A stretch of DNA of 64,000 bases from an uncultured Chloroflexota bacterium (GTDB lineage Bacteria; Chloroflexota; UBA11872; UBA12225). The DNA lies in contig CADCTC010000001.1 in assembly GCA_902805635.1 (NCBI GenBank), positions 62,001 to 126,000 of the forward strand, in the 5' to 3' direction. A model generated the notes under the pieces. The model had not been told where the DNA came from, did no database searches, and saw nothing but the letters and a program-made list of their open reading frames with translations. Of the stretch, positions 1 to 64,000 are shown one piece after another; the stretch's first letter is position 1; every line of letters begins with the position of its first letter. The position numbers were made by a program, and so were the translations under genes.

Positions 1-376
1 CCCGTTCCCCGGCCCCGGCCTCTCCGTGCGCGTGCTGGGCGAAGTCACCGACGAGAAGTTGGCCGTGCTCCGTGAGGCCGACGCCATCTGGGTGGAAGAG
101 ATCAAGGCGGCCAGCCTGTATCGCGGGCTGGGCCAGGTCTTCGCCGTGCTGACCGATTCCCGCAGCACCGGGGTGATGGGCGACTACCGCACCTACGGCC
201 AGGTGGTCGCGCTGCGCGCCATCACCACCGACGACTACATGACCGCCGACTGGGCGCGCATCCCCTATGAAGTCCTGGGCCGCGCCGCCAACCGGATCGT
301 GAACGAAGTCAAGGGCGTTAACCGCGTGGTCTACGACGTGACGTCCAAGCCGCCCGGCACGGTGGAATGGGAGTAG
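1..376 (+). CDS. guaA: GMP synthase (glutamine-hydrolysing), C-terminal part, 5' truncated by window edge
   Basis: Open frame from nt 2: [15 protein letters not shown]...[17 protein letters not shown]...[13 protein letters not shown]...[19 protein letters not shown], the typical GuaA dimerisation-domain C-terminus. Confidence 0.95.
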
Positions 377-386
377 TGCGCCTTCA

Positions 387-1652
387 ATGAAGGTTTTGGT
401 GGTTGGGTCGGGCGCGCGCGAGCACGCGCTGGCCTGGGCGGCCGCGCGCAGCCCGGTAGTGTCTTCGGTGGTCCTGGCGCCGGGCAATGGAGGCACCGCG
501 CCAAACGTGGCGGTAGACCCCATGAACGGAGCCGCGGTCGTCGCGGCGGCCCGTGAGGCCAGGGCGGACCTGGTGATCGTCGGCCCGGACGACCCGCTGG
601 CGGCCGGCGTGGTGGACGCGCTCCAGGCGTCGGGCATCCGCGCCTTCGGCCCCACCGCGGCGGCGGCGCAGATAGAGGCGTCCAAGGTGTGGTCCAAGGA
701 CTTCATGCGCCGTTACGGAATCCCGACGGCGCCGCACGAGTCCTTTGACGACCTGCGCGCCGCGCATGCGTTCATCGACCGGCAAGCTGGTCCCCTGGTG
801 GTGAAAGCAGACGGGCTGACGCGCGGCAAGGGCGTCATCGTCTGCGATACCTCGGACGAGGCGCACCAGGCGCTGGACCAGGTGATGGAGCAGCGCGCCT
901 TTGGCGCCGGCGGCGCACGCGTGGTGATCGAGCAGCGGCTGAGTGGAGAAGAAGCGTCGGTCTTCGCGCTGTGCGACGGCGAGACCGCGCTGCCGTTCGA
1001 GGCGGGGCGCGACCACAAGCGCATCTTCGATGGCGACCGCGGCCCCAACACCGGCGGCATGGGCGCCTACAGCCCAACGCGCCTGGTCCCGCCCGACGTA
1101 CTTGACGACGTCATGGAGCGCATCGTGCGGCCCACGATACGCGGCCTGGCGGCGGAGGGACGGCCGTTTACCGGCTTCCTGTACGCCGGGCTGATGTTCA
1201 CGGCGGACGGTCCGCAGGTGATCGAGTTCAACGCCCGGATGGGCGATCCCGAAGCACAGGTGATCCTGCCCCGGCTGGAGAGTGACCTGGTGGAAGCCAT
1301 CCAGGCGGCGGTTGACGGGAAGTTGGCCGGCGTGCGCCTGCGTTGGAGCCAGCGGCACGCGTGTGGCGTCTGCCTCGCCTCGGCGGGGTACCCGGAGACG
1401 GTGCGTGATGGTGTGCCCATTGTCGGCCTGGACCGGCTGCCGCCCGGCGCGCTCGTCTTCCACGCCGGCAGCGAGCGGCGCGGCGACCGGGTTTTCAGCA
1501 AGGGCGGCCGCGTGCTCACGGTCGTGGGGCAGGCCGACTCGTTGGTCGAGGCGCGCGCCGGGGCGTACCGGCTGGCCGAGCAGATCAGCTTCGAGGGTGC
1601 GCACTACCGTAAGGACATCGGCGCGCGTGAGCTGGCGCTCGCCGCGGCCTGA
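387..1652 (+). CDS. purD: Phosphoribosylamine-glycine ligase
   Basis: MKVLVVGSGAREHALAW start; ATP-grasp motifs; GFLYAGLMFTADGPQVIEFNARMGDPEAQ. Confidence 0.96.
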   Translation: MKVLVVGSGAREHALAWAAARSPVVSSVVLAPGNGGTAPNVAVDPMNGAAVVAAAREARADLVIVGPDDPLAAGVVDALQASGIRAFGPTAAAAQIEASKVWSKDFMRRYGIPTAPHESFDDLRAAHAFIDRQAGPLVVKADGLTRGKGVIVCDTSDEAHQALDQVMEQRAFGAGGARVVIEQRLSGEEASVFALCDGETALPFEAGRDHKRIFDGDRGPNTGGMGAYSPTRLVPPDVLDDVMERIVRPTIRGLAAEGRPFTGFLYAGLMFTADGPQVIEFNARMGDPEAQVILPRLESDLVEAIQAAVDGKLAGVRLRWSQRHACGVCLASAGYPETVRDGVPIVGLDRLPPGALVFHAGSERRGDRVFSKGGRVLTVVGQADSLVEARAGAYRLAEQISFEGAHYRKDIGARELALAAA

Positions 1653-1669
1653 TCGAGGACAAAATCAGC

Positions 1670-2665
1670 GTGACGACCCAAACACTGCCCGCCGGAATCA
1701 GTGAAACCAGCCTTCCGGGCCTGGTGCGCTTCGCGCGCGGCAAAGTGCGCGACATCTATGCCGTTGGCGATGACCAACTGGTGATCGTCACGACAGACCG
1801 CGTCTCCGCCTTCGACGCCGTGATGCAAACGCCGATCCCGGAGCGCGGCAAGGTGCTGACTCAGCTCTCTGCCTTCTGGTTCGCGGAGACGCAGCACCTG
1901 GTGCCGAACCATCTGCTCTCCACCGACGTGAGCGCATTCCCCGCTCAGGTGCAGGGCCAATCGGATATGCTGGCGGGCCGCGGCATGCTGGTGCGCCGCA
2001 CCAGGCGCATCGACGTGGAGTGTGTCGCGCGTGGCTACATCTCAGGCTCTGCGTGGAGCGAGTACCGCAAGCAGGGCACCGCGTGCGGTATCCGGCTGCC
2101 CGAAGGGTTAGTCGAAAGCCAGCAGCTCCCAGAGCCGATCTTCACACCGGCCATCAAGGCGGACACCGGACACGACGAGAACATCAGTTTCCAGCGGCTG
2201 GTCAGCATCGTCGGCGCGCCGCTGGCCGAGCGGCTGCGCGCGACGACGCTGGCGGTGTACGCCTACGCCGCCCAGGTGGCGCGCGAGCGCGGGATCATCA
2301 TTGCCGACACCAAGATGGAGTTTGGCCTGCTGCCAGCTGGTACCGGCACCACGGATCGCGGCGCCGACGCCGGCACCGCGGGGACCACTACCGAGACGGT
2401 CCGCAACGCGCAGGACGGGGCGGAGGGCGAGCTGATCTTGATTGACGAGCTGCTGACGCCGGATAGCTCTCGGTTCTGGGATGCCGGTGTCTACCGCCCC
2501 GGTGGCACACCAGCCAGTTTCGACAAGCAATACCTGCGCGACTGGCTGGAGCAGAGCGGCTGGAACAAGGAGCCGCCGGCCCCCGCGCTACCCGACGACG
2601 TGGTCGCCGCCACGCGCGAGCGGTACGTCGAGGCGCTGCGGCGATTGACTGGAAAGGGACTGTAA
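1670..2665 (+). CDS. purC: Phosphoribosylaminoimidazole-succinocarboxamide synthase (GTG start)
   Basis: GKVRDIYAVGDDQLVIVTTDRVSAFD; ECVARGYISGSAW; ELILIDELLTPDSSRFWD. Confidence 0.95.
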   Translation: MTTQTLPAGISETSLPGLVRFARGKVRDIYAVGDDQLVIVTTDRVSAFDAVMQTPIPERGKVLTQLSAFWFAETQHLVPNHLLSTDVSAFPAQVQGQSDMLAGRGMLVRRTRRIDVECVARGYISGSAWSEYRKQGTACGIRLPEGLVESQQLPEPIFTPAIKADTGHDENISFQRLVSIVGAPLAERLRATTLAVYAYAAQVARERGIIIADTKMEFGLLPAGTGTTDRGADAGTAGTTTETVRNAQDGAEGELILIDELLTPDSSRFWDAGVYRPGGTPASFDKQYLRDWLEQSGWNKEPPAPALPDDVVAATRERYVEALRRLTGKGL

Positions 2666-2929
2666 GTGCTGGCCAAGATCCACGTGACGCTCAAGCCGGG
2701 CGTCAACGACCCGCAGGGGCTGGCGATCGCCGGCGGGCTGCACAGCCTTGGGTTCGGCGACGTACACGAGGTGCGGTCGGGCCGCTACCTTGAGGTGCGC
2801 ATGGAGGGCGTCGACCGCGCCACCGCCGAGCGGCAAATCGAAGAGATGTGCCAGAAGCTGCTCGCCAACACCGTCATCGAGACCTACCGCTATGAAGTGG
2901 CGGAAGTTCGGGAGGACGCGGGCGTATGA
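2666..2929 (+). CDS. purS: Phosphoribosylformylglycinamidine synthase subunit PurS (GTG start abutting purC stop)
   Basis: 87 aa, [18 protein letters not shown]...[10 protein letters not shown], followed by purQ/purL. Confidence 0.92.
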
Positions 2930-3630
2930 AGTTCGCCATCGCCGTTTTTCCCGGCTCCAACTGTGAGGCGGACACGCACCACGTGCTGACCAGCGTGATG
3001 GGGCAGCAGGCGGAGTACGTCTGGCACGCCACCGAAGGACGCAATTCGCTGGACGGCTACGACTGTGTCGTGCTACCCGGTGGGTTCGCACACGGCGATT
3101 ACCTGCGCGTGGGCGCCATCGCCGCGATCTCGCCGGTGATGGAGGCGGTGCGCGCCTACGCCGAGCGCGGCGGCCTGGTGCTGGGCATCTGCAATGGCTT
3201 CCAGATCTTATTGGAAGCGCAGCTGCTGCCCGGCGCCATCCAGCAGAACCGCTCGCTCCAGTTCCGCTCGCAGTGGGTCCACCTGCGCGTGGAGAACGAC
3301 CAGACGCCGTTCACTCGCGCCTACGAGCGCGGCCAGGTGGTGAACTACCCCGTGTCGCACGGCGACGGCAGCTACTTCGCGGATGCCGCTACGCTGGCCG
3401 AGCTGGAAACCAATGGCCAGGTAGTCTTCCGCTACTGCGACGCGCAGGGCAACGTCACGCCGGAGGCGAACCCCAATGGCTCCTCCGGAAACATCGCCGG
3501 CATCCGCAACCGGCGCGGCAACGTGCTCGGCCTGATGCCGCACCCCGAGCGTTGCTGCGAGCCAATCCTCGGCGGCACCGACGGCAAGGGCATGTTCGAG
3601 TCGGTGGTAAACGCGCTGGTGACCGCCTGA
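2926..3630 (+). CDS. purQ: Phosphoribosylformylglycinamidine synthase subunit PurQ
   Basis: [44 protein letters not shown] overlap with purS. Confidence 0.95.
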
Positions 3631-5993
3631 TGACGACTACAGCCACAGCGGCCACAGCAGGCACAGCAGCCACTGCAATCGCGCCGGAAGCCCTGATCGA
3701 GCCGACCGACGCGCAGCTGCGCGAGGTGGCGCTGACGCGCGCCGAGTTCGACGAGTTCTGCCGCCGTCTGGGGCGCCGCCCGACCGCGGTGGAGCTCGGC
3801 ATCTGCGGTGCGATGTGGAGCGAGCACTGCGGCTACAAGAACAGCCGGCCACTGCTGCGCCGCTTCCGGTCCCAGGGAATGGAGGCGGCCACGCGCATCC
3901 TGGTCGGCGCGGGGGAAGAGAACGCCGGGGCGGTGGACGTGGGAGACGGGCTGGCCGCCATCTTCAAGATCGAGAGCCACAATCACCCCAGCGCGGTCGA
4001 GCCGTTCCAGGGCGCCGCCACCGGCGTTGGTGGCATCGTGCGTGACATCTTCACGATGGGCGCCCGCCCCATCGCCACGCTCGATTCGCTGCGCTTCGGG
4101 CCACCCGACGACGCGGACCCGGCGCGCGCCGCGCGAAACCGCTACCTCTTCGAGGGCGTAGTAGGCGGCGTCGGGCGCTATTCCAACTGCATCGGCGTGC
4201 CCAACGCGGGCGGCGAGGTGGTGTTCGCCCGCAGCTACGCCGACAACCCGCTGGTGAACGCCATGTGCGTCGGCATTGCTCGCGCCGACAAGCTGGTGAG
4301 CGCCCGCGCCAGCGGCGCGGGGAATAGCGTGCTGCTGGTGGGGGCGGACACCGGGCGCGATGGCCTGCACGGCGCGACCTTCGCCAGCGTGGACGACCCG
4401 CAGGCGTCCCACCGCGGCGTGGTGCAGGTGGGGGACCCGTTCCGCGAGAAGCTGCTGATCGAGGCGTGCCTGGAGGTGCTGGACGCGCCCTGGCTAGTGG
4501 GCATGCAGGACCTGGGCGCGGCCGGGCTGACCAGCTCAACGGTGGAGTGCGCCAGCAAGGGCGAGAGCGGCATCGAGATCGATGTCGCCAAAGTCTCGCG
4601 GCGCGAGACCGGTCTGACGGCGTACGAGGTGATGCTCTCCGAGAGCCAGGAGCGCATGCTGGTGATCGTGGCGCGCGGACACGAGGCCGAGGCGCAGTCG
4701 GTCTTCGCGCGCTGGGGGCTGCACTCGGACGTGATCGGCCAGGTCACCGACGACCAGCTGGTGCGCGTGCTGGACGGCGACCGTGTGATGGCCGAGCTGC
4801 CCCACACCATCCTGACCGAGCCACCGCTGTACGTCCGTGAGGGCGTGGAGGCGGAGCACATCCGCGCCGCCCGCGAGCGCGACCTCTCCGGCCTGCCGGT
4901 GCCGGCGGACCTGAACGACACGCTGCTGCGGCTGCTGGCGGCGCCCAACATCGCCAGCAAGCGCTACGTCTACCGGCGCTACGACACCACAGTGCAGGCG
5001 AACACCGTGGTAGCGCCGGGCGGCGACGCGGCGGTGCTGCGCCTGAAGGGGACGCGCCGCGCTATCGCGCTGAAGACCGACGGCAACGGCCGCTACTGCT
5101 ACCTGGACCCGCTGATGGGCGGGCGCATCACGGTGGCCGAGGCGGCGCGCAACGTCTCGTGCACCGGCGCGCTGCCACTCGCGGCGACAGACTGCCTCAA
5201 CTTCGGCAACCCGGAGAAGCCCGCCGTCTACTACCAGCTGCAGCAGTGCATCGAGGGCATGGCGCAAGCGTGCGAGGCGCTGGGCGCCCCCGTTATCAGC
5301 GGCAACGTGAGCCTCTACAACGAGAGCGGCGGCGAGCCGATCTACCCCACACCCATCGTGGGCGTCCTGGGCCTGCTAGAGGACGCGGAGCAGCGCTGCA
5401 CCAGCGATTTCAAACGCGCGGGCGACGTGGTGGCGCTGCTGGGCGAGACGCACGAGGAGCTGGGTGCATCTGAATATCTGGAACTGGTTCACGGGTTGGT
5501 AGCCGGCCACGTCCCGAAGCTAAACCTGGACGCGGAGTTCGGCATCCAGGCGGCGGTGCGAGAGGCGATCTCGCAGGGCCTGTTGAGCTCCGCGCATGAC
5601 TGCTCCGATGGCGGTCTAGCCGTCGCGCTGGTGGAAAGCTGCACTGCCCCCGACGGCATCCCAGCCGATGACGCCTCACGCAACGTCTCGTCCATCGGCG
5701 TGCGCGTCACGCTTCCCGACGCCTGGCGTGCCCTTCGGCCGGACGCCGCGCTGTTCGGGGAGAGCCAGTCACGCATCGTGGTGTCGCTGCCGGAAGCGCA
5801 ATGGGGTGCCCTGGAAGACGTGGCCAAACGCCACGGCATCCCGCTCTCCCGTCTGGGGATCACGGGCGGCGACCGTGTGGCGATCGAGCCCTACCTGGAC
5901 GTGCCGCTGAGCCAGGCGAGGACGCGGTACGAGACGGGGCTGGAAACTGCCCTCGGCCGACCTGCGCGGCCAGCGGCCGGCGGCTGCGCCTGA
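3630..5993 (+). CDS. purL: Phosphoribosylformylglycinamidine synthase subunit PurL
   Basis: In-frame ATG at 3630 (the track ORF begins earlier, inside purQ); CGAMWSEHCGYKNSRPLL, KIESHNHPSAVEPFQGAATGVGGIVRDI. Confidence 0.95.
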   Translation: MTTTATAATAGTAATAIAPEALIEPTDAQLREVALTRAEFDEFCRRLGRRPTAVELGICGAMWSEHCGYKNSRPLLRRFRSQGMEAATRILVGAGEENAGAVDVGDGLAAIFKIESHNHPSAVEPFQGAATGVGGIVRDIFTMGARPIATLDSLRFGPPDDADPARAARNRYLFEGVVGGVGRYSNCIGVPNAGGEVVFARSYADNPLVNAMCVGIARADKLVSARASGAGNSVLLVGADTGRDGLHGATFASVDDPQASHRGVVQVGDPFREKLLIEACLEVLDAPWLVGMQDLGAAGLTSSTVECASKGESGIEIDVAKVSRRETGLTAYEVMLSESQERMLVIVARGHEAEAQSVFARWGLHSDVIGQVTDDQLVRVLDGDRVMAELPHTILTEPPLYVREGVEAEHIRAARERDLSGLPVPADLNDTLLRLLAAPNIASKRYVYRRYDTTVQANTVVAPGGDAAVLRLKGTRRAIALKTDGNGRYCYLDPLMGGRITVAEAARNVSCTGALPLAATDCLNFGNPEKPAVYYQLQQCIEGMAQACEALGAPVISGNVSLYNESGGEPIYPTPIVGVLGLLEDAEQRCTSDFKRAGDVVALLGETHEELGASEYLELVHGLVAGHVPKLNLDAEFGIQAAVREAISQGLLSSAHDCSDGGLAVALVESCTAPDGIPADDASRNVSSIGVRVTLPDAWRALRPDAALFGESQSRIVVSLPEAQWGALEDVAKRHGIPLSRLGITGGDRVAIEPYLDVPLSQARTRYETGLETALGRPARPAAGGCA

Positions 5994-7715
5994 ATGCCTG
6001 TGGGCCGAATGCCTGTGGGCCCACAGGCGCCGCCGCCGGGGATACAATTGAATGTGAATAGAGGCCCAGCCTTCCCGGCTTCCGAGCAGATTGACCTCGC
6101 ACACGATGTGCGCGACCCACGCGATGCGCGTGGTGCAGGCAACGCGATCAGCCCGGACGACGCTGAGCAGGCCGGGCACGTTGGGCAGGGTGGGGAAGCC
6201 GAGCAGGAGGAGCAGCCGCCGCGCGAGGCGTGCGGCGTGTTCGGCATCTACGGCAAGGACGTGGAGGCGGCGCGCATCACGTACTTTGGGCTGTACGCCC
6301 TCCAGCATCGCGGGCAAGAGTCGGCCGGCATCGCCGTGTCTGATGGCGAGGCGATGCGCTTCTACAAGGCCATGGGGCTGGTGTCACAGGTGTTCAACGA
6401 GGACATCCTGCGCCAGCTGGAAGGCTCCATCGCCTGTGGCCACAACCGCTACTCCACCACCGGCGGCTCGCGCGAAGAGAACGCGCAGCCCGTCTTTGCC
6501 GACGTCGATCCGTCCACGAGCGCTGGCGGTCCAGAGGGGCGCATCTTCATCGCCCACAACGGCAATCTGGTCAACTCCGATTCGCTGCGCGAAGGGCTGC
6601 TGGCGGATGGCTTCGTGCCCCGCACGTCCACCGACAGCGAGCTGATCGCGGCGCTGGTGGCGCGGGCGCCCGGCGCCACGTGGGGCGAGCGGGTCACGCG
6701 CGTCATGCCGCGGCTGATTGGCGCCTACTCGTTGGTGATGCTGACCAAAGACCAGCTGATCGGCGCGCGCGACCCGCTGGGCAACCGCCCGCTGTGCATC
6801 GGCAAACGCGACCACGCCTGGGTGCTGGCCTCCGAATCGTGTGCCCTGGATACCGTGGGGGCGCAGTTCGTGCGCGAGATCGATCCCGGAGAAGTGGTGG
6901 TGATCGACGCCAGCGGGGTCAGCAGCTACCGCGCGCCGGTGGATACGCGGCGCCACGCGCTGTGCCTGTTCGAGTTCATCTACTTGGCGCGCCCGGACAG
7001 CGTGATCGAGAACAAGCTGGTCTACGAGACGCGCTACGCCATGGGCCGCCAGCTGGCCAAGGACTACCCCGTGGAGGCGGACCTGGTGATCGGCGTGCCG
7101 ACCACGGCGCTGCCCGCGGCGCACGGCTACGCCGCGGAGGCGGGCTTGCCCTACCGCGACGGCTTGATGTCCAACCGCTATATCCACCGCACCTTCATCC
7201 AGCCGGACCAGAGCATGCGCCAGGCGGCGGCGCGCTTGAAGTACAACCCGCTGCCGGAGGTGCTCAAGGGCAAGCGCGTGGTGGTGGTGGACGATAGCAT
7301 CGTGCGTGGCACGTCACAGGAGCAGATCGTGGGCATGCTGCGCCGCGCCGGCGCGCGCGAGGTACACCTGCGCATCTGCGCGCCGCCGCTGCGCCATCCG
7401 TGTTTCCTGGGCGTGGATATGGCCACCTATGGCGAGCTCATCGCGCATCGGCTGACCGAAGAGGAGGCCATCCGCCAGAAGGTGGGCGCGGACTCGCTGG
7501 GCTACCTGACGCTGCAGGGCGCCTACCAGGCCGTGGGGCTCGATCCGAAGGGCTTCTGCACCGCGTGCTTCTCTGGCGACTACCCGGTCCCAGTGCAGCT
7601 CGGCTTCGAGCGCGCCAACCCCAAGCTGCGCCTGGAGAACCCCGCCGCCCTGGACGTGGACAAGCCGTCGTCCGCGGAGCTACCTAAGACGGAAACCATC
7701 GCGGCGGCGCGGTAG
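5994..7715 (+). CDS. purF: Amidophosphoribosyltransferase with long N-terminal extension before the expected catalytic Cys
   Basis: REACGVFGIYGKDVEAARITYFGLYALQHRGQESAGIAV; VVVVDDSIVRGTSQEQIV PRPP motif. Confidence 0.94.
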   Translation: MPVGRMPVGPQAPPPGIQLNVNRGPAFPASEQIDLAHDVRDPRDARGAGNAISPDDAEQAGHVGQGGEAEQEEQPPREACGVFGIYGKDVEAARITYFGLYALQHRGQESAGIAVSDGEAMRFYKAMGLVSQVFNEDILRQLEGSIACGHNRYSTTGGSREENAQPVFADVDPSTSAGGPEGRIFIAHNGNLVNSDSLREGLLADGFVPRTSTDSELIAALVARAPGATWGERVTRVMPRLIGAYSLVMLTKDQLIGARDPLGNRPLCIGKRDHAWVLASESCALDTVGAQFVREIDPGEVVVIDASGVSSYRAPVDTRRHALCLFEFIYLARPDSVIENKLVYETRYAMGRQLAKDYPVEADLVIGVPTTALPAAHGYAAEAGLPYRDGLMSNRYIHRTFIQPDQSMRQAAARLKYNPLPEVLKGKRVVVVDDSIVRGTSQEQIVGMLRRAGAREVHLRICAPPLRHPCFLGVDMATYGELIAHRLTEEEAIRQKVGADSLGYLTLQGAYQAVGLDPKGFCTACFSGDYPVPVQLGFERANPKLRLENPAALDVDKPSSAELPKTETIAAAR

Positions 7716-7721
7716 CTTCCT

Positions 7722-9488
7722 CTAGCGAGAGGGCTGCCATGCTAACGCCGTGATCTCGTCGTCCACCGGATCCTGGTGGGCATGGAGGGGCCAGAACAGG
7801 CCGGTCCAGCGCCGGATGGGGTGGGAGCGGTAGACAGGGAGTGGTTGATCTGGCCGGGAAGGGTCGTAGACCGCCAGGCCGCCCTTGGTACCGATCCACA
7901 CGCGGCCGTCGGGCGCGACGGCAAGCGCCTCTACCCAGGCGTGAGGAAGCTGTGGTGCGGTGGCACGGCTGCCTGGCGTGCCTTGAACGTTCGGCGTGGC
8001 TGGGGAAGCTGGCGTGGCTGCCGTGCCTGGCGCGCCCGCAGTGATGACCGTCCATACGAGTGAGGTCGGAACGCGGTCGTCCAGGATGGCAAGACCACGA
8101 TCGGTGGCGAAGTAGATCCGGCCGTCGCGGCCTTCGGCGATGGCGTGCACGGCGCCTCCTGGGAGCGGTGTCCCTCCCGGGAGGAAGGTGCGCCAGCGCG
8201 ACGCGTCGCCGCTGCCGAGCGAATATTCGCCCGCCGCGGGGTTCAACACCGCCGCGCCGCCGTTGGCGCCAAACCACATGCGACCGCGGCTGTCCTGCAT
8301 GATGGCGTACACCAGGTTGGCTGGCAGCGCATCGCGCGTGCTGGAGCCGTTGAAGCCCGCCACCCAGTCGCCCGGGTCGTGCGCCACACGGCCAGGCTCG
8401 TAGACATTGACTCCGCCGGCGCCGCCCGCCCAGATGCGGCCGGTGTTATCGATGAACACCGCATCAAGCACCTGGTGGAGCAGGGGCGCGTTGTGCAAGC
8501 CATAGAAGCGCCCGCTGCCGCGCTCGTCGACAGCTGCCAGCCCTTTGCCCGTGCCGGTCCAGGCGACACCGTGCGCATCAACCGCGGCGGCGAGCGCCAC
8601 CGGATCGGGCAGTGCTCCCGTGCCCGACGACGCCGTCCGCCAGCGCGTGTCCGTCGCGCCCGTCTGGAGCCGCGCCAGACCCGTGGGCGTGGCGAACCAC
8701 ACGTCGCCCGCAGGCCCCACGGCAATATCGGTGATAGCGTTAGACGGCAGCGGCGCCCATGGCCGGCGCACGGCCTCCCAGTGCGGCGTGCCATCGGCCG
8801 CCCAGTGCAGCCGGCTGGCGCCCCGCGGTGTGCCCACCCACAGCGATCCCTCGGCCCGGCGAGTCACCCCAGGCAGCCCAGCGGGCGCAGCTACGGGTGG
8901 CGCGGGCTGCGCTGACGCGCCAAAGGAGCCACCCACGACCACGACGGCGCATCCCGTCGTGACGCCGGCGAGCACCGCGACCAGCAGGCGCAGCGCCGGA
9001 AGTGCGCGGCGACGATAGAGAGTGGCCAGCGCCGCCTGCGCTTCCAGACGCTCGGCGAGTGGCGCGCGACTCTGCCACCAGGCGTGGCCGCCGGCGAGCG
9101 TCGCCAGTACGGCGGCCACGCTCCCGGCCAGGACGATCGGCGCTGGGTATACCGTCCGCCCCACCCCAGATTCCTCGGCGGCGATAGACACGGCAAGAGT
9201 AGTCGCATCGTCGGCCGGGCCGGCCGCGAAGTAGACGGCGCCACCGGCCACGAGCGCACACAGTGTGAGCGCGGTCCACCAGCGCACCGCGCGCCCCACC
9301 GGGCTACGTCCGGCGGCGCGCCAGAGGCGCCAGCCAAGATAGAGCAGCGCCAGGGCGACGAACGGTGCGAGCAACCGCAGCGTGGAGACGCTGGTCATGC
9401 GTGCCCAGATGCGCAGCGCCACGTTCAGGACGCGCAGTATCTGGCGGGGCAGCTGGGGCCCGGCGCCGTCGATCGTTACGTCATCCAT
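7722..9488 (-). CDS. Two-component-regulator-propeller (Reg_prop) repeat membrane protein
   Basis: Repeated GDVWFATPTGLARL / GRMWFGANGGAAVL / GRVWIGTKGGLAVYDP propeller signatures after N-terminal TM segments. Confidence 0.75.
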   Translation of the reverse strand: MDDVTIDGAGPQLPRQILRVLNVALRIWARMTSVSTLRLLAPFVALALLYLGWRLWRAAGRSPVGRAVRWWTALTLCALVAGGAVYFAAGPADDATTLAVSIAAEESGVGRTVYPAPIVLAGSVAAVLATLAGGHAWWQSRAPLAERLEAQAALATLYRRRALPALRLLVAVLAGVTTGCAVVVVGGSFGASAQPAPPVAAPAGLPGVTRRAEGSLWVGTPRGASRLHWAADGTPHWEAVRRPWAPLPSNAITDIAVGPAGDVWFATPTGLARLQTGATDTRWRTASSGTGALPDPVALAAAVDAHGVAWTGTGKGLAAVDERGSGRFYGLHNAPLLHQVLDAVFIDNTGRIWAGGAGGVNVYEPGRVAHDPGDWVAGFNGSSTRDALPANLVYAIMQDSRGRMWFGANGGAAVLNPAAGEYSLGSGDASRWRTFLPGGTPLPGGAVHAIAEGRDGRIYFATDRGLAILDDRVPTSLVWTVITAGAPGTAATPASPATPNVQGTPGSRATAPQLPHAWVEALAVAPDGRVWIGTKGGLAVYDPSRPDQPLPVYRSHPIRRWTGLFWPLHAHQDPVDDEITALAWQPSR

Positions 9489-9593
9489 TGCCTGTCCGGA
9501 AGATCAGCACCCGTTGCACGATAGATTGTGTACGATGGCCGGGGTGATCGCCCGGCAGATGGGCGCACGATCGATGGAACAGGAGAGCGGTTC

Positions 9594-10391
9594 ATGAAGT
9601 TCGGTACGCGGACGCAGGTGCTCAAGCAGCCGGCAGAGGGCGCATTCCACGCTGCAGCCAAGCTGGGGTTCGACGGCCTGGAGTTCGACCTGGCGCGCGA
9701 GTACACCGGCGACATCCTTTGGACGGCCGAGGGGCGCCGGCGGCTGCTGGACCTGGCCAAAGAGACGGGGGTGGAGGTGTCCTCGGTGTGCCTGGGCGCG
9801 CTGTGGGGGCAGACCTTTGCCTCCGATGACCCGACCGACCGGGAGCGCGCGGCGGAGGTCGTGACCGAGGCGGCGCGCTTCACGCCGGAGATGGGTCCCA
9901 AGGTCATCCTGGTGCCCATCGTCGGCGTGGACAACCAGCCTCCCTCGCTCGGCGTGGAGCGCTGGATCGAAGGGTTGCGCGCGTGTGCGCCCGTGGCCGA
10001 GCAGACCGGCGCGGTCCTGGCGCTGGAGAACGTGGGGCGCTCCCCCGCGAACTCCGCGCCCGCCATGCTGAACATCATCGACGCGGTAGGCTCCCCGGCG
10101 GTGAAGGCGTACTACGATGTGGGCAACGGCGCGAGCCTGGGCTACGATCCGATCGAGGAGCTGCGCCTGCTGGCGCCGCACCTGGCGCAGGTGCACATCA
10201 AGGGCGCCCGCGCGGCCCAGCTATGGGAAAACACGCTGGACATGACCGCGGTAGCGCGCACGCTCAAAGAGATTGGCTACGACGGCTACCTGGTCTTCGA
10301 GACGAAGGCAACCGAGCCCGACGCCAGCGAAGGCGCCGGGCGCAACCTGCAGCTGCTCAAGGAGTACGTGCGCGAGGCGTACGGGCAATAA
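9594..10391 (+). CDS. Sugar phosphate isomerase/epimerase-type TIM barrel
   Basis: MKFGTRTQVLKQPAEGAFHAAAKLGFDGLEFDL; AYYDVGNGASLGYDPIEELRLLAPHLAQVHIKG; start moved from track ORF (9528) to in-frame ATG. Confidence 0.85.
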   Translation: MKFGTRTQVLKQPAEGAFHAAAKLGFDGLEFDLAREYTGDILWTAEGRRRLLDLAKETGVEVSSVCLGALWGQTFASDDPTDRERAAEVVTEAARFTPEMGPKVILVPIVGVDNQPPSLGVERWIEGLRACAPVAEQTGAVLALENVGRSPANSAPAMLNIIDAVGSPAVKAYYDVGNGASLGYDPIEELRLLAPHLAQVHIKGARAAQLWENTLDMTAVARTLKEIGYDGYLVFETKATEPDASEGAGRNLQLLKEYVREAYGQ

Positions 10392-10556
10392 TCAGTGGCC
10401 GCTGCGGCGGTCCCAGTTGAGGACGCCGCCGGCCAGGAACGCGAAGAAGAGGCCGATCACGATGCCTGCCTCTCGCAGCGCGGGCTGAAGCAGTGCGACC
10501 ACGACACAGATCGCGGCGACGACGGCCAACGTACCGGCGAGTTGCTGGGGCTTCAC
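10392..10556 (-). CDS. Small hydrophobic (54 aa) membrane protein, GTG start
   Basis: Reverse complement reads VKPQQLAGTLAVVAAICVVVALLQPALREAGIVIGLFFAFLAGGVLNWDRRSGH*; start overlaps the upstream gene's stop (ATGTGA); below the track size cut-off. Confidence 0.6.
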   Translation of the reverse strand: MKPQQLAGTLAVVAAICVVVALLQPALREAGIVIGLFFAFLAGGVLNWDRRSGH

Positions 10557-10795
10557 ATCTGGCCCCCGTGGACCCGCTCCATGTCGAAGTGTTCGCGCAG
10601 CAGGTCCCCGGCGGCGCCCAGCTTCCAGAACAGCTCGCTGTCCAGGTGGCGCAGCACCTCGTCTTCACCCACCGCAATGGCGCGACGGTGGACGGCGGTG
10701 AGCAGGCGCTCCGCCTCGTTGAGGTCGATGAGCATGTCGCCCAGGGCGCGCAGCTCGTCTTCGGTGTCGATGCGTCGGTCTCGACTGCTGGCCAA
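10553..10795 (-). CDS. Hypothetical protein, translationally coupled to the small membrane ORF; start uncertain
   Basis: RRIDTEDELRALGDMLIDLNEAERLLTAVHRRAIAVGEDEVLRHLDSELFWKLGAAGDLLREHFDMERVHGGQM, protein-like composition; possible TTG start at 10795. Confidence 0.5.
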   Translation of the reverse strand: MASSRDRRIDTEDELRALGDMLIDLNEAERLLTAVHRRAIAVGEDEVLRHLDSELFWKLGAAGDLLREHFDMERVHGGQM

Positions 10796-10826
10796 TAGGG
10801 GTTCCGGTGGAGCGGACTCTGCGGCT

Positions 10827-11417
10827 ATGATAGCAACGGGTCCGCCACGCCCAGGTGTGAGCGCGCGGCCACTTGACGACCAGGACACTACAGCTTTGAT
10901 GCGCGACCTACTGGGCGAAGGCGGCAGCGTCTCCATCGATCTCACGCGCACCGAGCTGGAGGACCTGATCGGCCACCTGCGGACAGGGACCCGCTTGCAG
11001 CCGGGCCACCCACGCCAGCAGCGCCTGCTGGCCAAGCTGCGCGGCTTTGGGCCGGTACGCACGGCGGATGATGAAGAGGGAGGCGACACGCCGGACGGCG
11101 CGGTGTGCCCGCTGGAGCGCGACACGCCGGATGACGTATCTTGGCTGGCGGACTGGATCCATGGCCGCCTACACGAGCTGACCGACGGCGATGAGCGCGC
11201 CGTGATTTGGAAGCAGGCGCACCTGATCCGCTTCCTGCTGGGCCGCCTGCACGACTGGCTGGAGGACAACAACTACGGGACGGTAGCGGTCACGACGTTC
11301 CAGGCAGAGGCGCTGGCGGCGCACATCGCGCGCTACCTGGAGCACGTCGCCGCGTGTCCAGTGGACTCCACCGAGGCGCAGGACAGCGACGCTGACGAGG
11401 ACGCCCGCTCCCGCTAG
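10827..11417 (+). CDS. Hypothetical protein
   Basis: In-frame ATG within the longer track ORF; acidic/helical composition (LTRTELEDLIGHLRTG...WLADWIHGRLHELTDGDERAVIWKQAHLIRFLLGRLHDWL). Confidence 0.55.
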   Translation: MIATGPPRPGVSARPLDDQDTTALMRDLLGEGGSVSIDLTRTELEDLIGHLRTGTRLQPGHPRQQRLLAKLRGFGPVRTADDEEGGDTPDGAVCPLERDTPDDVSWLADWIHGRLHELTDGDERAVIWKQAHLIRFLLGRLHDWLEDNNYGTVAVTTFQAEALAAHIARYLEHVAACPVDSTEAQDSDADEDARSR

Positions 11418-11436
11418 CGGTCGCTTCGGGGTCTCT

Positions 11437-11512
11437 GTTCGCCCTGAGCTTGTCGAAGGGCATGGTTCGACAAGCCTGTCCTGAGCAGAGCCGAAGGGCT
11501 CACCACGAACGG
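11437..11512. repeat. Dispersed palindromic repeat, long form, copy A
   Basis: GTTCGCCCTGAGCTTGTCGAAGGGCATGGTTCGACAAGCCTGTCCTGAGCAGAGCCGAAGGGCTCACCACGAACGG; internal cttgtcgaa/ttcgacaag inverted repeat. Confidence 0.9.
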
Positions 11513-11526
11513 TGGTGACGACAGCT

Positions 11527-11730
11527 TCAGCGCGCTTGCCGCTGCATCAGCTCCACCGGGTTGCCCTCAGGATCGGCAATGAACAGGCCACGCACGGGGC
11601 CGGAGGGGAAGCTCAGGTCAAAGGGGCCGGCGGTCAGCGGCACGTCCCGGGCCTTGAGGTACTCGACCCACGCGTCCAGGTCGTCCACCTGCAGGCAAAA
11701 GTGCTGCAGGCCGGCCTGCTTGGCGGGTAT
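11527..11730 (-). pseudogene. Glyoxalase/VOC-family C-terminal fragment
   Basis: Reverse frame AKQAGLQHFCLQVDDLDAWVEYLKARDVPLTAGPFDLSFPSGPVRGLFIADPEGNPVELMQRQAR*; no N-terminal half or start. Confidence 0.7.
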
Positions 11731-11732
11731 GG

Positions 11733-12120
11733 CTACAGCTTCGGAGAAGTCGGCAGGTCGAGATCGGCCAGGATCCGAGCGGCATCAGCCGCCGGCAGCG
11801 ACGGCGCGCCCGTGCCACCGGCGGCGGGCGTGCCGAGCGCACCGGACGACCGGCGCTTGGTCCAGGCGCAGCACCAGACGGTCCGGAAACACCTCAGACA
11901 CCACCAACCGCACGACCTCTCCCTGACGCAGCCCATCCGGAGTCTGCGCTTCCACGCGGCGGCCGGCGAGTGAGAGGATGGCCCGGCCGGTGGCGGCATC
12001 CGCGGCGACGAGCACGTCCGCCAGGATGCGCTGGCCCACGCGCAGGGCCAGCGTCTCTAGGTCACGCGACACGCCGGACAGGGCGACACGGACGACCGGA
12101 GACGCGCCCTGGACTTGCAC
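11733..12120 (-). pseudogene. FliK-like (flagellar hook-length control) N-terminal remnant with apparent frameshift
   Basis: GTG overlaps sortase stop; LRVGQRILADVLVAADAATGRAILSLAGRRVEAQTPDGLRQGEVVRLVVSEVFPDRLVLRLDQAPVV, then continuation in another frame SGALGTPAAGGTGAPSLPAADAARILADLDLPTSPKL*. Confidence 0.45.
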
Positions 12121-12845
12121 TAGCGGCAGGCGCGGACGACGACGCGGGTGTCGTAAAGACGGGTGGCGGGGTTCCAGCGGCCGCCGCAGGTAATCAGCGT
12201 CAGAGCAGGGCGGTCGATTGGCTCGAACACAGTCGCCAGGGGCGCCGTGCCCACCTGCCACTCGCGGTTCCACTCTACGGCGTACGTGCGCTCCTGGCCG
12301 TCCGCGCCGCGCACTGCCACCGAGTCACCGGCCTTGAGATCGATCAGGCGGCGGAAGACGCCGGGCGCGCCCATCCAGTCCAGGTGGCCGGCCAGCACGC
12401 TGTTGCCCAGCACGCTGTTGCCCAGCACGCTGTTGCCCTTCATGCCGGGGCGGGTGCTGTATTCGTACCAGCCCACCTCTTTGGCGCGCTGAGGCACGTC
12501 CATGGCCAGCTCCGGCGTCAAGCCGACCGCGATGACTGGAGCATTGACCGAGAGACGCGGGATGGTGAGACGGAGCGGCAGCTCCATGTAGTCCACGCGC
12601 GGCCGGGGCTTCCCGGCAGCGGTGTACGTCTGCACGTCTTCGGTGGGGATGGGGAGAAAAGCGACGGGCGTCTCCACCGGCGCCGCGCCGCGTCTGCCGG
12701 GCGCTGCGCAGGCGCCGGTAGCCAACCCGGCAAGCGGCACGGCGGCGGTGAGAAACGAGCGTCGTCCAAGCGAGCGCGGCACGGTCTGTCTACTCCGAGT
12801 ATCGGTTGAAAGGAGCCCCAGCCGTAGTATGGCATGGCCCGACAC
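12120..12845 (-). CDS. Sortase (class E/F-like), secreted
   Basis: N-terminal RRSFLTAAVPLAGLATGACA; RLTIPRLSVNAPVIAVG; SVLAGHLDW catalytic His; LTLITCGGRW catalytic Cys; DTRVVVRA. Confidence 0.88.
   Translation of the reverse strand: MSGHAILRLGLLSTDTRSRQTVPRSLGRRSFLTAAVPLAGLATGACAAPGRRGAAPVETPVAFLPIPTEDVQTYTAAGKPRPRVDYMELPLRLTIPRLSVNAPVIAVGLTPELAMDVPQRAKEVGWYEYSTRPGMKGNSVLGNSVLGNSVLAGHLDWMGAPGVFRRLIDLKAGDSVAVRGADGQERTYAVEWNREWQVGTAPLATVFEPIDRPALTLITCGGRWNPATRLYDTRVVVRACR
12393..12437. repeat. 15-bp x3 perfect tandem repeat inside sortase CDS
   Basis: CAGCACGCTGTTGCC x3 = (GNSVL)3 on the minus strand. Confidence 0.97.
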
Positions 12846-12866
12846 CCGGCGCAGTCCGGCCCTACG

Positions 12867-13652
12867 CTAGAGCGTAGGTCGGATGGTGGATGGGACGAGG
12901 CGCAAACGCGACAGCACACCCAGAGCGGCCAGCGCCGCCGCACCCATCAGCGGAAGTGCACTGCCGGCGGGCAGCCCGGTCGCGGGGAGGCCGGTTGCGC
13001 CGACCACGCGGGCCGCAGCGGCGGGATCGGCAAACGTGGCGGGGGATGAGGCGGGCTGCCCCGCATCGAGCGCGAAGAACACCAGCGCGTTCAGGTCAGT
13101 CGTGCCGGTATTCACTGCCTGGACGGGAGTGCCGCCGGCCGGGCCGACGAAGGTGCGGCCGGCGGGCACGCGGACGGTGCCGCTCTGGGAGCGGGCGCCG
13201 AATTCGCTGGCGATGATGAAGTACCCCTCCGCACCGGGATGCGAGTGCACAGCCGACTGGCTGCCCATGCCTCCGGTAAGCGACGAGATCCGCAGCGCAA
13301 TCTGCGCCGCGGTGCGAGGCACCGGCACGGCGCCCGTCTCGGCGACCCTCGTCCCGCCCGGCGTCGCCCCGCCTGGAGGCGCCAGCGTGAGCAGGTAGTT
13401 GCGCCCGTTGTACGCCGCGGCCACTCCCGCGTTTCCGGTCGCCGCCACCGCGGCATCGCCGGTAGGGAACGTCTCCAGGCGCCATACCAGCGTCCCGGCC
13501 GGCAACTGTGCCGGCGTGACCGTGCGCTCCGCCAGTGTCGTCACAGTAACCGCGGGCGGCGTCTGCGCCCACACGGCGGTCCCGCCGCCTAACAGGAGAG
13601 TCGTCGCAGCGGCGCTGGAGACCAGCGCCCGACCGAGTGACCGTCGTTGCAT
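12867..13652 (-). CDS. Secreted, probably sortase-anchored cupin-like protein (LPATG + TM + Arg tail)
   Basis: Signal peptide MQRRSLGRALVSSAAATTLLLGGGTAVWAQ; VHSHPGAEGYFIIASEFG cupin-like; C-terminal LPATGLPAGSALPLMGAAALAALGVLSRLRLVPSTIR. Confidence 0.75.
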   Translation of the reverse strand: MQRRSLGRALVSSAAATTLLLGGGTAVWAQTPPAVTVTTLAERTVTPAQLPAGTLVWRLETFPTGDAAVAATGNAGVAAAYNGRNYLLTLAPPGGATPGGTRVAETGAVPVPRTAAQIALRISSLTGGMGSQSAVHSHPGAEGYFIIASEFGARSQSGTVRVPAGRTFVGPAGGTPVQAVNTGTTDLNALVFFALDAGQPASSPATFADPAAAARVVGATGLPATGLPAGSALPLMGAAALAALGVLSRLRLVPSTIRPTL

Positions 13653-14244
13653 AGTGTTTCCCTTCGTGTGCGTGGTGTGCTTCGTGCGCGAAGCGGGGCT
13701 GGTGTAGTGGTGGTTCGAGTACCCGGCACCGCACCCCGACCTAAACGTGCACCCGCACGGGCGGTCGTGTTGGGCGCCGGCGCTCCGCACCTAGTCCACA
13801 TGTACGCCGCCCGGCACCTGCCGGTCGCATGGCGCGCAACAGTGCCCGCCTCTACGCCCCGCCCGGGCAGTGAAGCCCTGGTGCAGCCAGCGCCTCGGAG
13901 TGGGGGCGGAGGTCGTCCGGACAGTAGTCTCGACGCCGCGGCCGCGCCATAAGTCGCGACGGTCTCCTGGTCTGCACCCGCCCTCCGCGACACGTGGTCC
14001 CTTATCGAGTGGCTCAGGACCGAGCACGGACCACAGACGGCGATCACGTCCGTGCGCAGCCGTTGGGCGGTCAGCGACGACCCAGCGATTCGGAGCGCCG
14101 AGAAGAAGGACATTGGCGAATCTCCAATCCAAAGAAAAAGCTGGGCCTATGCCCAGTCCGAGTACTCGGCACAAGGATAGACCCGGCTGGGGCCCGGTCC
14201 TATGAAAGAGTCCCTAAAGGTACTCCCCCATGTGACGGATAGGG

Positions 14245-16458
14245 TTACGCTTCGGCGGCGAGCTGGAGCTGGCCGGGGTTGTTCTCCACCACCGTGAGGC
14301 GAATGCCAGGCAGGTCGGTGACCTGCGCAGCGAGATCGAGCGAGCCGTCGTGCTGGACCTCGAGATCGAGCACGCCACGCTCGTAGCCCAGGGCGCGTGC
14401 CTCGGTGACACCCGGCAGCTGCTGAATGGCGCGCTGCAAAGCCAGCGCGCGAGAGAAGCCTGGCACCCGCGAGATGACCACCGAGGTGCGCATCGGTCCC
14501 GCCGGCTGTTCTGGCGCAGCCGGAGCGGCCGGCGCAGTGGGGGCGGGTGGAGGTGCCGCAGGAGCGAGAGGCGCGGCAGCGGCCGCGGGCGCTACGGCTT
14601 CGGCAGCCGCTGCCGGTTGCGGCCGCGCCGGTGTGGCGGGTGGGGCCGGAGCTTCTGGGGCGGGCGGGGCAGCTACCTCCGATCGAGCGGGCGGGCGTGA
14701 CTCCTCGCGCGCCTGCGCCGGCCGCTCGGGCGCCACCGGCCGCTCAGGCGGAGTGGAGCGTTCCGGCGTGGCCGGAGCGGGAGGAGTCGCGGCGATGGCG
14801 TCCGCCGGCACGGCGGCCTCAGGAGCAGGACGCGACGCTGCAGCTTCAGGCCGTGGACGCTCAGGCGCGGCCGGGGCCTCCGGCGCAGTGGGCGCAGGCT
14901 CAGAACGTACAGGCGCTGAGCGTTCCGAGGCGGCAGGTCGCTCGGGCGCTTCAGGGCGAGCCGCCGCCACGGGTTCCGCCGCTCCGGGACGCTCAGGAGC
15001 GGACGGCGCTACAGGCTCTGGTCGGGCTGGAGCGGCGGGCGCGGAGGGCGTGGCCGGCGCAAAGGGCGTAGCTTCCCGCACCTCGGCCCGGGCCGGCGCT
15101 TCGGCGCGCGCCGCTGAGGCGGCTGGCCCGGGAGTTGGCGCAGGGCTTGGCGCAGACGGCGCGGCGGGTGGTGTAGGTGCAGGCGCGTCACGCACCGGTG
15201 CAGGCGGTGGGGCGCTCGGGCGAGCCGGCGGCTCCGCGGTAAACGTGGAGGCCGACGGAGATGCCGGTGCAGACGGGGCCACCGGCGCGGGGCGCTCCTC
15301 GCGCGGTGCAGCGGGCGCCGGTGGCCCCGTGACGGCTACCGGAGCCACGGGCGCGGGTGGAGGGGCAGCGGGAGTGGCCTGGACCGGTGCGGGCGCGGGC
15401 GTGGCAGCAGGCGTGGCGGGCGATGCAGGTGGCGCGATAGCGTCGGCAGGAGTGAAGCGCGGCGCTGCCGGTACGGCGGGCGCTTCAGCCGCCAAGTTGG
15501 GCGTGCTGGGGGCAGCCACTTCGGCTGCAGAGGGCGGCTCTGGGCGGCGTGCAGGGGTGTCTTCGCGCAGCGCGGCAGGAGCGACCGGCGCAGCGGCTGC
15601 TGGCGCAGCCGTGCCCTGTGGTGCGGAGGCACGAGGCGCCGCCGGTCGCGGGCGCTCGATGGTCGGTGCAGGGGGCATAGACGCGGCCGCGCGGCCGGTG
15701 TGGCTGAGCGTGCCACGCAGGGAGCGCAGTTGGTTGCCAAGCTCGCTGGTGAAGAAGGCGTCGATCAGGCTCTCCATGCGCGCCAGCTGCTCCTCGGCGG
15801 AGCGCACTTCGGCGGCGATGGCGGCGCGTCGTGCTTCGGCGTCGCGGACCATCTGGTCGGTCTGGGACTGCACCGACGCGCGCAGCGCGTCTACCTCGTC
15901 CTGGGCCTGGGAGCGCAGCTGCGCCGCCTCCTGCTGGATGGCGGCGCGCACGCGGGCAGCCTCTTCCTGTGCCGCGCCGATCTGCTGGGCAATCTCCGCT
16001 TGGGACTGGGCACGCAGCTGGGCCACATCTCCCTCGGCGGCGGCGCGTAGCGCGGCCACTTCACCTTCCGCCTGCCGGCGGGCGTTGGCGAGCTCCTCTT
16101 GCAGCTCTTGCTGCCGGCGGCTGATGTCCTCGTCCAGCCCGGTGCGACGCGCGTCGATATCCTCAGTCAGCTGCTGCTGCTCGCGGCGCAGGCGCACCAC
16201 CTCGTCCTGGATGGACTTGCTCTCGGAGCGCAGCTGGCGCAGGAACGACTCGGTGTCGCGCTCCAGGTCGTTGCGGAACTCGGCGGCGTTGCGCAGCGCT
16301 TGGGTGATCTCTTCACGGATGGCGCGCTCCATCCTGTCGTACAAGTCCAGGCGGCGCTGCGCCCAGGTGCGCTCGATGGTGACCTCGCCGCCGGCGGATG
16401 GAAGAACGGCGGTCGCCGTGTTGCCGCTACCGTCTGGTGACTGTGATTCCTGCGCCAT
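14245..16458 (-). CDS. Coiled-coil / Pro-Ala-rich protein with small C-terminal alpha-beta domain
   Basis: Long heptad-like helical N-terminus (EEITQALRNAAEFRNDLERDTESFLRQLRSE...), several hundred residues of P/A-rich linker, C-terminal TSVVISRVPGFSRALALQRAIQQLPGVTEARALGYERGVLDLEVQHDG. Confidence 0.75.
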   Translation of the reverse strand: MAQESQSPDGSGNTATAVLPSAGGEVTIERTWAQRRLDLYDRMERAIREEITQALRNAAEFRNDLERDTESFLRQLRSESKSIQDEVVRLRREQQQLTEDIDARRTGLDEDISRRQQELQEELANARRQAEGEVAALRAAAEGDVAQLRAQSQAEIAQQIGAAQEEAARVRAAIQQEAAQLRSQAQDEVDALRASVQSQTDQMVRDAEARRAAIAAEVRSAEEQLARMESLIDAFFTSELGNQLRSLRGTLSHTGRAAASMPPAPTIERPRPAAPRASAPQGTAAPAAAAPVAPAALREDTPARRPEPPSAAEVAAPSTPNLAAEAPAVPAAPRFTPADAIAPPASPATPAATPAPAPVQATPAAPPPAPVAPVAVTGPPAPAAPREERPAPVAPSAPASPSASTFTAEPPARPSAPPPAPVRDAPAPTPPAAPSAPSPAPTPGPAASAARAEAPARAEVREATPFAPATPSAPAAPARPEPVAPSAPERPGAAEPVAAARPEAPERPAASERSAPVRSEPAPTAPEAPAAPERPRPEAAASRPAPEAAVPADAIAATPPAPATPERSTPPERPVAPERPAQAREESRPPARSEVAAPPAPEAPAPPATPARPQPAAAAEAVAPAAAAAPLAPAAPPPAPTAPAAPAAPEQPAGPMRTSVVISRVPGFSRALALQRAIQQLPGVTEARALGYERGVLDLEVQHDGSLDLAAQVTDLPGIRLTVVENNPGQLQLAAEA

Positions 16459-16603
16459 GCTCTACGTCCTTCTCCACGGCCCTCAACGAATGGGCAGTAT
16501 AGGTGTTCACGATCGAGGGTTCAACGTCCTGAGTGTTCGGCCCACGTCGCGGGTGTACGCTCCAGAAAGTCCTGCCAAGAAGGTCAAACATGTCTAGCTC
16601 TTC

Positions 16604-17743
16604 CTACGGACTCTCGGGATCGAGGCTCAAGTTTACGTTTTCTAAGGCCCTTCCTTCAGGGACCTCCACCTGCACTTGTTGAGCGACGAAGCGGCTGGCC
16701 GTGGCGACGACGGTGTAGCGTCCGCCGCGCAGTCCAGCGACGCGCCAGCGCCCCTGGCCGTCGGTGATGGTCGGCACCGGCCCGGACGGCCCCGTGACCA
16801 GCACCGAGACGCCGGCGAGCGACCCGTTGGTATCGGCACGCGTGACCCGGCCGGCCAGCTCGGCCGCCGCGGGCGCTTCGGCGGCACCCCCGGCGCCATG
16901 CCCTCCCGCAGGGGCGCCGCTCGGCGGTGTGACGCCGCCAAAGGGCGCCGGTGTGGTGGCCACGCCCGCGCCGAAGCGCGACGCCAGCCCGCCGCGGCCG
17001 AAGAACAGCCACAGGAGCACGGTCACCACCACGACGGTAATGGCTGAGCGACGTAGGCGCGTGGCCTCACCCCTACCGTTGTCCTGGGCGACCGCGACTT
17101 CACGCTCCGTGTCCCCGTGCACGATGGCGACCTCGCCATCTGTGCCACCTTGCGCGATAGTGAGGTCGCCAACACTGACGGTCCGAGCACCAGTGTCCGA
17201 CGCAGTGGGAATGACCGGCGCCTCAGGCTCAACTAGCTCAGTTGGCTCGACTGGGGCAGCGGGCCGGATAGCGGAGAGGGCGGCGCGGTCGGAGTCGAGC
17301 GCCTCGACTTGGACGCCAGGGAGGTGCGCGGCCAGACGGTCGGCGAGCGCAGTAGCCTGGTCCCCGCCAGCGGCCACGACGAAGACCGGCGCTCCGGTGT
17401 CGCCGATGAACTCGCCCAAGGCGCCGGCAGCCAGTGTGGCGTCGGTGTGCTCGAAGGTGGAGGGGTGGACGATAACGGCAGCCGGCGGTGCGGCCGCAGG
17501 ATCGACGCCCTCGAAGCGCGCCCAGTCGAAGATGACACGCGTCGCGGCTCCGGCATCTTCCAGGGCGGAAACCACCGACTCGACGGCGAAGGGATCGCCG
17601 CTCAAGACGAGCACGACCGGCTCGCCGGCACTGGCGCCAGCGGGGTCACCGGGACCGGCGCCGATTTCCCCGCCAGCGACGGCGCCAGGGGTAGCGCCGG
17701 TCACGCGCTCTTCCGATCCTAGCGCGGGCTTCTCGGGCGGCAC
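16604..17743 (-). CDS. Single-TM protein with C-terminal carboxypeptidase-regulatory-like Ig domain
   Basis: TM SAITVVVVTVLLWLFFGRG; C-terminal LAGRVTRADTNGSLAGVSVLVTGPSGPVPTITDGQGRWRVAGLRGGRYTVVATASRFVAQQVQVEV. Confidence 0.65.
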   Translation of the reverse strand: MPPEKPALGSEERVTGATPGAVAGGEIGAGPGDPAGASAGEPVVLVLSGDPFAVESVVSALEDAGAATRVIFDWARFEGVDPAAAPPAAVIVHPSTFEHTDATLAAGALGEFIGDTGAPVFVVAAGGDQATALADRLAAHLPGVQVEALDSDRAALSAIRPAAPVEPTELVEPEAPVIPTASDTGARTVSVGDLTIAQGGTDGEVAIVHGDTEREVAVAQDNGRGEATRLRRSAITVVVVTVLLWLFFGRGGLASRFGAGVATTPAPFGGVTPPSGAPAGGHGAGGAAEAPAAAELAGRVTRADTNGSLAGVSVLVTGPSGPVPTITDGQGRWRVAGLRGGRYTVVATASRFVAQQVQVEVPEGRALENVNLSLDPESP

Positions 17744-17803
17744 GGCGCTGATGATACGAAGCTGATGGCTACCGAAAGCACCAGAGGCTGGAGCAGGTAC
17801 GGA

Positions 17804-19684
17804 CTAGGCCAGGCCGCCGGCGATCATGCTGAGCATCTCGTTGGACGAGAGGCCCTGGCCGCCACCCAGGGACCCGCTGCCCAGGATCGGCATCGCCTGG
17901 TAGCCAGGGGTGGCCGCCTGGGCAGCGAAGCCGGGAGTCGTGGCCATGGGCGAGAAGCTTCCCGACAGTACCGCCGCGGGAGAGTAGCCGGAACCGCCGC
18001 TCATGACCGAGGCGCCGGAGGCCCCACCCGTGTCCATGGCGGCGGGTGCGGATGCCGCTGCCAGCGCGCCGGCCCCACCACCGCCGCCGCCCGCCGACGC
18101 GGCTGGCGCGCCGCCGCCTTGTGGTGGCGCGGACGGCTGGAGGAGCACGCCCACGCGGCTGTCGGTGATGAGCTGGAGCGTGCGCGCCGCGTCAGCGTGG
18201 ATGTACGTGTTTGCGGTGGCGGCCAGGTCGCTCTGCAACTGACCGCGCATCAGCTCCACCGATTCGGCCGCCACGTCGGCATCCATGATGTGGGCGTGCG
18301 CGGCGGTCTGGTTCTCCCCATTGATCCCGGTGACGGTCAGCGCCTCGTCCAGCGCCTTCATGTCGGCGGCGATCTGAGTACGGCCGTCGACGATCTGGGT
18401 GACAGCGGCGTCGGCCACGTCGATGGCGGCCAGCGCCCCGGCCTGCGTCGTGAGGTCGATGGTGCCGATGGTGTTGGCCCCTGCCATGGCCATGGCGCCG
18501 TCGATCATCGGCTTGATGGTGAGCGATTGCTGGTCGGGGCTGTTGGGACCAGACTGGATGTCCAGCACCAGGCTGATGATCTCCTCAGCAAACGCCTCAA
18601 CCTCAATGGTGCCGGCGGAATTGCCCAGCAGGGGAAATGGGCCGGTGGTGTAGACGGGATCGAGTGGCGTCCCGATGGTGACGACGAGGCCGTCAGCAGG
18701 GTCGCCGGGGGCGTTCACCTGGAACACCGTCTGCGTTGGGCCACTCTTCACCTGAGCGGCCACACCGTTGATGGTGATCTCCATGTCTGTGCCGGTGGCG
18801 GTCAGCCTCCCGCCGACGGTGATACCCAGGTAATCATCGGGATTGATCGCCGGATCTAGCGTCGTTGCACTGACACTGATCCGCTCAACTCTGCCGCCGG
18901 ACCCGGTGGTCTGCAGCTCCATGTATGAGTTGGCGCCAATGACGACGGTCGCCGCCTGCACTCCCGTGTTCGCCGTCTCGGCGTTGATCGCAAGAACCCA
19001 GGCGTTGATGTCATCCCCGTACGCCAGGTCAATCGTGCGCGATCCAAGCGTGCCGGTGACGTTGAGCTGGACGGCCGTGCCGGCTCCGGCGGGTAGGGGT
19101 TGCGTGGACCCAAATCCCAACGCCTTCGCCGGTCCCGGCGCCTGGAGCACCCTGACATCGTAGATGCCGGACTGCGTGTTAGCGGTGCCGTAGGCGAAGT
19201 TCGCTCCGATAAGCGCGCTCGCCAGGGCGGAGGGATCCACGTCGGGCGGTGGCTTGAACGTGTCGCCGCGCAGTGGCGTTACACCGTTGAACGTGGTCCC
19301 CTCGATGACGTTGGTGATCTCGCCGCGCAGGATGTCCACCTCAGCCTGCATGGCCTGGCGCTCGACATCAGAGTACGTGCCGTTGGCGGACTGGACGGCG
19401 AGCTCGCGGATGCGGCCGACGATGCCGGTCAGCACGGTGAAGGCGCCGTCCACCACCTGGGCGAGCGAGATGCCGTCCTGGACGTTCTTCTGCGCCTGGT
19501 GCCAGCCGTTGATCTGCCCGTCGATGCGCGACGCGAGCTTGAGCCCGGCCGCGTCGTCTTGCGCAGACGTGATGCGCAGGCCGGAGCCGAGCCGGTCCGC
19601 CGCCTGGGCGAACCGCGCCTGACCCACGCCGAACCAGCGGGCGCTGGCCATGGTCTGCGATCTGAAATCGAGTGTTATCGACAT
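17804..19684 (-). CDS. Flagellin with Gly/Ala-rich C-terminal extension
   Basis: N-terminal DRLGSGLRITSAQDDAAGLKLASRIDGQINGWHQAQKNVQDGISLAQVVDGAF; C-terminal flagellin helix AHIMDADVAAESVELMRGQLQSDLAATANTYIHADAARTLQLI; then about 107 aa of low-complexity tail. Confidence 0.85.
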   Translation of the reverse strand: MSITLDFRSQTMASARWFGVGQARFAQAADRLGSGLRITSAQDDAAGLKLASRIDGQINGWHQAQKNVQDGISLAQVVDGAFTVLTGIVGRIRELAVQSANGTYSDVERQAMQAEVDILRGEITNVIEGTTFNGVTPLRGDTFKPPPDVDPSALASALIGANFAYGTANTQSGIYDVRVLQAPGPAKALGFGSTQPLPAGAGTAVQLNVTGTLGSRTIDLAYGDDINAWVLAINAETANTGVQAATVVIGANSYMELQTTGSGGRVERISVSATTLDPAINPDDYLGITVGGRLTATGTDMEITINGVAAQVKSGPTQTVFQVNAPGDPADGLVVTIGTPLDPVYTTGPFPLLGNSAGTIEVEAFAEEIISLVLDIQSGPNSPDQQSLTIKPMIDGAMAMAGANTIGTIDLTTQAGALAAIDVADAAVTQIVDGRTQIAADMKALDEALTVTGINGENQTAAHAHIMDADVAAESVELMRGQLQSDLAATANTYIHADAARTLQLITDSRVGVLLQPSAPPQGGGAPAASAGGGGGGAGALAAASAPAAMDTGGASGASVMSGGSGYSPAAVLSGSFSPMATTPGFAAQAATPGYQAMPILGSGSLGGGQGLSSNEMLSMIAGGLA

Positions 19685-19838
19685 GGTATGTCGTCACACG
19701 CACGGCGTCCCAGACCCCAGGGTGGGCGCACCCGTGGGGACCGTGAGCCTATGCGCTCTTCTCCACTATCGGAGCAGGGGGTAGTTAACGTGAAGGGGGA
19801 CCTCACCCTGCGCTTTGCAGATCTCACCCTTGCCTTCG

Positions 19839-19872
19839 CCCTGTCCCTCTCCCACAGAAGAGGGACACAGGG
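19839..19872. terminator. Imperfect hairpin between flagellin and the FlgN/FliT-like gene (possible terminator or intercistronic element)
   Basis: ccctgtccctct / agagggacacaggg arms; no clear T tract. Confidence 0.35.
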
Positions 19873-19890
19873 AATCACGTATGGCTAGAG

Positions 19891-20319
19891 CTAACCCGAA
19901 CGGTCGACGAGCTCGCTGGGGTCGATGGCGGTGCGCTGGTACCCGCCGAGGCCGCGGTGGGCGCCGCGCAGCTCGGCCAGCTGGCGGGGCACCTCCTGCG
20001 CCTGGGAGGAAAGCAGCACGCGGACCTGCTCGTCTTCGGACAACAGTGCGCGCAGCTCGGCTTCGAGCTGGTCCGTGAGCGCCGGTGAGAGCACCGCGGC
20101 ACCGGAGACCGGGCGCTGGGCAATCAGCGCGGCGAGCAGTTCCTCGGCGGTCTGAACGCCGGCGGCGCGCTCGTCGGCCAGCGCCTCGAGATCGTCGGTT
20201 TGGCCCGACTCGGCGGCGGCGCGCAGACGCGCGGTCAGGTCGCGAACCGCTGCGTAACAGGCGAGCAGCTCGGCGGCGAGCGCATCAGCGCCCGCGGGTT
20301 CAGTGGGTTGGTTGGACAC
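19891..20319 (-). CDS. Helical FliT/FlgN-like protein (putative flagellar chaperone)
   Basis: Short all-helical ORF directly upstream of flagellin on the same strand; composition ELLACYAAVRDLTARLRAAAESGQTDDLEALADERAA. Confidence 0.45.
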   Translation of the reverse strand: MSNQPTEPAGADALAAELLACYAAVRDLTARLRAAAESGQTDDLEALADERAAGVQTAEELLAALIAQRPVSGAAVLSPALTDQLEAELRALLSEDEQVRVLLSSQAQEVPRQLAELRGAHRGLGGYQRTAIDPSELVDRSG

Positions 20320-20340
20320 GTGATCCTTTATGAGAGGCGA

Positions 20341-21201
20341 TCAGGTTTCGCCGTTCTCGCCGAGCCAGCGCACGTAGTCTGCCAGGGCGTCTTGCCACGG
20401 GCGCGGCGAGGGCAGGCCGGCGGCGTGGAGGGCGTCGTGCGCCAGGACGGTGTAGCGTGGGCGCGGCGGGAGCGGCGGCAGGTCGGCCAGCGTGATGGCG
20501 TGCAAATCGGGCGCCAGGCCGGCGAGCTCAAAGCTGCGCGCCGCGAAGTCGTACTTGCTGCACGCGCCGGTATTGCTGACGTGCACGGTGCCACGGACGC
20601 CGGCCGAGATGAGCTGCCGGATAGTGGTGGCGGCGTCTGGGGCGTAGGTGGGGGAGTGCAGCTGGTCGGTCACCACGCGGATGGCCTTGCCGGCGCGCGC
20701 CATGCCGATCATGTCCGAGACGAAGTTGGTCCCGCCCTTGGCGCGGCTGCCGCCGGGGCCGTACAGGCCGGAGACGCGGACGATGAGATGGTCGGGCGCC
20801 GCCGCGCGGACCAGGTGCTCTCCCGCTAGCTTGGAGATGCCGTAGACCGAGCGCGGGGCTGTGGGGTCCGTTTCCCGGTACGGCCGGTCAGCCTCGCCAT
20901 CGAAGACGTAGTCGGTGCTCACCTGGACCAGCAGCGTGCCAGCGGCGGCGCAGCGCTCGGCCAGCAGGCGCGGTCCAAGGGCGTTGACGCGCAGCGCGGG
21001 CTCGGGATCTTCGGTCGCCCAGAACGCTGTATTAATGAGTACAGCTGGCGGCGACTCGAACAGCCGGGCGATGGGCGTGACGTCGGTTATATCGAGGTCG
21101 CGGCGCAGGAGCGGGCGGACACGCCAGCCGGGGATGCGCTCCAGCTCAGGGACGAGCGCGCGACCGAGCTGGCTGTTGGCGGTCAGTACGGCAATTTCCA
21201 A
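20341..21201 (-). CDS. rmlD: dTDP-4-dehydrorhamnose reductase family protein
   Basis: MEIAVLTANSQLGRALVPEL; LLVQVSTDYVFDGEADRPYRETDPTAPRSVYGISKLAGEHLV; LIVRVSGLYGPGG. Confidence 0.85.
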   Translation of the reverse strand: MEIAVLTANSQLGRALVPELERIPGWRVRPLLRRDLDITDVTPIARLFESPPAVLINTAFWATEDPEPALRVNALGPRLLAERCAAAGTLLVQVSTDYVFDGEADRPYRETDPTAPRSVYGISKLAGEHLVRAAAPDHLIVRVSGLYGPGGSRAKGGTNFVSDMIGMARAGKAIRVVTDQLHSPTYAPDAATTIRQLISAGVRGTVHVSNTGACSKYDFAARSFELAGLAPDLHAITLADLPPLPPRPRYTVLAHDALHAAGLPSPRPWQDALADYVRWLGENGET

Positions 21202-21220
21202 TTTCGTAACTTTACCCCTC

Positions 21221-21247
21221 TTCAGGTCGCGCTAACCCTGCCGATAC
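21221..21247 (+). promoter_or_regulatory. Putative sigma-28 (FliA-type) promoter upstream of flagellin
   Basis: GCCGATAC at 21240-21247 (7/8 of the GCCGATAA -10 element); only a weak -35 (TTCAGGTC). Confidence 0.45.
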
Positions 21248-21375
21248 TCACCGTGAGCGCAACTGCGGACGGAGGCCGGAACCCTTTCCGGTGAACCGGC
21301 GCCAGACGCATCACAGCGAGCCACAAGCCACAGCACGGATGCTGGGGCGGCAAACGATCTAGGGAGAGAACTGAC

Positions 21376-22287
21376 ATGGGCGCATCGATCAACACCAACA
21401 TGCCGGCGATGACCGCGCAGCGCCACCTGGGCGCGACGCAGGGGCTGTTCCACCGCACAGTGGAGCGCCTCTCCAGCGGTCTGCGCATCAACAGCGCACG
21501 CGACGACGCTGCTGGCCTGTTCCTCAGCGAGCGGCTCAAGAACCAGGTGCGTGGCCTGCAGCAGGCCAGCCGCAACGCGCAGGACGGCGTGAGCTTCCTG
21601 CAGACGGCGGAGGGTGGCCTTTCGGTCCAGCACGACATCCTGATGCGGCTGCGCGAGTTGGCCGTGCAGAGCGCCAACGGCATCATGAGTGACGCCGACC
21701 GCGCGCTCTCGATCAAGCCGGAGGCCGACGCGCTGCTGGCCGAGCTCTCGCGCGTCTCGCAGACGACGCAGTTCAACGGGACCAAGCTGCTCGACGGGAA
21801 GATGGGCGGCGCACAGGTGACGGGTGTCGGCACCGCGGCAGGGTCAAACGCTGCGCTCGTGCTCCCCGACGGCGTCACCGTTGTGGCAGCCGCGTCGGCT
21901 GCGCCCGTGTCCGGGGCAGACTTGACGGCCGCGAACGGTATCGAAAACATTCAGGCGAAGTCGGCGCCGACCAACCCGATGGGTTACACGCTTAACGTGG
22001 CCGCGCCCTATGCGCCTGCCACCGACAGCGTCGACCTGGTCCTTACCCAGGAGGGTGGCGCCACGCAGACCATTACCGTCAACAACGTGAGCACGATCAA
22101 CGGTGCCAAGCTGATCAGCTTCAACAACTTCGACGTTGACGTGCTAGTCAATGCCAATCTGGCAACCGGACTGGGCGGCGCCGTGGCTATGACCAACGTG
22201 GGCTTCGCCGTCAGCCAAAACGTCGCGCTGATGGATACCGACACGACAACCGCTGGTATCCAGAGCACCAGCGCGAGCCGATATTGA
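21376..22287 (+). pseudogene. Flagellin N-terminal and central part, apparently lacking the C-terminal D1/D0 helix
   Basis: MGASINTNMPAMTAQRHLGATQGLFHRTVERLSSGLRINSARDDAAGLFLSERLKNQVRGLQQASRNAQDGVSFLQTAEG; ends in ...TTTAGIQSTSASRY inside the antisense of FlgK. Confidence 0.7.
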
Positions 22288-22996
22288 CCGAGATGCCGCC
22301 CTGGCCGTCTTGGCGGTAGGTGGCGCCGGTGAGCTCGACAAGGCGGTCAAGCAGGCGGTCGCGCTCGTCCATCATGTCGTTGGGTGTGTCGCCGGCGGCC
22401 ATGAGGTTGCGGATCTGGCCGTTGAGGTAAGCCAGGTTCTGGCCGATGTCGTTGACCTCGCGCGCCTGGAGCGCGATCTGGCTGCTGATGTCCTGGCGCT
22501 GGCCGCTCAGGCGCTCGGCCATGCTGTTGAAGGTGCGCGCCAGCGCGTCGCCGGTGGAGCGCACCGCGGAGCGCGCGGCGCCGCTCTGTGGATTGTTGGA
22601 GAGGTCGCTCCAGGCGTTGAAGAACGCGCCAATCTGGGTGCGCAGGTTGTTGTCGCCCGGCTCGTTCACCACGGCTTCGACCCCGGCCAGGCCCTGGGCG
22701 AGGGTGTCCCACTGCGCCTGCATCTGCGATTCGCCGCGCAGCTCCATGTCCAGGAAGATGTCGCGCTGGCGGCTGACTTCCGACACCATGACGCCGGTGC
22801 CGATCTGCAGGGCGGCACCGGCCGGCTTGTTCAGCGCCAGCGACGTGTAGGGCGTGGTGGCGGTCAGCGAGACCTTCTGGCGCGAAAAGCCGTCGGTCCC
22901 AGTGTTGGCGATATTGTGGTTAGTGGTGTCCAGCGCCTGCTGCTGCGCTTGCAGCGCGCGCGAGAGCGTGGTCAGGCTGGAAAAGCTGGAGCGCAT
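22211..22996 (-). pseudogene. flgK: Flagellar hook-associated protein 1 (FlgK) N-terminal fragment, truncated
   Basis: MRSSFSSLTTLSRALQAQQQALDTTNHNIANTGTDGFSRQKVSLTATTPY; EVSRQRDIFLDMELRGE; ends abruptly after GGISVNIGSR. Confidence 0.8.
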
Positions 22997-23157
22997 GGGG
23001 TACTCCTAGGATCGCGGGAGGCGCGCCGCACTGGACGCAGGGCCTCTCCACTATTCTCGACCAAAGTGGCCAAGACTAAAGGGGCATAGGCTGAATGGGC
23101 CGCCCCTGTCAGGTTGAGCCCGTTCGCTGCGCTCAGAAAGACAGTACGCAGTACCCG

Positions 23158-23682
23158 CTAGGCACGGTAGTCGGTGAGGCGCGGCCCGGCCTCCTGGGAG
23201 GCCCTGGCGCCGCCCTGGGCGTAGCGCGGATCCACCTGGACCACCTGGACGTGCTGAAGCAGGTCCTGGATCGAAGCGTCTACGGAGGCGAGGCAGCCGT
23301 CCAGCAGCTGCGCGTTGCGCTGATTGGCGGCGTCCACGCGGCTCACCACCTCCAGCAGCGCATCGCGTGCAGCCAGGACCGCGGCGGCGCGCGGGCGGTC
23401 CACGTGCTGGACCAGCTCGGTGACGGTGACGGCCTCGGGCTTGACGCCAAGCTTCGCGGCCCAGGAGCGCACTAACTGCAGCCGCGCGGTCTCTAGGCGG
23501 CGCGCCCGTGTGAGCAGGGGCTGCTCGTGCCCGGCCAGCTCTGCCAGCCGTTCGGCATCGGCGGCGACGAGCGCGGCGTGACGGTCGGCAGCAAGCTCAA
23601 GCAGCTGGCCATACACGGTGCGCTGCGCCTCGAGCACGGCTAGCAGGTCCGTCACCGGGTCACCGCTCACGCTGGGGTCCAC
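23158..23682 (-). CDS. FlgN-family flagellar chaperone-like protein
   Basis: Helical 174 aa, MDPSVSGDPVTDLLAVLEAQRTVYGQLLELAADRHAALVAADAERLAELAGHEQPLLTRARRLE; directly upstream of flgK. Confidence 0.65.
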   Translation of the reverse strand: MDPSVSGDPVTDLLAVLEAQRTVYGQLLELAADRHAALVAADAERLAELAGHEQPLLTRARRLETARLQLVRSWAAKLGVKPEAVTVTELVQHVDRPRAAAVLAARDALLEVVSRVDAANQRNAQLLDGCLASVDASIQDLLQHVQVVQVDPRYAQGGARASQEAGPRLTDYRA

Positions 23683-23769
23683 GAGCGAATCCTACCTCGG
23701 AATGTCACGCCGCCGGAAAACCGTGAGTCGGCCCTCCGGCGTACGCTGCAACCGCTGGCTGCCGTAGTG

Positions 23770-24204
23770 CTAGTCTCCCGCGACGTCGTATGGCTGGTAC
23801 CAGGCGTCCTGACGCTCCGGGTGGTCCTTGCGCAGCTGTGCCGCCGCGCGCCATGCCGCCTCTTCGGTAGCGTACACGCCCGCGATGGCGTCGCTCTCGC
23901 GCAGGCCGCCATCGGGATCCTCCCACTTCGCGCCGTGAAACACCACGTAGACCCGTGCTGGGGCCGCCATTGGCGTTCCGTCTTGACTCGCGGGCGACTC
24001 GGCTGCCTCTTCGTCGTCATCGCTGTCCATCGGCACAGCCAGCAGCGCCTCGATGTCCGAGCGCACGCGGGTAGCGTCGCGCCGCCTGCGCTGGAGCTCG
24101 CGGATGGACGGCGATCCGGTGTCTTCGCTTACCTCGTCGCCGTCCGCCGCTGTTTCACCGTCTTGCGCCGGGCGCACCCGGAACCGTCCATCACCTTGCT
24201 GCAT
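23770..24204 (-). CDS. Hypothetical protein; start chosen at internal ATG
   Basis: C-terminal RVYVVFHGAKWEDPDGGLRESDAIAGVYATEEAAWRAAAQLRKDHPERQDAWYQPYDVAGD looks like a folded domain. Confidence 0.5.
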   Translation of the reverse strand: MQQGDGRFRVRPAQDGETAADGDEVSEDTGSPSIRELQRRRRDATRVRSDIEALLAVPMDSDDDEEAAESPASQDGTPMAAPARVYVVFHGAKWEDPDGGLRESDAIAGVYATEEAAWRAAAQLRKDHPERQDAWYQPYDVAGD

Positions 24205-24256
24205 GCTCAGACGGTACCACGCTCGGCCATCACCAGGTAGAGGAAGCCTGGCGCCC

Positions 24257-26155
24257 TTACGCCGCCTGATCACCCGTCGTGGCGACCGCCGCGGGCGCGC
24301 TGGTCCCGTCTGGCAACGTCGACCCAGAACCAGGCAGCTCGCGTTCGGCCCGGCGGCGCAGGTCGCCTAGCTGCTTCGCCAGGGTGTCCAGGCGCTCGTG
24401 TGCCGCTTGGAGCCGGTCGTGCTCGGCACGCACGCGGTGGGCGTAGGGCGCCAGCACGTCGCGCACGCGCTGCACGGATCGCTCCAGCTCGCTCTCGAAC
24501 TGGCGCGTCATGCCGTCGGTCAGCCGCTGGCGCAGGTCGTCTGACTTCTTGCGGAACTGCTCGCGCGCCTGCCGGCGGCGCAGCGGGATGATGTACAGCC
24601 CCACGCCAAACAACACGCTGGCCGCCAGCACGCCCGTTACGTCGGCCACGGCAGTGGTGGCGAGCCCCACCACTGCCGCGCCCAGGCTGAGCGCGCCTAC
24701 TTGTGTCAGTGCCGTCTGCGTCACCGCGTCGCGCATGGAGAGCGCGAACCGCTGCGCTTCGGACTCGGCGTCGTACTGCGTCAGCGCCTGCTCGGCGGCA
24801 CGTTCCACCGCCGCCAGCATCCGCTGCCGCTCCTGGGCGAACGACCAGGGTGGGGCACTGCCGGCGCCTCCCGGCTGCCAGCCGTCAGCGCCACCCGTCG
24901 CCACGCCGGTTGCCCCCGCGGCGCGCTGCCCCACGAACTCCGCCACCGAGCGCCACAGGCGCTGCTCCTGATCCAGGATCCAGTCCACCAGCGACTGCAC
25001 CGCCGCGTCGATACGCTGTCCGCTGTCCGCGATGACCTTACGCTCGAAGTCGGTGCGCAGCCGGTCGGAATTGAAGAGCTCAAACAGCCGGCCGAGCCGC
25101 AGTGTCTCTTCGAAGTAGGCATCGGCGCGATCATTCATCTCGTGGACGACGTTGTCCACCTCGTGCAGCCGGCGCTGGAAGTCGCGCCGCAAGTCGGTGC
25201 GGAACAGCTCGAGCTGCCCCTCGATGCCTTCGCTGCCCTGCAGATCGGCGCGCAGCACGTCCAAGTGCAGCCGCGCTGCCGCCAGCGCCCTGCCGGACAC
25301 GCGCTCCGCCACCCCCAGCGGGTTGAGCAGCTTGAGCCGCACCCGCTCCGCCTCGTCCAGCGTCTCCGCCAGGTAGCTCTCCAGCGCTTCGAAGCCGCTG
25401 CGCCGCCAGGCATCCGCTCGCGCCGCCGGTTCGAGATTGCCGGTCTTGGCTTCCATCGCCAGCCGCGCCGAGACGGGGAAGATCAGGGGCGCGAACCCAA
25501 GCAGCGCCTGCACGTTTTCGACGACGAATGAGCGGATCTGCGCCAGTTGCTGGGCGCTGCGCTCGGAGCTGCCGCTGCTGGTCCCGCTCGCGCCACCCGA
25601 ATCCAGCATATCCACCTTATTAAGCAGCAGCAGCACCTTCTTGCCCCAGGCGCGGATGTGCTCCATGAAGGCGCGCTCGCTCTCGGTGAACGGCCGATCG
25701 ACCGACGTGACGAACAGCACCAGGTCGCTGCGCGGCACGAACTCGCGGGTCAGCTCTTCGTGCCGGCGGATGATGGCATTGGTGCCCGGCGTGTCCACGA
25801 TGGAGAGCTCGCGCAGCAGCGGCGCCGTCAGCGTTCGCTCCACCACGCCTCCTTCGCGCTCGCGCGTGCCGGGCTCTTCGCCATAACGGATGATCGTCAC
25901 CTCGGCCGTGGTCGGCGTCACGCCTTCCTGCAGGTACGGTCCTCCCAGCAGCGCGTTGAGCAGCGCCGACTTGCCCGCGTTGAACTCGCCTACCACCACC
26001 AGCAGGAACAGGTCGTCCAGGTCCAGCGCTGCCTGGCGCAGCGCCGCGAGGTCGGCCTGGTCGGCATCAAGCGACGCGAGCGTCTCACGCACCTCGCCCA
26101 GGACGGCGCGCTCGGCCGCCAGCAGCGCCGCCTCGCGCGGCCCCAACACCCGCAT
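24257..26155 (-). CDS. Dynamin-like GTPase family membrane protein
   Basis: VVVGEFNAGKSALLNALLG (P-loop), GVTPTTAEVTII, LSIVDTPGTNAI, LLLNKVDML; C-terminal TM segments GAAVVGLATTAVADVTGVLAASVLFGVGLYII; start uncertain. Confidence 0.85.
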   Translation of the reverse strand: MRVLGPREAALLAAERAVLGEVRETLASLDADQADLAALRQAALDLDDLFLLVVVGEFNAGKSALLNALLGGPYLQEGVTPTTAEVTIIRYGEEPGTREREGGVVERTLTAPLLRELSIVDTPGTNAIIRRHEELTREFVPRSDLVLFVTSVDRPFTESERAFMEHIRAWGKKVLLLLNKVDMLDSGGASGTSSGSSERSAQQLAQIRSFVVENVQALLGFAPLIFPVSARLAMEAKTGNLEPAARADAWRRSGFEALESYLAETLDEAERVRLKLLNPLGVAERVSGRALAAARLHLDVLRADLQGSEGIEGQLELFRTDLRRDFQRRLHEVDNVVHEMNDRADAYFEETLRLGRLFELFNSDRLRTDFERKVIADSGQRIDAAVQSLVDWILDQEQRLWRSVAEFVGQRAAGATGVATGGADGWQPGGAGSAPPWSFAQERQRMLAAVERAAEQALTQYDAESEAQRFALSMRDAVTQTALTQVGALSLGAAVVGLATTAVADVTGVLAASVLFGVGLYIIPLRRRQAREQFRKKSDDLRQRLTDGMTRQFESELERSVQRVRDVLAPYAHRVRAEHDRLQAAHERLDTLAKQLGDLRRRAERELPGSGSTLPDGTSAPAAVATTGDQAA

Positions 26156-26302
26156 GCCACCGCTCACAGCAATCACGCTGGTGTGGTATCGCAAGTTTGG
26201 GGCCTCCCTGTCCAGCGTGATCGCTTTGGGTCCCCTCGCTGTCACAATCCGGAGCGCGGCGGTGTGTATGGAGCAGAAACACGCACTGGATGGACGAGCC
26301 AC

Positions 26303-27013
26303 ATGGTGCAACAGACCCTTGCCCCGCCGACAACCACAGTGAGACGCGACCCCCGCAATCCAGGAGTGCCTGGAGTACCCGGCTTCCCCGACGCCGGGAC
26401 TCCCGGCCGCTATCCGCTGCCCCCGGTCCCCTCAGCCGACCCCTACGCGCTGGACGCACGCCAGAGCCCGCTGGAGCAGGACCTGCTGGAGCGCCTGCGC
26501 CGCGGCGATGAGCTAGCCTTTGCCCGGCTCTACGACGAGCACTGGACCGGCGTGCACCGCCTGCTGGCTCGCCTGCTGGGCGATGCCGAGGCGGCCGGCG
26601 ACCTGGCGCAGGAGGTCTTCGTGCAGCTCTTCCGGAAGCCACCGGAGCCCGGCGGCGCACCGGTGCGCGCCTGGCTGTACCGCGTGGCAGTCAACCGCGG
26701 CTACAACGCGCTTCGGTCTGACCGCCGTCGCCGCACACGCGAGGACGCCGTGGCCCGGGACCCCGCTCTGACACCCGGCGACGCCGGCATAGCGGACGAG
26801 GCCAATCGTGCCGAAGAGCGGGACCTGGTGCGCCGCACGCTGGTGCAGGTCTCCGAGCGCCATCGCGACTGCCTGGTGCTGCGCTCGGAGGGGTTGAGCT
26901 ACGCCGAGATCGCCGCCGCGCTGGGCGTGGCGCAGGGATCAGTCGGCACGCTGCTGGCGCGCGCCGAGCGCGCTTTCAAGGATGCCTATCTCGCCCAGCG
27001 TGGCGGGATGTAA
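26303..27013 (+). CDS. RNA polymerase sigma-70 family (ECF-type) factor
   Basis: DELAFARLYDEHWTGVHRLLARLLGDAEAAGDLAQEVFVQLFRKP; region 4 SYAEIAAALGVAQGSVGTLLARAERAFKDAY. Confidence 0.9.
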   Translation: MVQQTLAPPTTTVRRDPRNPGVPGVPGFPDAGTPGRYPLPPVPSADPYALDARQSPLEQDLLERLRRGDELAFARLYDEHWTGVHRLLARLLGDAEAAGDLAQEVFVQLFRKPPEPGGAPVRAWLYRVAVNRGYNALRSDRRRRTREDAVARDPALTPGDAGIADEANRAEERDLVRRTLVQVSERHRDCLVLRSEGLSYAEIAAALGVAQGSVGTLLARAERAFKDAYLAQRGGM

Positions 27014-27027
27014 TCGAGGAGAAGACC

Positions 27028-28314
27028 ATGACTACCACCATTCGCCGGGAGTGCCTGGCGGGATACGACGAGGGCCTGCTCAAGTCCCTGCTGGACGGCC
27101 AGCTGGCGCCGGCCTGGCAGGAGCAGCTGCGCTCCCATGCCGCCGGCTGCGTCGCGTGCGGCGTGCGCCTGGCGCAACTGCGCTCGGACGGCGCGCTGGT
27201 CCAGGGCCGTCTGCTGATGCTCGGCGGCGCGCCCAGCGCCGCCGCGGCGCTAGCGCACGACTACCCGGAGCTGCCGGCCCGGCCGGCGGTGGCCACGGTC
27301 CTGGCCCGCGCCAGGGCGGCCAGAGGAGCCGCGCCCCGGGCCGGTGGCTGGAGCGAGCGCATCTCCGCGCTGGCCGGCCGCTGGTCGCAGCCGGCATTTG
27401 GCTCGCTCCGTCCGCTACCGCTGGCCGGCGGCGCCGCGGCCGCCGCGTTGCTGCTCGGCGTCAGCTTCACCCAGCCCGCCGTGCAGTCGTTCGCGCAGGG
27501 CATCGTACAGTCGCTGCGCGTACAGCAGGTGCAGCCGGTGAAGGTGGACCTCTCCTTCCTGCGTGGGTTGCCCGTGCACGACCGTGACGACCTTTCTCGC
27601 CTTGGGACGTTCAGCGGCGCGACCGAGCCAAAGGTGCGCGCCACCAACCTCGCCGACGCCGCACGGACCACCGGCCTGCAGTTGCGCGCACCTACCGCGC
27701 TGCCGGCGCAGCTGGCGCAGAGCCGCATGATTTACGTTGGCGAGGCCGCCAACTTCAGCTTCACCTACGACGGCCAGAAGCTGGTCACAGCTGCGCAGGG
27801 CTACGGGATCAGCGACGCCGCGCTGCTCAACGAGCTCCGCGCGCTCAACGGGCAGACGGTGAAGGGCAGTGTGCCCGCCTCTTCCGCCTTCATCTATGGC
27901 ACCCCGCCGATGGGCGACGGCAGCGCCGGCGGCGCCGCGCGGCAGAGCGCGACCCAGCGGCCGTCTAGCCCCTACGTCGCCTTCCTCCAGCTCAAGAGCC
28001 CGACGCTGGACGTGCCGCCGACCATCAACGTGGACCGGCTGCGCGACGTGCTGCTCAAGTCAGGCGCCGTACCGCCTGCGCTCGCCAGCCAGCTGCTTGC
28101 CATCCAGGACTGGCGCACCACGCTGCCCATCCCCGTCACGCGCGGCACCTCCAGCCAGGTCCAGGTGGACGGCGTCTCCGCCACGCTCATCACCGGCGAG
28201 CTGCCGGTGCCGGCGCTGGTCTGGCAGAAGGACGGCACGCTCCACGCCCTGGTGGGCAGTCTCTCCGAAGCCGACCTGCTCGCCGCAGCTCGCTCGCTCC
28301 AGCCGGCGCGCTAA
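27028..28314 (+). CDS. Anti-sigma factor-like protein with HxxxCxxC zinc-finger
   Basis: LRSHAAGCVACGVRLAQL; single TM LPLAGGAAAAALLLGVSF; immediately downstream of the sigma factor. Confidence 0.75.
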   Translation: MTTTIRRECLAGYDEGLLKSLLDGQLAPAWQEQLRSHAAGCVACGVRLAQLRSDGALVQGRLLMLGGAPSAAAALAHDYPELPARPAVATVLARARAARGAAPRAGGWSERISALAGRWSQPAFGSLRPLPLAGGAAAAALLLGVSFTQPAVQSFAQGIVQSLRVQQVQPVKVDLSFLRGLPVHDRDDLSRLGTFSGATEPKVRATNLADAARTTGLQLRAPTALPAQLAQSRMIYVGEAANFSFTYDGQKLVTAAQGYGISDAALLNELRALNGQTVKGSVPASSAFIYGTPPMGDGSAGGAARQSATQRPSSPYVAFLQLKSPTLDVPPTINVDRLRDVLLKSGAVPPALASQLLAIQDWRTTLPIPVTRGTSSQVQVDGVSATLITGELPVPALVWQKDGTLHALVGSLSEADLLAAARSLQPAR

Positions 28315-28318
28315 CCCC

Positions 28319-29458
28319 GTGGCCGTTACACAGAGCGTGACCGCAGTATCGGAAGGGCACGGCGGGGGCAGCGTCGCCTCCATCCTGCCCACGCTGCGTC
28401 CCGTGGCCTCCGCCCTGGCCATCGAAACCACTAACCTGCGCAAGGAGTACGGCCGGCGCATCGCCGTCGCAGGACTCAGCCTGGCGGTGCCTGAGGGCGA
28501 GGTGTTCGGGTTCCTGGGTCCCAATGGCGCCGGCAAATCGACCACGGTTAAGATGCTGGTCGGCCTGGTGCATCCCAGCGGCGGGCAGGGACGGCTCTTT
28601 GGCCGGCCGCTGGGCGATGCCACGGCACGACGCTGGCTGGGCTTCCTGCCAGAGCAGTTCCGCTTTCACGAATGGCTGCGCGCCGAGGAGTTCCTGGAGC
28701 TCCACGCCTCACTCTATGGCGTGCCCAAGCGCGAGCGGGCGCGGCGCATCGCCGAGTCACTCAAGCTGGTTGGCCTGGAAGCGCGCGCACACGATTCTCT
28801 GGGCACCTTCTCCAAGGGCATGCTGCAGCGCATCGGCATCGGGCAGGCGCTGATCGCCGACCCCAAGCTAGTCATCCTGGACGAGCCCACGTCCGCGCTC
28901 GACCCGATTGGCCGGCGCGACGTGCGCGACCTGATTCGCACCCTGCGCGCCCGCGGCGTGGCCGTCTTCCTGAACTCACATCTGCTGTCGGAGGTGGAGA
29001 TGGTCTGCGACCGCGTCGCGATCATCGACAGAGGACGCGTGGTGCGCCAGGGACCAATGGCCGAGCTCATTTCGGGCACCCTGGAAGTGGAGGTCCGCGT
29101 GGAAGGTGCCACGCCTGCCCTGCTTGCCAACCTCGAAGCGCGCTGGCCCCGCCTTACCCACCCAGCCGAGGCGCTGCCTGGCGTGCCTGGCGGGTCAGCC
29201 GGCTCTAGCGACAGCACCGTAGCTACCGTTCGTGGTGAGCCTGTCGAACCACGCCCTTCGACAGGCTCAGGGCGAGCGGACGTGGTGAAAGCCGGTACCG
29301 GCGTGCAGAGGCTCCGCTACGCCGTCGAGGACGAGAGCGACACGGCGCGCATTGCCGACGCCATCATCCGGGGAGGCGCCCGCCTGCACGCGCTCGTGCC
29401 GCACCACACCACGCTGGAAGACCTCTTCGTGCAGTCGGTGGAGACGCGAGACGTATGA
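28319..29458 (+). CDS. ABC transporter ATP-binding protein (GTG start) carrying an in-frame palindromic repeat
   Basis: GFLGPNGAGKSTTVKMLVGL; GTFSKGMLQRIGIGQALIADPKLVILDEPTSALDPIGR. Confidence 0.93.
   Translation: MAVTQSVTAVSEGHGGGSVASILPTLRPVASALAIETTNLRKEYGRRIAVAGLSLAVPEGEVFGFLGPNGAGKSTTVKMLVGLVHPSGGQGRLFGRPLGDATARRWLGFLPEQFRFHEWLRAEEFLELHASLYGVPKRERARRIAESLKLVGLEARAHDSLGTFSKGMLQRIGIGQALIADPKLVILDEPTSALDPIGRRDVRDLIRTLRARGVAVFLNSHLLSEVEMVCDRVAIIDRGRVVRQGPMAELISGTLEVEVRVEGATPALLANLEARWPRLTHPAEALPGVPGGSAGSSDSTVATVRGEPVEPRPSTGSGRADVVKAGTGVQRLRYAVEDESDTARIADAIIRGGARLHALVPHHTTLEDLFVQSVETRDV
29226..29280. repeat. Dispersed palindromic repeat, short form, copy B (in frame in ABC ATPase)
   Basis: CCGTTCGTGGTGAGCCTGTCGAACCACGCCCTTCGACAGGCTCAGGGCGAGCGGA, encoding VRGEPVEPRPSTGSGRAD. 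Confidence 0.93.
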
Positions 29459-30330
29459 ACACCCTCCGTATCGCTCATCTGACCTTCCGCGAGGCGGTGC
29501 GCCGCAAGGCGCTGTATGGCGCCATCGCGCTGACCATCGCCTTCCTGGTGCTGTACGGCTGGGGCACCGGTGTCGCGGTGCGCGAGCTGAACGAGTCGCT
29601 GCCGCGTGGCCTGGCGCGGGCCAGCGCGCAGATCGGGCAGGACCTCAAGCTGCTGGCGATCGGCGAGCTGTTCCTGGCCGGCCTGTTTGCCGTCTCGAAC
29701 ATCGCCGGGCTGCTGGCCATCTTCATGGCCGCGGGCACGATTGCCCAGGAGGTGGACCAGGGGACGCTGCAGGCCATCCTGTCCAAGCCGATGGGGCGCT
29801 GGCAAGTAGTGGCCGGCAAGTGGCTCGGCGGCGCGGCCATGCTCGCCGTTTACGTCACCGTCACCAGCCTGGTCACCGCCGGCATCGTCTACTGGCGCGC
29901 CGGCTTCATCAGCGACCAGCTCCCACTCGGCATCCTGCTGTTGATCGCCAAGGCCACGCTGCTGTACTCCGTCACCCTCGTGGGTAGCGCGCTGATGCCG
30001 GCCATCGCCAGCGGCATAGTTATGTTCATCGTCTACGTCGTCACCAACGTCGCCGGGCTGGTCGAGCAGGTCGGCTGGGCCACCGAGATCGAGTCGATGA
30101 TCCGCATCGGCGTGTACGGCAGCCTGGTGCTGCCCGCGGACGCCTTCTGGAAGATGGCCGCCTACGCCGTCCAGCCGCCCAACCCGCTGCCCGCGCTGGG
30201 CATTAACCTCTCGCTTGGCCCCTTCGGCGTTACCCATCCGCCCAGTGCCTGGATGGCCGTCTACGGCGTCGCCTACATGTTCGCCGCGCTGGGCGCCGCC
30301 GTGTGGGTGTTCGGGAAAAGGGATCTCTAG
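29455..30330 (+). CDS. ABC transporter permease
   Basis: MNTLRIAHLTFREAVRRKALYGAIALTIAFLVLYGWG; ATGA overlap with ATPase; multiple TM segments; QGTLQAILSKPMGRWQVVAGKWLGG. Confidence 0.85.
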   Translation: MNTLRIAHLTFREAVRRKALYGAIALTIAFLVLYGWGTGVAVRELNESLPRGLARASAQIGQDLKLLAIGELFLAGLFAVSNIAGLLAIFMAAGTIAQEVDQGTLQAILSKPMGRWQVVAGKWLGGAAMLAVYVTVTSLVTAGIVYWRAGFISDQLPLGILLLIAKATLLYSVTLVGSALMPAIASGIVMFIVYVVTNVAGLVEQVGWATEIESMIRIGVYGSLVLPADAFWKMAAYAVQPPNPLPALGINLSLGPFGVTHPPSAWMAVYGVAYMFAALGAAVWVFGKRDL

Positions 30331-30337
30331 GGCGCCG

Positions 30338-31375
30338 CTACGGCACCACCGGCAATCCCATCAGGCCGGCCGTTTCCGGTTGGCCGGTCATGAGGTTGGC
30401 GTTCTGGATCGCCTGGCCGGCGGCGCCTTTGCCCAGGTTGTCCTCAGCTCCCAGCGCCACCACCAGGCCCGTCTCCGGGTTCACCACGTAGCACAGGTAC
30501 TCGAAGTTCGATCCCGTCGCCCACTTGGTGTGTGGCCCACCGCCGCCCGGCAAGTCGGTGGAGTGCGCCATCACCCGCACGAAGGGATGGCCTTCGTAGA
30601 AGGCGCGCGCGGCGTCCAGCACGGCTTCGGTGGTCAACTCTCCCGCCGAGCGCACCGGCCGCGCGTAGCACGTCGCCAGCAGCCCCCGCGTCATCGGAAT
30701 CAGGTGTGGCGTGAACGCCAGCGTGACTTTCTTGCGCGCCTCCGGACGGTCGCCTGTCAGGCGCGAGAGGGCTTCCTTGATCTCTGGTACGTGCGCGTGG
30801 CGCGTCAGCCCGTACGCCACCAGGTCCTCGTTGGTGTCGGCGTAGCCAAAGGCCGAGTTGCCACCACGTCCGGCCCCTGAGACGCCGCTCTTGGCGTCTA
30901 CCACGACGCCCTCGGTCTCTACCAGCCCATTGGCCACCAGCGGCGCCAGCGCCAGGATGGTGGCGCACGAGTAGCAGCCGGGGTTGGCAACGCGGTTGCT
31001 CGCGGCGATGCGCTCGCGCGCTCCCGGCAGCTCTGTCACGCCGTATTCCCAGCCTTCGACGAAGCGGTGGTCGCCGCCCACGTCCACGATCTTCACCCCG
31101 GCCCGCACCTTCGCCAGTGGCTCGCGCGACTGGCCGGTCGGCAGCGATGCGAACAGCAGGTCCACGCCGTCCAGCTGCTCTGGGTCGAACCGCTCGATCA
31201 ACAGCGGCCCCAACGGCAGCCCGTTCAGGCTAGGGAACCGCTGCGCGAGCGTCTGTCCCGCGGTGGAGTCTCCATATACCTTCGCCACCTCGAACGCCGG
31301 GTGCGCCGCGCACAGCCGCAGCAGCTCGCTCCCGCCGTACCCGTTCACGCCCATGATCCCGATGCGGACCACCAT
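30338..31375 (-). CDS. argC: N-acetyl-gamma-glutamyl-phosphate reductase
   Basis: VRIGIMGVNGYGGSELLRLCAAHP; VANPGCYSCATILALAPL; VDAKSGVSGAGRGG. Confidence 0.95.
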   Translation of the reverse strand: MVVRIGIMGVNGYGGSELLRLCAAHPAFEVAKVYGDSTAGQTLAQRFPSLNGLPLGPLLIERFDPEQLDGVDLLFASLPTGQSREPLAKVRAGVKIVDVGGDHRFVEGWEYGVTELPGARERIAASNRVANPGCYSCATILALAPLVANGLVETEGVVVDAKSGVSGAGRGGNSAFGYADTNEDLVAYGLTRHAHVPEIKEALSRLTGDRPEARKKVTLAFTPHLIPMTRGLLATCYARPVRSAGELTTEAVLDAARAFYEGHPFVRVMAHSTDLPGGGGPHTKWATGSNFEYLCYVVNPETGLVVALGAEDNLGKGAAGQAIQNANLMTGQPETAGLMGLPVVP

Positions 31376-31455
31376 CTGATTCTCTCCTGACCCTTGAAGA
31401 AGCACCGAGTATAGCCGTGACAGCCGATCCTTGATTCAGAGGTGGGTTCAATTCC

Positions 31456-31510
31456 CCGTTCGTGGTGAGCTTGTCGAACCATGCCCTTCGACAAGCTCAG
31501 GGCGAACGGA
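31456..31510. repeat. Dispersed palindromic repeat, short form, copy C
   Basis: CCGTTCGTGGTGAGCTTGTCGAACCATGCCCTTCGACAAGCTCAGGGCGAACGGA. Confidence 0.93.
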
Positions 31511-31596
31511 GACTCTGAAACGAACACTGATGTGCTCCGGGCCCGATCCATGCTTGCCGCGTGCTCGGTGCTAGCCGCGCCTGCTATTACCCAGTC

Positions 31597-33054
31597 ATGC
31601 GCGTACGTTTTTGGGGCACACGTGGCTCAGTGGCAAAGCCGGGGCCACAGACGGTGCGATACGGCGGCAACACCGCGTGCGTCGAGGTGCGTGCCGACGA
31701 CGGGACGCTGGTCGTACTCGACTGCGGCACCGGCGCCCACGCGCTTGGCCAGTCGCTCATGGCGTCCGGCCAGGGGCCGCTGCGCGGGCACCTGCTGATC
31801 ACGCACACCCACTGGGACCACATCCAGGGCTTCCCCTTTTTCGCGCCGCTCTTCGTCCCGGGGAACGAGTGGGACATCTATGCCCCCGGCGCCATCGGCC
31901 AGCGTCTGGAAGAGACGCTAGCCGGTCAGATGGAGTTCACCTACTTCCCGGTGACCCTGGCCGAGATGGGCGCCACCATTCGCTTCCATGACCTGACCGA
32001 AGGCGTGTTCCAGGCCGGAGGCATCCACGTCACGGGCCGCTACCTGAACCACCCCGCGGTGGTGATGGGGTTCCGGCTGGAAGCGGACGGCGCCACCGTG
32101 GTGTACGCCACCGACCACGAGCCTCATGCAGCCTCCTTTCCGGAGTTGGCTGAGAACGGCGAAGCCGGTGAGCACACTGCACGAGGCGCCCGCCACGCGA
32201 GCAACGGCAAGAGCGCGCAGGAGCAGCGCTTGCCCGTCCACCAGGAGGACCGCCGCCACGTGGAGTTCCTGCGCGGCGCCGACCTGGTGATCCACGACGC
32301 CCAGTACACGCTGGAGGAATACCCCAACAAGCGCGGCTGGGGGCATACTCCAATGGAGCTCGCCACCGACTTTGCCGCGCTGGCCGCCGCCGAGCGGCTG
32401 GCCCTGTTCCACCACGATCCTACCCGCACCGACGAAGCGCTCGACCCGCTGGTGGTGCGCTGCCGCCAGCGACCGCTGGCGCTGGAGACCGACATGTCGG
32501 TCTTTGCCGCCGCCGAATCGATGGAAATCGACCTCGGTCGCCGCCGCCGACGCCGGCCGATCCAGCCGCTGGCCGGCGCCGCCGAGCTGGAAGGTGGCGC
32601 CTTTCGCCCTGGCGAAGAGACCATCCTGGTCGCCGAGGACGACCCGGACATCCTTGCGCTGCTGGGCGACATCCTGGAGCCGGAAGGGTTCCGCGTTCTG
32701 CTCGCGTCTGACGGCGACGCCGCGCTTAACGTCGCGCGCGCCGTGCGCCCCTCCCTTGTGCTGATGGACTGGGCCATGCCCGGCCGCACCGGCTTGGACG
32801 TGCTCAAGGCGTTGCGCGCCTCGGAGGAGCCCGCGCTACGCGACATGCCCGTGGTGCTGCTCACCGCGCGCGACCGCGCCGAGGACACCGCCGCGGGCTT
32901 CGCCGCCGGCGCCACGGACTACCTGACCAAGCCCTTCTCCACCGCCAACGTCCGCGCGCGCGTGCGCGAGTGGGTGCTGCGTGCCCGCGCCGGCCGTGCC
33001 GCGGCGGACAGTGCTGCTGGGGGTGCTACGCGGGCTGGTACTCTCAAAACTTGA
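31597..33054 (+). CDS. MBL-fold metallo-hydrolase fused to C-terminal response-regulator receiver domain
   Basis: MRVRFWGTRGSVAKPGPQTVRYGGNTACVEV; THTHWDHIQGFPFF; C-terminal ILVAEDDPDILALLGDILEPEGFRVLLASDGDAALNVARAVRPSLVLMDWAMPGRTGLDVLKALR...LLTARDRAEDTAAGFAAGATDYLTKPF. Confidence 0.9.
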   Translation: MRVRFWGTRGSVAKPGPQTVRYGGNTACVEVRADDGTLVVLDCGTGAHALGQSLMASGQGPLRGHLLITHTHWDHIQGFPFFAPLFVPGNEWDIYAPGAIGQRLEETLAGQMEFTYFPVTLAEMGATIRFHDLTEGVFQAGGIHVTGRYLNHPAVVMGFRLEADGATVVYATDHEPHAASFPELAENGEAGEHTARGARHASNGKSAQEQRLPVHQEDRRHVEFLRGADLVIHDAQYTLEEYPNKRGWGHTPMELATDFAALAAAERLALFHHDPTRTDEALDPLVVRCRQRPLALETDMSVFAAAESMEIDLGRRRRRRPIQPLAGAAELEGGAFRPGEETILVAEDDPDILALLGDILEPEGFRVLLASDGDAALNVARAVRPSLVLMDWAMPGRTGLDVLKALRASEEPALRDMPVVLLTARDRAEDTAAGFAAGATDYLTKPFSTANVRARVREWVLRARAGRAAADSAAGGATRAGTLKT

Positions 33055-33073
33055 GCGATCTCCGGAACACCCC

Positions 33074-34105
33074 ATGAAAGCGCTGCGCAAAGTCGCCGTC
33101 GGACAAGACCTCCAGCTGGTGGAAGTGCCGGCGCCACGTCCTGGTCCAGGCGAGGTGCTGCTGCGCGTGCACGCCACAGGGATCTGCGGCACTGACCTGC
33201 ACATCCAGGACGACGAGTACACGGTTGCCCCGCCGGTGACTATCGGCCACGAAACCGCTGGTGTGGTGGTGGCCTTGGGCGCCGGCGTCACCGGCCACGC
33301 CGTGGGCGAGCGCGCCACCGCGAAGACCACCATCAGCACGTGTGGGCGGTGCCGCCACTGTCGCGAGGGCTGGACCAACCTCTGTGCCGAGCGCCGCTTC
33401 TTGGGTGGCCACGTGGACGGCGGCTTCGCCTCCTATCTCACCCTCCCTGCGGACAACATCCTGCCTCTGCCCGACAACGTGTCCTTCGAGGCGGCCGCGC
33501 TCACCGAGCCGTTGGCCTGCTGCGTCCACGCCGTCTACGAGGTGGCCCGGCCCAACCCCGGCGACCTGGTGGTCGTCTCCGGTCCCGGTCCCATCGGGCT
33601 GTTGTGCGCCCAGGCCGCCCGTGCGGCCGGCGCCGACGTGATCGTGCTCGGCACCAGCCGCGATGCCGGCCGCTTCGCCATCGCTCGCACGCTCGACTTC
33701 GAGCACCTGGTGGACGTGCAGGAAGAGGACCCGCTCGAGGCGGTGCAGCGCCTGGGCGGCGAGCGCGAGGTTGAGCTCGCCATTGAGTGTGCCGGAGCCG
33801 GCCCCTCACTCGACCAGTGTTTCAAGCTAGTGCGTCGCGCCGGGACGATCCTCCAGGTGGGCGTCTACGGCAAGCCTGTGACCGCGAACATCGACCTCAT
33901 GTGGATCAAGGAGCAGCGCCTGGTGGGCTCGTTCTCCAGCACCCCCACCTCCTGGCAGCTCTCGGTGGACCTGATGGCGAGCGGCCAGGTGCGTACCGAG
34001 CCGCTCGCGACCAGCACGCGCCCGTTGTCGGAGTGGCGCGAAGCCTTCGTCGCCGCGCGTCAGAAAGCAGAGGGCAAGATTCTGCTGATTCCCGACGAGG
34101 AGTAG
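33074..34105 (+). CDS. Zinc-dependent alcohol/polyol dehydrogenase (MDR family)
   Basis: GICGTDLHIQDDEYTVAPPVTIGHETAGVVVALGAGV; CGRCRHCREGWTNLC. Confidence 0.9.
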   Translation: MKALRKVAVGQDLQLVEVPAPRPGPGEVLLRVHATGICGTDLHIQDDEYTVAPPVTIGHETAGVVVALGAGVTGHAVGERATAKTTISTCGRCRHCREGWTNLCAERRFLGGHVDGGFASYLTLPADNILPLPDNVSFEAAALTEPLACCVHAVYEVARPNPGDLVVVSGPGPIGLLCAQAARAAGADVIVLGTSRDAGRFAIARTLDFEHLVDVQEEDPLEAVQRLGGEREVELAIECAGAGPSLDQCFKLVRRAGTILQVGVYGKPVTANIDLMWIKEQRLVGSFSSTPTSWQLSVDLMASGQVRTEPLATSTRPLSEWREAFVAARQKAEGKILLIPDEE

Positions 34106-34120
34106 CGCCTAGCTGCTTCC

Positions 34121-34504
34121 CTACGGCTGCTTGCCGTGCCAGTCCATGGTGCCTGTCTCCGGGAAGTGCCGCTCCACGTACGGCGACGGGTACATGTAGA
34201 GGATCGCCATTGTGCTGTCGCTCTCATTCATGAAGTGGTGCGGCACACCGGCGGGGACGTAGGTGGTGTCATACGCGTGCAGCGTGACGCGCGTCCCGTC
34301 GATGATGGCGATGGCTTCGCCTTCGATGATGGTGACCTGCTCCTCCACGTTGTGGTAGTGCAGCGGGATCTTGGCCCCCGGCTCGAAGCGCGTCACGCCG
34401 CTCGAGATGTTCTGAGCCCCCGTCTCGTGCGTGACCAGGCGCTGGCCGCGCGTCAGCGGCGCGCGTGCCGGTCCCTCCCAGTTGTTGAACCGAATGATCG
34501 GCAT
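34121..34504 (-). CDS. Cupin-domain protein
   Basis: TRFEPGAKIPLHYHNVEEQVTIIEGEAIAIIDGTRVTLHAYDTTYVPAGVPHHFMNES. Confidence 0.85.
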   Translation of the reverse strand: MPIIRFNNWEGPARAPLTRGQRLVTHETGAQNISSGVTRFEPGAKIPLHYHNVEEQVTIIEGEAIAIIDGTRVTLHAYDTTYVPAGVPHHFMNESDSTMAILYMYPSPYVERHFPETGTMDWHGKQP

Positions 34505-34554
34505 CCCCGTTCCATCCTCTCTGCTCGTCTGAGCCGGGGTGTACTCTACCGCTT

Positions 34555-35247
34555 CTACCGCTGGCGCCACCGGGTAAGCCACTGGTAGCGATGCAGCTGG
34601 TTGGTGAGCCAGCTCATGTCCTGGCGGTCCAGATCGTCGAAGCGCACGCTCACGACCCAACGCGGCCGGCGGTGGCTGCCGGTCTGGCGGCTGCCAACCA
34701 CTGTGCCCATGGCCACCAGCCCGAACGGCTCCAGCGGCACCGGGCAGTCCAGCCGCACCGTGCTGCCCAGCGGGATCTCTGCGTCCGCGAAGAGCGACGC
34801 GCCGCCCGAACTCACGTCGCGCACGATGGCCCCGGCATCGTGCCATTGGACCGTGCCGCCACGGCCGGCGCGCGTGAACGCCAGGTGGCGAGCCGGCAGC
34901 CACAGCGGCTGGCGGAAGTGGCGTCGTGCCTCGCTAGAGGTGCCCACGCCGGGGTCGGCGCCAACTTCTTCGATACGGATGACCAGCTGCGGGACGCCGG
35001 ATGTACGCCGGCCGGTCAGCGTCCCGACCAGGAATAGCGAGCCACCCGGCACCGGCAGCTCCAGCTCCACCAGGTCGCCGTCGCGCCGCGGCGCCTCGAG
35101 CTCGCCCGCGCCCGGCGCTGCAATCGCCAGCCAGTCCGCATCGAAGTTCTCGATGCGCGTGGCGACGCCGTCCTCCTCTTCCTCCGCAAACAGGAAGATC
35201 CGCGCTCCGGGCCGCACGCCCGGTAGGTTCCGCACACCGGCCGCCAT
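34555..35247 (-). CDS. PilZ-domain (YcgR-like) putative c-di-GMP binding protein
   Basis: N-terminal flagellar-brake-like domain; RRHFRQPLWLPARHLAF and DVSSGGASLFADAEIPLGSTVRLDCPVPLEPFGLVAMGTVV. Confidence 0.7.
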   Translation of the reverse strand: MAAGVRNLPGVRPGARIFLFAEEEEDGVATRIENFDADWLAIAAPGAGELEAPRRDGDLVELELPVPGGSLFLVGTLTGRRTSGVPQLVIRIEEVGADPGVGTSSEARRHFRQPLWLPARHLAFTRAGRGGTVQWHDAGAIVRDVSSGGASLFADAEIPLGSTVRLDCPVPLEPFGLVAMGTVVGSRQTGSHRRPRWVVSVRFDDLDRQDMSWLTNQLHRYQWLTRWRQR

Positions 35248-35254
35248 CTTCCGC

Positions 35255-36076
35255 TCAGTCCCGCTCCGCCATGGCCGCGATGTGTCCCGGCTCCACCGGC
35301 AGCGTGAACCCGGCTGGGTCGTAGCTCCGCGGTGCGGCGCGGCGCCACTCGGCGCAGAGGGCGGCGAGCGTCTCGCTCACCGCCAGCGCCGGCAGAGTCG
35401 TGTGCAGCGAGAACGTGGTGGCGGTCAGCTTGCCGTCGAGCCGTCGCAGGACCGGCCCGAGCGCGTCCCCTTTGCCGTCCACCAGGTGCTCCAGCGCGGC
35501 GAGCAGGTCCGGCCAGTGGGAGCCGCGCCAGCGCTGTTCATTCACGGGGGGCAGCGCCGCCGCCCGGCGCGCGGCGGCCATCACCGCCAGCGTCGCGGCG
35601 CGAATGTCTGTGGTGAGCCACGCCGCGAATGTCACGAGCACAGCGTGGGCGGCCATGGCCGGCTCGGTGGCGCGGTTGAAGCGTGAGCCGCGCTGGCGGT
35701 GCGACGGCGGGGGAGCGGGATACGTGCGCACCACTTCGCCCACGCGCTCCAGCAGCGCGGCGCGCCCGGAGAGCGCCGCCGCGCCCAGCGCCGGCTCCGC
35801 GTAGTAGGCGTACGTGCCGGTGGTGCTGCCCTGTGCCAGCGCCAGGTCGAGCAGGTCGTCCGCCGCACGCGCGTACCAGGTTTGCGCCACGTCCGCATTG
35901 CCGAGCAGCCAGGCGCTGCGCGCGGCCCGCAGCCACAGCAACGAGTCGAGTGCCGCGTCGTCGTCGGGATGGCGGCGCTCCCACCGCGCGGCGGCCTGTT
36001 CTGTGACCTCACGCGCGTGTCGGGCCAGGTCAGGGTGTACGCGAGTGTCCACAGCGGGATATGTCAGGATGGCCAC
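35255..36076 (-). CDS. Hypothetical protein
   Basis: 273 aa ORF with protein-like composition, same strand as neighbours. Confidence 0.6.
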   Translation of the reverse strand: MAILTYPAVDTRVHPDLARHAREVTEQAAARWERRHPDDDAALDSLLWLRAARSAWLLGNADVAQTWYARAADDLLDLALAQGSTTGTYAYYAEPALGAAALSGRAALLERVGEVVRTYPAPPPSHRQRGSRFNRATEPAMAAHAVLVTFAAWLTTDIRAATLAVMAAARRAAALPPVNEQRWRGSHWPDLLAALEHLVDGKGDALGPVLRRLDGKLTATTFSLHTTLPALAVSETLAALCAEWRRAAPRSYDPAGFTLPVEPGHIAAMAERD

Positions 36077-36133
36077 ACCGGATCGTGAGCGAGTCCCGTG
36101 CCAGGCGGCGGTGCGCCGCGGCGGCCGGCCCCG

Positions 36134-37162
36134 CTAGTCGGGCCTCTCCCCCAGCCCCAGCGTCTCCTTACCGTAGCGCACGCTGGCCTCGAAGTGCGCC
36201 AGCTGCTGCGCCCGCAGCCGTTTCGCCTGCTCCGGCGGCGTGGTGGGGCCCACCGCGCCGGTCAGCTGCTCGAGTGGCCGCAGGTCCCGCTCTGTGCCGT
36301 GCCTGGCCATTCCGACGAAGCGCGCCAGCGACCGCGCTGGCATCTCCGGGTACATCCGCCAAAAATCCGAGTCCGCCTCCAGGTACGGCACCACGCGCGG
36401 CGCGATGCCCGTGATCGTCTCCAGGCACACCGCCACGTCTTGGGGGCAGCGCTCCGCCAGCACCGCCAGCACGCCGTGCAGGTCGGCGTTGCCCTGCCCC
36501 AGCACCGTCCACTGCCCCTCCGCGCCACTGGGATGCTCCCAGATCGCGGTGTCCCGGAAGTGAGTCGTGGCTACGTACGGCGCCAGCACCTCCGCCGTGT
36601 AGACCGGGTCTTCCGCCGCGAAGACCGGGTTGCCGGTGTCCAGGGTCACCGCCGCCACGTCCGGCCCGGCGCGCTCCACTAGCTCTTTCAGCTCGCCGGC
36701 CAGCAGGTCGCCAAAGCCGTGGTCCTCCACGGCGATCTTCAGCCCATGCTCGCGCGCGAGCGGCGCCACCGCCTGGATGGTGCGCACGCACTCGTCCACA
36801 TGCTCTTGGATGCTCAGCGTGCCCTGCCGGTCCACTTGCGCCCCCAGGAAGCAGCGCACCAGCGGCGACCCCAACCGCGCGGCCGCGCGGCACATGTCCG
36901 CCAGCTGCTGCTCGCCGCTGCCCAGCTCCGGCCGGAAGCTCTGGGCGTGCTTGTCGATGCTGCCCATGCCGATCTCCACCTGTACGCCCAGCCGCACCGC
37001 GTGCGCCTTCACCTCGTCCAGGTAACCGGGATCGTGCGAGGCCAGGTTCTCCCGCGTGGAGAACTGCACCACGTCCAGTCCCAGCCGGCCGGCGTAGTCC
37101 AGCGTCTGGAACGCGTCCCAGCCCTGGAAGCGGACGCTGAAGGTGTCAATCCCGAGTCGCAT
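36134..37162 (-). CDS. Sugar phosphate isomerase/epimerase-type TIM barrel
   Basis: MRLGIDTFSVRFQGWDAFQTLDYAGRLGLDVVQFS; GLKIAVEDHGFGDLLAGELKELVERAGPDVAAVTLDTGNPVFAAEDPV. Confidence 0.85.
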   Translation of the reverse strand: MRLGIDTFSVRFQGWDAFQTLDYAGRLGLDVVQFSTRENLASHDPGYLDEVKAHAVRLGVQVEIGMGSIDKHAQSFRPELGSGEQQLADMCRAAARLGSPLVRCFLGAQVDRQGTLSIQEHVDECVRTIQAVAPLAREHGLKIAVEDHGFGDLLAGELKELVERAGPDVAAVTLDTGNPVFAAEDPVYTAEVLAPYVATTHFRDTAIWEHPSGAEGQWTVLGQGNADLHGVLAVLAERCPQDVAVCLETITGIAPRVVPYLEADSDFWRMYPEMPARSLARFVGMARHGTERDLRPLEQLTGAVGPTTPPEQAKRLRAQQLAHFEASVRYGKETLGLGERPD

Positions 37163-38105
37163 ACGTCTCTCCATCTGTAGCCACGCGCCCCTGCTGCGCC
37201 AGCCGCCCCAGGTAGCCGCGTAGGATGCCTGCCGTCAGCTGGCAGGTCTTCTCGAAACCACGGCGCGCGCACAGCCGGTCCGCCAGCTGTGCCGCCGTGG
37301 CGCGGCCGCCCGCGGCCCGCAGCGCGTCCAAGGCCTCGCCGTCGATCTCGTCAAAGAAGCGCCTCGACTCCGCCAGGTAGCGCTTCACCTCGGATGCCGG
37401 GTGCACATGGCTGTCGGTGAACGGGAGGTACGGGTGCGCCGCCATTAGGTGCTCGATCTCCAGCGCGTCCAGCTTGTCAAGCGAGCGGTAGTAGCCCTCC
37501 CGGTCCTGCGCCCCGGCGATCCCCTGCGTGCTGGTCCCCTGCGCCTGGATGGCGTCGCCCGCGAAAAAGAGCTTGCGCTCGCGGTCGTACAGCCCGATCG
37601 ATCCCGGCGAGTGCCCCGGGATGTGCACCACCTCGTAGTGCCGGCCGGCGAGGCGGAGCGTCTCGCCGGCCTCAAGCAGTCGATCTGCGCTGTGCGGGTG
37701 GATCGGCTCGTCCCCGAAGGCGCTGCCCTGCTCCAGCCCCGGCGCGTCATCCTTGTGGATCCACACCTGGCAGCCGGTGGCCTCACGCAGCTGGATGTTC
37801 GATCCCGCGTGGTCGTGGTGGTTGTGCGTGTTCACCACTACCGCCAGCTGGCTTGGCTCGATGCCCAGCTGCCGCAGCGCCGGCAGGATCACCGTCTCGG
37901 TGGAACGCGGCACGCCGCTGTCCACGATGACGGGCACCTCCTTGCCTGCCGGATCGGCCAGGAGCCACAGCGACACCCAGCACTCCGGCGTATCGAACAC
38001 TGGCCCCAGGCTCTCGCGCAGCTCCCAGATACCCGGCAGCACCTCCACCGCCCTGCCAGTCGCCACGTTACGCGTCTCATCGCGCAGCTCAACCGTCGTC
38101 GCCAT
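37146..38105 (-). CDS. MBL-fold metallo-hydrolase
   Basis: NTHNHHDHAGSNIQL; HIPGHSPGSIGLYDRERKLFFAGDAIQ; C-terminal winged-helix-like end. Confidence 0.88.
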   Translation of the reverse strand: MATTVELRDETRNVATGRAVEVLPGIWELRESLGPVFDTPECWVSLWLLADPAGKEVPVIVDSGVPRSTETVILPALRQLGIEPSQLAVVVNTHNHHDHAGSNIQLREATGCQVWIHKDDAPGLEQGSAFGDEPIHPHSADRLLEAGETLRLAGRHYEVVHIPGHSPGSIGLYDRERKLFFAGDAIQAQGTSTQGIAGAQDREGYYRSLDKLDALEIEHLMAAHPYLPFTDSHVHPASEVKRYLAESRRFFDEIDGEALDALRAAGGRATAAQLADRLCARRGFEKTCQLTAGILRGYLGRLAQQGRVATDGETYATRD

Positions 38106-38133
38106 CGTCGCCGCCTAGCCTATCATCTGAGAG

Positions 38134-39732
38134 ATGCCTTCCGACCGCCGTCGCGCGCTCGCCCAGGCGCTCACCGTGGGCGCCAGCGTGGCTGGCTGTA
38201 CGTCCGCGCCCGCCGCCGCGCCCGCGCCTACTCCCACGCGTGCCGCCGCTCCTGCGGCAGCCGCGTCACCCTCGCCTGTAGCCAGGACCGCCCAGCCCGC
38301 CATGCAGACCTCTTTCGTGCGGCAGGAGCCCACCCCGGAGTGGTTCCCGGCGCTGGCACTCACAATTGCCTCGCCGCCGCGCGGGAGCGTGCCAGAGGTG
38401 GACTTCAAGGCTGAGTTCGGCGCCGCAGGCGACGGCGCCACGGACGACGCGCCGGCCTTTGCTCGCCTGTCGGAGGCGGTCAACACCGGCAAAGTGGCGC
38501 CCGGCAGCGTCATCTTCCTGCCGCAGGGCGGCTACCGGGTGCCGGGCAATACCACCGTCAGCGTGCGCCGGCCCGTGGTGCTGCGCGGCGCCGGCCCCGG
38601 CCAAACCGTGCTCCGGCTGGAGTACACCCAACAACGCAGCACGTTCCTGCGTGTGCAGGGTGACGGCGTCTACCAGGCGCACAGCACCAGCCTCTACGAC
38701 GGCCGGCAGGAAGCCAACCGCTACCCCAACGGGCCCTTTGCGGCGGTCGAAATCGGCCAGGGCTCCCCGAAGCGCGGCGACGTGGCCGTGACCGTGGACC
38801 GGCCCGAGCTGTTCAAGGCCGGTGACAACGTCTACCTGCTCTGCGACGACTACGGCGACGAAACCACGTACACCGCCAAGAACAAGCGCTTCAGGCACTA
38901 CCTCCTGAAGCAGTACCTCGCCGTCACGCGCGTTGACGGCAACAGCGTCGCGTTCGACACGCCGCTACGCCATGACTTCGCCGGCGCCGCGCCACGTCTC
39001 TACCGCTGGCAGCCGGTGCCGCGCTTTGGCATCGAGCATCTCTCCATCGAGGACCGCAGCACCATCGCCGACACCGAGGCGTCAAACACCTTCAAGGCCA
39101 TCAGCTTCGACGGTGTGGTGGACGGCTGGGTGTGGGACGTGCACTTCCTGGACAACACCAGCATCCCGTTATCGGTGGGCAAGTCCCGGCGTGTGGTGGT
39201 GAGCGAGTGTGTCTTCGACCGCGCTCGCCACGTCGGTGGCGGAGGCAACGGCTACCTGCCCGAGCTCTACTACTCCGACGACTGCTTGGTGGAGTACAGC
39301 ACCAGCGTGCAGGGCCGCCACGCCCTGATCACCAACTGGTCGTGCTGGGGCAACGTCTTCCGCTTCAACCGCGTGTCCGGCACCCCCAACACCGAGACGC
39401 ACGGCGAGTACAACGTGGAGAACCTGTACCTGCGCAACGACGCACGCGGCTCGCGCATGGAGGTCGGCGGGGGCGGCACCACCGTGCACGCCCACGACGG
39501 CCCGTTCAACGAGCTGCGTGAGAACTACGCCCGCGCCATCCGCATCCTCAAGCCCGCGGACCGCGCCAACCGCTTGATCGGAAACTGGCACGTGGACGCG
39601 CCAACGCTCAATGGCGCCGAAACCTTCCAGGAGAACAACCAGCGCGTCCCCGCCGCCTGGCCGGACTACCCCTACGCCGCCTACTGCGGCCACGACCACA
39701 CCCAGACGGCCGAGACTGCCCGGCCTGTGTGA
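38134..39732 (+). CDS. Secreted right-handed beta-helix (pectate-lyase-3-like) lipoprotein
   Basis: Lipobox-like ASVAGC; DFKAEFGAAGDGATDDAPAFARLSEAV...GSVIFLPQGGYRV; RRPVVLRGAGPGQTVLRLE. Confidence 0.75.
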   Translation: MPSDRRRALAQALTVGASVAGCTSAPAAAPAPTPTRAAAPAAAASPSPVARTAQPAMQTSFVRQEPTPEWFPALALTIASPPRGSVPEVDFKAEFGAAGDGATDDAPAFARLSEAVNTGKVAPGSVIFLPQGGYRVPGNTTVSVRRPVVLRGAGPGQTVLRLEYTQQRSTFLRVQGDGVYQAHSTSLYDGRQEANRYPNGPFAAVEIGQGSPKRGDVAVTVDRPELFKAGDNVYLLCDDYGDETTYTAKNKRFRHYLLKQYLAVTRVDGNSVAFDTPLRHDFAGAAPRLYRWQPVPRFGIEHLSIEDRSTIADTEASNTFKAISFDGVVDGWVWDVHFLDNTSIPLSVGKSRRVVVSECVFDRARHVGGGGNGYLPELYYSDDCLVEYSTSVQGRHALITNWSCWGNVFRFNRVSGTPNTETHGEYNVENLYLRNDARGSRMEVGGGGTTVHAHDGPFNELRENYARAIRILKPADRANRLIGNWHVDAPTLNGAETFQENNQRVPAAWPDYPYAAYCGHDHTQTAETARPV

Positions 39733-39896
39733 CGGATTGGCCACGCGCGTAGGCCGGAAGCGAACGGCGAATCACCGTCATTCCGAGCAGAGCGAGGAAG
39801 CGGGGCCGCACAAGAACACCGGTGGCCAGGTGCCTGGTTGTGCGGCTCGGGTCCCTCGCGAGCTCGGGATGACGGGCGGACCTACCGCACTGGAAG

Positions 39897-40493
39897 CTAA
39901 CCCTTCGGAAAATCGTTCCGAGTGAAGATGCAACGCACCTCGTAGCCCATCTCGCGCAGGCGGGCGGATCCACCTTCTTCCCGGTCCAGGATCACCACCA
40001 CTCGCGCTACCTTGGCCTGTGTCTCGCGCTCCACCGCCTGGATCGCGGTGAGCACCGAGCCGCCCTTGGTCAACACGTCGTCCACGATTGCCACCTGCGC
40101 TCCCGGCTCCTGCGGGAATGCCCCCTCCACCTGCTTGCCCATGCCGTGGCCCTTGGGCTCCTTTCGCACCATGAACATTGGGAGCTCCTTGCCGCTGCCC
40201 AGCGCCGGGTCCAGGCTGGAGAATGCCACCGCCGCTGCGATGGGGTCGGCCCCGATCGCCAGTCCGCCCACGCTCCGCACGTCCGGCCGGTCGGCCAACT
40301 CCCGCAGCATCAGCGCGCCTATCGCTCGCATCGCGCGCGGCATCGTCGTCACCACCCGGCAATCGACGTAGAAGTCGCTGACTTCGCCCGACGCCAGCGT
40401 GAACGTCCCGTGCCGCACCGCGTAGCGCGTCAGCAAGTCGTGCAGCTCGCCGCGTAGCTGGCTCAGGTCCACGCGATCCACAGTCGCCACCAT
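39897..40493 (-). CDS. pyrE: Orotate phosphoribosyltransferase
   Basis: HGTFTLASGEVSDFYVDCRVVTTMPRAMRAIG; GGLAIGADPIAAAVAF; VAIVDDVLTKGGSVLTAIQAVE. Confidence 0.93.
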   Translation of the reverse strand: MVATVDRVDLSQLRGELHDLLTRYAVRHGTFTLASGEVSDFYVDCRVVTTMPRAMRAIGALMLRELADRPDVRSVGGLAIGADPIAAAVAFSSLDPALGSGKELPMFMVRKEPKGHGMGKQVEGAFPQEPGAQVAIVDDVLTKGGSVLTAIQAVERETQAKVARVVVILDREEGGSARLREMGYEVRCIFTRNDFPKG

Positions 40494-40603
40494 GCTCCGG
40501 TTCCTTTCCATTCCTACTGGTGCCGGGCGTGCCGGTGCGGCCGCCCGGTGTCTCAACGCCTTTCGCGCATGATACGCTCCGCCCACCCTGAATGTTTTGG
40601 GGT

Positions 40604-40718
40604 GCAGGGGCAAAGTCCCTGCAGGGGTGTGGGGCGAAGCCCCACAGAAAACCATTCCCCCTCTCCCTGGAAGGGAGAGGGCGGGAGCCCATCCAGTGGA
40701 TGGGCAGCGGGAGAGGGT
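40604..40718. repeat. Run of hairpins in divergent pyrE/aldolase intergenic region (CTCTCCC-type repeat)
   Basis: gcaggg..ccctgc (40604-40622), gtggggc/gccccac (40629-40645), ccctctccc/gggagaggg (40659-40681), gcccatcc/ggatgggc (40687-40705). Confidence 0.75.
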
Positions 40719-40720
40719 CA

Positions 40721-41593
40721 ATGCCAAGAATCAACAAGATCATCGATCTGCTGGAACAAGACGAGCCCGTCTACTACACCGGCCCGAGCTCGCGTGGCTA
40801 CGAGGGCGGTAAGCAGGACGCGCAGACCTGGGCCGACTTCATCAATTACGACTTCGAGCACGGCCCCTTCGACATGACGGCGCTGCGCGCCTACATGCAG
40901 GGGCTGGTGGACGGCGGCCCCACCAAGAGCGGCCACCGCACGCCCGGCGTGGTCGTCACGCTGCCCGTGACCGGCACCAGCGAGGCCGTCATACGCGCCA
41001 ACGCCTGGCAGATCGCCCACGTGCTGTCCGCTGGCGTGCACGGCATCCTGCTCTGCCATGCCGAGGACCCGGCAGCCGTGCGCGCGCTGGTGGAGGGCGC
41101 CCGCTGGCCCACCGCGACGATTGGCGTTGGCGAGGGCGGCCTGGGCCGCGGCCGACAAGGCAACGGCGCGCAGGGCTACGCTGCGCGCATCTGGGACGTC
41201 TCCCCGGTGGACTACATCAAGAAGGCCGATCCCTGGCCGCTCAACCCGGACGGCGAGCTCTTCCTGGGGCTAAAGATCGAGAACCGCCATGCCCTGGAGC
41301 GCTGCGAGGAAAGCCTGGCCGTCCCCGGGATTGCCTTCGCCGAGTGGGGGCCCGGCGACATGGGCCTCTCCTTCGGCCACCTGGACCGCCACGACCCGCC
41401 CTATCCTCCGGAGATGACGCAGGCCCGCTCGCGCGTCATGGCTGGCTGCAAGGCCAATGGCCTCCGCTTCTTGAACAGCGCCCGCCCCAACTCCGTGGTG
41501 GATATGATCAAGGAAGGCGTCCGCGTCGTCGCCGGCGGCCAGGAAGCCTCCGAGATCGGCCGCAAGCACACCAGTCGCAAGGTGCCCTGGTAA
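40721..41593 (+). CDS. HpcH/HpaI aldolase/citrate lyase family protein
   Basis: MPRINKIIDLLEQDEPVYYTG; GVHGILLCHAEDPAAVRALVEGAR; GLKIENRHALERCEESLAVPGIAFAEWGPGDMGLSFG. Confidence 0.85.
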   Translation: MPRINKIIDLLEQDEPVYYTGPSSRGYEGGKQDAQTWADFINYDFEHGPFDMTALRAYMQGLVDGGPTKSGHRTPGVVVTLPVTGTSEAVIRANAWQIAHVLSAGVHGILLCHAEDPAAVRALVEGARWPTATIGVGEGGLGRGRQGNGAQGYAARIWDVSPVDYIKKADPWPLNPDGELFLGLKIENRHALERCEESLAVPGIAFAEWGPGDMGLSFGHLDRHDPPYPPEMTQARSRVMAGCKANGLRFLNSARPNSVVDMIKEGVRVVAGGQEASEIGRKHTSRKVPW

Positions 41594-41637
41594 TTTAGAC
41601 TGCCTCGCGCGAGGCGAGTACACTTTCCATAGCAAAT

Positions 41638-41674
41638 CACCCGGACCGATCTCGTCGTGATACCGGTCCGGGTG
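41638..41674. promoter_or_regulatory. Perfect 11-bp inverted repeat 3 nt upstream of tRNA-Leu
   Basis: CACCCGGACCG...CGGTCCGGGTG (arms 41638-41648 and 41664-41674). Confidence 0.85.
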
Positions 41675-41677
41675 TAC

Positions 41678-41760
41678 GCGGAAGTGGTGAAATGGCAGAC
41701 ACGCCAGCCTTAGGAGCTGGTGCCTGAAAGGGCGTGAGGGTTCGAGTCCCTCCTTCCGCA
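41678..41760 (+). tRNA. tRNA-Leu, anticodon TAG
   Basis: GCGGAAG..CTTCCGC acceptor, CCAGC-CTTAGGA-GCTGG anticodon arm, long variable arm, GGTTCGAGTCC T-arm; no encoded CCA. Confidence 0.95.
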
Positions 41761-41811
41761 CTCTAGTTACAGCCCGCTGGTCATCATCCTTATGTATAGT
41801 CTCCACCTTCC

Positions 41812-43554
41812 GTGGAGTCGGGTGAGTCGGGCGTCAGGACGGTACGGCCGTGGTCGCGCGCCGGCGAGCGCTACGCCGGTCCATCGTGGCCGCGAGCGGA
41901 AGAGAGGGCGCGCGGCCCGCGCGTGCGGGATCGACGGACTGCGTACCGCACCGCGTCCGCTGACGCACTTGAGACGGTGGCACGCTGGGACGCTCTGATC
42001 CGCGAGGCGGAGCGCATCTTCACTGCCCCTGATTTCTCCGAGCGCGAGCTGCACCCCGTCCTGGACGTGGCCGAGCTGCTGCGCCGGGCACGCGGCGGGG
42101 CGCTCTCACGCGCGCGCCGCCACACCTGGCGCACCCACCTCCAGCGCGCCCTCGACGCGGCGCTCGAGGCCGGCATCCCGCCACCCGAAGGGGCCGGAGC
42201 GCGTCTGCTGGAGTGGTGCACCACGGCGCCAGACGACGCGCGGGAGACGCTGCGCGCGCTGTGGGAGGATGCCGGGATCTCCCCCGTCGATCACGTCAAC
42301 CTCTTCCTGCAGGTGCTGCCCCCCACCGTCGCGCGCGAGCCCGACACTCGATTGGCGCTCGCTTCCTTCCTGCTCAGCGCGCTCGATCCCACCCGCTATC
42401 CCCCCTACGAGCCGGCCGCCATCGCCGCCGGGTATGCACTGAGTGGGAGTGACGCTGTTCCAGCGGATGATGACGGCGGCACGGTCTACCGCCACGCCCT
42501 GGACGTGCTTGACCGGGTTGTCTCGGAGGCCGCCGCCCGCGGCCTGCCACTCCGCCACCGGCTGCACGCATCGGCCATCCTGCGACGGTTCCCGCCGACT
42601 TCCGAATTGCGCCCACACGCCGCCGGCATCGCCGAGGCGCGCGCCGACTACCACGCGACAGACGCTGCGCCACAGCCCGCCACCCTGGCCGAGCTCGCCC
42701 AATCACTCTTCGTCGAGGAGGCGGAGCTGGCCAAGGTCCGGCGCCTGTTGGAGGACCGCGGACAGTGCGTCTTCTACGGCCCGCCGGGCACGGGCAAGAC
42801 CTACGTCGCGCGTGCCCTGGCGCGCTTCCTGTCCGTTGGTGACGCGCGAGTCGAGGTCATCCAGCTCCACCCTTCTTATGCTTACGAGGACTTCGTCGAG
42901 GGCTACCGCCCCGTCGTGGCAGCGGATGGCAGCCAGGCGAGCTTTCAGCTTGTGGATGGGCCGCTAAAGCGGTTCGCCGCCGCTGCGCGCAGTGACCCTG
43001 GGCACACCTATGTACTGGTCGTGGACGAGTTGAACCGTGCCAACGTCGCCAAGGTCTTCGGCGAGCTCTACTACCTGCTGGAGTACCGCGACGCCGCGAT
43101 CACCCTGCAGTACTCCGCCGCGCCGTTCGCCTTGCCACGTAACCTGCTGGTCATTGGCACCATGAACTCAGCCGACCGCTCGATCGCGCTGGTGGACCTG
43201 GCGCTGCGCCGCCGCTTCTATTTCATCCCGTTCTTCCCGGACGAGCCGCCTGTGGCCGGACTGCTGCGCCGCTGGCTAGGCGTGACCCACCCCACGCTGC
43301 TCTGGCTCGCGGACGCGGTTGACCGCGCCAATGCCCTGCTCGGCAACCGCGACGCCGCCATCGGCCCCAGCTACTTCCTGCGCTCCGACCTGGACGAGTC
43401 CTGGATCGAGCTGATCTGGGAGCATTCCATCCTTCCCGCGCTGGCGGAGCAGCTCTCCGGCGACCCGCGCGACCTGGCCGAGTTCCAGCTGCTGCGCCTG
43501 CGTCAGTCACGCCCGGCGAGCCCCACGCGCGGCTCTCGCGCCGCACGCCGCTGA
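41812..43554 (+). CDS. McrB-like AAA+ GTPase/ATPase of a type IV (McrBC) restriction system
   Basis: VFYGPPGTGKTYVARALARF; VIQLHPSYAYEDFVEGYRP; YVLVVDELNRANVAKVFGELYYLLEYRD; GTMNSADRSIALVDLALRRRF; start codon uncertain. Confidence 0.9.
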   Translation: MESGESGVRTVRPWSRAGERYAGPSWPRAEERARGPRVRDRRTAYRTASADALETVARWDALIREAERIFTAPDFSERELHPVLDVAELLRRARGGALSRARRHTWRTHLQRALDAALEAGIPPPEGAGARLLEWCTTAPDDARETLRALWEDAGISPVDHVNLFLQVLPPTVAREPDTRLALASFLLSALDPTRYPPYEPAAIAAGYALSGSDAVPADDDGGTVYRHALDVLDRVVSEAAARGLPLRHRLHASAILRRFPPTSELRPHAAGIAEARADYHATDAAPQPATLAELAQSLFVEEAELAKVRRLLEDRGQCVFYGPPGTGKTYVARALARFLSVGDARVEVIQLHPSYAYEDFVEGYRPVVAADGSQASFQLVDGPLKRFAAAARSDPGHTYVLVVDELNRANVAKVFGELYYLLEYRDAAITLQYSAAPFALPRNLLVIGTMNSADRSIALVDLALRRRFYFIPFFPDEPPVAGLLRRWLGVTHPTLLWLADAVDRANALLGNRDAAIGPSYFLRSDLDESWIELIWEHSILPALAEQLSGDPRDLAEFQLLRLRQSRPASPTRGSRAARR

Positions 43555-43567
43555 GCGCCCCACGCTT

Positions 43568-44830
43568 ATGGTGGCTTCCATGCGCCGCCTGACGCTGGTC
43601 GAGCATCAGACCGCCCACGCGGTCCAGTTGACGCGTGCCCAGCGCGCTGCGCTTCAAGGGGCGGTGCCGGAGATTGCCATCTCTCCGGGCGTTCGGGCGG
43701 GCTGCTTCGACGTTACTCCCGGCGCCTGGGTCGGCGTCGTCGCCCTGGACGGGCTGGCCGTGGAGATCCGCCCTAAACTGCCGTTGCGGAACGTGCTCTT
43801 CCTGGCATCGTATGCTGCCGGCTCCGACGTGTGGCGCGATACGCGTGTGGACCTCGCCGAGCAGGACTCGCTGGTCGAGCTTGTGGCCTCGCTGTTCGCG
43901 ACGCACGTCCGCCGCGCGCTGGCGGTGGGGTTGCTCCAGGGTTACCGCACCGAAGATGCGGCGCTGCCCACGGTGCGCGGGCGCCTGCGCTTCGACCAGC
44001 AGGTGCGCTCTCGGTTCGGGCAATTCCCACCCGCCGAGGTGCGCTACGACGTGCTCACTGAAGACATCGTCGAGAACCGGCTGCTCAAGGCGGCACTCGT
44101 CCACTTGCTCGGGGTGTCGCTGCGGTCCCCGGACACGGTGGCCACGCTGCGGCGCCTGCTCTCGCGGTTCGAGCGGGTGGAGCCGTGGCGTTCTCACCGC
44201 GCCGGTGTCCCCACTGTGGCCTATTCGCCCCTCAACCGGCGCTACCGCCCCGCGCTCGAGCTCGCCCGGCTGATCCTGCGTGATGCTTCGCTCGACCTGG
44301 GCGCCGGGAGTGCGCCCGGCGCCTGCTTCCTATTGGACATGGACCGCGTCTTCGAGGACTTCATCACGACTGCGCTGCGCGATGCCCTCGATCTCTCGGT
44401 CCGCGCCTTTCCGCACGGCTGTGCCGGGAGGCAGCTTACGCTGGATGCCGCGTCGTCACTGCCGCTGCTGCCGGACCTCTCGTGGTGGGAGGATGGACGT
44501 TGCGTGTTCGCCGGCGACGTGAAGTACAAGCGCACCCGCCACGGCGAGCAGGCCGACCTGTACCAGGTGCTCGCCTACAGCACCGCCGCGGGCCTCCCGG
44601 CCGGCCTGCTTGTCTATGCCGCCGGTCCCGACCATCTCGCCGCCACGTACGGCATGCCGGGCCAGCTGGCCGTCCACGAGGTGCCCCACGCCGGCAACAC
44701 CGGCAAGGCGCTGCACGTCACCGCACTCGACCTCAACGGCTCTCCCTCCGACATCCTCGCGCAGGTCGCCCTGCTCGCCCAGCGTGTCCGCCGCCTACGG
44801 CTCGCCGTCCGCGACCACGCAGTGGCCTGA
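43568..44830 (+). CDS. McrC-like 5-methylcytosine restriction component
   Basis: VEIRPKLPLRNVLFLASYA; ALAVGLLQGYRTEDAALPTVRGRLRFDQQVR; C-terminal PDLSWWEDGRCVFAGDVKYKRTRHGEQADLYQVLAYSTA nuclease-like motif. Confidence 0.88.
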   Translation: MVASMRRLTLVEHQTAHAVQLTRAQRAALQGAVPEIAISPGVRAGCFDVTPGAWVGVVALDGLAVEIRPKLPLRNVLFLASYAAGSDVWRDTRVDLAEQDSLVELVASLFATHVRRALAVGLLQGYRTEDAALPTVRGRLRFDQQVRSRFGQFPPAEVRYDVLTEDIVENRLLKAALVHLLGVSLRSPDTVATLRRLLSRFERVEPWRSHRAGVPTVAYSPLNRRYRPALELARLILRDASLDLGAGSAPGACFLLDMDRVFEDFITTALRDALDLSVRAFPHGCAGRQLTLDAASSLPLLPDLSWWEDGRCVFAGDVKYKRTRHGEQADLYQVLAYSTAAGLPAGLLVYAAGPDHLAATYGMPGQLAVHEVPHAGNTGKALHVTALDLNGSPSDILAQVALLAQRVRRLRLAVRDHAVA

Positions 44831-44870
44831 CGCCCCCCCTATGTGCGCTTCCTCTGAGAGAGGCCGCCGC

Positions 44871-45209
44871 ATGATTTACGATCAATCCAGATTGGTGCCC
44901 CCTGGCGTGCCGGACACGCCCATCGCGCCCGGCATCAGCCAGCTTGCCTCCACCCTGGGCGAGTACGCCCTGCCGCCGGTGGTGCGCGGCAAGGGGCGCC
45001 TGTTCGTCACCCTGCTCAACGCCTCCAGCCGCGTCTTCGGCCGTTCCGGCGGCCGGAACAGCGAGCGCGCCGTCAACCAGCGCACCGAGGCCACCGCGCC
45101 GCTACTCGGCGCGCCGCTACTCGGCGCGCCGCCGGTGGCCGCTCTGCCTGCGGTCAATGGCACCGCCGAACACGCGCGCCCAGAAGTCGGCGAAGCCGTC
45201 TCTCCGTAG
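44871..45209 (+). CDS. Hypothetical small protein downstream of mcrC-like gene
   Basis: MIYDQSRLVPPGVPDTPIAPGISQLASTLGEYALPPVVRGKGRLFVTLLNASSRVFGRSGG... Confidence 0.45.
   Translation: MIYDQSRLVPPGVPDTPIAPGISQLASTLGEYALPPVVRGKGRLFVTLLNASSRVFGRSGGRNSERAVNQRTEATAPLLGAPLLGAPPVAALPAVNGTAEHARPEVGEAVSP
45096..45125. repeat. 15-bp x2 perfect tandem repeat within small ORF
   Basis: GCGCCGCTACTCGGC x2 (LLGAP-LLGAP). Confidence 0.95.
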
Positions 45210-45266
45210 ACAGCCACGGCTGGCACCGTCCTCTGAGGTGCTAGGTGAGGCGCCTGAAATACTCCA

Positions 45267-45295
45267 TTGACATAATCCAGCATTCCGCATAAGAT
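45267..45295 (+). promoter_or_regulatory. Sigma-70-like promoter
   Basis: TTGACA (45267-45272), 17-bp spacer, TAAGAT (45290-45295). Confidence 0.65.
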
Positions 45296-45300
45296 ACGTC

Positions 45301-45518
45301 TCCGGTGTACCGTCACGTGACGCCTCATTTGCCCGTCTTGAAGACCCAGCGGCGCAGCCAGAATCGCCAAGCCACGCCGGCCGCAAGCCGGCCGGTGCGC
45401 CTCGCGGGGCGGTGGCGTGCTGCAGGCGCGCGTGCGAGCGGAGGCTCCCTCCGTTAGTCGCGCTCCCGCTGCATGTCACCTGATTAGCCCGCTACGGCGC
45501 CACCCGTAGCGGGTTTTT
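45301..45518 (+). ncRNA. Candidate structured ncRNA or rtcB leader (class not identified)
   Basis: Bounded by promoter and intrinsic terminator; nested perfect stems (45421-45425/45469-45473, 45426-45430/45459-45463, 45439-45444/45448-45453) and G/C hairpins at 45371-45416. Confidence 0.45.
45488..45518 (+). terminator. Rho-independent terminator
   Basis: CCCGCTACGG-CGCCAC-CCGTAGCGGG-TTTTT, perfect 10-bp stem plus T tract. Confidence 0.9.
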
Positions 45519-45620
45519 CTTTGCCGGCCGGCGGCGGGTCCGCTGAAGGCCCGACACGTGCGGAAGACACCAGGACACCACAGACAGCACAGCACTACAC
45601 GGGGACAAAGGAGTCACCCA

Positions 45621-46868
45621 ATGCGCGTCATTTTCGAACCGGATACGCAGGAGGTCCCGATCCATGCCTGGCTCGAAGAGCTGGAGCCGGGCGCTCACGA
45701 GCAGTCGCGCCACCTGGCACAGCTGCCGTTCGCCCATCACCACGTCGCCCTGATGCCAGACACCCACCAGGGCTACGGCATGCCGGTTGGCGGCGTGCTC
45801 GCCGCGAAGGGTGTGGTGATCCCGAATGCTGTGGGCGTGGATATTGGTTGTGGTATGGCTGCGCGGCGTACGAACGTGAAGGCGAAGTCGCTCGCGGCGC
45901 GGCACCGCGCGCACGGGACGCTGCTCAAGGCCGTGCTCAACGGCATCCAGCGCGACGTGCCGGCGGGAGTGGGGCCGGGCGGCAGCCACCGCGCGCCCCA
46001 GAGCTGGGATGGTGGCCTGGCCACACCCGACGAGGCCGCGCTGGTGGCGCGCGCGCCGGATGCGCTCAAGCGCGCCTGGGACAACGGCACGCGCCAGCTG
46101 GGCACGCTGGGAAGCGGCAACCACTTCCTGGAGATCCAGGAGGACGAAGAGGGCTACGTCTGGGTGATGCTGCACTCGGGCTCGCGCGCGCTGGGCAAGG
46201 AGGTCTGTGACCACTTCAATGCCCTGGCGCGCACGCTGAATGAGCGCTCGGGCGCCACCTCAGGGGTGCCCACGGCATGGCAGCTGTCGTACCTGTCACT
46301 CGATAGCGACGAAGGGCGCGAGTACGTCGCCTGGATGAACCTCTGTCTCCGCTATGCCGAGGAGAACCGCCGCCGCATGGTCGGCGTGGCGCTGGAGCGG
46401 CTCTTCGGGGAGGCGGCGGTTAACCAGCCGGAGAAGGACTTCGAGGTGGACGTGGCGGTGGACACCCACCACAACTACGCCGCGCTCGAGCGCCACTTCG
46501 GGGAGGACGTGTTCGTCCACCGCAAGGGATCGGTGCGCGCCCACGCGGGCGAGCTCGTGGTCATCCCTGGCTCGATGGAGACCGGCTCCTACATCGCGCG
46601 CGGGTTGGGCAACCCCGAGTCGTTCCAGTCGTGCTCGCACGGCGCCGGCCGCCGCCTCTCGCGCGGCGCCGCCAAGCGCGCGCGTACACCGGAGCAGGTG
46701 GTCAACGGCCTGCGCCAGAGGGGGATCGAGCTGGCCAAGCGCAGCGTGAAGGACGTGGCCGAAGAAGGCGGCCACGCATACAAGGACATCGAGGATGTCA
46801 TGCGTCACCAGCGCGACCTGGTCGAGCCGGTCCACAAGCTGCGCCCGCTGGGCGTAGTAAAGGGGTAA
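45621..46868 (+). CDS. rtcB: RNA-splicing ligase RtcB family protein
   Basis: HHHVALMPDTHQGYGMPVGGVLAAKGVVIPNAVGVDIGCGMAA; GSGNHFLEIQ; VIPGSMETGSYIARGLGNPESFQSCSHGAGRRLSR. Confidence 0.95.
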   Translation: MRVIFEPDTQEVPIHAWLEELEPGAHEQSRHLAQLPFAHHHVALMPDTHQGYGMPVGGVLAAKGVVIPNAVGVDIGCGMAARRTNVKAKSLAARHRAHGTLLKAVLNGIQRDVPAGVGPGGSHRAPQSWDGGLATPDEAALVARAPDALKRAWDNGTRQLGTLGSGNHFLEIQEDEEGYVWVMLHSGSRALGKEVCDHFNALARTLNERSGATSGVPTAWQLSYLSLDSDEGREYVAWMNLCLRYAEENRRRMVGVALERLFGEAAVNQPEKDFEVDVAVDTHHNYAALERHFGEDVFVHRKGSVRAHAGELVVIPGSMETGSYIARGLGNPESFQSCSHGAGRRLSRGAAKRARTPEQVVNGLRQRGIELAKRSVKDVAEEGGHAYKDIEDVMRHQRDLVEPVHKLRPLGVVKG

Positions 46869-47237
46869 GGCCACATGGCGTCGTCTGGTGGCGCTGATCC
46901 GTAACGGTCACATGCTCGCACGCCACGGCAGATGGGTGAACTGAACGGTCCCCACCTGCGCAGCCTCCAGCTACGACTGCATACTCACCCGAAAACTGGC
47001 CCCACTCGACCGTTCTATCTCCATGGAAGCCTCGCGGATAGTGCCCGAGCGCGGGAAGCGCGACTCGACGTATGCCGGTACCGGCAGAAAAGTAAGAGAA
47101 CTTGCAGCAAACTGCGGCAAGCTGTTGCATCAATCATCCACACCGCTTCCGAGTGGCTCCTGCCGGCGCCAGCGAGACCCGAAAGCGGTCACAAGTGCTA
47201 CGCTCCCGCGCCGAACCTAAGCACTAAAGAGGCACGC

Positions 47238-47903
47238 ATGGGCAAGTTCTACGACGAAGCGCCGATCCCCGACGTTCTGCGCCGCAATTTTGACGTCTAC
47301 GAGCGCGTCAAGCAGCTGGTTATCAACCTGGGCACGGCCGGCGAGCACGTGCGCTCGCTCGAAGGCCGCAACATCGCGGGCGCGATCATCCACGAGAGTG
47401 GACTGGTCTACCTCTCCGGCACCGGCACAGGCAAGCTGCCGATGAACGACGACCCAGAGCGCGTGAAGCACGGCCAGGCAGCCGGCCAGGAGGCGGCCGA
47501 CCAGCACGTCCGCACCCTGCACTGGGCGCTCTCCTGCGGCGGCGAGGGTGACCTCAACGACGTGCTCTACACCGTCAAGGCCCTGGGCATGGTCGTCTCC
47601 ACCGACGTGGACTTCAACTCCGGCCCAGCCGTCGTCAACGGGTACTCCAAGCGCTGGCAGTCGATCTTCGGCGGCGGGTTCGGCGAGTTTGCCGAGAATG
47701 GACTGGATGCCGGCGGCTACGCCGGCGTGCACGCCCGCAGCGCCATTGGCGGCTTCACCGGCCGCTTCTCACTGGAGCCAGAGATGATCGTCGCTATCCC
47801 GTCTGCCCTGGCGCAGGCCATCATCCGCTCCCGCGGTTGGGTCTTTCCGCTCCCACCGGCTATCTTCGAGCAGGTCACAGCCAAGCAGGGCGGCCGCGGG
47901 TAG
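47238..47903 (+). CDS. RidA (YjgF/YER057c/UK114)-family protein
   Basis: EGRNIAGAIIHESGLVYLSGTGTG; DLNDVLYTVKALGMVVSTDVDFNSGPAVVNGYS. Confidence 0.65.
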   Translation: MGKFYDEAPIPDVLRRNFDVYERVKQLVINLGTAGEHVRSLEGRNIAGAIIHESGLVYLSGTGTGKLPMNDDPERVKHGQAAGQEAADQHVRTLHWALSCGGEGDLNDVLYTVKALGMVVSTDVDFNSGPAVVNGYSKRWQSIFGGGFGEFAENGLDAGGYAGVHARSAIGGFTGRFSLEPEMIVAIPSALAQAIIRSRGWVFPLPPAIFEQVTAKQGGRG

Positions 47904-47961
47904 CGGTAGCGGCCCAGCGTAGGTCACAGCCGGACCGGGAGGCGGACGAGCGGACGAGATT

Positions 47962-48468
47962 TTGATCCTTACGGTGGTGGTGCACTGGGTGCACGTCGTA
48001 TCGGCGGTCCTGTGGGTCGGCGGCGGGATCGTCTCCAGCCTGCTGATCCTGCCGGTGCTCACGGCGCTGCCGCCCGCCGACCAGCGCCGCATCGGCCGGG
48101 CAATTGCCACGCGCATGAATCGCTTCTACCCGGCCGTGGCGGGCGTGACCTTCCTCTTTGGCCTCATCCGCCTGCTGCTGGTGGGCTACACCACCGGGTG
48201 GGACCGGCTCATTGGCACGCCATACGGCCACACCTGGATGACCGCACTGGTGCTCACGCTGCTGCTCATGGTGCTGGGCGCGCGCTTCACCGGCCCCACG
48301 TCGCTGCGCATGTACTCGGATGACTCGCTTTGGCGCTTCGGCCCCGGCGAAGCGCCCCCGGCCGGCCTCATGGCGCACGTCCAGCTCCTGCGCACGCTCA
48401 GCTTAATCGAGATTGCCGGGTTCGCCGTGGTCATCTTCCTGATGGTGCTGATGCACTTCGGCCTATAG
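47962..48468 (+). CDS. CopD-like multi-TM membrane protein (TTG start)
   Basis: VVVHWVHVVSAVLWVGGGIVSSLLILPVL; four hydrophobic segments. Confidence 0.65.
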   Translation: MILTVVVHWVHVVSAVLWVGGGIVSSLLILPVLTALPPADQRRIGRAIATRMNRFYPAVAGVTFLFGLIRLLLVGYTTGWDRLIGTPYGHTWMTALVLTLLLMVLGARFTGPTSLRMYSDDSLWRFGPGEAPPAGLMAHVQLLRTLSLIEIAGFAVVIFLMVLMHFGL

Positions 48469-49327
48469 AACCGATCACGCCGCGCACGATCTCTTCTATT
48501 CCCGTCGCGGCGGGTTCTGAGGCGGCGACGACCTGGTCGTGGGTCAGCACCTCCGGCTGGTCATGCAGCGCCAGGTTGGCAATCAGACTGATGGCCAGCA
48601 CGCGCAGTCCGGCGTGGCGCGCCACCACGACCTCCGGGCACGTGCTCATGCCCACCGCATCGGCCCCAGCCAGGCGCAGGAAGCGCAGCTCAGCGCTAGT
48701 TTCGTAGCTGGGACCGGACACCATGGCGTACACCCCCTCGTGCAGACCCATGCCGCTCGCGCGGCGCACGCCTTTCGCCAGGTCCCGCAGCCCCGCGTCG
48801 TAGGCTCCCACCATCGCCGGGAAGCGCGGGCCCACGCTCTCGTCGTTCGGCCCGCGCAGCGGATGGTGCCCCGCCATACCTGGCAGGAAGATGTGGTCCG
48901 CGATCAGCATGGCGTCGCCTGCGTGGTAGTGGGGGTTCAGCCCACCCGCGGCGTTGGTCAGGATTAGTGTTTCCACCCCCAGCCGGGCCAGCAGGCGCAC
49001 GCCGAAGGTCGCTTCCGCCATCGAGTGCCCCTCGTAGAAGTGTGCCCGCCCGGCCAGCATAGCGCACGGCACTCCTGCCACCTCGCCGAACAGCAGCTGT
49101 CCCGCGTGCCCTATTACCGCCGCGCGCGGCATGCCCGGCACTTCCGCGTACGGGATCGCCTCGTCGATCTGCACCGCCCGCGCCAGCTGCCCCAAACCCG
49201 AGCCGAGCACGATGCCTACAGTCGGAGTGCCGGTCACGCGCTGCCGCACCGCATTTGCTGCGCGCTCAATAATTGCCGAACTCGATGTGCCTGCTGGGCC
49301 CTCGATGGTGGGTACCAAGATCATCCC
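48431..49327 (-). CDS. Purine-nucleoside phosphorylase (PNP family)
   Basis: TVGIVLGSGLGQLARAV; GRAHFYEGHSMAEATFGVRLLARLGVETLILTNAAGGLNP; ADAVGMSTCPEVVVARHAGLRVLAIS. Confidence 0.93.
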   Translation of the reverse strand, partial: GMILVPTIEGPAGTSSSAIIERAANAVRQRVTGTPTVGIVLGSGLGQLARAVQIDEAIPYAEVPGMPRAAVIGHAGQLLFGEVAGVPCAMLAGRAHFYEGHSMAEATFGVRLLARLGVETLILTNAAGGLNPHYHAGDAMLIADHIFLPGMAGHHPLRGPNDESVGPRFPAMVGAYDAGLRDLAKGVRRASGMGLHEGVYAMVSGPSYETSAELRFLRLAGADAVGMSTCPEVVVARHAGLRVLAISLIANLALHDQPEVLTHDQVVAASEPAATGIEEIVRGVIGSIGRSASAPSGR

Positions 49328-50598
49328 ACCTCTACCCGGCACGGCGCCGCGTAGTCAGCCTGACGCGCAGCCACGTTTGCCGCTTCCGCGTCGCCATCGT
49401 GCACGTACACGCGCTGCTGAAAGCTGAACGGGCCGTTGGGCGCACTCGCGGGTGGATAGTGCACCTGGGTCAGCTGCGCCATGCCGCGGCTGCCGGCGTA
49501 CTTGCCGATGGTGTTGGGATAGCCCTCATTGGACGGGTGGTCCAGCAGCGCGATCCCGTTCCACGGTCCCTGGCCCGGCCCCTTCTTAGGCGGCTCGTAG
49601 CCCGGAAGGTCAACCAGCACCTCCGGTGGCGCTGTCGCCGGAGCGGCGGGCGGATCGCCCGTTGGGCCGGAGCCATCTACCCACGACGCGCGGAACTCGC
49701 GCGGCTGCCCCTCCGGCGCCGGCACCGGGTAGCCGGCGCCGTTAGTCACGCGGCCCGTCTCCGGGACGCCGAAGGAGCTAGGCAGGCGGATCGCCCACAA
49801 GAAAGGCTGCGTGCCGCGGTCACGTACCCAGAGCACATCCGACCGTACATCCAAGAAGCGCGCTTCTCCAGAGGCCCACCAGCAGCGGATGGTGCGCACC
49901 TCGTCGGCAAACGGCTCGCCGTAGGTGTCGACGTAGGTGAGGTCATGCACTACCTCTCCGTAGACTGGGCCGGAGAGCACGCGACGGAACCCGCGGTGCA
50001 CCATCCGGCCACCGGGCCCATAGGGTGGCTCGTCCCAGTCCGACCAGATGTTGACAGAGCCTCCCTCGCTGTGACCGCCGTAGGCCAGACCCATGCCGGT
50101 GTGGTGCGGGTGGTCGCTCGTCCCTTGTCCGCGCACCACGCTCGCGCCGCTCGGACCCAGCACCGGCCAGAAGTACGGCCGGCGCCCACCGGCCACGTTG
50201 TAGTTGGCGAAGGGCTGCCCGCCCACCAGGAAGACGACGCGGTCCAGCTTCTGGACGACGGCGACGTGACGACCTGCCGTCGCGGCGGTGACGGCCTTGG
50301 CGTCATGGTCTGTGAAGATGGCGAAGCGCCGGCTGGTGCCGGCGGCGAGTGAGCCCTGGGGCAAAAACGTGAGCTCGCCGCGCCCCTGGTCGTACTGCGC
50401 TACCGCGAGCCGTGCCTCGTCACCCGGATGACCGCCGCTCACCTCGCGCAGGATCACGGCGCCACTGTCCTGCTGCCCGGTGATCGGACCTCCTGTGCTC
50501 GCGTCGAGCGCCCCCACCAGCTGCTCGCGCGACAACGGCACGGTAACCAGCGGTGACTCCCGGTCAAGCTCCCCCGCGTGGACTGTCAGCTCAAGCAT
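49321..50598 (-). CDS. PmoA/DUF6807-family protein
   Basis: RRPYFWPVLGPSGASVVRGQGTSDHPHHTGMGLAYGGHSEGGSVNIWSDW. Confidence 0.7.
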   Translation of the reverse strand: MLELTVHAGELDRESPLVTVPLSREQLVGALDASTGGPITGQQDSGAVILREVSGGHPGDEARLAVAQYDQGRGELTFLPQGSLAAGTSRRFAIFTDHDAKAVTAATAGRHVAVVQKLDRVVFLVGGQPFANYNVAGGRRPYFWPVLGPSGASVVRGQGTSDHPHHTGMGLAYGGHSEGGSVNIWSDWDEPPYGPGGRMVHRGFRRVLSGPVYGEVVHDLTYVDTYGEPFADEVRTIRCWWASGEARFLDVRSDVLWVRDRGTQPFLWAIRLPSSFGVPETGRVTNGAGYPVPAPEGQPREFRASWVDGSGPTGDPPAAPATAPPEVLVDLPGYEPPKKGPGQGPWNGIALLDHPSNEGYPNTIGKYAGSRGMAQLTQVHYPPASAPNGPFSFQQRVYVHDGDAEAANVAARQADYAAPCRVEVG

Positions 50599-51856
50599 TG
50601 CTCGCCGTCCGCTGCACTTTCGCCGCTGCTTCCACGATGTCCGCCATGTCCTTCTCCTCGCCCAGCAGGATGTTCTGAGTCAGCCAGATACCTTCGCCGC
50701 CGCACACGCGCTCTGTCACAGGCAGCGCCTCTTCGTCCGGTGAGGTTGGACAGTTCACCTCGCGTCCCGCAGCGCGCGCAAGCTCCGCCCACTTGCGACG
50801 CTCCGAGATCACCGCGTTCATCCGGTAGAGCGGCGTCGTGTAGCCCGCTGAGCACGGGACCCCCTCGGCCCGCATCGCATCCAGGAACCACGCGCGGTCC
50901 TTGCCGCCGAAGTGCTCTGAGTCAAAGCGCAAGAGATAGAGGTGGTGCGCGTGCCCGGTGACGCGCTCGTCCCGCGCCTGTGGCGTAAGGCCCCGCACAC
51001 GGACGAGCTCGCGGTCAAGGTAGCGCGCGCTGCGTTCGCGTCGCTCGAACTGCTCCGGCAATCGCTCCAGCTGCGAGAGCAGCAGCGCGCCCTGGAGCTC
51101 GGTCAGACGCAGGTTCGATCCCATGCCTTCGTGTTGGTACCACGCCCCCTGGCGCACGCGGCCAACGTTGGCGATCGACCAGGCCCGCTCTGCCAGCGCG
51201 TCGTCGTCGGTCACCACCAGGCCGCCCTCCCCCGCGGTGAGGTTCTTACTGGACTGGAAGCTGAACGTCCCTGCGTCGCCGATCGCTCCCACCTTCCGTC
51301 CCCGCCAGGCGGCGCCATGCGCCTGCGCCGCGTCCTCGATTACCTTCAGACCGTGCCGCTTGGCCACGCCCAGCACTGCGTCCATGTCCGCCGGCTGCCC
51401 CGCGACGTGCACCGCAAGGATCGCCCTGGTGCGCGGCGTCACGCGCCGCTCGGCGTCGGCCGCGTCCATCAAGAACGTGTCCGGCAAGATGTCGCAGAAT
51501 ACCGGGATGGCGCCCAGCGACAGGACGGCGGTGGCCGACGCCACGAAGGTGTACGGTGGCAGGACCACCTCGTCCAGGGGCTCCACCCCTGCGGCGCGCA
51601 GCGCCACCTCCAGCGCCGCTGTCCCGTTGGTCACGGCTACGCCGTGCCTGGCGTCCTGGAAGGCGGCGAACTGCTCGGCGAACGCCGCCACCGTTCCCGA
51701 CTGTGCGTGGGACCCCCACTTCCCCGACCGCAGCACGCCGAGCAGCGCGGCTTCGTCGCGCTCGTCCCACACCGGCCACCTCGGAAACGGCGCCGTCCGC
51801 ACCGGCGTCCCACCGTCAAGCGCGAGCTGTCCCGACTTGCTTTGCTTCGCGGCCAT
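50591..51856 (-). CDS. DegT/DnrJ/EryC1/StrS-family PLP aminotransferase
   Basis: GTAALEVALRAAGVEPLDEVVLPPYTFVASATAVLSLGAIPVFCDI; FSFQSSKNLTAGEGGLVVTDD. Confidence 0.93.
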   Translation of the reverse strand: MAAKQSKSGQLALDGGTPVRTAPFPRWPVWDERDEAALLGVLRSGKWGSHAQSGTVAAFAEQFAAFQDARHGVAVTNGTAALEVALRAAGVEPLDEVVLPPYTFVASATAVLSLGAIPVFCDILPDTFLMDAADAERRVTPRTRAILAVHVAGQPADMDAVLGVAKRHGLKVIEDAAQAHGAAWRGRKVGAIGDAGTFSFQSSKNLTAGEGGLVVTDDDALAERAWSIANVGRVRQGAWYQHEGMGSNLRLTELQGALLLSQLERLPEQFERRERSARYLDRELVRVRGLTPQARDERVTGHAHHLYLLRFDSEHFGGKDRAWFLDAMRAEGVPCSAGYTTPLYRMNAVISERRKWAELARAAGREVNCPTSPDEEALPVTERVCGGEGIWLTQNILLGEEKDMADIVEAAAKVQRTASNA

Positions 51857-51900
51857 CAAGTTGCTCCTCTCTGCAGCCTTAGTGCTGGCCTCAAGATCGC

Positions 51901-51976
51901 CGTTCGCCCTGAGCCTGTCGAAGGGCATGGCTGGACAAGCCTGTCCTGAGCCTGTCGAAGGGCTCACCACGAACGG
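51901..51976. repeat. Dispersed palindromic repeat, long form, copy D
   Basis: CGTTCGCCCTGAGCCTGTCGAAGGGCATGGCTGGACAAGCCTGTCCTGAGCCTGTCGAAGGGCTCACCACGAACGG. Confidence 0.93.
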
Positions 51977-51993
51977 GGAAGTGAAACCGCCTC

Positions 51994-52776
51994 TCAGAGC
52001 AGCGCCGCCGAGTCCTCGTCGACGAATAGTGTCGCGTCCGGGTGGCGACGCAGCACGCTGGCCGGGCAGCTGGTGGAGATTGGCCCGCGCAGGGTGTTGC
52101 GCACCGCCTCCGCCTTGGTAGGGCCCGGCACCATGCACAGCAGGTGCGGCGCGCGCGTGATTGCCGGCATGGTCATGCTCAGCGCCGTGCGCGGCACGGC
52201 ATCCAACCCGAGGAACATGCCGTCATGCACCTGCTGCTCCCTGGAGCGCTGGTCCAGCTCCACCACCTTCACGGCTTGCGGGTCGTCGAAGTCCGCTACG
52301 TGTGGGTCGTTGAACGCGATGTGCCCGTTCTCCCCAATCCCGACGAACGCCACGTCCAGCGGCTGATCCGCCAGCAGGGCAGCGTAGCGCGCGCACTCCT
52401 GCTCCGGGTCCGGAGCATTGCCGTCCAGGTAGTGCACCCTGCCTGGCCTCACGGCGCGAAACAACCGGTCGCGCAGGAACTGGCCAAACGCCTGTGGCGC
52501 CTCGACCGGGAGTCCGACGTACTCGTCCATGTGGAACGCCGTGACTCTTGACCAGTCGATCCCCGGCGCCTCGGCCAGTCCCGCCAGGAACTCGTTCTGG
52601 GACGGCGCCGACGCAAAGACCGCGCTGACGCTCCCTCGCTCCGCGATCACCCGCCGCAGCGCCGCCGCCCCAGCCTCTGCCGCCGCCTTGCCCATCGCCG
52701 CGCGGTTCGGAAAGACCAGCGTCCGCGGTCGTTCCACGTCGGCCAGCCGCCACGGCTGCGTCTCAAACCCACTCAC
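51994..52776 (-). CDS. nagB: Glucosamine-6-phosphate deaminase
   Basis: RVTAFHMDEYVGLPVEAPQAFGQFLRDRLF; DVAFVGIGENGHIAFNDP. Confidence 0.93.
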   Translation of the reverse strand: MSGFETQPWRLADVERPRTLVFPNRAAMGKAAAEAGAAALRRVIAERGSVSAVFASAPSQNEFLAGLAEAPGIDWSRVTAFHMDEYVGLPVEAPQAFGQFLRDRLFRAVRPGRVHYLDGNAPDPEQECARYAALLADQPLDVAFVGIGENGHIAFNDPHVADFDDPQAVKVVELDQRSREQQVHDGMFLGLDAVPRTALSMTMPAITRAPHLLCMVPGPTKAEAVRNTLRGPISTSCPASVLRRHPDATLFVDEDSAALL

Positions 52777-52822
52777 TTCGATGCCCTCTCGCTCTGCGTC
52801 GTTACGTGCTCAGTCCCCGCAC

Positions 52823-53671
52823 TCATGCCATCGCCATGATGCGCCCGATCCGCTCCGCCGTGTCCCGGATGCCCTGCCCCTTAGGCATATGGCCGACGCT
52901 CACTTCTGACGTGAGGTAGTCGTCGTAGCCGGCGCGGCGCAGCTCCGCCATCACCGCGGGATAGTCTGCGTCACCATCCAGCAGCTGGCAGAAGCCCTTG
53001 CCCGTGGCCACGGCGCGCTTGAAGTCCTTGACGTGGACTTTCTTAGTGTGCTCGCCCAGGATCGCCGCCCAGTGTTCCGGATAGCCGTACAAGATGCAGT
53101 TGCCGACGTCGAAGTACGCGCCAATCAGCGGATGCCCAACTTCGTCCAGCATGGCGCGCATCTCGGTGGGGCTTAGCAGGAACTTGTTCCACACGTTCTC
53201 GATCGCCAGCGCCACGCCGTGGCGCTCGGCGTGCGGGACCACCGCACGCAGCGCCTCGCGCGTCCACGTCCAGGCGTCGTCGTAGCGCGTTTCGGGCTTG
53301 AGCTGGCCGGGGTGCAGCAGGACGGCCGTCGCCCCGAGCCACTTGGCCCGCTCCAGCGCCTTGCCCAGGTTCTCTACGCACGCCGCCCGCACGGCAGGGT
53401 CCGGGTGCAACATCGGCGTGGCCCGCGCCGCGGTGCCGCCCATCAGGCTAGGCAGCTCCACACCCACGCTGGCCGCCGCGTCGCGCAGCGTCCGAGTATC
53501 GTGCTCATCGGTCTCAAGCGTCAGCGGCCCTTGCCCCACCTCGTCCAGTGTTGGCTCCACACCGTCGAAGCCCGCCTCCTTCGCCGCGCGTAGCCGCGCC
53601 TCGAACGTACCCTCGGTCTGGCCCGCGCCGGAGTCCGCGGGGATGCACCCCCAGCAAATGCCCTTCTTCAT
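52823..53671 (-). CDS. Sugar phosphate isomerase/epimerase-type TIM barrel
   Basis: EARLRAAKEAGFDGVEPTLDE; HGVALAIENVWNKFLLSPTEMRAMLDEVGHPLIGAYFDVGN. Confidence 0.88.
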   Translation of the reverse strand: MKKGICWGCIPADSGAGQTEGTFEARLRAAKEAGFDGVEPTLDEVGQGPLTLETDEHDTRTLRDAAASVGVELPSLMGGTAARATPMLHPDPAVRAACVENLGKALERAKWLGATAVLLHPGQLKPETRYDDAWTWTREALRAVVPHAERHGVALAIENVWNKFLLSPTEMRAMLDEVGHPLIGAYFDVGNCILYGYPEHWAAILGEHTKKVHVKDFKRAVATGKGFCQLLDGDADYPAVMAELRRAGYDDYLTSEVSVGHMPKGQGIRDTAERIGRIMAMA

Positions 53672-53675
53672 TGGC

Positions 53676-54770
53676 TCAGAATTTCCCGTCACGCGATTCG
53701 AACTTGGTTGGCTTGCCCAGTGTGCGCCCGCCGCCGCGCAGCCAGTCCGCCGTCCACCGGACCAGCGTCTCCAGCGCCACCTCGGGGTACCCGAACAGCC
53801 CGTGCTGCCGCGCGCAGTTGGAGAGCAGCGCGGTGTCGGTCTCTGTACCCGTGATCGCCGGCGCCGGCACGTCGAGCAGCTCGGCCAGTCGCTGAGCCAG
53901 TCTCCTGATAGAGACGGTCTCGGGGCCACTCACGTTCAGCACGAATGGCGGGCTGCCGGCGTGCTCGAACGCGCGCAGGATGGCCCGGTTGGCGTCTCCT
54001 TGCCAGATGACGTTGGCCATGCCCATCGTCACGTCCACTCGTTCTCCGGCCAGCACCTTCTTGGCCACGTCCACAACCACACCGTAGCGCAGGTCATTTG
54101 CGTAGTTCAAGCGGATCAGCGCCACCTGCGTGCCGTGGGCGCTGGCGGCGTGCCCGAACATGCGCTCGCGCCCCAGGCACGACTGCGCGTACTCGCCGAC
54201 CGGCGCAGGCGGATCACTCTCCATCGCGCCGCCACGCCGCACATCCGTTAGCCCGTAGACGTTGCCGGTGGAGAGCGCCACCACCCGGCCGCCGCGGAAG
54301 CGATGGGCCACCAGCCCCGGCAGGAGCGTGTTGAGCGCCCAGGTGGATGCCAGGTCACCGCTGCTGCCGAACTTCATCCCCGCCAGGAACAGCACGTTCG
54401 GGCAGTCCGGCAGCCGCTCCAGCGCGCCATCGGCCAGGAGGTCCGCCGCCACGGTCTCCACGCCGGCCTTCCCGAACTCAGCTGGCGCGCCGCCGCCGAA
54501 GCGCGACACCGCCACCACTCGCGTTCCCTGCTTGCCCGCGGCGTCCAGCGCGCGGCGCAGCATGCGCGAGATCGATAGGCCCATCTTCCCACCCGCACCC
54601 AGCACCAGGCAATCGCCGTCCAATCGCGCTGCCGTGGCGATGGTCCCCTCGTCCGGGCGGCTGAGCCGCTCCTCGAGCCCCGCCTCATCCCGCGGCGCCG
54701 CCAGGTCCCGCTGCTCCACCAGCAGCGGAGGATCGCTCAAGACCGCCATATCGACATGGACTATAGACAC
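53676..54770 (-). CDS. NAD(P)-dependent epimerase/dehydratase
   Basis: DCLVLGAGGKMGLSISRMLRRAL; VVALSTGNVYGLTDV; LNVSGPETVSIRRLAQRLAELL. Confidence 0.8.
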   Translation of the reverse strand: MSIVHVDMAVLSDPPLLVEQRDLAAPRDEAGLEERLSRPDEGTIATAARLDGDCLVLGAGGKMGLSISRMLRRALDAAGKQGTRVVAVSRFGGGAPAEFGKAGVETVAADLLADGALERLPDCPNVLFLAGMKFGSSGDLASTWALNTLLPGLVAHRFRGGRVVALSTGNVYGLTDVRRGGAMESDPPAPVGEYAQSCLGRERMFGHAASAHGTQVALIRLNYANDLRYGVVVDVAKKVLAGERVDVTMGMANVIWQGDANRAILRAFEHAGSPPFVLNVSGPETVSIRRLAQRLAELLDVPAPAITGTETDTALLSNCARQHGLFGYPEVALETLVRWTADWLRGGGRTLGKPTKFESRDGKF

Positions 54771-54907
54771 ACGGTCACTCGCGCGTCATTCTTGGTGCTC
54801 GCCGAGCATTCTGCCGGGAGCCTCCCCTCTCCTCTGGGGGAGGCCCAGAGGCAGATGCAGCGCATGGATGGGATGGGTGAGGTCCAACCGAGTACCCTCT
54901 TTTCATC

Positions 54908-56284
54908 GTGACCGGCGATACTGCTCTACCAACAGGGTTACCCACGCCACCCACACCAGCGACGCTGCCACTCACTCGCTCGCTGGCGCTCTGGCAGGTG
55001 GCCGAGACCCTCATCCCCGGCGGGTCGCAGACCAACAGCAAACGGCCACAGGCGTTCGCCTTTGGCCGGTATCCCATCTTCGCGGCGCGCGCCGAGGGTA
55101 GCCGCATCTGGGATGTGGACGGCAACGAGTACGTGGACTTCGTCAACGGCCTGGGACCGATCACGCTGGGCTACCGCCACCCGGCGGTGGACCAGGCGGT
55201 GCGGGACCAGCTGGAGCACGGTGTCATCGCCGGACTGCTGTGGCCGCTGGAGGTAGAGGTGGCGCGTGGTCTGGTGGAGGCCATCCCCTGCGCAGAGCAG
55301 GCGCGCTTCTTCAAGGGTGGTGGCGAGGCGACCGCCGCCGCGGCACGCATCGCGCGCGCCGCCACGGGCCGCAGCGTCATCCTCAACGCGGGGTACCGCG
55401 GCTGGCCAGACCCGTGGGCCGCCGGTCGGGACGCTGCTGTCCCCGCGGAGCTCGAGCGGTACGTCGTGTCGTTCCCCCATGGCGACCTGGCGCAGCTGGA
55501 ACAGTTGCTCGATCAGCATCGCGGGGAGGTAGCCGCGGTCTTCACCGACGTGCGGTACGATGCCTCGTGTGACGCCGCGTATCTGCGCGGCGCGCAGGAG
55601 CTCGCCCGCGCCCACGGTGCGCTGCTGTGCTTCGACGAGATCGTCAATGGCTTCCGGCTGGCGCGCGGTGGAATGCAAGAGCATTTTGGCGTAACGCCTG
55701 ACCTCGCCTGTTTCGCCAAGGGCATCGCTAACGGCCTGCCGCTGGCAGCGGTTGTCGGACGACGGGAGGTGATGGCGCACGCCGCCTCTTCCCTGATCTC
55801 ACTCACCTACGGCGGCGAGGCGCTCTCGCTGGCGGCCTGCCGCGCCGTACTGGACATCTACGCCGCCAATGACGTTATTGGCCACCTCTGGCGAGTGGGC
55901 CGGCGACTGATGGATGGCCTGAACGCCGCCGCGGCAGGGGCCGGCGTGCCGTTCGCCTGCGTTGGCTATCCACCGATGAGCGCCATGGAGCTCCGCTTGC
56001 CAGCCGAGCAGGTGGGGCCGGCGTGGGAGCTATTCCTGGCCGAATGTGCCCTGCGCGGCGTCCTCTTCCGGCGTGGCGGGCTGAACATGATGACCTACTC
56101 GCACCAGGAAGCGGACGTCGACGCTTCGGTCCACGCGGCGGCCGGAGCGTTCGACGTGCTGCGCCGGGCCGGCTATTCCACGGAAGCAGTGGGCGGCGAT
56201 GGCCAATCGCGCGGCCAGCAGGTAGGGCCGTGGTCCAGCGCTCAGGCCGCGCCCGTAGCCGCGGGAACGGCGGTGCGGCCGTGA
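54908..56284 (+). CDS. Class-III aminotransferase / glutamate-1-semialdehyde 2,1-aminomutase-like
   Basis: DVDGNEYVDFVNGLGPITLGYRHPAVDQAV; GALLCFDEIVNGFRLARGGMQEHFGVTPDLACFAKGIANGLPLAAVVGRREVM. Confidence 0.88.
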   Translation: MTGDTALPTGLPTPPTPATLPLTRSLALWQVAETLIPGGSQTNSKRPQAFAFGRYPIFAARAEGSRIWDVDGNEYVDFVNGLGPITLGYRHPAVDQAVRDQLEHGVIAGLLWPLEVEVARGLVEAIPCAEQARFFKGGGEATAAAARIARAATGRSVILNAGYRGWPDPWAAGRDAAVPAELERYVVSFPHGDLAQLEQLLDQHRGEVAAVFTDVRYDASCDAAYLRGAQELARAHGALLCFDEIVNGFRLARGGMQEHFGVTPDLACFAKGIANGLPLAAVVGRREVMAHAASSLISLTYGGEALSLAACRAVLDIYAANDVIGHLWRVGRRLMDGLNAAAAGAGVPFACVGYPPMSAMELRLPAEQVGPAWELFLAECALRGVLFRRGGLNMMTYSHQEADVDASVHAAAGAFDVLRRAGYSTEAVGGDGQSRGQQVGPWSSAQAAPVAAGTAVRP

Positions 56285-57126
56285 CGAAGACACCGTTTGG
56301 CGACCTGCCGCCGCTGCTGGACGTGCACGGCCACCCGCTGGCGCCGCCGCGCGGCCAGGAGCAGGAGGACGCGCTCATCGCGGCGCTGGAGCGCTTCGAC
56401 TCGCGCCTGCTGGTGTCCGACCTGGGCTCGCGCAGCGCCGGCTGGGCCTATGAGCCATCGGTGGAGCACTGGCGCGAGGGCAACCAGCTGTGCGCCGAGC
56501 TGGTGTGCCGCCACCCCGACCGGCTGGCGGCGTATTGCTACGTGAACCCGGCGCACACGCGCGAGGCGCTGGACGAGTTGGAGCGCCGCCTGGTGGGCGA
56601 GGCGGACACGTTCGTCGCGCTGAAGCTGTGGGTGGCCGTGCGCTGCTCAGATACGCGGCTGGACCCGCTGATGGAGCTGTGCGCCGCCCACGGCGTGCCG
56701 GTGCTCCAGCACACCTGGCTCAAGGTCGGCGCCGCCGGTCCGGGAGCGGACAACCTGCCCGGCGAGTCCACGCCGCAGGACCTGCTCGCGCTGGCGCGCC
56801 GCCACCCGCGGGTGAAGTTCTTCGCCGGCCATACCGGCGGCGACTGGGAATGGGGCATCGCCGCGCTCAAGCAGGCCGACAACGTCTGGCTGGACGTGGC
56901 CGGCGGCGAGGCGACCGGCGGCTACGCGGACCTGGCTCTGCGCGAGGTCGGCGCCGGCCGCATCGTGTATGGCACCGACGTGTGCGGCCGTTCAGTCCCT
57001 TCCCAGCTCTCCAAGCTGCTCGCGCTCGACCTGCCGCCCGCCGACCTGGAGCGTGTCCTGTGGCGCAACGCGGCCGGCGTGCTCGGTGACCGCCTGCCGG
57101 CTAGCTGGAGTACGGTGTTCCGGTGA
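56281..57126 (+). CDS. Amidohydrolase-2-family protein (GTG start, GTGA overlap)
   Basis: LLDVHGHPLAPP; PHYSICALLY adjacent and coupled; HPRVKFFAGHTGGDWEWGIAALKQADNVWLDVAGGEAT; GRIVYGTDVCG. Confidence 0.82.
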   Translation: MTKTPFGDLPPLLDVHGHPLAPPRGQEQEDALIAALERFDSRLLVSDLGSRSAGWAYEPSVEHWREGNQLCAELVCRHPDRLAAYCYVNPAHTREALDELERRLVGEADTFVALKLWVAVRCSDTRLDPLMELCAAHGVPVLQHTWLKVGAAGPGADNLPGESTPQDLLALARRHPRVKFFAGHTGGDWEWGIAALKQADNVWLDVAGGEATGGYADLALREVGAGRIVYGTDVCGRSVPSQLSKLLALDLPPADLERVLWRNAAGVLGDRLPASWSTVFR

Positions 57127-57983
57127 TCGTTCCGTCCGATGGCCGACATTCCCTTCTCCCTTCGGGGGAAGGGCCAGGGGAGGGGTCCTACTTCGACGCC
57201 AATAGCTTCCTCGGCGAATGGCCGTCGCGCCGGCTCAACGGCTCGCCTCCCCCGGAACGTGACGCGCTCGTGTCTCAGCGCCTGCGCCTGATGGACCGGC
57301 TGGGGATCAAGCGCGCCGCCGTGTCGCTCCTGGAGGGCGTGTGGCTGAAAGACTCCGGCGTCGCCAACGCGGAGCTGCACGCGCTGCTGCGGGGCCACGA
57401 AGACCGGTTCCTGCCCCTCTACACGCTCAACCCCACTTTCCCTACGTGGGAGGAGCACCTCTCCCGCTGCGTGAACGAGTACGGTTTGCGTCCCGGCGCC
57501 GGCGCCGTCCGGCTGCTGCCCGCCTACCACGGCTACGCGCTGGAAGACGCGGCGCCGCTGCTCGACGCGCCGGCAACACTGGAGGTGGCGGTGGTGCTCA
57601 CGGTGCAACTGGAGGACATGCGCATGCAGCATCCCGGCATGCGCGTGCCGGACGTATCCCCCGCCGATGTCGTAGGTGCCATCCGCCGCTGGCCCCGCCA
57701 GCACTGGATCGTCGCCAACTGTGTGTACAACCAGGCGCGGGCCATCGGCGCCGACGTGCCGGCGGAGGCGCGTGTCTGGTTTGACCTGGCGCGCGTGCAG
57801 GGGCCTATCGACTGCGTGCGCCTGCTGTGCGACCAGCTTGGCGCGCACCGGCTCGTCTTCGGCACCAACCTGCCGCTGCACGTGCCGCACTCACCCATCC
57901 TGGAGCTGGCCGATGCCCGCCTCACCCCCGACGTGGACGCCGCGGTGCGCGCGGGGAACGCGCGCACCGCATTTGGGCTATAG
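57123..57983 (+). CDS. Amidohydrolase-2-family protein (GTG start, GTGA overlap) with repeat-derived N-terminus
   Basis: FDANSFLGEWPSRRL; RFLPLYTLNPTFPTWEEHLSRCVNEYG; RLVFGTNLPLHVPHSPILELADARL. Confidence 0.75.
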   Translation: MIVPSDGRHSLLPSGEGPGEGSYFDANSFLGEWPSRRLNGSPPPERDALVSQRLRLMDRLGIKRAAVSLLEGVWLKDSGVANAELHALLRGHEDRFLPLYTLNPTFPTWEEHLSRCVNEYGLRPGAGAVRLLPAYHGYALEDAAPLLDAPATLEVAVVLTVQLEDMRMQHPGMRVPDVSPADVVGAIRRWPRQHWIVANCVYNQARAIGADVPAEARVWFDLARVQGPIDCVRLLCDQLGAHRLVFGTNLPLHVPHSPILELADARLTPDVDAAVRAGNARTAFGL

Positions 57984-58004
57984 CGGCGTCGCCGCACCCG
58001 GAGC

Positions 58005-59402
58005 CTACTTCGGGTTGGCCTTGTTCCACTCGTCCAGGATGCGCTGCATCTCGGTCTGCGCCTCCCGTAGGGCCTGCTCCGCGGTGAGCGTGTTCGCCGG
58101 GTTTGTGGCGCTGCCCATCCACTTGTTGTAGGACGCGGCCCAGGCGCCGTTGAGCTTGGCGTAGTCCGGGTGCCCGATGATGGGTGGCGCGTACGCCGCG
58201 GCGCGCACGAATGCCTGGATGTTCTTCGGCCGGCCTTCCCCCTGCGGGTTGACGAAGGCCGACTGCGCCGTCTTCTGGTGCGCCGGGATGATGTGCCCCT
58301 TATTGCCGGCCCAGGTCAGGTGCTCCGGCCCGGCCAGCCAGGCGGCGAAGTCGGCGGCGGCTTCCTCGTTGGGGCCGCCCTTGATCACGAAGATCTCCTC
58401 GGTGCCGCAGAACGCGCCCTTGATCTTCTTGCCGCCGTCCACGAGCGTGGGCACCTCGGCGATGCCCCAGTCGAACGACTCCTTGCGGCCGGGGTCGATA
58501 CCCCAGGTGCCCATGGGGGCCGTGGCGTACCGGCTGCCGGTGAAGCCATAGGTGGCGGTCGGACCGCCGGTTATCAGGTCCGCGTTTTCCTTCGGCGTGG
58601 GCTGGATGGCGTGCCGCTCCCACAGCTCGCGCAGCAGCGTCATCACCTTGAGCGTCTGCGGGTTGTTCACCAGCACCTTGGTGCCGTCCGGGTCGAGCCA
58701 CGCGCCGCCGTAGGCGGGCGCCCACTGGGTCGTGTAGTATGCGGCGTTGGTGGCGTACACCTTCTGCGGCCCCTCACCGGCAGTCAGGCGCTTGCCCTGC
58801 GTGATCAGGTCGTCCCAGGTGTGGTCGTCTGAGAACGGCTGGACGCCCGCCTTCTGGAAGTGCGCCTTGTTCATGAAGACGGCGCTCGTATTGATCCCGA
58901 TCGGCAGGGCCAGCAGCTTCCCCCGCCACTTCATCGCCTCCACCACTTTGGGCAGGTAGTCCGCGGTGTTGATCCGCCGCGCCTTGAGGAAGTCCTCCAT
59001 GGGGCGGAACGCCTGGTGGAAGTTCCAATGCCCCACGCCGAACCACCCCAGGTCGGGCGGCTGGCCGCCGGCTAGAGTGGTGGTGAGCTTCTCGGTGGGG
59101 TTGGTGTTCCACATCGGCTCGATCGTCACGTGCGGGAACTTCTGGGAGTAGGTGCGCATGGCGTGCTCGGCCCACTCCTGCTTCGGCGGGGTATAGGTGG
59201 GCCACTCGAACACCAGCTTCACCGGCTGCTTGGCCGCCGTGCTGGACTGGCCGCCGCTACCCGTCGCCGCGCCGCACGCCCCCAGCGCCAGCGCCCCTGC
59301 CGCCGCGAGCCCGCCCGCCAGGCCGCGTCGCAAGACGCGCGCTCGGGTCATGCCACCGCCGCTCGTTCTGCCAATCGCCACTGCTTTCGCTCCTTGTCGC
59401 AT
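58005..59402 (-). CDS. Extracellular solute-binding protein (sugar ABC transporter type); start uncertain
   Basis: Signal and lipobox GALALGACGA; VKLVFEWPTYTPPKQEWAEHAMRTYSQKFPHVTIEPMWN; AADFAAWLAGPEHLTWAGNKGHIIPAHQ. Confidence 0.88.
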   Translation of the reverse strand: MRQGAKAVAIGRTSGGGMTRARVLRRGLAGGLAAAGALALGACGAATGSGGQSSTAAKQPVKLVFEWPTYTPPKQEWAEHAMRTYSQKFPHVTIEPMWNTNPTEKLTTTLAGGQPPDLGWFGVGHWNFHQAFRPMEDFLKARRINTADYLPKVVEAMKWRGKLLALPIGINTSAVFMNKAHFQKAGVQPFSDDHTWDDLITQGKRLTAGEGPQKVYATNAAYYTTQWAPAYGGAWLDPDGTKVLVNNPQTLKVMTLLRELWERHAIQPTPKENADLITGGPTATYGFTGSRYATAPMGTWGIDPGRKESFDWGIAEVPTLVDGGKKIKGAFCGTEEIFVIKGGPNEEAAADFAAWLAGPEHLTWAGNKGHIIPAHQKTAQSAFVNPQGEGRPKNIQAFVRAAAYAPPIIGHPDYAKLNGAWAASYNKWMGSATNPANTLTAEQALREAQTEMQRILDEWNKANPK

Positions 59403-59486
59403 CGTTCCGCCGCTCCGCCCCATCTCAATCCACCCTACGGCTCGCACGCTGCCCGTGTCAATGGACGGAAAGTACACTCATTGCCG

Positions 59487-60647
59487 ATGACGCAGACCGC
59501 CGCCTCCGCTTCAGCAGCGCCGTCCGCCGCACCGGCCGGCGAGCCAATCGCCTTCACGCGCGGCGTGCCGGACCCGGCGCTGCTACCCGCCCAGACGCTG
59601 GCCGATTGCTTCACTGCCGCGCTCACGCGTGACCCTACCGGCACGCTCCAATACGGCCAGCCCGCCGGCTATGGCCCGCTGCGCGCCTGGCTGGCCGAGC
59701 GCTACGGCGTGACCGAGGGGCACATCTTCATCTCTAATGGCTCGCTCCAGCTGATGGACTTCCTGGCCACGCACCTGGTCAAGCCCGGTACGGGCGCCAG
59801 CGTCCTGGTGGAGCAGCCCAGCTACGACCGCGCCATTGGTGCGTTCCGCACGCGCGGCGCGCGGGTGATTGGCATCCCCCTTCAAGACGACGGCGTCGAC
59901 CTGGACCGCCTGGAAGCGCAGCTACGCCGGCAGGTGCCGGCCTTCCTGTACCTCATCCCGGACTTCCAGAACCCTTCCGGCATCTCGCTGTCAGTGGAGA
60001 AGCGCCGCCGCCTGTTGGACCTGGCCGACCAGTACGGCTTCTGGTTGGTGGAGGACGTGCCCTACCGCCGGCTGCGCTACAGCGGCGAGCTGCTGCCCAT
60101 GCTGCGCGAGATCGACCACCCGGCCGCCGCCACGCGCGTCATCACCATGAGCTCGTACAGCAAGCTGGTCGCCCCTGCCATGCGCGTCGGCCACCTCATC
60201 GCGCCGCCGGAGATCGTTGCGGCCATGGCCAGATTGGGCGAAGACACCTACCTCACCCCTGTGCTGCCCACACAGGCTGCGCTCTACGAGTTCTTGAGCC
60301 GCGACTTGCTGGACCCTAACCTAGAAACTCTGCGCCGCACCTACGCGCCGCGCAGCCGCGCCATGACCGACGCACTGCGCCGCCACCTCCCCGGCGTCTC
60401 GTTCGCCGCGCCCGAAGGCGGCTTCTTCCTCGGACTCACGTTGCCGGCATCAGTCGACACCAACGGACTGCTCGACCGTGCCAAGGCCAACGGTCTACTG
60501 CTCTCGAACGGCAGCGCCTTCTTCGCCGATTCAGACGTGGCCGGCGAGAAGCCCGCCACCGAGCGCTTTGTCCGGCTCCCGTTCTGCGCCATCAGCGAAC
60601 AGCAGATCGAAGAGGGCGTCCGCCGGCTGGCGAAGACGGTAGGCTAG
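59487..60647 (+). CDS. PLP-dependent aminotransferase, MocR/2-aminoadipate-aminotransferase type
   Basis: EPIAFTRGVPDPALLPAQTLAD; PAFLYLIPDFQNPSGISLSVEKRRRLLDLADQYGFWLVEDVPYRRLRYSG; MSSYSKLVAPAMRVGHLIAP. Confidence 0.92.
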   Translation: MTQTAASASAAPSAAPAGEPIAFTRGVPDPALLPAQTLADCFTAALTRDPTGTLQYGQPAGYGPLRAWLAERYGVTEGHIFISNGSLQLMDFLATHLVKPGTGASVLVEQPSYDRAIGAFRTRGARVIGIPLQDDGVDLDRLEAQLRRQVPAFLYLIPDFQNPSGISLSVEKRRRLLDLADQYGFWLVEDVPYRRLRYSGELLPMLREIDHPAAATRVITMSSYSKLVAPAMRVGHLIAPPEIVAAMARLGEDTYLTPVLPTQAALYEFLSRDLLDPNLETLRRTYAPRSRAMTDALRRHLPGVSFAAPEGGFFLGLTLPASVDTNGLLDRAKANGLLLSNGSAFFADSDVAGEKPATERFVRLPFCAISEQQIEEGVRRLAKTVG

Positions 60648-60654
60648 CCGCGAG

Positions 60655-61560
60655 CTAGCACTCCACGTCCTTGCCCTCGCTCCCGAATACCGCGAGTCGC
60701 TCGGCTGGCGTGATGCGCCCTACCTCTGAGGGGATGTAGACGAACTGCAGCGCGCGCCGCCGCTTGGGCGACGCGTTGGCTGGTGTGCCGTGCTGCAGGT
60801 AGCTGTTGAAGAGCAGCACGCCACCCGGCTTGAGCGGGGCTGCCACCACGCGGCCGCGCTGCACCTGGTCGTCGCAGATCTGCCAGTCGCGCCGCCGGAA
60901 GTGCACTACCGGTCCCTCGCGGTGGCTGCCTGGGATGACGAAGAGGCAGCCGTTCTCTTCGGTCGCTTCGTCCAGCGCGATCCACGCCGTCACCACTCTC
61001 GCATCCAGCGGCAGGTTCCAGTAGGCGTGGTCCTGGTGCCAGGGCTTCTCCCGTCCGATCTTGGGCGGCTTGATCAGCGCCTTGTCCTCGAAGAGGCCCG
61101 GCTTCTCCACCCCCAAGCGCTCAGTCAGTGCCAGGAGTCTGGGATGCGTCGCGATGGCGTGCAGCCGCGCGTCCCACTGGATGAAGTGGCTGATCTTGCG
61201 CACCGCGTCTTGCTTGTTCTCGCGCGAGAGCGTGGACAGTAGCGGTCGCGCCGCCACCTCGAACTGGATGCCGCGGTAGCCGGGGTAATTGCCGTCGATC
61301 ACGTCGAGCATCCCTTCCAGCGCCGCCCGCACCTCCTCAGGAGAGAACGCGTTGTCGATCGCCAGGAATCCCTGCTCCTCGAAGAGCGCCAGCTCCGCCT
61401 CCCCCACCGCGTCGAACCCATTGAGCGTTGGGGCAACCCCGTGAAAGTCGTAGAGGTGCGGGTCATAGGCGCCGCCCGCGTACTCGTCGAACTTGCCATC
61501 TACGAGTTCGCCAGTAGCTCCATTGGGCTCGACTTCCTTGACTTGCTCAACGGCGACCAT
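60655..61560 (-). CDS. Phytanoyl-CoA dioxygenase (PhyH)-family protein
   Basis: EEQGFLAIDNAFSPEEVRAALEGML; KPWHQDHAYWNLPLDARVVTAWIALDEATEENGCLFVIPGSHREG. Confidence 0.88.
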   Translation of the reverse strand: MVAVEQVKEVEPNGATGELVDGKFDEYAGGAYDPHLYDFHGVAPTLNGFDAVGEAELALFEEQGFLAIDNAFSPEEVRAALEGMLDVIDGNYPGYRGIQFEVAARPLLSTLSRENKQDAVRKISHFIQWDARLHAIATHPRLLALTERLGVEKPGLFEDKALIKPPKIGREKPWHQDHAYWNLPLDARVVTAWIALDEATEENGCLFVIPGSHREGPVVHFRRRDWQICDDQVQRGRVVAAPLKPGGVLLFNSYLQHGTPANASPKRRRALQFVYIPSEVGRITPAERLAVFGSEGKDVEC

Positions 61561-61620
61561 CGAATGTGTTCCTCCCTCTTGCTGCACTAGCTGGGCGCTA
61601 TCACTTCCTACGCTAATGTC

Positions 61621-61694
61621 CGTTCGCCCTGCGCCCTTCGGCTCCGCTCAGGACGGGCTTGTCGAGTGGTGTGGTTCGACAGGCTCACCACGAA
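61621..61694. repeat. Dispersed palindromic repeat, diverged long form, copy E
   Basis: CGTTCGCCCTGCGCCCTTCGGCTCCGCTCAGGACGGGCTTGTCGAGTGGTGTGGTTCGACAGGCTCACCACGAA. Confidence 0.8.
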
Positions 61695-61800
61695 AAGCGT
61701 GGCGCCCCCACGTCGCACGGCTGTACTCAGGATACCGCGATTCCCTGCGCCACACGCGCCGTGCGCATCATCGTTGTCTGCCGCGGTAGACTGCCAGATC

Positions 61801-63384
61801 ATGCCCACCTTCGACCTTGTGATCGCCAGCGGTTCTGTCGTGGACGGCTCCGGAGCGCCCGCCTACCGTGCCGATGTCGGCGTCTTGAACGGCCACATCG
61901 AAGCGATTGGCGACCTCAGCGCCGCACAGGCTGCCGAGCGTTTTGACGCGAGCGGCTGCATCGTCTCCCCTGGCTTCATCGATCCCCACACCCACTCCGA
62001 CCTGCCGCTCCTGGTCAACCCTGAGGCGCACTCCAAGGTCCGCCAGGGCGTCACCACCGAGGTGATTGGCAACTGCGGCTCCAGCCCTGCTCCTATCCTG
62101 GGCCCGTACGCGGAGGAAATCCGCACGCGCGTCACCACCGCTTACCTCCAGCCGGACTGGCGGACCTACGGCGATTACCTGGATCGCCTCCGGGGAGTGA
62201 GTCCCTCGCTCAACGTGGTGCCCCTGGCCGGACACGTCACGCTGCGCACTGCCGCCATGGGGGTGGCCCAGCGTCCGCCCAGCACTGAGGAGCTGGACCG
62301 CATGCGCGAGCACCTCGTGGAGGCGCTCGACGCGGGCGCCTTCGGCATGTCCAGCGGTCTGATGACGCCGCCGTCCAGTTATGCCGATACCGAGGAGCTG
62401 GTCACCCTGGCCGAGACGCTCCACCAGCACGACGCGCTCTACTTCAGCCACATCCGTGGCGAGGGCAACACGCTGTTCCGCGCCGCCGCCGAAGCTATCG
62501 AGGTAGGTGAGCGCGCCGGCGTGCCGGTCCAGATCGCCCACCACAAGGCCGCCTTCCGCTCCAACTGGGGCCGCATGCCGCAGGTCACCCAGCTGAGCGA
62601 GTGGGCGGTCGATCGTGGCGTGGACGTGCGCTTTGACGTCTATCCCTACACCGCCGGCAGCGCGGGTCTCACCCAGCTGCTGCCCGACTGGTCGCACGAG
62701 GGTGGGCGCACCGCCCTGCTCGGCCGCCTGCACGACGCGGCCACGTGCTCCCGCGTCCGTGAGGACGTGCTTGCCTTTGGCCGTGAGTGGGACCGCATCT
62801 ACGTCACCACCGTCCACACCGAGGCCAACAAGCCGCTGGAGGGCAAGACCCTGGCCGAAGTCGCCGAGCAGCGTCGCGTCGAGCCGGTTGATGCGCTCTT
62901 CGCACTGTTGGTGGAGGAAGACGCACGCGCCGGCATGCTGCACTTCATCATGGCCGATTCAGACGTCGAGCACGTCCTCAAGCACCCGCTCTCGATGATG
63001 GGCTCCGACGGCTCGTCGCTCGCGGTCGAAGGACCGCTCTCTGCCGGCAGGCCCCATCCGCGCTCGTACGGCTGCTTCGCTCGCGTGCTCGGCCATTACG
63101 TGCGTGAGAAGCAGCTGCTTTCGCTGGAGCAGGCGGTCCACAAGATGAGCGGCGCCCCCGCGCAGCGCCTGGGCCTGCGACGTAAGGGCTTGCTGCGCTA
63201 CGGCATGGATGCGGACGTCGCCGTCTTCGATCCCACCACCGTCATCGATGCCGCCACGTACGCCTTGCCGCACCGCTACGCCGAGGGCTTCCGCTGCGTC
63301 GTCGTCAACGGACACGTCACCGTGCGCGATGGTGAGCACACCGGTGCCCGCGCCGGCAGCGTGCTGCGCCGGCAAGACCGCTGA
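61801..63384 (+). CDS. D-aminoacylase / N-acyl-D-amino-acid deacylase family amidohydrolase
   Basis: FDLVIASGSVVDGSGAPAYRADVGV; SPGFIDPHTHSDLPLLVNPEAHSKVRQGVTTEVIGNCGSSPAP; MMGSDGSSLAVEGPL. Confidence 0.9.
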   Translation: MPTFDLVIASGSVVDGSGAPAYRADVGVLNGHIEAIGDLSAAQAAERFDASGCIVSPGFIDPHTHSDLPLLVNPEAHSKVRQGVTTEVIGNCGSSPAPILGPYAEEIRTRVTTAYLQPDWRTYGDYLDRLRGVSPSLNVVPLAGHVTLRTAAMGVAQRPPSTEELDRMREHLVEALDAGAFGMSSGLMTPPSSYADTEELVTLAETLHQHDALYFSHIRGEGNTLFRAAAEAIEVGERAGVPVQIAHHKAAFRSNWGRMPQVTQLSEWAVDRGVDVRFDVYPYTAGSAGLTQLLPDWSHEGGRTALLGRLHDAATCSRVREDVLAFGREWDRIYVTTVHTEANKPLEGKTLAEVAEQRRVEPVDALFALLVEEDARAGMLHFIMADSDVEHVLKHPLSMMGSDGSSLAVEGPLSAGRPHPRSYGCFARVLGHYVREKQLLSLEQAVHKMSGAPAQRLGLRRKGLLRYGMDADVAVFDPTTVIDAATYALPHRYAEGFRCVVVNGHVTVRDGEHTGARAGSVLRRQDR

Positions 63385-63476
63385 CGGCCGTTGCGCTCGC
63401 GCATGCAGCTTCTTGGGATGCCCCACGCACCGCCCGCTATCCTCACCACGCAGTGGAAAGAGGAGACAGCCCCCGC

Positions 63477-64000
63477 ATGCCCCACGCGTGGAAGCTCACC
63501 GGCCAGAAGGTGTCGCTCACGGACTACGACACCCGCGACAATGGCGGCCTGGGCAAGGACGAGGCGCAGCCGCGCCTGGAGAAGCTGAACGACCGCCTGC
63601 GCGAGCTGCAGGAGACCATGTACGCGGCCCAACAGCATGCCGTCCTGATCGTGCTGCAGGGCATGGACACCAGCGGCAAGGACGGTACCGTCAAGAACGT
63701 GCTGGGCGGTGTCAACCCCCAGGGCTGCACCGTCTTTTCTTTCAAGCGGCCCACCGAAGAGGAGCTTGCCCACGATTTCCTGTGGCGCGTCCACCGCCAG
63801 ACACCGCGCCGGGGCATCATCACGGTCTTCAACCGCTCCCACTATGAGGACGTGCTCATCGCCCGCGTCCGCTCGCTGGTGCCGGAGAAGACCTGGCGCG
63901 TGCGCTATGACGACATCAATGCCTTCGAGCGCGTCCTGATCGACGGCAACACCATCATCATCAAGTGCTTCCTGCACATCAGCAAGGATGAGCAGGCCGA
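63477..64000 (+). CDS. Polyphosphate kinase 2 (PPK2)-family protein, 3' truncated by window edge
   Basis: MPHAWKLTGQKVSLTDYD; VLIVLQGMDTSGKDGTVKNVLGGVNPQGCTVFSFKRPTEEELAHDFLWRVHRQTPRRGIITVFNRSHYEDVLIARV. Confidence 0.92.
   Translation, partial: MPHAWKLTGQKVSLTDYDTRDNGGLGKDEAQPRLEKLNDRLRELQETMYAAQQHAVLIVLQGMDTSGKDGTVKNVLGGVNPQGCTVFSFKRPTEEELAHDFLWRVHRQTPRRGIITVFNRSHYEDVLIARVRSLVPEKTWRVRYDDINAFERVLIDGNTIIIKCFLHISKDEQA

Follow-up and report, generated by a model that had tools for sequence, protein, structure and literature searches.

Background

In Salmonella, the rsr-yrlBA-rtcBA operon contains genes for Ro60 and Y RNAs and is controlled by RtcR, and Y RNAs are located in some rtcB operons (PMC7790460). 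The element described here, which lies directly 5' of an rtcB gene in a 64-kb window (the whole stretch of DNA that was analysed), resembles that operon (PMC7790460) in having a possible non-coding RNA near rtcB and a Ro60 gene in the same genome. It differs in that Ro60 is found on another contig and in that the element has no tRNA-like domain. With orphan intergenic bacterial sRNAs the element shares a sigma-70 promoter, an intrinsic terminator, a length of about 215 nt, an intergenic position and a non-coding character by codon test, although it is known from sequence alone and has neither a homologue nor a target. Attenuator leaders provide a second comparison, as they too place a promoter, a structured stretch and a terminator ahead of a gene on the same strand. 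The element, however, has no antiterminator beyond chance, no coding-like leader peptide and no conservation at orthologous rtcB genes. The length of 6S RNA (RF00013) is the same, but the predicted fold of the element lacks the long rod with its central bubble, and the 6S sequence blocks are missing. Judged as a whole, the element is a genuine-looking transcription unit with a predicted RNA of no detected conservation, and the original sequence observation is confirmed.

Promoter and terminator signals upstream of rtcB

The sigma-70-like promoter proposed in an earlier, sequence-only reading of this DNA proved correct in its coordinates (Table 1), with the -35 box TTGACA at 45267-45272 and the -10 box TAAGAT at 45290-45295 separated by a 17-bp spacer. 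It matches the consensus at 10 of 12 positions and is the sole site on either strand of the window to reach at least 10/12, a quality for which dinucleotide shuffles give a chance expectation of 0.1 sites per strand per window. A search of the whole assembly for the exact pattern TTGACA-N16-18-TANNAT gave 14 occurrences, and a reversed-pattern control gave 0; such sites are therefore very likely to be real promoters in this organism. Several of the 14 are directly 5' of open frames, and one is ahead of a tRNA cluster. The promoter at the head of the element is itself very likely real.

The textbook terminator claimed for the other end, a perfect 10-bp stem followed by T5, is borne out as the sole strong intrinsic terminator of the window. 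Its stem joins 45488-45497 to 45504-45513 around a loop at 45498-45503, precedes T5 at 45514-45518, and comprises 12 pairs when extended to 45486-45515. A perfect 10-bp stem with T5 occurs once on the plus strand of the real window and in none of 20 shuffles, and this terminator ranks best on either strand. Its folding z-score is -5.2, with a predicted probability of 0.94-1.0 for each pair of the stem. Neither the promoter nor the terminator is expected by chance in window DNA, which is 69% GC.

Table 1. Positions of the element, its parts and its neighbours (window coordinates), and of two similar units elsewhere in the genome
Feature	Position	Strand	Evidence or remark
Small ORF, 112 aa, coding-like, between mcrC and the element	44871..45209	+	Codon score 0.19, GC3 0.85
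Sigma-70-type promoter, TTGACA-N17-TAAGAT	45267..45295	+	Sequence; start of transcription expected at about 45302-45304
Predicted non-coding transcript, about 215 nt	45302..45518	+	Predicted from the two signals; non-coding in six frames; no Rfam match
Palindrome CGTCACGTGACG	45311..45322	+	Sequence
Pair of GC hairpins closed by GCCAC/GTGGC, alternative to the long hairpin	45371..45416	+	Sequence
Long interrupted near-palindromic hairpin with CGGAGG-CTC-CCTCCG tip	45411..45480	+	Minimum-energy fold
Intrinsic terminator, 10-12 bp stem, 6-nt loop, T5	45486..45518	+	Sequence, folding, shuffles
rtcB, RNA ligase, 415 aa	45621..46868	+	Pfam RtcB PF01139, E = 2.5e-111
About 90-nt unit 1	L156:1496-1640 (G000:C63:36019)	+	Strong promoter, hairpin, terminator
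About 90-nt unit 2	L158:1391-1535 (G000:C115:43748)	-	Strong promoter, hairpin, terminator

Promoter and terminator stand on one strand with about 190 bp between them. In agreement with the earlier claim that no convincing ORF lies in this interval, a codon test of 45302-45481 in six frames found no coding signal, and a leaderless 50-codon GTG ORF at 45305-45457 was rejected as not coding-like (codon score -0.11). The sequence signals thus give good support to the prediction of a non-coding transcript with its own start and end.

A scan of approximately 1.29 Mb of the genome scored 20 strong promoters, 3 of which have a strong terminator no more than 350 bp downstream. These three are the element in the window and a pair of near-identical units, each about 90 nt long and with a hairpin carrying a GNRA-type loop (GCAA or GAAA) followed by the terminator ACCCCTCGGA(T/C)GGGCCGCAAGGTTTGTTCGAGGGGTTTTTG. 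The genes 3' of the two units, named by eye, are an apparent short-chain dehydrogenase and an apparent sugar-binding lipoprotein. The units have no match in Rfam and are absent from the viral contigs and plasmids searched; they may represent a repeated sRNA or attenuator. The first 54 nt of the element past the -10 box are identical to a unit at 28 of 54 positions, which 3 of 5000 shuffles reach, and that place scores best, at 29/54, among 127,892 window positions. A profile search with nhmmer did not recover this similarity, and the outer stem of the unit is not kept in the element. As the profile gives no confirmation, kinship between the element and the 90-nt units is not claimed.

Folding of the predicted transcript

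The perfect stems listed in the sequence-only reading are all present but cannot all form together, because bases 45412-45416 are common to the GCCAC/GTGGC-closed pair and the long hairpin, which makes these two mutually exclusive. When the whole transcript is folded, the minimum-energy structure retains the long hairpin and the terminator and drops the GCCAC/GTGGC-closed pair. Folding z-scores are -3.9 for 45302-45522, -2.0 when the terminator is removed and +0.7 for 45302-45410. Taken by itself, the long hairpin reaches -3.7, as a region picked after the fact. Among 5114 80-nt windows scanned, many outside the element reach z-scores of -4 to -6, and no window from the element ranks in the top 30 on its strand. 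Since many other windows fold as well or better, folding energy is no good evidence of selected structure beyond the terminator. In these predictions, it is mostly the terminator that makes the element more stable than chance, and the remaining fold is ordinary for GC-rich DNA. Of the proposed structured RNA with its own promoter and terminator, the signals of a transcription unit stand, but selected structure is not supported. The minus strand of the long hairpin also matches the covariance model built from the element itself; as this hairpin is nearly palindromic, the strand is set by the promoter and terminator only.

We give about an even chance to the reading that the element encodes a stand-alone, lineage-specific orphan RNA. 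Transcription would start at the sigma-70 promoter and stop, about 215 nt on, at the element's own intrinsic terminator. Stabilised by its long hairpin and terminator stem, the RNA would then accumulate as a stand-alone small RNA and act, if at all, in trans; its location 5' of rtcB would be either incidental or a source of low-level rtcB expression from read-through. This reading draws on the conjunction, on one strand and about 190 bp apart, of the only strong promoter and the only strong terminator of the window, on the promoter pattern counts in the assembly and the rarity of strong promoters with a nearby terminator, and on a non-coding interval that ends in a stable terminator whose best antiterminator competitor (below) is no better than shuffles. 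It is weakened by the ordinary folding outside the terminator, by the failure of every collection searched to yield a homologue, and by a position directly 5' of rtcB on the same strand, which would equally suit a leader.

Search for relatives and comparison with known RNAs

Rfam, searched at the gathering cut-off and at E-values up to 10, returned no family and only matches far below cut-off, and the lack of a match to several known RNA families, noted by eye beforehand, holds at the curated cut-off. No DNA homologue was found in 61 relatives, 41 genomes of the class, 399 genomes of the phylum, 72,556 plasmids or 50,697 phage records. These searches returned short GC-rich matches only, and the two best matches in the phylum are inside long open reading frames. 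The exact core of the element does not occur in the viral contigs. A single-sequence covariance model run over the class recovered the element, its own near-palindromic minus strand and two matches at E 0.3-0.6; the element itself is the only convincing score. With no homologue in any collection searched, there is no sign of selection on the RNA. Conservation or covariation among relatives, which the sequence-only reading had named as its own test, was not observed among the genomes searched, none of which is of the same genus. At the level of the family, eight other genomes were covered. A young element would escape such a search, and the negative result does not disprove function.

Could the element be a known RNA that has diverged, for instance 6S or a bacterial Y RNA? 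Its length is about right for 6S, and 6S was not detected by Rfam in this genome. Of the five families in the class, Rfam finds 6S in a single one, where all five genomes have it; the remaining 36 genomes of the class give no match. A class-specific model built from those five 6S genes had no convincing match in any other class genome, where 6S has either been lost or diverged beyond the models. On the element this model scores at most 10 bits, on the terminator, as compared with 151-181 bits for its own members. Given also the lack of an RF00013 match and of the conserved 6S blocks, the element was rejected as 6S. As for a Y RNA, the genome does encode Ro60, and Y RNAs are known from some rtcB operons (PMC7790460), but the element contains no tRNA-like part such as the domain of YrlA, and neither Ro60 nor RtcA is among the neighbours examined. 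With no Rfam match near the cut-off, a diverged known RNA is scarcely probable.

The Ro60 (TROVE) gene itself is found on another contig (L122; G000:C74:2546-6439) beside tRNA genes. Upstream of it are tRNA-Glu, tRNA-Asp and a tRNA-like stretch scoring 28.9 bits, just under the cut-off, all behind a strong promoter at G000:C74:3391. This arrangement suggests the Ro60 locus as a place to look for the Y RNA or tRNA mimic of this organism.

Relation to rtcB

The terminator had been placed about 100 bp before the rtcB ATG, and the distance from its end is indeed 102 bp, on the same strand, with a Shine-Dalgarno sequence, AAAGGAG, just 5' of the gene. Between the terminator and the ATG there is no sigma-70-like site, so that the promoter of the element is the last one before rtcB and a leader controlling RtcB is possible. 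The promoter would then be that of rtcB itself, most transcripts would stop at 45518, and a signal, be it protein, processive antiterminator or RNA-damage ligand, would allow read-through. We regard such a terminating 5' leader as rather unlikely, though a serious contender. That both 90-nt units are also ahead of genes is consistent with a leader, but the pairing tests count against one. The best antiterminator competitor by simple pairing is equalled by 200 of 1000 shuffled leaders, and this, together with the near-certain pairing predicted for the terminator stem, makes attenuation of the simple switch type less likely. By eye, 45316-45337 seemed well suited to sequester the rtcB ribosome-binding site, but this was rejected as no better than shuffles; the pairing that the 5' segment forms with the rtcB start site is equalled by 612/1000. 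Pairing of the whole transcript with the start site is reached by 41/1000 leader shuffles and 114/1000 target shuffles, and it occupies bases of the long hairpin. Neither ribosome-site pairing nor an antiterminator is clearly beyond chance.

Orthologues likewise speak against a leader. No similar leader or promoter-terminator arrangement is present upstream of the nearest rtcB orthologues inspected in the phylum (46-53% identical), and the comparison of upstream regions advised in the earlier reading thus yielded no common leader. Close homologues of the window rtcB are patchy in the family, as evidenced by a match at E < 1e-30 in 1 of 8 genomes. Of the two functions that reading had left open, stand-alone sRNA or RtcB leader, a separate start and stop are retained, but leader control finds neither an antiterminator beyond chance nor a leader at orthologues. 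The more ambitious proposal, a new class of terminating leader RNA that tunes RtcB to RNA damage and is present in unsampled close relatives, has a slim chance of being right. A real RNA that acts on rtcB would mean RNA-level control of an RNA-repair gene, for which PMC7790460 describes control by a protein, RtcR; an RNA that is only an orphan sRNA would be one of many. Either way, the element is a clean and easily tested transcription unit.

Neighbouring genes

The genes upstream of the element are on the same strand, which raises the alternative that the terminator is punctuation, shielding rtcB from an operon of mcrB, mcrC and the small ORF, with the promoter a relic or a source of low-level read-through and the RNA functionless. 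The unconserved, ordinarily folding RNA part would fit this alternative. A promoter matching the consensus at 10/12, however, is rare in window DNA and unlikely to persist by drift, and the terminator is situated 277 bp past the small ORF and downstream of the promoter. We hold punctuation to be improbable.

The small ORF belongs to no family in Pfam, NCBIfam or PADLOC, and its matches in the family and class were discarded as spurious, being antisense to transporter permease-like genes. From 41678 to 45209, the window contains tRNA-Leu (41678-41761) and, immediately after it, an mcrB-like gene, mcrC and the 112-aa ORF. This looks like the arrangement of a tRNA-side defence island, the ends of which were not found.

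Two further rtcB genes were noted. One, at G000:C4:6512-7786, gives the same genome a second RtcB, 39% identical to that of the window. The other, elsewhere in the phylum (L129:1-1500; G288:C44), comes after seven predicted tRNA genes that form an array.
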